Origin: a virus
Direction: 5' to 3' (one strand)
Length of the DNA stretch: 27,126 bases
IMG/VR virus record: IMGVR_UViG_3300046375_000049
Span: 1 to 27,126 of that record
Of the stretch, positions 1 through 27,126 are shown piece after piece; the first letter of the stretch is position 1; each line of letters opens with the position of its first letter. The notes beneath the pieces were generated by a model, which worked only from the letters and a program-made list of their open reading frames with translations, had not been told where the DNA came from and made no database searches. A program made the position numbers and the translations under genes.

Positions 1-17
1 ACAGAAGGTTCGTTCAT
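1..17 (-). CDS. 5' end of a further minus-strand gene, cut by the window edge
   Basis: An ATG on the minus strand at 17-15 overlaps the stop codon of the preceding gene (14-16) in the ATGA arrangement used repeatedly in this operon. Only five codons (MNEPS) lie inside the window, so no function can be inferred. The call rests on the coupling pattern alone. Confidence 0.3.
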
Positions 18-184
18 GATTGTTTTAGCGCCACGATAATCGCCGCCTCGACAAACTTGCTTCGTTGCCCGCGCGGCACTTGCCCGAGCTTGGCTACCGT
101 GGCGCGGCTCAAGGAAAAGTTGGTCATGAGCCGAGTCTTACCAGCCGGCCGGCCGGCTCCTTTGCGTGCGCCACCTGTGCTCAT
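14..184 (-). CDS. small ribbon-helix-helix-like protein with GAGRP N-terminus (56 aa)
   Basis: This 56-residue ORF is well supported. Its ATG at 184-182 overlaps the stop of the upstream gene (ATGA), and a GGAGG Shine-Dalgarno sits 4 nt before it. The N-terminus carries GGARKGAGRPAGK (residues 4-16), a basic Gly-Arg-Pro segment seen in many small phage DNA-associated or packaging proteins. The C-terminal half resembles a ribbon-helix-helix fold: a short strand at residues 21-26, then a helix with the 'RSKFVEAAI' signature (residues 41-49). A DNA-binding regulator or a packaging accessory is plausible. What is seen is the start signal and the motifs; the function is inferred. Confidence 0.6.
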   Translation of the reverse strand: MSTGGARKGAGRPAGKTRLMTNFSLSRATVAKLGQVPRGQRSKFVEAAIIVALKQS

Positions 185-381
185 GGTGCCTCCTGTGCGT
201 CGCGAGTATCACGATTTCGATTAATAAAATCTTCAGCGGCTTTTGCTGCTTCTTCTGGTTGATAGCACATTTTCTCGATAGGGATGTTATCGACTGCCGC
301 GCTGAATTGGCCAACACAGTGGCCCGGGACTCCAGACCATGAGAATACTTCCACTTTATGTCCTCGATAAAGGTATTTCAT
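181..381 (-). CDS. hypothetical small protein (66 aa)
   Basis: The ATG at 381-379 is preceded by a perfect GGAGG about 7 nt upstream, and the stop overlaps the start of the next gene (ATGA), so the ORF is very likely translated. The first half (MKYLYRGHKVEVFSWSG) looks like two beta strands; the second half is helical and acidic, then charged (EEAAKAAEDFINRNRDTRD). I do not recognise the family. It sits in the middle of the minus-strand operon of tiny proteins. Confidence 0.6.
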   Translation of the reverse strand: MKYLYRGHKVEVFSWSGVPGHCVGQFSAAVDNIPIEKMCYQPEEAAKAAEDFINRNRDTRDAQEAP

Positions 382-409
382 TTTCGTCCTCCTTTGCGTG
401 CGCCGCCTT

Positions 410-601
410 TCATAGTCTCCAATGCCCCATCATCCAAGTTATCGCCGCCCATTGTGCGCCTAGAAGCGCTAAGCCGAGCAGTAAAAATTTCCAAAGCATC
501 CCAATCTCCCGGTCCAGAACAAAACGCTCCATCCGCGTAATGGCGTGATCGAGCGCGTGTTCCAGATCCGCTTTGGTAACGGGTTTGTCGTTGCCGTTCA
601 T
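410..601 (-). CDS. small single-pass membrane protein with N-terminal helix (63 aa)
   Basis: Residues 1-31 are hydrophilic and predicted helical or coiled-coil (TKADLEHALDHAITRMERFV). Residues about 36-58 form one hydrophobic membrane segment (WKFLLLGLALLGAQWAAITWMMG). The start overlaps the stop of the upstream gene (ATGA at 601-598), which indicates translational coupling. The shape fits small phage inner-membrane proteins such as holin accessory, spanin-like or superinfection-exclusion factors. No lysis gene is adjacent (the lysozyme is about 23 kb away), so I do not assign a role. Confidence 0.55.
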   Translation of the reverse strand: MNGNDKPVTKADLEHALDHAITRMERFVLDREIGMLWKFLLLGLALLGAQWAAITWMMGHWRL

Positions 602-807
602 AACGTGGTCACCGAGACGATGTCGCTTGACTCGATCCAGTGAGCTAAGCCGTCCTCGGTAAAGATGAAATAAAGATCCGGTCGCCGTCGGTTTGAAAGG
701 ATATCGCCTTCTTCCAGAACAATGAAATGATCGCCAGCTCCTGTCGCAATTTGGAAAGGACGAAAAGGTTTGCGCGTTATCAAGGTGTTAAGCTGTTGGC
801 TGTTCAT
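598..807 (-). CDS. PFxPF-family small protein, paralogue A (69 aa)
   Basis: This is one of three related proteins in the window, with those at 804-1019 and 1866-2084. The shared pattern is an N-terminal helix, the motif 'KPFRPFQI' (residues 13-20), a beta strand followed by a turn, and a second strand pair ending in 'FTEDGLAHWIESSDIVSV'. Short proteins of this pattern are common hypothetical genes in Verrucomicrobiota and Planctomycetota; the function is unknown to me. A GGAG lies 5-6 nt before the ATG at 807-805. Both ends overlap neighbouring genes by ATGA. It is probably a small, mostly beta, soluble protein. Confidence 0.6.
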   Translation of the reverse strand: MNSQQLNTLITRKPFRPFQIATGAGDHFIVLEEGDILSNRRRPDLYFIFTEDGLAHWIESSDIVSVTTL

Positions 808-1019
808 GATAACTCCGGCCCGTTTTTGGTCGATACCCGGTCAATGGCCGCATAGGGAATGATAGAGATGTAGCCTTCCTGGTCGATGTAAGCGATTGCG
901 GTTCGCCCGGCGAATAAGCGTTGGGCGTTTGTCACGGCCTGTGCTTCTCCGTCACGAGTGAAAATGACGAACGGCGCAAAAGGAACGGCGCGCAGGAGTC
1001 TGGTTAGTTCTTCTTTCAT
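804..1019 (-). CDS. PFxPF-family small protein, paralogue B (71 aa)
   Basis: Same architecture as the adjacent 598-807 gene: helix 'MKEELTRLLRAVPFAPFVIFTRDGEAQAV', then strands ending in 'YIDQEGYISIIPYAAIDRVS'. Tandem placement with an ATGA overlap suggests a local duplication followed by strong divergence. No convincing Shine-Dalgarno precedes the ATG at 1019-1017, so translation probably depends on coupling to the 28-aa peptide gene upstream. The biochemical role is unknown. Confidence 0.6.
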   Translation of the reverse strand: MKEELTRLLRAVPFAPFVIFTRDGEAQAVTNAQRLFAGRTAIAYIDQEGYISIIPYAAIDRVSTKNGPELS

Positions 1020-1102
1020 TTGAGAAACACCAAGCCGAAGCCAGCTAGCGTGACTCCTGCGTAGATAAGGGCGGCCATGGGATCAGGTATTTGGAGGTTC
1101 AT
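1016..1102 (-). CDS. 28-residue hydrophobic peptide, possible membrane miniprotein
   Basis: A very small ORF starting at ATG 1102-1100, whose stop overlaps the next start (AAATGA). After MNLQIPDP it is almost wholly hydrophobic (AALIYAGVTLAGFGLVFLK), enough for one membrane helix, with a C-terminal lysine. No good Shine-Dalgarno is visible; a second in-frame ATG lies at residue 9. The ATGA coupling and the otherwise gene-packed operon favour a real gene, but chance is possible. Confidence 0.4.
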   Translation of the reverse strand: MNLQIPDPMAALIYAGVTLAGFGLVFLK

Positions 1103-1122
1103 GTGGCCGTGACTGAACTTAC

Positions 1123-1437
1123 TTAGTTTACTAAAGACTTGTACAAGTTGAATTTACGAGTCATTTCTTTAAAGGCAATGCATAGGTATTCATTGACTTC
1201 ATCTTCGGTTTCGGCTCCTTCGGATACTGCATTTGATTTTAATCTTCCAAGGGCAGTTTCCTTATCCCACTTTCCGAATAATTTTATATCATCATAAGCA
1301 TATAAAGCTTCTATATCTCCATCCTCATAAGCATGCCTTTGATAGAAAGGATCAAAGGCAGCTTTCACGTTTTGTACAGGTGCGCCGAGGCCAACCATGA
1401 CACTGGCAATTAGTAGTGATCGATAAATGATTTTCAT
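1123..1437 (-). CDS. putative secreted small protein, paralogue of 1473-1832 (104 aa)
   Basis: I place the start at ATG 1437-1435, which gives a Sec-type signal peptide: MKIIYRSLL, a hydrophobic core, then VKAAF with likely cleavage near residue 26. The reading frame stays open to 1512, but that extension has no signal peptide and overlaps the upstream gene. The mature part is short and acidic, ending in 'VNEYLCIAFKEMTRKFNLYKSL'. The first codons, the GTCGTTA sequence just upstream and the 'LCI...F' region match the next gene, so the two are paralogues. The protein is probably exported to the periplasm; the function is unknown. Confidence 0.55.
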   Translation of the reverse strand: MKIIYRSLLIASVMVGLGAPVQNVKAAFDPFYQRHAYEDGDIEALYAYDDIKLFGKWDKETALGRLKSNAVSEGAETEDEVNEYLCIAFKEMTRKFNLYKSLVN

Positions 1438-1472
1438 TGTACTATTCAGTAACGACCGGGCGCCGCCCTGGC

Positions 1473-1832
1473 TCATTTTAATATCGACCCCGTAATTACT
1501 TTTTCGTGCCATGCATGAAGGCGAAACATAAACTCATCTTTGAATGCTCCTTCATAAATGCACAATCCTTCATAAGAGTCGTAATCTTTTTTAGAAAGAT
1601 TATGGGTTGCAGCTAAGCGATCACCTTCCTTCATTATGTCGTCATAGTTTGAAAAATTTGGCTCGACGAATGCGAAATAAAGATCAGCTTCGCGACGGGC
1701 TGTCTGGACGATATTTAAAGCATTGGTCTTTGAAAGATCGGTTTGCGCTAAAACAGTTTCCTTTTGTTGAGCACTTGCATTGGCAACGCCCAGGATGGCG
1801 ACGGATAAGAGTGAGAGACAAATGATTTTCAT
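1473..1832 (-). CDS. putative secreted small protein (119 aa)
   Basis: It begins with a clear signal peptide (MKIICLSLLSVAILGVANASAQ, split here as MKIICLSLLSV then AILGVANASA), with probable cleavage after ASA at about residue 21. The mature domain is about 97 residues, mainly helical, with 'YDSYEGLCIYEGAFKDEF' near the end. The MKII leader and the bases before the ATG resemble those of the 1123-1437 gene. This local duplication kept the export signal while the mature regions drifted. No classical Shine-Dalgarno is present. Exported phage proteins of this size can act in superinfection exclusion or cell-surface alteration, but nothing here proves that. Confidence 0.6.
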   Translation of the reverse strand: MKIICLSLLSVAILGVANASAQQKETVLAQTDLSKTNALNIVQTARREADLYFAFVEPNFSNYDDIMKEGDRLAATHNLSKKDYDSYEGLCIYEGAFKDEFMFRLHAWHEKVITGSILK

Positions 1833-1859
1833 TGTATTTTCTATAACGACTAGCTCACC

Positions 1860-1881
1860 ATAAACTTAAACAGCTTTTTCA
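1860..1881. repeat. 22-bp direct repeat, copy 1
   Basis: The sequence ataaacttaaacagcttttt plus 'ca' matches 2291-2312 at 21 of 22 positions. On the minus strand this copy contains the last codons and stop of the 1866-2084 gene, then the spacer before the next gene. Confidence 0.8.
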
Positions 1882-2084
1882 ACCAGCGAGATAATGCTCT
1901 CCTCGTCGAATTCGTGCTGGATCCCATCTTTGGTAAAGGCAATCACGCGTTCTGGGTGCAGACGTGGGAAAAATAGTTCGCTATCTTGGTCAATCAAAAT
2001 CTGGCGTCCGCTGGCCAGTTCAATAACAAATGACCGGAAAGGTTCTCTGGCCAATTTAGCTTTGAGGAGAGTGACTTCGATCAT
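1866..2084 (-). CDS. PFxPF-family small protein, paralogue C (72 aa)
   Basis: Third member of the family: 'LAREPFRSFVIELASGRQILI' followed by 'FPRLHPERVIAFTKDGIQHEFDEESIISLVEKAV'. This copy is closest to the widespread bacterial form, with a conserved Pro-Glu-Arg and a final acidic helix or strand. The start is set at ATG 2084-2082 because GGAG lies 9 nt upstream and the codon overlaps the previous stop in ATGA. A longer frame from 2111 is open but lacks such signals. The last codons belong to a 22-bp repeat found again at 2291-2312. Confidence 0.6.
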   Translation of the reverse strand: MIEVTLLKAKLAREPFRSFVIELASGRQILIDQDSELFFPRLHPERVIAFTKDGIQHEFDEESIISLVEKAV

Positions 2085-2284
2085 TGGGCGAACTCCAAAA
2101 CCAGTTGCCAATCTTCGCGTTTGGCGTGTTTACGCCAACCGAGCGTGTTAGCCCAGATCAGGCGGCGGCAAGCGGCGATCACTATTTGGTCCTGGCAATC
2201 TTTGGCGCCTTCGAGGACCTGCCAAACTATTTGCATCCGCGGGGTCATAAATTCTATTTTGCTCATACCTTTATCTACGACCAT
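2081..2284 (-). CDS. hypothetical small protein, first gene of the minus-strand operon (67 aa)
   Basis: The frame runs from ATG 2284-2282 to a TGA that overlaps the next start (ATGA at 2084-2081). A second ATG at 2266-2264 gives a 61-residue form; neither has a well-spaced Shine-Dalgarno, so the start is uncertain. The protein is rich in Trp and Arg/Lys (MQIVWQVLEGAKDCQDQ, RRLIWANTLGWRKHAKREDW) and appears helical. It faces the terminase gene head-to-head with only about 30 bp between starts. Position and size would allow a small DNA-binding packaging protein, but I see no diagnostic motif. Confidence 0.5.
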   Translation of the reverse strand: MVVDKGMSKIEFMTPRMQIVWQVLEGAKDCQDQIVIAACRRLIWANTLGWRKHAKREDWQLVLEFAQ

Positions 2285-2290
2285 TCCCGA

Positions 2291-2312
2291 ATAAACTTAA
2301 ACAACTTTTTCA
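2291..2312. repeat. 22-bp direct repeat, copy 2, in the divergent intergenic region
   Basis: Matches 1860-1881 with one change (a for g). Read on the minus strand it would encode the same final residues (EKVV then stop) as the PFxPF gene at 1866-2084, but no ORF remains around it. It is either the scar of a fourth paralogue removed at the terminase junction, or a shared signal placed before two minus-strand genes. Confidence 0.75.
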
Positions 2313-2315
2313 GTA

Positions 2316-3719
2316 ATGCAACCAGCCGCGCCCACGGTTGACCTCAAGTTCCAGTACCCGCCTGGCGTGGTGCCCCCCTGGGAGTTCGCCATTGCCTTCC
2401 TGGGCATCGATCTTTACCCGTGGCAGGCTTTGACCCTCGAGGCGATCGGCCAGGGGATCCCGACCGCGCTGGCTGCAGCGAACGGTTCAGGCAAAACCAG
2501 GCGGATCGTGGCTCCGGCAATTTTGTGGCTCCTGTTCTATTGGCCGCGCGGCCTGGTCCCGGTCACTTCCGGCAGCTGGACCCAGCTCGAGCAGCAGCTT
2601 TGGCCGGCCCTCCTTGAGCACCAGGGCAAGTTCCCGAGCTGGGATTGGCCCGCGATGCGGATCCACACGCCGGAGGGCGGCCGTGCGTTCCTGTTCAGCA
2701 CCAACGACTCGAGGCGCGCGGAAGGTAACCACGGCACGCCCGATGCCCCCTGCATGTATATCATCGACGAGGGCAAAGGGGTCGATGACGGGATCTACAC
2801 TGCCAGTGACCGCTGCACGGCCCAGTACCGGTTTATCTGCAGCTCGGCCGGTGGCCCGTTTGGCCGGTTTTTTGAATGTTTCCATTCGCTCAGAGCCGAG
2901 TATTTCAGTAGGCGCGTGACCAGCGGCCAGTGCCCGCACTTGAAAGAAAAGTACGAACGCGATTGTCGGTTGTATCCAAAGGACGATCCCGATTTCCGCT
3001 CCATGCACTACAGCGAGTTCATGGACGAGGACGGGCCCGGCGTCATCATCAGCGCCGTTTCGTTGCGGGCGTGTTTGGAGGCTCGGGTTGAGCACAAATC
3101 AGCGAGCCGCGCGGCCTTTTGCGACTTTGCGGCTGGGGGCGATGAGAACGTGATTGCGATCGCCGACGGTAACAAGGTTGACCTGATCCGGTGCTGGCGT
3201 GATACCGACCCGATCCGGGCGTGTAAGGACTTTATTGCCGAGTTCGAGCGCATGAAGCTTGTCCCGGCGGAGATTCACGGGGATGAAGGCGGGCTGGGCA
3301 CGGTGATGATTTCCTACTTGGCCGAAATGGGGTGGCGGATTACGGCGGTCAATAACGGCGTACCGGCTCTAGACGAGGATCACTACTGTAACCGCGGGAG
3401 CGAGATCTGGTATTCATGCGCCAAACGGATTTTAAAGAAGGAAATCATTCTGCCCGATGACGCGATTTTCTTTCGCCAGGCGACCACGCGTCGGCGCGAT
3501 TACGACGGCAAAATGCGGCTCCAGGCCGAGAGCAAAGACAAGATGGCTGCGCGCGGGCTCAAGTCGCCGGACCGGGCGGATGCGGTCTTTGGCGCGCTGT
3601 ACTGCCGCGGAATTGGTGGGGTTACCCGGGAACAATTAGCGGGCATTTACCTGCCGCAGAACGAATTTAACGTCGGGCGGCAGTTTGAGACGGTCAGTTT
3701 TCAGGGCGAGGAGGAGTAA
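2316..3719 (+). CDS. terL: phage terminase large subunit (ATPase/nuclease), 467 aa
   Basis: The motor that drives DNA into the prohead and cuts it. The N-terminal ATPase has a Walker A motif AANGSGKT at residues 54-61, an adenine-motif-like 'YPWQ' at 34-37, and Walker B MYIIDE at 147-152 (D151, catalytic E152). The C-terminal RNase H-like nuclease has Asp270 in 'FCDFAAGGDEN', Asp323 in 'HGDEGG', and Asp419/Asp422 in 'SPDRADA'. The length is typical of Mu gp28/Terminase_6-like enzymes. The frame is closed by a stop at 2298-2300, so ATG 2316 is the first possible ATG; its Shine-Dalgarno is weak. No small terminase subunit is recognisable nearby. Confidence 0.93.
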   Translation: MQPAAPTVDLKFQYPPGVVPPWEFAIAFLGIDLYPWQALTLEAIGQGIPTALAAANGSGKTRRIVAPAILWLLFYWPRGLVPVTSGSWTQLEQQLWPALLEHQGKFPSWDWPAMRIHTPEGGRAFLFSTNDSRRAEGNHGTPDAPCMYIIDEGKGVDDGIYTASDRCTAQYRFICSSAGGPFGRFFECFHSLRAEYFSRRVTSGQCPHLKEKYERDCRLYPKDDPDFRSMHYSEFMDEDGPGVIISAVSLRACLEARVEHKSASRAAFCDFAAGGDENVIAIADGNKVDLIRCWRDTDPIRACKDFIAEFERMKLVPAEIHGDEGGLGTVMISYLAEMGWRITAVNNGVPALDEDHYCNRGSEIWYSCAKRILKKEIILPDDAIFFRQATTRRRDYDGKMRLQAESKDKMAARGLKSPDRADAVFGALYCRGIGGVTREQLAGIYLPQNEFNVGRQFETVSFQGEEE

Positions 3720-3900
3720 GGTCTGAGAGACCAAATTAGCACTCAGTGCCATTTCCTTCTTGTCAAGTGCCAATTTGGCGCATAGTGTCGCGAGCTAATG
3801 TCGGGAGCAAGAGAGCGTATCGGATTGGCTTCGGCCTTCTGAACGGGCTCCGGGTCGGGTAACCGGCCCCCCGACGCCAATCAGTGCACTGCCCCGAACG
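3720..3900. other. structured intergenic region after terL (several inverted repeats)
   Basis: No gene is visible in these 181 bases. They hold a GGTCT-gag-AGACC hairpin directly after the terminase stop (3720-3732). A 13-bp inverted repeat with one mismatch follows (3731-3743 with 3766-3778). A GCACT-c-AGTGC palindrome (3739-3749) competes with one arm of that repeat. GTCGGG/CCCGAC arms occur around 3853-3875, and CAGTGCACTG is a perfect 10-bp palindrome (3882-3891). No U-tract follows, so a simple terminator is unlikely. A regulatory RNA leader, processing site or packaging recognition site are options. Confidence 0.5.
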
Positions 3901-4020
3901 ATGACTTTTTACCCGGTCCATTTTGCGAATGGCTGCAGAATCATCGGCGCTTTGCTGGCTGCCTACGTGGTCATTTTTTTGGTGATCGTACTGCTATTCC
4001 ATTTTTTTAGGTTCTTATGA
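3901..4020 (+). CDS. 39-residue single-pass membrane peptide
   Basis: Small ORF from ATG 3901 to TGA 4018-4020. After a polar start (MTFYPVHFANGCR) it has one long hydrophobic segment (IIGALLAAYVVIFLVIVLLFHFF), then an Arg near the end, consistent with a single membrane helix. No clear Shine-Dalgarno precedes it. It lies 22 nt before the next gene in the packaging operon. A membrane miniprotein is plausible; coding by chance cannot be excluded. Confidence 0.45.
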   Translation: MTFYPVHFANGCRIIGALLAAYVVIFLVIVLLFHFFRFL

Positions 4021-4042
4021 ACACCACAGTGAAAGGAAACCA

Positions 4043-4498
4043 GTGAGTGACGAATTTGCCTTTGCCCCGACGCCAGCCCAAACGACGGCGATGACTGACA
4101 TGAAAGCTTTGATGCCAGGAGTGCATTGGAGCCATGCCTGGAACCAGTTGCGTGCCGGTTATCCGGCTGATTTTGTAGATAATGACCACGACATTTACGT
4201 GGTGGCAAACTATTACGCGAGTATTGCCGTGGCTGCGCCGGCAATTACGGCGCTCTCTCCCGCCACCGGGCCGGCCGGAGCCGATATCACGGTGGACATT
4301 ACCGGTACTGGGTTCGGTCTTTATACGAGCGTCAACATTGGCGAGGCGCACAGTATAGCGCCGGCAAGCGTTTCGCCGACCGAACTGAAGGTGCTTTTCA
4401 GCGGCACGGCGCACATAGCCTATCCCGGGACGTTGCCGGTCAGCGTGACGAACGGGGACGGTCAGGAGAGCAACGCGCTGGATTTTACGGTGACGTAA
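4043..4498 (+). CDS. IPT/TIG-like Ig-fold protein, paralogue 1 (151 aa)
   Basis: Translation probably begins at GTG 4043, with AAAGGA about 6 nt upstream. Residues 1-60 form a helical region containing 'MPGVHWSHAWNQLRAGY' and 'NDHDIYVVANYYASIA'. Residues 65-151 look like an IPT/TIG immunoglobulin-like domain (ITALSPATGPAGADITVDI, TGTGF, then VSVTNGDGQESNALDFTVT). The same two-part layout recurs at 10916-11377. In phages, Ig-like domains usually decorate the capsid or tail and bind weakly to surfaces. Location among packaging genes fits a structural accessory. The next gene starts directly after its stop. Confidence 0.65.
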   Translation: MSDEFAFAPTPAQTTAMTDMKALMPGVHWSHAWNQLRAGYPADFVDNDHDIYVVANYYASIAVAAPAITALSPATGPAGADITVDITGTGFGLYTSVNIGEAHSIAPASVSPTELKVLFSGTAHIAYPGTLPVSVTNGDGQESNALDFTVT

Positions 4499-5581
4499 AT
4501 GAGCGGGCTCCAGATATTAACGGGCGATTGCCGCGCGATCCTGCCGACGCTGGAGGCTGGCAGCGTGCAATGCTGCGTGACGAGCCCGCCGTATTGGGGC
4601 CTGCGCGATTACGGCACGGCGCAATGGGAAGGCGGGGATGCGGAGTGCGATCATAAGCGGTTTAACGGCTATCCTTCAGGCTTAGAAGGTTCGAAGGAAT
4701 CAACTTACAACGGGAAGTTTGAAAAGCTCGTCTGCGGCAAATGCGGCGCTCGCCGCATCGATTCGCAGTTAGGCCTCGAAGCCACGCCGGAAGGGTACAT
4801 CGCCAACATGGTTGCCGTGTTCCGCGAGGTCAAGCGCGTGCTGCGCGATGATGGCACGCTGTGGTTGAATTTGGGCGATAGCTACGCGTCGAGCGGGACA
4901 AATGGTTATCAGCGACTCGATGAACTTGGTGAGCGTTTAGGGTGCGGCGGAGGCCACAAGCATTCAGCGCAACTTTGCGGCCGTGCTCCAACGCCACCCG
5001 GACTAAAGCCCAAAGACCTTTGCATGATGCCGGCGCGGGTTGCGATGGCCTTGCAAGCCGATGGCTGGTATCTGCGCAGCGATATTATCTGGCACAAGCC
5101 GAACCCGATGCCGGAGAGCGTGACCGATCGGCCGACCAAAGCGCACGAATACCTTTTCCTACTAGCAAAACAAGAACGCTATTTTTATGATGCGGAAGCG
5201 ATTCGGGAAATCGGGAGCGATAGCCTTCCATGGGGTAAACGAGATAATGTCGGCCAGTATCATGACGGCGATTATATTCCGACAAATGGAAGCTTAGGTA
5301 TCCCCTCGGCCGGGAATCGTCGCAACAAGCGCACCGTATGGACGATCGCCACGCAACCTTACAGCGAGGCCCATTTCGCCACGTTCCCCGAGGAAATCCC
5401 AAAGCTCTGCATCCTTGCCGGCAGCAAGCCCGGCGACACTATACTGGATCCTTTCGCCGGCAGCGGGACCGTTGGTAAGGTGGCGCTCGAGCTCGGTCGC
5501 CGCGCGATCCTGATTGAGCTTAACCCGGCCTACATCGAGTTGACGCAGGATCGCACCTTCGTGACACCCGGATTTTTTTAA
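4499..5581 (+). CDS. beta-class DNA methyltransferase (N6-adenine or N4-cytosine), 360 aa
   Basis: It transfers a methyl group from S-adenosylmethionine to an exocyclic amino group in DNA. The catalytic motif IV TSPPYW is at residues 28-33, and the AdoMet-binding motif I DPFAGSGT is near the C-terminus (317-324). That order defines the beta class. The 'YWGLRDYG' and 'LGLEATPEGYIANM' segments are typical of phage orphan methylases. Between them Cys50, His52, Cys79 and Cys82 could bind zinc in an inserted finger. No restriction enzyme is adjacent, so it probably protects phage DNA or modulates expression. ATG 4499 follows the previous stop with no gap. SPPY versus DPPY alone does not settle which base is methylated. 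Confidence 0.9.
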   Translation: MSGLQILTGDCRAILPTLEAGSVQCCVTSPPYWGLRDYGTAQWEGGDAECDHKRFNGYPSGLEGSKESTYNGKFEKLVCGKCGARRIDSQLGLEATPEGYIANMVAVFREVKRVLRDDGTLWLNLGDSYASSGTNGYQRLDELGERLGCGGGHKHSAQLCGRAPTPPGLKPKDLCMMPARVAMALQADGWYLRSDIIWHKPNPMPESVTDRPTKAHEYLFLLAKQERYFYDAEAIREIGSDSLPWGKRDNVGQYHDGDYIPTNGSLGIPSAGNRRNKRTVWTIATQPYSEAHFATFPEEIPKLCILAGSKPGDTILDPFAGSGTVGKVALELGRRAILIELNPAYIELTQDRTFVTPGFF

Positions 5582-7519
5582 ATGGCCGCTAACCCCGATA
5601 TCGTCGACACCACGAAGCCTGAGGCAATCGTCCCGGACACGGCCAACACGCCTGTGACCGAGCCCCTCATCAATGTTGAGGTGCAAGACAGATTATTACG
5701 GGAATTGAAGAGACGACTTTTCCCGAATGAAATTGAATCAATTCTCTACTCGGCAATCGTCGGCGATCTCTATTGGCAGGATCAACTCTGGAGCCTGATG
5801 GTTGATACTTGGCCGCGGCTCCAGACTAACCTCGGCAAGCTGAAACAGGCGGTTAGCTCGATGGAATACGCAATCCATCCATTTACCGAGGGCGACGAGG
5901 AGCCGACCGATAGCGCCCAGGAAAAAGCCGATTTCGTTGAGGACGCACTTTTCGGGATGCATGGCGATGTGGCGCGTCAGGAGCACGATTTTGAGCAGAC
6001 GTTGGAAGACATTGTCGACTCGCTCATTGCCGGGTTCACGGTAATGGAAGTCTACTGGGAGGCGCGTGACGGCGGGATCATGCCGCAATGTACCCGGTGG
6101 CTCCCAGCGCGATATTTCAGGTTCCCATACGTTTTGGACGACATTGACCGGCTGATGCTTAATCCGAGCGGTATGCTGGGCGGGACGCAGCTAGTGGATT
6201 TCCCGCCGTACAAGTTCTTGGTTTGTATCAAGCAGAGTCATGCCAATCACCCGATCTTCACCTCGCCTATGAGGTGCCTGACGGCGTGGTGGCTAGCGTC
6301 GCGGTTCGGCCTTGAATGGTTCATGAGCTACGCGCAGCTTTTTGGGATCCCGCAACGGATTGCTTATTATCAGCCTGGTGATGATTTAACGTATCAAAAG
6401 CTGGTCCAGATGATGCGAGCTAGCGCCACGGCGACCTGGGGTGTTTACCCGGTCAACACCAAGGTCGAGGTGCTGGGGACGGCCGGCGGCGCTGGCGCGC
6501 ACATGCCGCAGGAACGGCTGATCGATGAAGCGGACAAGGTCTGTGACATCATGTTACTGGGCCAGACGCTAACGACTGAGGTGCGCGAGAGTGGGGGAAA
6601 TAGGGCGCTGGGGATGGTGCACCACAAGGTCATGGACGAGATTTTGGAGGCTGCGTCGCGATACGTTTCCAAGGTCATTACGGCGCAGCTGATCCCGGGG
6701 ATCGTGCAGTACAACTTCGGGAGCACGGATGAGTTGCCGACTTTGGCGCCGGTAGTTAAAAGCCCGATCGATCTGTTTAATTTGGCGCAGAGCTACAACA
6801 TTCTCTTTAACCAGATGCAGATTCCGGTTCTGAACAAGGAGCTCTATGAACGGATCGAGTTTTCTAAGCCGGACGAAGGCGATGATGTTTATGTGCCACC
6901 GGCGACGCCCTTACAGGCAATGCCCAAGCAATCGCCATTTGGTGTGCAGCCGGAACCTGAAGGCGCTAAGCCGGAGCCTGAACACGCGCCGAACGGAAGC
7001 CAGCCCGCAGCATTGAAGCCGAATATCGTCGAGCGGGTGGGTGCGCAGCATGAGGGCGGAAACGATTGCCTGGAGTCGGCTAACGGAGCCCGATTGCTAG
7101 ATCCGGACGATGACGATGATCCGGATGACGGCAGCCTCGTCGAGGCGCGCCACGAACATCGCCATCCGGCGACTGGCCGCTTTATTCCGGCGCCTCCGTC
7201 AAGGCCACCTAAGCGCAAGGTTGGCGTGAAGCGTGGGGAGCCGATACCCGAGGTCGGGCTGATGTGCAAACACAGTCAGACAATGGAGGACAATAAGGTT
7301 TGCCAGGCTTGCAAAGACATCTGTGAAGAGGGCTGGATTCCGATCGACGAGGAGTATCTGGGCTACTCAATGAACCCGCCGCACCACCCAAATTGCCGAT
7401 GCAGCAACGAATACAAGACGGTGTATGGCGGGGTTGACATTCTGCATCAGACCAAGAGCGGTAACCCGCATCATCACCCGGAGACGGGGCGGTTTGTTAG
7501 TAAACCGAAACGAGCATGA
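5582..7519 (+). CDS. portal protein, Mu gp29/DUF935 type, with minor-head-like C-terminus (645 aa)
   Basis: This protein forms the dodecameric DNA channel at the capsid vertex. Residues about 35-440 match the DUF935 portal pattern: 'LYWQDQLWSLMVDTWPRLQ' early, 'FTVMEVYWEARDGG', 'FGLEWFMSYAQLFGIPQRI', and 'MLLGQTLTTEVRESGGNRALG'. Residues about 455-560 are a low-complexity acidic/proline linker. The tail has C562, C574, C577 and C581, then PPHHPNCRC (599-607), the signature that ends Mu F/SPP1 gp7 minor head proteins. An HPxTGRF motif occurs twice (528-534 and 632-638). No separate minor head gene is seen. The gene follows the methyltransferase stop directly and overlaps the next gene (ATGA). 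Confidence 0.9.
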   Translation: MAANPDIVDTTKPEAIVPDTANTPVTEPLINVEVQDRLLRELKRRLFPNEIESILYSAIVGDLYWQDQLWSLMVDTWPRLQTNLGKLKQAVSSMEYAIHPFTEGDEEPTDSAQEKADFVEDALFGMHGDVARQEHDFEQTLEDIVDSLIAGFTVMEVYWEARDGGIMPQCTRWLPARYFRFPYVLDDIDRLMLNPSGMLGGTQLVDFPPYKFLVCIKQSHANHPIFTSPMRCLTAWWLASRFGLEWFMSYAQLFGIPQRIAYYQPGDDLTYQKLVQMMRASATATWGVYPVNTKVEVLGTAGGAGAHMPQERLIDEADKVCDIMLLGQTLTTEVRESGGNRALGMVHHKVMDEILEAASRYVSKVITAQLIPGIVQYNFGSTDELPTLAPVVKSPIDLFNLAQSYNILFNQMQIPVLNKELYERIEFSKPDEGDDVYVPPATPLQAMPKQSPFGVQPEPEGAKPEPEHAPNGSQPAALKPNIVERVGAQHEGGNDCLESANGARLLDPDDDDDPDDGSLVEARHEHRHPATGRFIPAPPSRPPKRKVGVKRGEPIPEVGLMCKHSQTMEDNKVCQACKDICEEGWIPIDEEYLGYSMNPPHHPNCRCSNEYKTVYGGVDILHQTKSGNPHHHPETGRFVSKPKRA

Positions 7520-7764
7520 TTAATCGAGAGGAAAGGCGGGCCAGGATCAAGATGCAGATCGCTAAGGCGGTCAGCGAAATTGATCACGGAGACCCTGCCG
7601 CCGCGGTATTAGCGCTAGCCGACGGGCTCAACGCGATGCTGCATTACGTGGAAAGCGGGGAAGCGGCCTTAGCGGCTCGGCTGAACGAGTTGGCGGCGAG
7701 AGAGGCGGTTAGCGAGGCGAAAGAGGCGCAACCGATGGCGAGAATCAAGGTAACGAAAAGATGA
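7516..7764 (+). CDS. small helical hypothetical protein (82 aa)
   Basis: The ATG overlaps the portal stop (ATGA), and the ORF in turn overlaps the next gene in the same way. The sequence is alanine- and glutamate-rich and almost entirely helical (AAAVLALADGLNAML, EAALAARLNELAAREAVSEAKEA), with a basic start and end. It may be a small head-assembly or scaffold accessory judging by location; the family is not recognised. Confidence 0.65.
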   Translation: MINREERRARIKMQIAKAVSEIDHGDPAAAVLALADGLNAMLHYVESGEAALAARLNELAAREAVSEAKEAQPMARIKVTKR

Positions 7765-8039
7765 AAACACTGGATGTTGTAAGCGTTGAAGATCTTGGCA
7801 GCAAAGTTCCTGATGCATCCGTGGTTGGCAACGGCAATCTGTTTCAACTGCTTTGCAAAGCGTCATCAAAGGATGAACGCTGGATGAAGAGCGCTAAGGC
7901 TATGCAAATTGATGGCGTGGGTTGCGTAGTTCAGGTTACTACTCAAAACGATGGGAACATAGCAGAGGCTATGGTGTTCGTTCCAAATGTTAGGATTACG
8001 GAAGATGTTAATGGAGGCAGGAAATTAATCCAATCATGA
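7761..8039 (+). CDS. hypothetical protein (92 aa)
   Basis: Coupled by ATGA overlaps to both neighbours, so clearly part of the head operon. The protein appears mostly beta (MKTLDVVSVEDLGSKVPDA, GVGCVVQVTTQNDGNIAEAMVFV). No signal peptide, membrane segment or familiar motif is visible. Codon usage is slightly AT-richer than the flanking genes. Possibly a small capsid accessory; function unassigned. Confidence 0.6.
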   Translation: MKTLDVVSVEDLGSKVPDASVVGNGNLFQLLCKASSKDERWMKSAKAMQIDGVGCVVQVTTQNDGNIAEAMVFVPNVRITEDVNGGRKLIQS

Positions 8040-9331
8040 AGACAATCATGGCGATCGAGAAACGCGAGGACACCTCGCCAGAGGAAGGCAAGTCAAAGTA
8101 TGGCGATGTGAAATACGCGGATGAACGCAACAAGAAATATCCGATCGACAGCGAGGCGCATGTTCGGGCGGCGTGGAGTTACATCAACATGCCGAAGAAC
8201 GCGGCCAAGTATTCGAGCGGAGATGTGAAGACGATCAAGGGCCGGATCAAGGCGGCTGGCAAGAAGTACGGCATCGATTTTAGCGATGATGGTGACGGGG
8301 AAAAGGACAAAACCGAATCCAGCTTGGTCTACGCCACGTCGATTGATCTCCAAGGTCAAACTCCTGAAGAAATTGTCTATATGCCGCGTGGCGATGCCAC
8401 CATCAAACCCAAGCGGCCCGGTCACGAGGTTAAGGTCAAGGTCGACGCGGGCGTAGCGCAGGTACTGCAGACGGATCTGGAGAAACGTTTAGCCGCCGAG
8501 ATCCAGCCTTACGCCGGCTATGATCATAACGCGGGGCCGGCCTCGTTTCATCCCAAGGAATTCCGCTGGGACGATGAACGCGGGGTGATCCTGGCGGTCG
8601 ACTGGACGGAGGGCGGCAAACAGGATGTGACTGGTCGCAACTACAGCTATTTCAGCCCGACCTTTATGTTGAGCAAGAGCGGCAAAGTCGCCGGGCTACC
8701 GGATGACGGCGAGGTGGGCAGCTTGGTCAACAATCCAGCTTTCCGAGACAGAAAAATGAAAATCGCAGCGTCGGCGGATGATGACGCAGGAGAAAATGAG
8801 ATCATGATAAAAGTAGCTGAGAAGCTAGTTGAGTTGGAGGTCATTACCGCCGAGCAGGCGGATGATCCGGATACGGTGATTAAAGCGATCACCGATATGC
8901 ATGTAACGATCGGCCTGGTTCAGGCGGCTAACGCGCGGCTGCAAAGCGAAAACACGGCGCTCCAAGCTAAGGTGGCCGATGTGCAGAAGGCCGAGGCGAC
9001 GAGCGTCATTGAGGCGGCGATTGCCGAGGGCAAGATCGGCGCCAAAGACAAGACGTCGATTGAGTTCTGGACCGGGCAACTGGTGAGTTCACCGGAAACC
9101 GCCAAGAAGGTGATTGCCTCGTTGCCGGCCAACCCGCTTCTGCAAAAGGTGATCGATGTCAAGGTAAGCGATACCAAGCGTGTAGCCGGTGGAACGAGCG
9201 CCGCGGACCTAGTCCAGGCGCAGCACCTGGCGATTCACGAAATCCAGGAAGCGCATCCGAATCTTTCCTACACGGACGCCTTTAATAAGGCCAAGCGGGA
9301 ACGGCCCGAGATCTTTCCTGTCGAAGCATAA
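8036..9331 (+). CDS. head maturation protease, Mu gpI type, fused to DUF6582-like N-terminus and scaffold (431 aa)
   Basis: Residues about 14-85 (SKYGDVKYADERNKKYPI to GRIKAAGKKYGIDF) resemble the small DUF6582 module found on phage capsid proteins. Residues about 100-240 carry the Mu I protease pattern (YAGYDHNAGPASFHPKEF; ILAVDWTEGGKQDV; YSYFSPTFML; GSLVNNPAF). Residues about 255-431 are helical and charged (NARLQSENTALQAKVADV), like the scaffold portion. It is expected to cleave scaffold and capsid in the prohead. The start overlaps the upstream stop (ATGA at 8036). An in-frame ATG at residue 257 may produce scaffold alone. Confidence 0.85.
   Translation: MKTIMAIEKREDTSPEEGKSKYGDVKYADERNKKYPIDSEAHVRAAWSYINMPKNAAKYSSGDVKTIKGRIKAAGKKYGIDFSDDGDGEKDKTESSLVYATSIDLQGQTPEEIVYMPRGDATIKPKRPGHEVKVKVDAGVAQVLQTDLEKRLAAEIQPYAGYDHNAGPASFHPKEFRWDDERGVILAVDWTEGGKQDVTGRNYSYFSPTFMLSKSGKVAGLPDDGEVGSLVNNPAFRDRKMKIAASADDDAGENEIMIKVAEKLVELEVITAEQADDPDTVIKAITDMHVTIGLVQAANARLQSENTALQAKVADVQKAEATSVIEAAIAEGKIGAKDKTSIEFWTGQLVSSPETAKKVIASLPANPLLQKVIDVKVSDTKRVAGGTSAADLVQAQHLAIHEIQEAHPNLSYTDAFNKAKRERPEIFPVEA
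8804..9331 (+). CDS. possible internally initiated scaffold protein (175 aa), in frame with the protease
   Basis: An in-frame ATG at 8804 lies at the boundary between the protease and the coiled-coil C-terminal region. A GGAG is about 11 nt upstream, somewhat far. In Mu (I and Z) and lambda (C and Nu3) the scaffold is made from an internal start in the protease gene. The sequence supports the possibility; use of the start is an inference. Confidence 0.35.
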   Translation: MIKVAEKLVELEVITAEQADDPDTVIKAITDMHVTIGLVQAANARLQSENTALQAKVADVQKAEATSVIEAAIAEGKIGAKDKTSIEFWTGQLVSSPETAKKVIASLPANPLLQKVIDVKVSDTKRVAGGTSAADLVQAQHLAIHEIQEAHPNLSYTDAFNKAKRERPEIFPVEA

Positions 9332-9387
9332 AAAACACTCCTAACAATTCAATCCACAATTAAAACAACGGAAGGTTAACACTTAAA

Positions 9388-9801
9388 ATGTCAACAGTAG
9401 GAACACTGGTAAGGGATCCTGGGATCGTGCCCTTACCGACCACGAACAATATTTTGCGTGGTCAGATGGTTGGTTTTACGCCTGGGGTCGGAAATGCGGA
9501 TGGCAACGCGATTGTGCCAGCTGCTGCCGGTACAAATAAAGTTTACGGTATTGCGTTAAGCGATTCAGATATCACGACTCCGGGCCTAAACTACGTTCCG
9601 GTCGGTGTCAAAGGCGGCTACACGATGAGTTGCTCGCCGATTGCCGGCCAGACGTTTACGCAAGGCCAGATAGTCTATCAAGACTCGACCGATTTCAGCC
9701 GGGTAACTGCGGTAGTAGGTACAAACTCCATCGTTGGTTGGGCAGTAAGCGGCAGGCCAGATGCGCTGGGCAACATCGAGGTGGGTTTCTTTTTGTTCTA
9801 G
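9388..9801 (+). CDS. capsid decoration (cement) protein candidate (137 aa)
   Basis: Located directly before the major capsid gene, the usual place for the decoration protein. It is glycine-rich and mostly beta (NILRGQMVGFTPGVGNADG, VYGIALSDSDI, YVPVGVKGGYTMS, FTQGQIVYQDS, GNIEVGFFLF), similar in layout to DUF2190-type trimeric cement proteins. A GGAAGG lies about 12 nt before ATG 9388. It starts a new transcript segment after a 56-bp AT-rich gap (9332-9387) in which no terminator is obvious. Confidence 0.7.
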   Translation: MSTVGTLVRDPGIVPLPTTNNILRGQMVGFTPGVGNADGNAIVPAAAGTNKVYGIALSDSDITTPGLNYVPVGVKGGYTMSCSPIAGQTFTQGQIVYQDSTDFSRVTAVVGTNSIVGWAVSGRPDALGNIEVGFFLF

Positions 9802-9834
9802 GAGGTTAGCACTAAGTAATAAGGAAAAATTGTT

Positions 9835-10734
9835 ATGTACAAAGATCATATCCAGTTACTAACCTTCAGCCAAGGTGTGGTGGCCGATTACGAGAAAAAG
9901 AATCAGATCGGTTCTTTTTTAGCGCCCGAGGTCGTCGTGGGCGGCGGCGTTTATCACTACAAAGATTATGGGCTAGGCAACGCGTTTACGCCGATCGATA
10001 TGCGGCGCGCGGTAGGTGGACCGACCAAGATGCTTCACTTGAGCGTAAACGATCTGCAGGACATCAATTTGGAGTACGGGCTGGCGACGTCCATCGACGA
10101 CCAGGAACGGGAGAATAACCCGGTTAATATCGCGGTATTGGAACAGCGCAAGATCACGGACTTAGTGAATACTTGCATGAACAATAACCTGTACATGGTG
10201 TTGGCCTTGGCGCGGACATTGACGGCGAATGTGGCGTTGCCCGGGGTCCCAACACCCGGTGTTTGGGGAACTGCGGGTACGGGCAATGATCCGGTCGCCG
10301 AGATCAACTTGGCCTGCAAATATATTGCCGACAATTACGGCATCGTGCCGAATCGGATCTATTTTGATTCGGGCGCCTGGGTCAAGTACCAGAACAACCC
10401 GAACGTTCGGGGCCGGTTCCAGGGAGTGCTGGTGCAAGCCGTGACACCGGCGAACACGGTGCAACTATGGAATGTGCCGTTGGATGCCAAAGTCAATCAG
10501 GGCGCGCTCTATGAAGGTGGTGTCTTCAGCGATTGTATCGTCTTTTTTGGGCAGGATAGCCCGAGCCAGTATGATACCAGCTTCATGAAGACCTTCGTGA
10601 ACGTTGCGGGAAGGTTTACCCGGATTCGGAGTTGGCGTGATGAAGATACTTCGAGCGACAAATACAAGGCGCAATTTTTCCAGAAGATCAAGCTTACCGG
10701 GCAGGCGACCGCGTATCGGTTCACGGTCAGTTAA
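9835..10734 (+). CDS. major capsid protein (299 aa)
   Basis: Main shell subunit, expected HK97 fold. Evidence is its position after protease and decoration genes, its length (close to the 300-aa Mu gpT class), and the pattern: an N-terminal arm, 'IGSFLAPEVVVGGGVYHYKDYG', a central 'YGLATSIDDQERENNPVNIAVLEQRK', and 'ADNYGIVPNRIYFDSGAWVKYQN' typical of capsid P-domains, then a beta-rich C-terminus. AAGGAA precedes ATG 9835 by about 8 nt, and a strong AGGAGG lies further up at the previous stop. It is likely the most highly expressed gene here. Confidence 0.85.
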   Translation: MYKDHIQLLTFSQGVVADYEKKNQIGSFLAPEVVVGGGVYHYKDYGLGNAFTPIDMRRAVGGPTKMLHLSVNDLQDINLEYGLATSIDDQERENNPVNIAVLEQRKITDLVNTCMNNNLYMVLALARTLTANVALPGVPTPGVWGTAGTGNDPVAEINLACKYIADNYGIVPNRIYFDSGAWVKYQNNPNVRGRFQGVLVQAVTPANTVQLWNVPLDAKVNQGALYEGGVFSDCIVFFGQDSPSQYDTSFMKTFVNVAGRFTRIRSWRDEDTSSDKYKAQFFQKIKLTGQATAYRFTVS

Positions 10735-10748
10735 AGAGGAGGTGACCT

Positions 10749-10913
10749 ATGGCAGATCAAGTGGACGTGCAAGCGGCGCCGGTCACCTTGACCCGGCGAG
10801 AGGTTCTTTGCTGGCCGTCGCATGATTGCAAGACCAAGGGGGATGGAGCAATCCCGCCGTCGGTATTTGGGACTTGGTCAAAACACGACATTATTAGGGT
10901 GTACGGATTGTAG
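10749..10913 (+). CDS. hypothetical small protein (54 aa)
   Basis: A perfect AGGAGG lies 6 nt before ATG 10749, and the gene fits exactly between the capsid gene and the next start (TAG, 2 nt, ATG). The sequence has no hydrophobic segment; it contains Cys21, His25 and Cys27 in 'LCWPSHDCKTKGDG', not enough for a zinc site alone. The N-terminal 'VTLTRREVLCWPS' looks like a beta strand followed by a helix. Family not recognised, but the start signal makes translation likely. Confidence 0.65.
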   Translation: MADQVDVQAAPVTLTRREVLCWPSHDCKTKGDGAIPPSVFGTWSKHDIIRVYGL

Positions 10914-10915
10914 GA

Positions 10916-11377
10916 ATGTCTGAGTACGATCCCAGTGCTGAACAGGTGTCGCTCATTGCGGAAGCAAAGAGGCTCAATCCTGGCGTGCACTGGGAGACGC
11001 TTTTCAATATTTTACGCGCAAACTATCGTCTTTATTTTCAGGAGGACGGCCATGATCGATACGTTGTAGCATATAATTACCTGGCAATTGCGGCTGCCGT
11101 TGCGCCGCTTGCTTCATCTAATTTGGTTGCTTTGGCTCCCAATACGGTTGCGCATGGCGGGGCGGCTTTCAATATTCAGGCCATCGGGCAGAATTTCTTT
11201 AACGGTGCTTCGATTATCTTTGATGGGAATGTGATCAATCCGACGACGTTCGTAGATGCTAATTCGTTAGTAGGCGCAGTTAAATCGAACTGGATTACGA
11301 CGGCGCGAACGGTGCAGGTATCGGTTCGGAATGCGGATAGACAAAACAGTCCGGCCCTGTCATTTACGATAACTTAA
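10916..11377 (+). CDS. IPT/TIG-like Ig-fold protein, paralogue 2 (153 aa)
   Basis: A paralogue of the protein at 4043-4498: 'NPGVHWETLFNILRANYRLYF' and 'GHDRYVVAYNYLAIAAAVAP' align with its N-terminal region, and 'ITTARTVQVSVRNADRQN' with its Ig-like domain end. The N-terminal 60-residue module seems private to these two genes. Here the gene follows the major capsid gene, supporting a virion surface or connector role. The start is ATG 10916 with only a weak GGA before it, so it is probably translated by coupling. It is visibly AT-richer than the paralogue. Confidence 0.65.
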   Translation: MSEYDPSAEQVSLIAEAKRLNPGVHWETLFNILRANYRLYFQEDGHDRYVVAYNYLAIAAAVAPLASSNLVALAPNTVAHGGAAFNIQAIGQNFFNGASIIFDGNVINPTTFVDANSLVGAVKSNWITTARTVQVSVRNADRQNSPALSFTIT

Positions 11378-11391
11378 GCTGGAGGTGCAAA

Positions 11392-11868
11392 TTGGCGTGG
11401 ATGCCACTACTTACATCTGACGTGCTCAATAGTTTAAGTAGTCAGGAGCAGAACCAGATGACGGACGCTTCCTCGACCGCTGACCTGGCGCAGATTGTCT
11501 CGAGCGTGGTCAGCATGGTTCGTGGGAAGGTGAACTCTTATCAGCCGAACCAAGTGTTCATCCCGTATCCGGCAGGGATGATCCCGGAGGAGACTTATGG
11601 GGCTGCGGTGGCGATCGCGCGGTATAAGTTCCTGACGCATCTGCCTGGGACCCAGCTAATCACCAAGTGGCGCGAGGCTGAGAACACCGAGGCCTACGCG
11701 CTCTTGGGCGATGTAGCAAGCGGCAAGCTGATTATCTTGGGTCCGGCAACACCGCAGGCTCCCGGCGGGACGATACCGCAAAAGAAAGCTGATACGGATG
11801 GCGGGGAGGATTACGGCGGGACTTACCCCTTCTGGCAACCGCAAACACCGGCGTGGCCTTACTGGTGA
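11392..11868 (+). CDS. head-tail connector, gp36/DUF1320 family (158 aa)
   Basis: The early part 'LLTSDVLNSLSSQEQNQMTD' and the helical 'VSSVVSMVRGKVNSYQ' region with 'IPEETYGAAVAIARYKFLTHLPG' match the DUF1320 (Mu gp36) connector family, which closes the head and receives the tail. A TTG start at 11392 is chosen because GGAGG lies 7 nt upstream; ATG 11401 would be 15-16 nt away. The C-terminus (from residue about 125) is Pro/Gly/Trp-rich and probably flexible. Confidence 0.75.
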   Translation: MAWMPLLTSDVLNSLSSQEQNQMTDASSTADLAQIVSSVVSMVRGKVNSYQPNQVFIPYPAGMIPEETYGAAVAIARYKFLTHLPGTQLITKWREAENTEAYALLGDVASGKLIILGPATPQAPGGTIPQKKADTDGGEDYGGTYPFWQPQTPAWPYW

Positions 11869-11872
11869 GATA

Positions 11873-12448
11873 ATGAACGTTAAGGTTGAAGTTGCTCAGA
11901 GCGTGGCGTTCAAACGCAAGTTGCACGAGATCGCGGCGTTATCCAGCATTGTGCTCAACCAGGCCGGCCGGGATACCGCCGATTACTTGCGCAAATATCA
12001 TACGCGGTTTCGGCAGAAGTGGCAGGGGGAGCGGTATATGGCGGGGCCGCGCTCGAATCTATTCTGGCAACAAGTCGTGGCCGGCTGGCAGGACCCGGTC
12101 GTGAGCGGTAAACGGGTGACGATCACCAACACGTTCGGGTTACTCAAATGGAAGACGACCGGAGGCACCATTACGCCAAAGAGGGCGAAGATGTTGACGA
12201 TCCCGCTGGTGCCGGAGGCTAAGGGACTGTCCGCGGCAGAATTTGTGGCTGAGGAAGGCACGCCGCTGTTTCGGGTTGGTAACGCGTTGATGCGCCGGAT
12301 CGGCAAAAAGCTGGAGGGCATCTACGCGCTCAAGGATTCGGTTACCCAGCAACCTTGGCCAGGAGCGATGCCGGAGCAGGCAGAAATCAAAGAGGTATTT
12401 ACTGAGAGCGTGCGCAGACAGGTGCGCGCTATCGCCAAGCAGACATGA
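11873..12448 (+). CDS. tail completion/neck protein, gpG or gp10-like candidate (191 aa)
   Basis: Follows the connector gene, as tail-completion proteins do in Mu-like and HK97-like phages. It has an N-terminal helix pair (ALSSIVLNQAGRDTADYLRKYH), a basic segment (RFRQKWQGERYMAGP), and a beta-rich core (VVSGKRVTITNTFGLLKWK; AKMLTIPLVPEAKG). The frame is open further upstream to 11798, but that part overlaps the preceding gene; the ATG at 11873 has GGTGA just before it. Assignment to the virion morphogenesis family rests on order and size. Confidence 0.55.
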   Translation: MNVKVEVAQSVAFKRKLHEIAALSSIVLNQAGRDTADYLRKYHTRFRQKWQGERYMAGPRSNLFWQQVVAGWQDPVVSGKRVTITNTFGLLKWKTTGGTITPKRAKMLTIPLVPEAKGLSAAEFVAEEGTPLFRVGNALMRRIGKKLEGIYALKDSVTQQPWPGAMPEQAEIKEVFTESVRRQVRAIAKQT

Positions 12449-12942
12449 GCTCTGTTTCCATGCTCGAGCAGTTGCAGAGTGTTGCGGTCAACGCTCTTGC
12501 GGCTGACCCGATGTTTGCTGGGGGGAGCTCAGCGAATGGCGCGGTGGTGCCAATTGTAACCGAAAGAAAAGGAGATATCGAGACGCAGATCGAGACTGCT
12601 CTCGGACAAGTTGGGATCATGGCTTTGGTAGTCACTCCATTATTTCGTTGCATTAATCGGCTGTTACCTAGCTTAAGTGGTTGGGCATTGCTTGATGTGA
12701 CGGTCGGTGAAAACGTTCCGGTGAATCAAGGGAATGGTGGGACTAAGATTTTGGCAATTGCTTTAGCCGAACGGGTTTTCGCGATTCTGCACCATCTGCC
12801 GACTGGGTTGCCGGTTGGTCCGAATGATCAAGGTATCGCCGGAAAATTTATCGGAGCTGACCCGCCGCTTACAATTATTACCGCAGGACCGGTAATCGGA
12901 TATAGCCTTCATTTTGAGGCTCAAGTGATATTAACAGGATAA
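12445..12942 (+). CDS. tail terminator-like protein candidate (165 aa)
   Basis: ATG 12445 overlaps the previous stop (ATGA). The pattern of an N-terminal amphipathic helix (SMLEQLQSVAVNALAADPMF), then strands separated by short helices (VVPIVTERKGDIETQIETALG; GIMALVVTPLF; LLDVTVGENVP; ERVFAILHHLP) matches the general build of tail terminator/gp37-like proteins. These cap the tail tube. It occupies the expected slot between tail completion and tube genes. No specific motif proves it. Confidence 0.5.
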   Translation: MSSVSMLEQLQSVAVNALAADPMFAGGSSANGAVVPIVTERKGDIETQIETALGQVGIMALVVTPLFRCINRLLPSLSGWALLDVTVGENVPVNQGNGGTKILAIALAERVFAILHHLPTGLPVGPNDQGIAGKFIGADPPLTIITAGPVIGYSLHFEAQVILTG

Positions 12943-12949
12943 AAATCAT

Positions 12950-13357
12950 ATGCCAGACATTACACCACAAGTTGCACCAACGAGTTACGTAACAAAATTC
13001 CCGGCGGCGACCCAGTATATATTTGGGAGTACGGATGAAACGGGGATCAGTGTCGATACTTACGAGCAACGCGACCAGATCGATCATTACGAACAGAAAA
13101 ACGGCCAGGGCGAGGTTATTGAGGTGGTCACTCACAATCCGCGTTCTGAGATTACTTGCTTGGGCGAGGTGAACGGCGCAGCGATCGCGGCAGTGGTTGG
13201 TCAATCGTTCGTGTTTACCAACTTGTACCTGAAATATTACGGGGCCACCCCGCCGGTTGGGATTGCGATTATTCGCGAGATCCAGACTTCTAAAGGCCGG
13301 GCCAAGAATCAGCAGATTAGGATGACAGCAACGTATTATCCGTTAGTGACCGCGTGA
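12950..13357 (+). CDS. candidate tail tube protein (135 aa)
   Basis: A beta-rich protein (TQYIFGSTDETGISVDTYEQ; GEVIEVVTHNPRSEITCLGEV; NQQIRMTATYYPL) of a size seen for short tube proteins, placed before the chaperone and tape-measure genes. No sheath gene lies beside it, so the tail should be non-contractile. An alternative is a second connector protein. The start is ATG 12950, seven bases after the previous stop, with only weak ribosome-binding sequence. Confidence 0.45.
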   Translation: MPDITPQVAPTSYVTKFPAATQYIFGSTDETGISVDTYEQRDQIDHYEQKNGQGEVIEVVTHNPRSEITCLGEVNGAAIAAVVGQSFVFTNLYLKYYGATPPVGIAIIREIQTSKGRAKNQQIRMTATYYPLVTA

Positions 13358-13361
13358 GGCA

Positions 13362-13817
13362 ATGCCCGTTTCTCATCAGACTGAAGTGCTTTGGACTGCC
13401 AATAAGCGTCTGGCGGTGATCTTGCTGGCGTTTGGCGGCCAACTTTGCCGTGAGACACCGATCGGCTGGGATGATGTATGGCGCGACGTTGACGCGTTCG
13501 TGGAGCGCGAACCATTGCCGCGGCGCATCATCAGCTTCAATTTCGTGGCTACCAAGTTTTTGCGCGAGTTGGCGGCGGCTTACGAATCAAAAGATCGCCA
13601 GGCGTTTCCAAGGCTGGTGGCCGAACTGCTTACTAAGGATGACCGGGAGCGCGTGGTTTTGGCATTGGATATTTTCCGGGAAGTAGTCGCGGCCGGTCAA
13701 CTGTTGGTCGGGCTATTGTTCGCGATGGATCACGCCAAATGGGATGTGATCGGGGATGTGCGTATAGGCAAGAACGCGAGTAACGAATTGCGGGCGGAAT
13801 TTCTCTCCAAGGTATGA
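13362..13817 (+). CDS. hypothetical tail-region protein (151 aa)
   Basis: All-helical appearance with conserved-looking 'GWDDVWRDVDAFVEREPLPRR' and 'VLALDIFREVVAAGQLLVGLLF'. It lies between the putative tube gene and the chaperone and overlaps the latter (ATGA at 13814). Helical proteins in this slot often assist tail assembly or belong to the chaperone group; I cannot say more. No membrane segment is convincing despite the hydrophobic 'LLVGLLFAM'. Confidence 0.55.
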   Translation: MPVSHQTEVLWTANKRLAVILLAFGGQLCRETPIGWDDVWRDVDAFVEREPLPRRIISFNFVATKFLRELAAAYESKDRQAFPRLVAELLTKDDRERVVLALDIFREVVAAGQLLVGLLFAMDHAKWDVIGDVRIGKNASNELRAEFLSKV

Positions 13818-14230
13818 GAACGGAACAGGACCAAGAACTGGATATGACAAGCGATCAGGCGTTAATCAGTGCATTGACGCCCAAGCTGGTCGGCGAGCTA
13901 GAGCTTGAACCTTTTAGCCTGATGCGCCAGGTGATCGCGATTGATTTATGCCGGAAAAGCAGCTCGGTATTTTTCAATGCGATCATGACGGTTTGGGTTT
14001 GCACGCTGAAACCGGCTGAAGTGCTCAAAGCGCATGAGGATATTGCGTCAGCCCAGTTGCGCGCATTTGAATGGGCCGAGGCGCAGGGCTATTCAATGAT
14101 CAATTACGGGCCGATACTAGAGTCCTACAACCGTCTGAACCGTGAACTAAGCGCAGCTGCGCAAGTACGCGTAGGCGACGGCACTGACGGTGAATCGCCA
14201 AAAAACGATGGCGGGCCAGCGGCGCCCTAG
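13814..14230 (+). CDS. tail assembly chaperone, short form (138 aa)
   Basis: Placed immediately before the tape-measure gene, the standard position of the gpG-like chaperone. It is helical (LISALTPKLVGELELEPFSLMRQVIAIDLCRK; SAQLRAFEWAEAQGY) and ends in a flexible acidic/Pro-Gly tail. Near its 3' end, at codons 129-131, the reading frame contains CCA AAA AAC, i.e. A AAA AAC in the zero frame. This canonical -1 slippery heptamer would make a longer fusion with the downstream frame. The start overlaps the previous stop (ATGA). Such chaperones bind the tape-measure protein and recruit tube subunits. Confidence 0.75.
   Translation: MRTEQDQELDMTSDQALISALTPKLVGELELEPFSLMRQVIAIDLCRKSSSVFFNAIMTVWVCTLKPAEVLKAHEDIASAQLRAFEWAEAQGYSMINYGPILESYNRLNRELSAAAQVRVGDGTDGESPKNDGGPAAP
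14200..14206 (+). promoter_or_regulatory. programmed -1 ribosomal frameshift site (A AAA AAC)
   Basis: Six A and a C at 14200-14206 are phased so that zero-frame codons are CCA AAA AAC, matching X XXY YYZ exactly. The -1 frame is closed only 9-15 nt upstream (TGA 14191-14193) and stays open downstream to 14412. A GGCGG/CCGCC stem (14210-14214 with 14237-14241), or a shorter GGGC/GCCC stem inside it, could be the stimulatory structure. Confidence 0.8.
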
Positions 14231-14412
14231 AAATAGCCGCCTGTATCGCGCCTTTAACCGGCATGAACCTCAACCAAATTTTATGGGAGTTGCCGGTCGC
14301 GATTGCGTTGCAGATGCAACTAATCTGGCTCCAGATGCAGGGGCGCGATCTGGTGATTGAGCGCGACTCCGCGCCGTTGCTGGCGCGGCTAAAGAGGAGG
14401 CACCGTGGCTGA
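14206..14412 (+). CDS. -1 frame extension of the tail assembly chaperone (68 aa, made only as fusion)
   Basis: This frame follows the slippery heptamer and runs 68 codons to TGA 14410-14412, giving a predicted fusion of about 199 residues (131 from the first ORF). The extension contains 'MNLNQILWELPVAIALQMQLIWLQMQGRD', reminiscent of the conserved Trp/hydrophobic helix of T-domains, and a basic C-terminus (ARLKRRHRG). An ATG at 14263 exists, but no Shine-Dalgarno supports separate translation. The end overlaps the tape-measure start by 8 bases. By analogy with lambda gpGT, the T part should bind tube protein. Confidence 0.75.
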   Translation, partial: RWRASGALEIAACIAPLTGMNLNQILWELPVAIALQMQLIWLQMQGRDLVIERDSAPLLARLKRRHRG

Positions 14413-15892
14413 AAACGATATCACGATCGGTATTACGGTCGAAGACTCGAGTGCCATCGCTAAGCTAGCTGAGCTTCAAGGTAAGATTGGCCAATCGACT
14501 CAGCAAGGGTTTCAGGAAGCAACCAAACATGCCAATTCATTTAAAGATCGGCTAAGTGATTTAAAAACAGCCATGGCCGGCGTTTTTGCGGTGGATGTCG
14601 CTCAGACTTTCTTTCAAGCCGCCGTCAGTGGGGCCGAGAAGTTAAAGGATGCTTTAATCGATGCCGGGAAACAGGCGGCATCGATGGAACAGATGAAGAT
14701 ACAGCTCGGCATTGAGTTAGGGGCCGGGGGTGTCGCAGCTTCGAAGGAGGTAGTCACTAACTGGGTCAATAAACTCCAATATTTTTCGGATACCACTACT
14801 ACTCAGCTGAACGCAGTAGTGGAGGCATTCCGCCAGACTGTTGCTACAGGGTACACTCCTGATAAGGCATACGAGATGATTCAGCACATCACAGATGTCG
14901 CTGCCGCTACTACGCCTGCTGGTAAAAGCCCATCGGAGCATTTCTCGGAGTTGATGACGACTTTCAATCAGGCCATTAAAGGTGGGGCATTGCTGGAGCG
15001 TGCGATCTATCCGTTGGAGCGTGAAGGTGTGGCTATACGGCCTTTTCTTGAGCAGAAAATGGGTATTCAGCCTGGGCAGTTGGGTGAAATAGGGACCGAG
15101 ATGAGCGAAGAGAACCTGACGGCACTGCGCAGGGCTGTGAAGAAGGGGGAGATCCCGTCCACTTGGTTGCAGGAGTTCTTTGAACAGCAGACTGCGCCTG
15201 GTGGTAAGTATGCAGGGGCCGCTGCTCAGTTTGGCCAGACTGCAATTGGTGGCTGGAGCACTTTGCTGGACAAGTTTCAGAACATAATGCGGGGCATTGG
15301 CTCCGTCGAGCTAGGGCCTTTCGAGGGTATTATTAATAAGATCAATGCCTCCTTTACCCCGGAAACCTACCAGAAGACACAAAACTTCTTCGACGGCATA
15401 GCGAAGAAGGTAAACGAGGCTTTTACCCCGGTTTTAACTCAGGGACTCGATCACCTGATCGATACCTTAAGTAAACAGGATTGGAGTAAGTTGGAGGGGC
15501 CGATTGATTCTGCCATTGAAGGTATGGCTAAGCTTATGATAGCGAGTGGACCGCTTCTTGACTGGTTCGCCAAGGATTTACCAATAGAAATAGAGAACCT
15601 TACGCGGTTAACTCACAGCTTTGAACAGGTTGGCGAAGCCATTGAAAGAACCTTTGGCTGGCTGCTTAATATTAAGTGGCCCCAAGTATCCGAACCGAGC
15701 CCTGCTGAGGCGGCAAAGCCGTTCAATCTTGGCGACTTCTTTTCCAATTTGACCGGGTTTAAAGATCTCCAGAGAGCCTGGGAAGCAATAGCGAAAGAGT
15801 ATTTCCCGAAAGAGGCTAAAGATGACATCGCCAAAACGGCGAGAAATACCGAGACGATAGCTGGTGCCCTTACCGGGAAAGGCACTCCGTAA
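14405..15892 (+). CDS. tape measure protein (495 aa)
   Basis: Sets tail length and is ejected with the DNA. A GTG start at 14405 follows GAGGAGG by 5-6 nt, a very strong site. The protein is long, helical and alanine/glutamine-rich, with an N-terminal 'KLAELQGKIGQSTQQGFQEA' coiled-coil stretch and a 'LKTAMAGVFAVDVAQTFFQAAVSGAEKL' hydrophobic region typical of tape measures. At the usual 0.15 nm per residue, 495 residues would predict a tail of roughly 75 nm. It directly follows the frameshifted chaperone pair, which confirms the assignment. Confidence 0.85.
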   Translation: MAENDITIGITVEDSSAIAKLAELQGKIGQSTQQGFQEATKHANSFKDRLSDLKTAMAGVFAVDVAQTFFQAAVSGAEKLKDALIDAGKQAASMEQMKIQLGIELGAGGVAASKEVVTNWVNKLQYFSDTTTTQLNAVVEAFRQTVATGYTPDKAYEMIQHITDVAAATTPAGKSPSEHFSELMTTFNQAIKGGALLERAIYPLEREGVAIRPFLEQKMGIQPGQLGEIGTEMSEENLTALRRAVKKGEIPSTWLQEFFEQQTAPGGKYAGAAAQFGQTAIGGWSTLLDKFQNIMRGIGSVELGPFEGIINKINASFTPETYQKTQNFFDGIAKKVNEAFTPVLTQGLDHLIDTLSKQDWSKLEGPIDSAIEGMAKLMIASGPLLDWFAKDLPIEIENLTRLTHSFEQVGEAIERTFGWLLNIKWPQVSEPSPAEAAKPFNLGDFFSNLTGFKDLQRAWEAIAKEYFPKEAKDDIAKTARNTETIAGALTGKGTP

Positions 15893-15895
15893 AAA

Positions 15896-16909
15896 ATGTC
15901 CCTGATTTTCAATAGCATTACCCAATTTGAGATCCAGCCCGAGCGGACCAAGAAACGGGCTAAGCGTGATGACTTGGATACGCTCTCGGAGGTTTGGGTG
16001 GGCCCGAGTGCGCTTGAAGATACCTTCGTGCCGGCGATCGGGACCGTGCATCATGATTTCAGCTTAATGACAGTGATCGCGAGTTCAATCAAACGGCTGC
16101 CGATGTACGTGAGCGAGGTGACGATCGAGTATCACGGTAAGCTGGATAATTACGGCACTACGCAATACACCAGCGTGCCGACCATCAGCCAGCATTGGGC
16201 TGAGGGCGAGGTGTCAATGGGAAGTGGCGGCACCACGATCTCGCGCCGATACACCGGGCGGTGTGTCCAGATTGATTACCTGACTAACCGGCGCCCGACG
16301 GGCAACCCGACCAATATCGGGTTAGCCCAGGAATTTCTGGGGTTCACCAATGTCTGGGATCAGGTGACCAGTTTCGGCAGTAGCGCGACAATCATTGGGC
16401 CACCGATCAAGAAACTTTCCTGTACGGACGTGAAGATCGACGACAAAGCCGATGGCTGGTACCGAGTGACGGAGACTTACCAGAGCAGAATGTACCCCGG
16501 AGTAAGCATTTCCGGTGCGCCTGGTACGCCTACTCCGCCTGCGGGGCCGATCGCGACAAAGATTTACGGGCCGTTCCCGCTCTTTGGCGGGGCGGACTGG
16601 TACGGGATGAATCAGAACACGCAGAATCCTCAGACTCAGAGGGCTACCGGTAGTGCACAGCAGGCGGCTACCTCAACTACAACTACGACGCATGAGACAG
16701 AGTGGAAGTCTACAACGATATATGGTTCGCCAGCGGCTGACACGGCGCAACAGACCGCGATTGATCCCGGGATGTTTACATCGGACACGGCCGGGAACCA
16801 GGTGCAAACTGCAGACACCTCGCCCATTCTTAGCGCTGCTGCATCAGCCAATTACTCTGATGCGCAAACACCTGATCAGGGGACGCAATCGGCGTCATTG
16901 CCCTATTGA
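15896..16909 (+). CDS. distal tail structural protein candidate (337 aa)
   Basis: Comes right after the tape measure, where distal-tail proteins lie. Residues 1-210 look folded and beta-rich (LDTLSEVWVGPSALEDTF; LPMYVSEVTIEYHGKLDNYG; RYTGRCVQIDYLTNRRPTGNPTN; WYRVTETYQSRMYPG). Residues about 215-337 are Ser/Thr/Gln/Gly-rich, including a run of threonines, and are likely extended or disordered. No Dit or baseplate family is recognisable by eye, so the call is from gene order. Its ATG follows the tape-measure stop after three bases. Confidence 0.5.
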   Translation: MSLIFNSITQFEIQPERTKKRAKRDDLDTLSEVWVGPSALEDTFVPAIGTVHHDFSLMTVIASSIKRLPMYVSEVTIEYHGKLDNYGTTQYTSVPTISQHWAEGEVSMGSGGTTISRRYTGRCVQIDYLTNRRPTGNPTNIGLAQEFLGFTNVWDQVTSFGSSATIIGPPIKKLSCTDVKIDDKADGWYRVTETYQSRMYPGVSISGAPGTPTPPAGPIATKIYGPFPLFGGADWYGMNQNTQNPQTQRATGSAQQAATSTTTTTHETEWKSTTIYGSPAADTAQQTAIDPGMFTSDTAGNQVQTADTSPILSAAASANYSDAQTPDQGTQSASLPY

Positions 16910-16912
16910 ACC

Positions 16913-17299
16913 ATGTTAAACCGGATCACAAGTGGCTGGACATGGTTAGAGACGGCGCTCAACGCGATGATCGATGAGATTAACCGGCAGAAACCGTTGG
17001 CCAGCGCCTCGATTGCGCTGGAGGAATCGCCTAATGGAACGCTGCTTAAGGTCACCCAACCGCAGCAACCCGCGACTGGCGGCGGCGATGTGGATCCGAC
17101 CCCGTGGGCAACTACTCCGGATGGTGAGACGGCGGACTGGCACCAACTTATCTCCTTTAACGCGGACAATGCCAAGGTCTCTACGCAGTGGGTTTGGGGC
17201 GGAACTCCGAAGCCGGGTACAGTCTATGCGTGGCATCCTGTGGGTTTGATCGATCCGAGCACCTGCGCCCAATACACCTTGGTTATTCTAACCAAATGA
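16913..17299 (+). CDS. hypothetical tail-region protein (128 aa)
   Basis: An N-terminal helix (GWTWLETALNAMIDEINRQKPLA) is followed by a beta-rich remainder with 'GTLLKVTQPQQPATGGG' and 'FNADNAKVSTQWVWGGTPKPG'. This layout, a short helix then a strand-rich domain, is common in small proteins attached to tail tips or fibres. It starts three bases after the preceding stop and overlaps the next gene (ATGA at 17296-17299). Family not recognised. Confidence 0.55.
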   Translation: MLNRITSGWTWLETALNAMIDEINRQKPLASASIALEESPNGTLLKVTQPQQPATGGGDVDPTPWATTPDGETADWHQLISFNADNAKVSTQWVWGGTPKPGTVYAWHPVGLIDPSTCAQYTLVILTK

Positions 17300-17742
17300 C
17301 GCTGGTGCTTCTAACGTGGTGTCCGGATCCTACAAAGCCTGCGCCGTGCGCCAGCATGCCATGCCAGCCGCCGCAGCAGCCGCCTGAACCGCCATCTGGT
17401 TATCCGCCTTGGCACTCGATTGCGTATGACGGGACCACTGATATTCAGTTTTACTATCAGCTTCAAGTTCCCTTCGTCGGCACCCCGATTTTGTTCGGCG
17501 GCCACACCATTACCTTTGGTCCCCACGCTTTGCCGGATCCAGGGGCTTGGTTTCAACCCGTCTCTGGGCCATCAGGGGATGTTTGGACTTTCTACACGGT
17601 TACAACGGTTTTCGTCGGGACTGGTGCAGGGGTAGTTTTGCCAAACGCTTCATTCGCCGGACCTGACAGCGCCTCCGTCCAGGCGGCTGATCTAGCGGCC
17701 CAGTGGCTAGCTTACAATTACGCCGTCGCCAATCCCCCATGA
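17296..17742 (+). CDS. hypothetical tail-region protein (148 aa)
   Basis: The start is set at ATG 17296 because it overlaps the previous stop (ATGA); the frame is open upstream to 17188 but would lie inside the previous gene. The first 45 residues are Pro/Cys-rich (TWCPDPTKPAPCASMPCQPP, QPPEPPSGYPP), then a beta-rich domain with 'TDIQFYYQLQVPFVGTPILF' and an Ala-rich C-terminal helix. Probably a tail-tip or fibre accessory by position; no family assigned. Confidence 0.55.
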   Translation: MTLVLLTWCPDPTKPAPCASMPCQPPQQPPEPPSGYPPWHSIAYDGTTDIQFYYQLQVPFVGTPILFGGHTITFGPHALPDPGAWFQPVSGPSGDVWTFYTVTTVFVGTGAGVVLPNASFAGPDSASVQAADLAAQWLAYNYAVANPP

Positions 17743-17903
17743 ACGCACTCCTTACACCGACCGAAAAAGAAGCTCGGCTTGCGGTTTGCAGAACTTGTGA
17801 ACAACTCTCGATCCAGCCGTCGCTAGCGTGTCGGGCGTGCGCCTGTGATTTGACTCGCAAACTCTGGTGGCGACTCGGCAAATGCCCGCTTGGTAAATGG
17901 TAA
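17739..17903 (+). CDS. small Cys-rich zinc-ribbon-like phage protein ending CPLGKW (54 aa)
   Basis: Starts at ATG 17739, overlapping the preceding stop (ATGA). The cysteine pattern is CRTCE, then CRACACD, then KCPLGKW at the very C-terminus, giving about six cysteines able to hold zinc. Small proteins with this CxxC...CxxC...CPxGKW ending are frequent beside tail-fibre genes in large phages; their function is not established to my knowledge. The longer frame from 17703 overlaps the previous gene and is not preferred. Confidence 0.65.
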   Translation: MNALLTPTEKEARLAVCRTCEQLSIQPSLACRACACDLTRKLWWRLGKCPLGKW

Positions 17904-17907
17904 GCCT

Positions 17908-20730
17908 ATGAACATCATTATCGATTTAGATCTGCAGATGGCGGTGCAAGGGTTCGGTTCCCGCCAACCGGCACAGCCCTACCAGGTCAAAAGCCAGGAC
18001 ACACCGACGGTCGCGCTCTATTTCGTGCGTGGGAACGTGACCTACGATCTGGGCTCGTCGCCCGGATTGCGGTTTGGCGTATTTCTGGCCGGGAACCCCA
18101 ATGCGTTGGTCCAGCAGAACACCTTTACCCGCACGACCGATAATCTCGCCCGCACGGTTTACGTAGCGTACCCGAATTTTAACACGGTCCAGATGCAATC
18201 GGCGATCGGGAGTCAGCCGCAGCTTTCAGTCATCGGCGAACTCCGTTACCAGACGAGCTTCGGTACAATCGCGCGCACGGCTGATATTGCTTTTACGGTG
18301 GTTCGGACGCTGTTGAACGAGACGGTGATGGACAACCTGATCGCGGCGTTTGTCACGCCGGCGGTCAACGCCAACGTAACGGCGCGGATCAATAATACCG
18401 GGTGGCTCAGCGCGGGTTTAAATATCTCAATTGCTGGGGGAGCTGGGGCTTATCAGGTGGTCTCGGTGACCAATGTTACGGATTTTGTGGCCAAGAATCT
18501 TGGGGGCGCCAGTAACGCGGCCAGCGGCACCACGATTCCGAGCGGTACCGCGGTGGGAATAGCGCCGGTCAACGTGCTCCAGGCTTATCCGGACCCGAGC
18601 ATTATCGAGGTGACGACCCATAAGGATGCTGTTAACGGATACGCTGGGTTGGATGGGACCGGGCTGCTTAAGGGGACCGAGATGCCGGTTGACGCTAAAA
18701 CGATTGTGGTCAGCGGCGGCAAACTGGCTAGCTCATCGATTTTAACGACCACTACAGCCAATTTCATTACCCCGGCGCCAAACGCGACCGTAAGCGTCAC
18801 GCTGGGGGCTACGAGTGGTTTAGTCGCCGGGCAATATGTCAGGATCCCGATTGCCGGTTATTATGTCGTTACCTCGATCACGGATTCGACTCATGCGGTG
18901 TTGACCAATAACGGTGACCCCTTCAATGCTGGGAGCGGGGTGACGATTACCAGTGGCGCGGTGCTGCTGCCGGCACAAGCTGCGGCGGGCGGTGGCGCTG
19001 GTAGTCCTGGCCAGAACGCCTACACCCTGACCACTGCCAGTTTTACTGTTCCACCTGTCGGCTCGACTGTTAGCGTGGCCATGCAGGTCACCACCTGGCT
19101 GGGCGGCAACGGTTACTACGTTTTTATCACCGGCGCAGGCTACTACGCGGTCAACTCGATCACGGACGGCACCCATGCGGTGCTGACCAATGCCGGGAGC
19201 CCTAGTAATGCACCTCCTGGAACGGTCGTCCCCACCAATGCCCAGGTCGCCGCCTGTGGGCCTCCAGGCGCGCCCGGAGTGAGCGGTGCTGGCCTAGCGG
19301 CCTATGATGCCTTGGCGGCTTCGTTCACGATGCCCGCGGTCAGCGGGACCGTCACAATCACTATCGGGAACACCGCCTGGATCTCGGTCAACCAGATCAT
19401 CTACATCGCGACAGCAGGCTATCTCCAGGTCTCGGCGATCTCCAGCGCGACTCAAGTCTTGGTCACCAACCTCAACTATCCGGGTAACGCGACAGCGGGG
19501 ACCGTAATCGCCTCCGGCTCCCGGGTGAGCCCGGGCGGTCTACAAGGCCCGCCCGGAGCTGGCGGAGCGGGGCTAAACGCCTTTACCACCTTAAGCGCCA
19601 ATTTCACCCAGCCGGCGGTCAATGCCACTGTCACGGTCAACGTCGGCTCGACTACCTGGATGGCGACTGGCCAGGGGATCTTTATCCAAGGCGGCGGGTA
19701 TTACACCATCAGCTCGATCGCTGATGCCACTCACGCAGTCGTCACCAACCTTGGCGGCTCCGCTAATCCGGCTGCTGGCTCCACGATAACCGGGAGCGGC
19801 ACCCAGAACGTGACTCCGGCTGGGACCCCTGGCGTAGCGGGCTCTTCCTCTTATACGACGACAAGCGCTTCTTTTGTCATGCCAGGTGTCGCTTCAAGCG
19901 TGACTGTCACTTTGGCTTCGACCTCCTGGATGGCGCAGGCTCAGAACGTTTACGTGGTCGGGGCGGGCTATTTCGATATTTCCTCGATCACCGATGCGAC
20001 CCACGCCGTTCTGATCAATTTAGGATCGTTGGGCAATGTCAGCAGCGGCACCACCATCCCCAGCGGTTCAATGGTCAGTACCGCTGGCGCAACGGGGCCA
20101 ACCGGGGGTGGGGGTGGAAGTGTAGTCCTGTCTTTAACCGATGCGACTACTGCAGCCGGAGTTTCCATCATCAATTCGAGTTCCGGCGTCCTAAAACGAT
20201 TGGTCCAAGGTGCGAACATTACCTTAACCGACGGCGGCGACCGGATTACGATTGCCGGTTCTAGCGGGAGTGGATTTACTCCTAATCATACGCAAGCTGT
20301 GCGGACCAGTAATTGGACTTACGTTGATAATACGGTTATTCCCTGGACGGGAGTCAGTTGGGATACTGACACCAAATGGGCAAGTGGCAATCCTTCCAGA
20401 CTAACCATTGTCACGGCAGGCTATTATCAAGTCACCGTCCAACTAAGCTGGGGAGGTGGTGCGGGTGCAGGTCCCAATCTACAAAATGTCAATGTCACGG
20501 TGAATGGTTCCACTCATCCAAGGCTTGGCGGTCAAATACAAACATTCGCCACATTATTTACGCCATCTAATCAATTGATCAATGGTATCCTGAAATTAAG
20601 CGCTGGAGATTATGTCGAAGTAGTCTCTGTGGTCCAAACTGGTTCAGCACCTTCAGCATTAGTTTATGAAGCGGCCAGTGGCACTTCTCCGGTAGGGCCA
20701 CTCTTTCAGCTAGATTATCTTGGCACCTAA
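17908..20730 (+). CDS. long tail fibre: six beta modules, collagen-like linkers, C1q-like tip (940 aa)
   Basis: Residues 1-145 form an N-terminal, beta-rich attachment domain. From residue 148 to about 740 there are six related modules of about 93 residues, each with the shape '(S/N)F..P.v..tVtV....tW...gq...I.GaGYY.v.SItDaTHAVLtNlG...N...GT.I.SG'. Modules 2-6 are separated by Gly-Pro stretches (GSPGQ, GPPGAPG, GLQGPPGAGG, GTPGVAG, GATGPTG) like collagen. The last 150 residues (from about 789) resemble a C1q/TNF-like jelly roll, with 'TAGYYQVTVQLSW', 'NVTVNGSTHPRL' and 'LKLSAGDYVEVVSVVQTGS'. It probably trimerises and binds the host surface. ATG 17908 is chosen over TTG 17890. Confidence 0.8.
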   Translation: MNIIIDLDLQMAVQGFGSRQPAQPYQVKSQDTPTVALYFVRGNVTYDLGSSPGLRFGVFLAGNPNALVQQNTFTRTTDNLARTVYVAYPNFNTVQMQSAIGSQPQLSVIGELRYQTSFGTIARTADIAFTVVRTLLNETVMDNLIAAFVTPAVNANVTARINNTGWLSAGLNISIAGGAGAYQVVSVTNVTDFVAKNLGGASNAASGTTIPSGTAVGIAPVNVLQAYPDPSIIEVTTHKDAVNGYAGLDGTGLLKGTEMPVDAKTIVVSGGKLASSSILTTTTANFITPAPNATVSVTLGATSGLVAGQYVRIPIAGYYVVTSITDSTHAVLTNNGDPFNAGSGVTITSGAVLLPAQAAAGGGAGSPGQNAYTLTTASFTVPPVGSTVSVAMQVTTWLGGNGYYVFITGAGYYAVNSITDGTHAVLTNAGSPSNAPPGTVVPTNAQVAACGPPGAPGVSGAGLAAYDALAASFTMPAVSGTVTITIGNTAWISVNQIIYIATAGYLQVSAISSATQVLVTNLNYPGNATAGTVIASGSRVSPGGLQGPPGAGGAGLNAFTTLSANFTQPAVNATVTVNVGSTTWMATGQGIFIQGGGYYTISSIADATHAVVTNLGGSANPAAGSTITGSGTQNVTPAGTPGVAGSSSYTTTSASFVMPGVASSVTVTLASTSWMAQAQNVYVVGAGYFDISSITDATHAVLINLGSLGNVSSGTTIPSGSMVSTAGATGPTGGGGGSVVLSLTDATTAAGVSIINSSSGVLKRLVQGANITLTDGGDRITIAGSSGSGFTPNHTQAVRTSNWTYVDNTVIPWTGVSWDTDTKWASGNPSRLTIVTAGYYQVTVQLSWGGGAGAGPNLQNVNVTVNGSTHPRLGGQIQTFATLFTPSNQLINGILKLSAGDYVEVVSVVQTGSAPSALVYEAASGTSPVGPLFQLDYLGT
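18349..20100 (+). repeat. six tandem protein-level repeats in the tail fibre gene
   Basis: Module starts are near 18349, 18760, 19039, 19321, 19600 and 19870. The last five are spaced 270-282 bp; the first is followed by an extra segment of about 130 bp. The conserved core reads GYY-v-SItDaTHAVLtN. DNA identity has drifted, so these are old duplications under selection. Confidence 0.75.
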
Positions 20731-22491
20731 ATGCCGATCACCGCCTCAGATTTCCAGATTTGGCAGACCGGCGGCCAGCAGATTACCGTTGGGCCTGCCG
20801 GCCCGTCGGCAGTTAGTAAAGATGCGAACAACAAGGCCACGCTCGGCAGCGACTCTTTGATCCTGGTCCAAGGTGTCGGAACCGGGGCCAGCGCCACGAC
20901 TCATGCCCAAGTTGTTTCTGGCGACGATCCGCAATTGACCAATGCTCGGACACCAACCGGCCACAACTCAACTCATTTGTCTGGGGGAAGTGATGCCATT
21001 AGTTTAGTGACTACCTCAGCAGCCGGTCTCTGTGTGCCGCCTGACGGCAGCACCATCCTGATTACTGGGGGGAAGCTGGTTTCCGTAGGCGGCGGTTCAG
21101 CAGGAGTTTCTACCGATGCCAATAACAAGGCGACCCTGGGCAGTGATTCGAAGATCCTGGTGCAAGGTACCGCGTTAGGCATTGCAGCGACGACTCACGC
21201 GCAAACGGTCTCCGGCGATGATCCGCAACTCACTAATGCGCGCACGCCGATTGCACACGAAGCCAGTCATGTCACCGGCAGCGATCAGATACCGTTCGCC
21301 AGCGCATCGACCAAAGGGCTCTTAAATCAGACGAGCGGCAATACGACTGATTTCATTGACGGCACCAACAACAGCCAGGCTTTGGCTCCGGTGATCTGGA
21401 GCGTGCGCCTGCGCAGCTTTAATGCGCTCGGCAACCCGACGTTTGAGGTTGACCAGCGCAACGTCAACCAGTCGCTGGCCAATATCGCCAGTGGCATTTT
21501 TGCCCAAGATCGATGGTGCAATCAGAAAGCTGGTACAGCTACGTTAGCTTATAGTGCAGGAGCATATCCGGCTCCGTTTGGTTCGGGAGTGCTTGTTCCA
21601 GGAACCAACTTTTGCATCAGTCGTGGCACCCTGCAGCTAACTTTAACCGCGCAACAAGCCACTTTAGGGGCTGGCGATTATGCCGCCTTTCAACAACTCA
21701 TTGAGGGGCCAAGGTTCCGGGAACTGTCCCAAGATGTTCATTCCTTTTCCATTCTGGCTTATACCACGGTGGCCGGAGGTTTAAAATTTGGAGCGATTCT
21801 CCGTGATCCGGGAAACACTCGCACGTTGGCCAAATTATGCACGCTTACTGCCGCAAACACTTGGCAACTAATCCAGCTGCCTAATTTGCCGGCCTGGCCG
21901 ACAGCTGGCAATTTCAGCGTAGCGCCTGGAGTACAAGGCTACAGTTTATTTATTTCTTTGGCTTGCGGTGCCACCTACATGGCTCCGGCCAACGACACCT
22001 GGCAGAATGGGAGTTTTATCGGAGCGATCGGCCAAGACAATTTTGGTTCGAAACCGGTCAATTCGATTCTTTACCTGGCCTTTGTCCAGCACGAGCCGGG
22101 GCCGCTCTGCACGACGCCGATCGATTGCCCGTTTGACCAGAATCTGGATGATTGTCTCCGTTATCTTCAGAAATCATATGGTTATAGTATAGCCAAGGGA
22201 AGTTCTACATTTAATGGGGCAGTGGGAAATTTTCTTGCTCCAAATACTGGTTCGGCCGCGGGCGGAGTAAGATTCCCGAAAGCAATGGCTAAAAGCCCTA
22301 GCCTTAGTCTATATAATCCAAATAATGGATCGGCCAACCAGGCGTTTGATTTAAATTCCTCTACTAATATCGCAATAAGTGTTACCGGAAGTGAATTTCT
22401 AAGTGAAGGTGGATTTTTACAAATTACTGGCGGTACATATACGCTAGGTCATAATTACGCAATCCATTATATTGTTGATACCGGCTGGTAA
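20731..22491 (+). CDS. second tail fibre / receptor-binding protein (586 aa)
   Basis: Begins directly after the first fibre stop. The N-terminal region has a short collagen-like GPAGPS (residues about 23-28) and a duplicated unit 'DANNKATLGSDS.ILVQG...ATTHAQ.VSGDDPQLTNARTP' (about residues 28-92 and 126-190). Residues about 225-470 form a beta-rich body. The C-terminus, with 'DDCLRYLQKSYGYSIAKGS' and 'FPKAMAKSPSLSLYNPNNG', matches the tip domain common in phage tail fibres. The last 330 bp are visibly AT-richer than the rest, which suggests exchange of the tip. No catalytic depolymerase motif is evident. Confidence 0.75.
   Translation: MPITASDFQIWQTGGQQITVGPAGPSAVSKDANNKATLGSDSLILVQGVGTGASATTHAQVVSGDDPQLTNARTPTGHNSTHLSGGSDAISLVTTSAAGLCVPPDGSTILITGGKLVSVGGGSAGVSTDANNKATLGSDSKILVQGTALGIAATTHAQTVSGDDPQLTNARTPIAHEASHVTGSDQIPFASASTKGLLNQTSGNTTDFIDGTNNSQALAPVIWSVRLRSFNALGNPTFEVDQRNVNQSLANIASGIFAQDRWCNQKAGTATLAYSAGAYPAPFGSGVLVPGTNFCISRGTLQLTLTAQQATLGAGDYAAFQQLIEGPRFRELSQDVHSFSILAYTTVAGGLKFGAILRDPGNTRTLAKLCTLTAANTWQLIQLPNLPAWPTAGNFSVAPGVQGYSLFISLACGATYMAPANDTWQNGSFIGAIGQDNFGSKPVNSILYLAFVQHEPGPLCTTPIDCPFDQNLDDCLRYLQKSYGYSIAKGSSTFNGAVGNFLAPNTGSAAGGVRFPKAMAKSPSLSLYNPNNGSANQAFDLNSSTNIAISVTGSEFLSEGGFLQITGGTYTLGHNYAIHYIVDTGW
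20812..21006 (+). repeat. fibre repeat unit 1 (about 65 aa)
   Basis: First copy of the DANNKATLGSDS / THAQ / VSGDDPQLTNARTP unit; the second starts 294 bp later. Confidence 0.75.
21106..21300 (+). repeat. fibre repeat unit 2 (about 65 aa)
   Basis: Second copy of the unit, strongly conserved at protein level, with 'NNKATLGSDSKILVQGTA' and an identical SGDDPQLTNARTP stretch. Confidence 0.75.
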
Positions 22492-22497
22492 AAATTT

Positions 22498-22842
22498 ATG
22501 AGTGCTTACACTTCAAGCTATGCGCTTCGGTACCAAATCCCGAGCGTACAACAACAGATCGAGGTTGCGGTCATTCATGACGTCGAGGACATCAATAACG
22601 AAGACCCAGCGACGCCTGATCATGTCAACCGACTAAGCTGGGCCAATTGGGCCAACAAGAATTCAAGCGTTGCTTGGTTGCCGTTTGCTTGGCCGGTCGC
22701 CCTGAACCCGACCATTCAATCGGCGGTTCAAGCCGATCCGAGCGGCCAGACCGTCAATGATTCCGATGTCCAATTCGTGGTAACCAGCGCGTTGCCGAAA
22801 GTGATTGCCGATTTTGTGGCGCATCCGCCTCCGGGAGCGTGA
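22498..22842 (+). CDS. hypothetical protein after the fibres (114 aa)
   Basis: Sits between the second fibre and the lysis genes. It is acidic, with 'VAVIHDVEDINNEDPATPDH' and 'LSWANWANKNSSVAWLPFAWP', several tryptophans, and a C-terminal helix (VVTSALPKVIADFVAHPP). It could be a fibre chaperone or a small virion protein. No signal peptide or membrane segment. Only a weak ribosome-binding site is seen before ATG 22498. Confidence 0.55.
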   Translation: MSAYTSSYALRYQIPSVQQQIEVAVIHDVEDINNEDPATPDHVNRLSWANWANKNSSVAWLPFAWPVALNPTIQSAVQADPSGQTVNDSDVQFVVTSALPKVIADFVAHPPPGA

Positions 22843-22852
22843 ACAGAGCTAC

Positions 22853-22957
22853 ATGTTCAACGAAGATCGGATTCTTTATATTCTGTTGTGGGCGGCGGCC
22901 GGGATCGGCTTTGTCGGGCTGGTATATTTTTGGATCTGGAAGTGGTTAAATTCGTGA
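22853..22957 (+). CDS. 34-residue membrane peptide, possible lysis accessory
   Basis: ORF from ATG 22853 to TGA 22955-22957. It reads MFNEDRILYILLWAAAGIG, then FVGLVYFWIWKWLNS: one transmembrane helix with an acidic N-terminus. It directly precedes two further membrane proteins and the muramidase, so a holin or holin-regulator role is plausible. Start signal weak. Confidence 0.45.
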   Translation: MFNEDRILYILLWAAAGIGFVGLVYFWIWKWLNS

Positions 22958-22973
22958 AAGGAAACCTGGAGAC

Positions 22974-23186
22974 ATGGTAATTTGGAAACTGGTTTTGGCC
23001 TGGGCTTCTTTGGTGGCCTTTTTTGTCACTCCGGTCATTTTGTTCGTGATTCACATCTTTCACTACGTGGACAAGGATCCTAGCTTTAGTGTTGAGTTTC
23101 GGTGGCTGGGCGAATACCTGCGCACCATCACCGCCATCATCATTTCGTTGGCAGGATTTAACACGGTGGAATTGTTTAAGAAATGA
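22974..23186 (+). CDS. putative holin, paralogue 1 (70 aa, two membrane segments)
   Basis: GGAG lies 2-3 nt before ATG 22974, with a further AAGGAAA upstream. Two hydrophobic segments are visible: residues about 3-27 (IWKLVLAWASLVAFFVTPVILFV) and 49-63 (RTITAIIISLAGFNTV), joined by a charged loop (YVDKDPSFSVEFRWLGEY). This is a normal size and topology for a class II holin, which releases the endolysin. It is followed with an ATGA overlap by a protein of the same build, and then by the GH25 gene. Confidence 0.6.
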   Translation: MVIWKLVLAWASLVAFFVTPVILFVIHIFHYVDKDPSFSVEFRWLGEYLRTITAIIISLAGFNTVELFKK

Positions 23187-23482
23187 ACGATCCCCTATGG
23201 CGGACAGTTCTTTGCTGGGGAACGGTTATCACGTTCCTTAGTGCTCCGCTGTTGGTGTTCATTCTGCATATCGTCTCGGACGAGGTTCCCTGGCTGCATT
23301 TCAGCCAGCACATCAAAGAATACGGATTCATGGTTCCTTTCTTTCAATCGATAACTGCACTGGTCTTTGGTCTGGCCGGTTTGCATTCCTGGGATAAGCG
23401 CATAGCGAACGGGAGGCATGAACAGGACGCATCTAGGCATCCTCTGTTATCTTCACCTTCGAAATCTAAACGCAACGATTAG
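23183..23482 (+). CDS. putative holin/antiholin, paralogue 2 (99 aa)
   Basis: Aligns with the preceding protein: 'LCWGTVITFLSAPLLVFILHIV' with 'LAWASLVAFFVTPVILFVIHIF', and 'ITALVFGLAGLHSW' with 'ITAIIISLAGFNTV'. It adds a longer hydrophilic, basic C-terminus (residues about 72-99). The pair looks like a tandem duplication in which one copy could time lysis by inhibiting the other. That is inferred from the arrangement only. The start overlaps the previous stop (ATGA at 23183). Confidence 0.6.
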   Translation: MNDPLWRTVLCWGTVITFLSAPLLVFILHIVSDEVPWLHFSQHIKEYGFMVPFFQSITALVFGLAGLHSWDKRIANGRHEQDASRHPLLSSPSKSKRND

Positions 23483-23484
23483 TA

Positions 23485-24225
23485 ATGAATATCAATTTGC
23501 TCGTCATCGATCTTTCCCACTGGGATCCGGCCCAGGATTACCGAGCCGTCAAAGCAGCCGGTGTTTGCGGAGTAATCTACAAAGCGACTCAAGGCACCGG
23601 ATACCGCGACAGTACCTATCTCCAGCAGCGTAAGGCAGCGCTCAAGGCGGGGCTCCTCTGGGGCGCGTACCACTTCGGTGACGGAAGCGATCCGCAAAAG
23701 CAGGTGACTAATTTTTTGAGCTACGCCCAGATTGATGACCAGACGCTTTTTAGCCTGGACTGGGAAGACAATTCATCCAGCCAGATGAAACTGGATGGTG
23801 CCCGCCGCTTTATTGAACTCTGCGAACAAGAACTTGGGCGAACTAATCAGTGTGTTGTCTATTCAGGCAACACTGCCAAGGAGGCTCTTGGCAACAGGAA
23901 CGATTCATTCTTCGGCGCTCGCCGGCTCTGGCAAGCTCAGTACGGCAACAAATGCGTCTGCCAGGCGAGCTGGGACACTTACTGGCTCTGGCAATATACC
24001 GATGGCACTTACGGGCCCGAACCGCATACGGTCGACGGATGCTCGCCGGACGGCATCGACTGCAATCATTACGATGGCACACCGGACCAACTCGCTGCGG
24101 AATGGGCGAGCGGAGTTCCGGTACCGGCACCGGTGCCGCCGAGTGAACTCGTTGTGACGGTCACGATTGATGTGCCGCCTGGCGTCACCGTGAACGTGGT
24201 GCAGAATCCAGGCGTCCTGTGTTGA
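23485..24225 (+). CDS. endolysin: GH25 muramidase (246 aa)
   Basis: Hydrolyses the beta-1,4 bond between N-acetylmuramic acid and N-acetylglucosamine in peptidoglycan. GH25 hallmarks are seen: VIDLSHWD at the N-terminus with Asp9, 'GVIYKATQGTGYRD', 'GAYHFG', then LDWED with Asp92 and catalytic Glu94, 'LWQAQYG', and 'YWLWQYTDGTYG'. The catalytic domain fills residues 1-205. A Pro/Ala linker (VPAPVPP) and about 25 residues of Val/Pro-rich sequence follow. No signal peptide is present, so export needs a holin, and candidates lie directly upstream. ATG 23485 follows the preceding stop by two bases. Confidence 0.92.
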   Translation: MNINLLVIDLSHWDPAQDYRAVKAAGVCGVIYKATQGTGYRDSTYLQQRKAALKAGLLWGAYHFGDGSDPQKQVTNFLSYAQIDDQTLFSLDWEDNSSSQMKLDGARRFIELCEQELGRTNQCVVYSGNTAKEALGNRNDSFFGARRLWQAQYGNKCVCQASWDTYWLWQYTDGTYGPEPHTVDGCSPDGIDCNHYDGTPDQLAAEWASGVPVPAPVPPSELVVTVTIDVPPGVTVNVVQNPGVLC

Positions 24226-24282
24226 TGCACACGTTCAGAGATTGATTCTTAATCGATTTTTATTGTACGTAATCTCGGGTAT

Positions 24283-24522
24283 ATGCCCAAGATAAACCGT
24301 AATTTGCATCAACGTTACGGGAAATGGTTGCGCCTTGATGAGCTTCCCATTGGTCGAACACTCGCAAACCAATTAATCAAACAAGGACTTCTTTTTTCTG
24401 TAACGGTTGGCGCGCCCGGATCGAAACGCGGCGTTCGATTAGTCTCGGCCGATAGCCTAGATGATTATTTAAATGCGCTCGGCTTGAAGCAACAGGAAGA
24501 GCGCAAAAAGCCGAAAAAGTGA
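24283..24522 (+). CDS. excisionase-like small DNA-binding protein (79 aa)
   Basis: A basic protein with 'WLRLDELPIGRTLANQLIKQGLLFSVTVGAPGSKRGVRLVSADSLDDYL' (shown here as separate overlapping elements: a helix-turn-helix over WLRLDEL...GRTLANQL, a wing at GSKRGVRLV, and a closing helix). This is the winged-helix layout of excisionase/MerR-like proteins. It lies between the lysis genes and the tRNA-derived site, with the integrase on the other side, the usual xis-attP-int order. It probably bends DNA and favours excision. No clear Shine-Dalgarno; 57 bp of AT-rich sequence precede it. Confidence 0.6.
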   Translation: MPKINRNLHQRYGKWLRLDELPIGRTLANQLIKQGLLFSVTVGAPGSKRGVRLVSADSLDDYLNALGLKQQEERKKPKK

Positions 24523-24555
24523 GTTATAATCTGCGTTATCGGCAAAATGGCAAAT

Positions 24556-24586
24556 CTATAAGTGTTTGAGCCCAAAATACTTATAG
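24556..24586. repeat. 12-bp inverted repeat beside the attachment core
   Basis: Arms CTATAAGTGTTT and AAATACTTATAG are complementary at 11 of 12 positions around a 7-base centre. It lies 17 bases before the tRNA-derived segment. Spacing and symmetry fit a tyrosine-recombinase or Xis binding site; an RNA hairpin is the other option. Confidence 0.7.
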
Positions 24587-24602
24587 AAATCATGCCCTCG
24601 CC

Positions 24603-24646
24603 CTCTCAAGGCCGGTGCACGGGTTCGAGTCCCGTACGCGCTGCCA
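24603..24646 (+). other. 3' part of a tRNA gene, tRNA-Glu(CUC)-like: probable attP core
   Basis: From the anticodon loop onward the sequence folds as a tRNA: loop CTCTCAA (24603-24609, anticodon CTC), GGCCG, a 4-base variable region, the T-arm ACGGG-TTCGAGT-CCCGT (24619-24635), a 7-base acceptor strand ACGCGCT, discriminator G and CCA. No matching 5' half (AGCGCGT and D-arm) lies upstream, so it is not a working tRNA gene. Phages that integrate into tRNA genes carry such a 3' end as their attachment core. It sits between the excisionase-like and integrase genes. Confidence 0.75.
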
Positions 24647-24782
24647 GCTTCTCTCTTCTGGTAAGTATCTAGAAATCAAAGAGTTGCTCCGATGGCATTT
24701 CTCTCACCTGAGGCAAGAGAAAGTTTTGATTTAGTTGAAGTATGAGGTTGTTTTGCCTTCAATCTGCGATATATTGCAGCCC

Positions 24783-25076
24783 ATGATACTCAGATTTGAA
24801 CGACGGGAATATTGGGAATGGATTCAACATGCGCTCGACTCGCTGGACCATCCGTTGCGAGAGCGATTCAAGGACTACGAGCCGCACAGGGTTTTGGTTT
24901 CCCGTGACGAATTGGATCTAATCATTGAAGCGGTTACTGAATGCCGAGACGACTGGAAATGGGATTTAGACCAAGAGGAAGGCTTAACTGAAAGGGATCA
25001 AGAAGGCTTGCGCAACGATCTCGAGACGCTCAATGAGACGATTGATTTTCTCAACGAGCTACTTCTCACCAAATGA
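24783..25076 (+). CDS. small acidic helical protein upstream of integrase (97 aa)
   Basis: Contains 'MILRFERREYWEWIQHALDSLDH', 'HRVLVSRDELDLIIEAV' and 'LETLNETIDFLNELLLTK', all helical and strongly acidic. Its stop overlaps the integrase ATG (ATGA at 25073-25076), so the two are translationally coupled. An upstream TTG would add 16 residues; I prefer the ATG. It could regulate the integrase or act in recombination directionality, but I recognise no family. Confidence 0.5.
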   Translation: MILRFERREYWEWIQHALDSLDHPLRERFKDYEPHRVLVSRDELDLIIEAVTECRDDWKWDLDQEEGLTERDQEGLRNDLETLNETIDFLNELLLTK

Positions 25077-26311
25077 AACCGTTCCGTTTTGAGAGTGAGA
25101 CGACCCCTTGGCGGGTGATGCTTCCGAAATCGCTGACTCATGGGAAGCGAAAGGCAAAATATTTCGCGACGAAAGAAGATGCACTGAAGTTTTGCCGCCA
25201 AGCAGAGAAGCCGGGCTTTACGCTTGATGGATTTGTGCCAGCGGTTCCCAAATCTAAGCAAGAGGAATTTGGCGTGGCCATCAGACAGTTTGCGGCATTG
25301 TACGACGGCAAGATTTCGGACGCTTACGCGGCTCACGAGAAACTTCAGAAGCTGCAAAACATTAGACCGGCAACGGTGCGCGAAGCGGTTGAAGAGTTCC
25401 AAGCTTGTCGGAAAACTCAAATTAGGAAGGTGATTCAGGGTTCGACCTGGGATACCGACCGTTGGCGCTTGGTTAAATTTTTGGAGGCGTTTGAACGGTG
25501 CCAGCTCTCCGATCTTATGGAAGCCGATATCTGGCGGTTCTTTGATTCGGTCACGGGAGATAAGCGCAGTATCTACAGTTCCCTTAACAAGTTCTTCAAA
25601 TGGGCCAAACGACATCAGCTCGTTGTGGTCAATCCGATGAGCGAAATTGAACCCAAGGAAATCGGAACTTTCGGGGTGCGCAAAGACATTTATTCGGTCG
25701 AAACCTTCGAGCGGATGTTGCGCGTTGCCGCAGGCCTCGAGTCAGTAAAACACGGAGGCCTGCCCACCAATGAGTTTAAAGCGCTCTTGCCTCTTTTCGT
25801 CTTAGGCGGTTTCTGCGGGTTGCGGCCGTGCGAAAGTCGACGCCTCACTCGTAATGCTGAATCGATCCGTTGGAGCGATTTGTATTTTGACCGCGGCTTT
25901 ATCGAAATCCGGGATGAGGCCGCCAAAAGCACTAAGCGTGAAGACGATACACGCCATATCGAAACCGCACACTATCTGCAAGCTGCCAAGGCTTGGCTTG
26001 AGCTGTGCCCGGCGACCGATAACGGTTTCGTGGTGCCTTGGACCAAGCGCAAAATTCAGGATTTGAAGCGCGCCTTTAAAGCCGCCACTGGGATCCGATT
26101 GCTTGAGAATGGTCTGCGCAATTCGTTCGCTTCCTATGCGCTGACCTATGATGGCTTGGCCAGCGTCGGCAAACTGGCGCTCGAGATGGGCGATTCTGAG
26201 GCCGTTTGCAAGCGCTACTATATCCGTACCCTCCTGCCGGGTTCGGGCCGCGCCTGGTTCAATCTGCGGCCAGCAATCGGCAACGTGATCCAGATGTCTG
26301 CGGTGGCTTAA
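25073..26311 (+). CDS. int: tyrosine-type integrase (412 aa)
   Basis: Catalyses site-specific recombination between attP and the host attB. The N-terminal third is an arm-binding and SAM-like region (residues about 100-190, TVREAVEEFQACRK, then LNKFFKWAKRHQLVVVNPM). The catalytic domain shows Arg251 in GLRPCESRRL, Lys285 in 'DEAAKSTKR', Asn346-x-x-Arg349 in ENGLRNSFASY (His usual at 346), Asp374 in EMGDSEAV (His/Trp usual), and nucleophile Tyr382 or Tyr383 in KRYYIRT. Substitutions at the histidine positions occur in related integrases. Start coupled to the upstream gene. It lies about 430 bp from the tRNA-derived site, pointing away. Confidence 0.88.
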   Translation: MKPFRFESETTPWRVMLPKSLTHGKRKAKYFATKEDALKFCRQAEKPGFTLDGFVPAVPKSKQEEFGVAIRQFAALYDGKISDAYAAHEKLQKLQNIRPATVREAVEEFQACRKTQIRKVIQGSTWDTDRWRLVKFLEAFERCQLSDLMEADIWRFFDSVTGDKRSIYSSLNKFFKWAKRHQLVVVNPMSEIEPKEIGTFGVRKDIYSVETFERMLRVAAGLESVKHGGLPTNEFKALLPLFVLGGFCGLRPCESRRLTRNAESIRWSDLYFDRGFIEIRDEAAKSTKREDDTRHIETAHYLQAAKAWLELCPATDNGFVVPWTKRKIQDLKRAFKAATGIRLLENGLRNSFASYALTYDGLASVGKLALEMGDSEAVCKRYYIRTLLPGSGRAWFNLRPAIGNVIQMSAVA

Positions 26312-26344
26312 AACTCCTTTGGTTGGACGCCTTCTGAGTAGCGG

Positions 26345-26617
26345 TCAGCCTGCGGCCTTTCGAGGTCGTTTCGTCGGCGGCCGCGACTGCTTAGAGTTCT
26401 TTTTCTTTGGCGCACCCTTAGGCTTCTTTGGCTTTTTCCTTGTTACGAAACGGAGCGGCCATTCCAATTCTTCGCCGGCCTCAATCTGTTCAACATAGGT
26501 TTTGCCAACTTCATCGAAAAAATGTGCGCGACCTTTGAAGCGGAGTTTTCGAATTGCGGGCAAGAATCGCTTTTCAATAAATTCGCGGGGCCAATCCACT
26601 GTTGAAACGTTTGGCAC
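26345..26617 (-). CDS. small basic protein with Lys/Pro-rich tail (90 aa), convergent with integrase
   Basis: Starts with GTG at 26617-26615; no Shine-Dalgarno is seen. Residues 1-60 look folded (WPREFIEKRFLPAIRKLRF, GRAHFFDEVGKTYVEQIEAG). Residues 61-90 are a histone-like basic tail (KKPKKPKGAPKKK, RPPTKRPRKAAG) suited to nucleic-acid binding. It is the only minus-strand candidate at this end and converges on the integrase with about 30 bp between stops. It may be a regulator; an overlapping ORF in another frame (26443-26706) looks less protein-like. Confidence 0.4.
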   Translation of the reverse strand: MPNVSTVDWPREFIEKRFLPAIRKLRFKGRAHFFDEVGKTYVEQIEAGEELEWPLRFVTRKKPKKPKGAPKKKNSKQSRPPTKRPRKAAG

Positions 26618-26688
26618 TCAGATAATCGAATCGCAAGAAGGTTTTGCTGGCAAATCAAAGGTTTTCTTTCAATTTCTTTGAAACGCAA

Positions 26689-26728
26689 TGCGTGTTTTCG
26701 CGACACAATGGCTGAATTGCAACACGCA
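26689..26728. repeat. 8-bp inverted repeat TGCGTGTT / AACACGCA
   Basis: Perfect arms at 26689-26696 and 26721-26728 with 24 bases between. Possible protein-binding half-sites in the control region. Confidence 0.5.
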
Positions 26729-26739
26729 AACGATTGCCT

Positions 26740-26770
26740 AAAATTATTATCACGGAATTGTAATAATTTT
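26740..26770. repeat. perfect 10-bp inverted repeat AAAATTATTA / TAATAATTTT
   Basis: Arms at 26740-26749 and 26761-26770 with an 11-base centre. Weak as an RNA stem (A/T only), so a dimeric repressor operator is more likely than a terminator. Confidence 0.6.
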
Positions 26771-26824
26771 GTTGTGCTTTGTTAGTTTGGGTTCTATTTC
26801 TCGCTTCTCGCAAATCTTATAGAG

Positions 26825-26842
26825 ATTCTCAGTAGTGAGAAT
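26825..26842. repeat. inverted repeat ATTCTCA-gtag-TGAGAAT before a small ORF
   Basis: Perfect 7-bp arms with a 4-base centre, 17 bases before ATG 26859. It could be an operator or a 5' UTR hairpin. Confidence 0.55.
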
Positions 26843-26858
26843 TAAGGATATTGGCTCT

Positions 26859-26951
26859 ATGGGTTGGTTCATTCTAGTCGTCTATTTGTGTGGCTTGCCG
26901 CTTCTTTCGAGATTCTTGCGCTTCAGCAAGGACAAGGACGACTCAAGTTAA
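26859..26951 (+). CDS. 30-residue membrane peptide candidate
   Basis: MGWFILVVYLCGLPLLSRFL followed by a charged end (RFSKDKDDSS): one membrane helix, N-terminus out or short. AAGGA lies about 12 nt before the ATG. The small size makes chance coding possible. Confidence 0.35.
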   Translation: MGWFILVVYLCGLPLLSRFLRFSKDKDDSS

Positions 26952-26997
26952 TTTGTAGCTCTGTTACCGGTAGCTTGTTAGTAACTTGTTAATAAGT

Positions 26998-27019
26998 CCC
27001 TCTCCATCTGCCGAGAGGG
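26998..27019 (+). terminator. hairpin CCCTCTC / GAGAGGG, possible terminator or leader hairpin
   Basis: A 7-bp perfect stem with an 8-base loop (27005-27012) in the 100-bp gap before the last gene. No T-run follows (ttacaaaag), so intrinsic termination is doubtful and a leader structure is equally possible. Confidence 0.4.
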
Positions 27020-27052
27020 TTACAAAAGTTCTTTGGTCTCGAGGAGGGAAAA

Positions 27053-27126
27053 ATGCCGAAGCGCGAACGTGCTCCACAGATTGCTGAAGTTTCAGCGATT
27101 GAACATAAAAGCCGGAAACGACGAAT
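27053..27126 (+). CDS. 5' end of a rightward gene, cut by the window edge
   Basis: GAGGAGG stands 5-6 nt before ATG 27053, one of the best ribosome-binding sites in the window. The 24 visible residues (MPKRERAPQIAEV, then SAIEHKSRKRR) are strongly basic, typical of a DNA-associated early phage protein. The rest is outside the window. Confidence 0.6.
   Translation, partial: MPKRERAPQIAEVSAIEHKSRKRR

Follow-up and report, generated by a model that had tools for sequence, protein, structure and literature searches.

Phage lambda makes two tail assembly proteins, gpG and gpGT, in a ratio of about 30:1 by low-level -1 frameshifting, where G binds the tape measure and T binds the tube (PMC5009743, and the primary work of Levin 1993 and of Xu 2004 and 2013 as cited therein). 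Across the long-tailed phages the G/GT arrangement is widely conserved (PMC5009743); further marks of this class are a fixed proportion of G to GT and the absence of both proteins from the virion. An annotated joined frameshift gene, in most cases a tail chaperone gene, is present in 2,476 of the 3,679 SEA-PHAGES genomes (PMC10885494). In phage TP901-1, disruption of the slip sequence resulted in the loss of tails and a forced G-T fusion gave non-infectious particles (PMC4493119).

The stretch of DNA analysed here, a virus record of 27,126 bases (hereafter the window), contains an overlapping ORF pair directly 5' of a tape-measure gene (Table 1). We consider it very probable, judging from this DNA and its relatives, that the pair is expressed by a true programmed -1 frameshift of the type known from lambda G/GT, making G and a G-T fusion. 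This kind of frameshift is already well known; the novelty is a sequence family that lies outside present models. The initial annotation had placed the heptamer A AAA AAC in the slippage phase of the G ORF, and this is indeed its phase, the zero-frame codons across it being CCA AAA AAC. The -1 frame, described there as closed just upstream of the heptamer and then open for 68 codons, is open from 14194 to 14409 and terminates at TGA 14410-14412, so that it overlaps the tape-measure ORF (GTG 14405) by 8 nt. All coordinates of that annotation were correct. The gap between the stop of G and the GTG of the tape-measure gene is 174 nt, and the predicted G-T fusion is 199 aa long with the junction SPKN-RWR. 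The proposed likeness to the logic of lambda G/GT also fits, as the site lies next to the tape-measure gene, the slip occurs near the 3' end of the first ORF and the extension lacks a start codon of its own.

Table 1. Features around the slip site, in coordinates of the window.
Feature	Coordinates	Strand	Remark
Probable tail tube protein	12950..13357	+	Position and conservation only; homologue in 13/13 relatives
151-aa ORF, overlaps the G start (ATGA)	13362..13817	+	tblastn homologue at the same place in 10/13 relatives
Presumed tail assembly chaperone G (zero-frame ORF of 138 aa)	13814..14230	+	Conserved in 18 viral loci
TGA shutting the -1 frame	14191..14193	+	9 nt 5' of the slip site
Slippery heptamer A AAA AAC	14200..14206	+	Every relative has a slip site at the homologous column
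-1 frame extension T, 68 codons plus TGA	14206..14412	+	Purifying selection in the -1 frame
Probable ribosome-binding site (AGGAGG) for the tape-measure gene, within the T frame	14395..14400	+	Sequence
Tape-measure protein gene, GTG start	14405..15892	+	phrog_973, E 4.5e-4; PF20155, E 1.3e-4 (short of the Pfam cut-off)

According to the proposed mechanism, the zero-frame ORF would yield a short and abundant tail assembly chaperone (G). At the heptamer a minority of ribosomes would slip back one base, so that C14206 is decoded a second time, now at the start of a CGA codon, and translation would run on for 68 more codons to yield a G-T fusion of about 199 aa. If the system works as in lambda, the tape-measure protein would be coated by the G part and tail tube subunits would be recruited by the T part, and the G:GT ratio, set by the slip efficiency, would control tail assembly. 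How efficient the slip is, the G:GT ratio and what G and T bind are inferred. In E. coli, A_AAA_AAC slips less readily than A_AAA_AAG (PMC5009743), and the GT fraction may therefore be low.

Taken alone, the heptamer of a single gene would be suggestive. With the codon usage of the window, AAAAAAC or CCCAAAC is expected in phase within the last 12 codons with a probability of 0.0011 (0.11% of tails), and any X XXA AAZ or X XXT TTZ in the same 12-codon tail with a probability of 0.019 (1.9%). Among 7,220 positions in the genes of the window there are 26 in-frame XXXYYYZ sites, of which the slip site alone is AAAAAAC or CCCAAAC. Scans of viral contigs, queried with the protein and with alignments, retrieved 18 related loci, which represent 14 distinct sequences that are 38–78% identical. 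An in-frame slip site is found at the homologous column in 18/18 loci, 25–31 nt 5' of the zero-frame stop, and because the same column holds one in every related locus we regard the site as real and beyond chance. The initial annotation had named loss of the heptamer in relatives, or stop codons in their -1 frame, as the observation that would speak against a frameshift; neither is seen in any of the 18 loci, where the extension of L005 is unreadable and the site of L006 consists of eight consecutive A. All 13 readable relatives have an open -1 frame, L005 being left out as its contig ends before the extension can be read.

The heptamer is AAAAAAC in nine distinct relatives (L002, L003 (=L004), L005, L007, L008, L010, L016, L017 (=L018) and L027) and CCCAAAC in four (L011, L012, L013 (=L014, L015) and L019). 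The sole variant that is neither of these is that of L006 (3369-3376), where the tail is also 3 nt longer. In the exchange of AAA for CCC all three X bases are altered together, by which slippage is kept and the amino acids of both frames are altered. The most economical assignment of heptamer types to a tree of G, built without the slip region, has two changes, and one change is possible. The exchange bears on the alternative that mRNAs in both frames arise by slippage of RNA polymerase on the A-run instead of by ribosomal slippage. The six A of the window and the eight of L006 would offer a substrate for this, but six A is a short run for transcriptional slippage, and in the four distinct relatives with CCCAAAC the same place has runs of only three; transcriptional slippage thus appears extremely unlikely. 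A sequencing error, or a gene that has decayed and been split by a frameshift mutation, would also leave two overlapping frames, and metagenome assemblies often contain such splits. This reading is already refuted by the relatives, as the two-frame layout recurs in 18 loci, which come from many different metagenome records, and both frames are under purifying selection, and we assign it practically no probability.

Comparative evidence shows, at the level of sequence, that the slip site is conserved and that both frames are translated. The T peptides of 13 sequences align from the slip onward (RWRA..), with invariant W, R, A, W, L, P, A, Q and G. When all 13 are compared in pairs, pN/pS approaches saturation at silent sites, and the selection test was therefore restricted to six close relatives (seven pairs). 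In the T frame pN/pS was 0.17 from the slip to the zero-frame stop, 0.10 from there to an ATG at +63 and 0.13 beyond it, against 0.8 or more in the other two frames past the zero-frame stop. The second ORF is thus selected as a protein. No start codon is conserved for it.

These values also bear on the possibility that T is a separate small gene, whose translation from an internal start such as ATG 14263-14265 (+63 from the slip) is coupled to termination of G. Termination-reinitiation is common near overlapping genes, and most close relatives of the window have the +63 ATG at the position it has there or close to it. However, it is not preceded by a Shine-Dalgarno sequence in the window, L010, L012, L016, L017 and L019 have no ATG at that column, and no other start codon is common to all relatives. 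In L016 the T frame contains neither ATG nor GTG, and its first start is a TTG 90 nt past the slip. Furthermore, the codons between the slip and the +63 ATG are as strongly conserved as those beyond it, and the low T-frame pN/pS in this segment means that translation in the -1 frame already takes place ahead of every plausible internal start. An internal start is therefore very unlikely to account for T, and we retain ribosomal frameshifting as the explanation.

A GGCGG/CCGCC stem shortly after the slip site had been proposed as part of the frameshift signal. Both strings are present (14210-14214 and 14237-14241, the first starting 3 nt past the slip site), but they are separated by a loop of 22 nt, and the minimum free energy fold of 14207-14260 leaves them unpaired to each other. 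Sequence downstream of the site in the window folded no better than shuffled sequence (z of +0.38 to +0.46 for 40, 60 and 80 nt), two further folds gave z of -0.66 and +0.74, and z over the lengths tried ranged from -0.7 to +0.7. Over 13 sequences the mean z was -0.45 to -0.63 for folds of 40, 60 and 80 nt, and RNAalifold found no consensus pairs in them. With ordinary folding energy and no consensus pairing, the stem was rejected as a stimulator in the window. The stable conserved stem-loop about 5–9 nt past the slip site that marks structure-stimulated frameshifting was likewise absent from these pseudoknot-free folds. As for an upstream stimulator resembling a Shine-Dalgarno sequence, anti-SD pairing of the 22 nt 5' of the slip site equals the background of the window.

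A hairpin of 9 bp, about 7–31 nt past the slip and thus at the distance usual for a stimulator, can form only in L003, L005, L006 (eight pairs), L007 and L008, and is absent in the window and L002. In this subclade the 40-nt segments had z of -1.8 to -3.4 in the four that were folded, and no two-sided covariation was found in the hairpin.

The second codon of the heptamer is almost always AAC in this group of phages. One could speculate that their -1 shift works without a conserved RNA structure, and that its efficiency is set by the asparagine or lysine tRNAs of the host and not by a stimulator in the mRNA. We hold this to be unlikely. If true, the lambda G/GT switch would exist here in a form tuned by the host, probably a member of the Verrucomicrobiota.

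Neither G nor T has a significant Pfam or PHROG match. The best family match was obtained with the member from L019, to phrog_2624 'tail assembly chaperone', at a non-significant E of 0.026. We infer the tail chaperone role of G and T from gene order and the frameshift, and not from homology. The AlphaFold2 model of G is mostly helical (pLDDT 74.5), with the slip site encoded in a low-confidence tail (residues 119-138), and that of T is a four-helix structure (pLDDT 80). In Foldseek searches the structure of G had a single significant match, an uncharacterised phage protein. Searches of solved structures gave no match by sequence and no significant match by Foldseek, and a second look with VIA-align 2 gave no Z of 5 or more, the best (Z 4.1) being to an unrelated capsid chain. 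Structure searches with T gave no significant match. No relatives were found in sequenced bacterial genomes in two scans with alignments, and no cultured phage significantly matched G, T or the tape-measure protein.

The assignment of the tape-measure gene in the window is consistent with its syntenic counterparts, which match tape-measure PHROGs in L010 (E 2e-11) and L016 (E 1.5e-6). In 12 of 13 relatives the next long ORF starts within about 16 nt of the end of T; the exception is L019, where its first start is about 240 nt further on. Upstream of G, no informative Pfam or PHROG match identified ORF 12950-13357 as a tube protein. Seven relatives (L010-L013, L016, L017 and L019) have two tandem ORFs of about 120–131 aa ahead of the counterpart of ORF 13362-13817; the window and its closer relatives have a single ORF there. 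The right end of the window carries a gene with homologues in the records of four out of five relatives; it has no Pfam match and is named integrase-like from its sequence and position. Two paralogous ORFs (4043-4498 and 10916-11377; 34% identity, E 3e-18) lie apart within the head gene region, and one of them contains an IPT/TIG domain (PF01833, E 1.4e-9). Rfam and tRNA scans of the window returned nothing.

The portal and terminase ORFs (2316-3719 and 5582-7519) match those of Akkermansia phage Chantilly (ON453895.1), with 31% and 35% identity, respectively, and among cultured phages Chantilly is the closest match to the portal of the window. This suggests a host within the Verrucomicrobiota. 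The tail module of Chantilly is unrelated; the in-frame XXXYYYZ sites in seven of its ORFs are TTTCCCG, CCCCCCC and GGGAAAA, with no AAAAAAC or CCCAAAC.

A conserved G/GT frameshift is thereby added for a phage group that has no close cultured relative and no match to family models. The slip site persists in this group while the heptamer switches between AAAAAAC and CCCAAAC, and it reveals a coding extension of 68 codons, T, that ordinary gene calling would miss. The system differs from lambda G/GT in that sequence homology is undetectable, a further ORF of 151 aa is located between the probable tube gene and G, and the slip site has AAC as its second codon with no supported stem in the window. 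The g-t genes of the haloarchaeal virus HCTV-2 share both A_AAA_AAC and the gene context with the window, although the host of HCTV-2 is archaeal (PMC5009743). The gpG/gpT pair of TP901-1 is alike in position and logic but uses a different heptamer, GGGAAAG (PMC4493119), and no sequence relation to it was found. Its chaperone role rested first on synteny and the slip site, before mutagenesis (PMC4493119), and the assignment in the window is likewise based on layout. In the same way, the gene layout allows an otherwise unrecognised protein family to be proposed here as a tail assembly chaperone.
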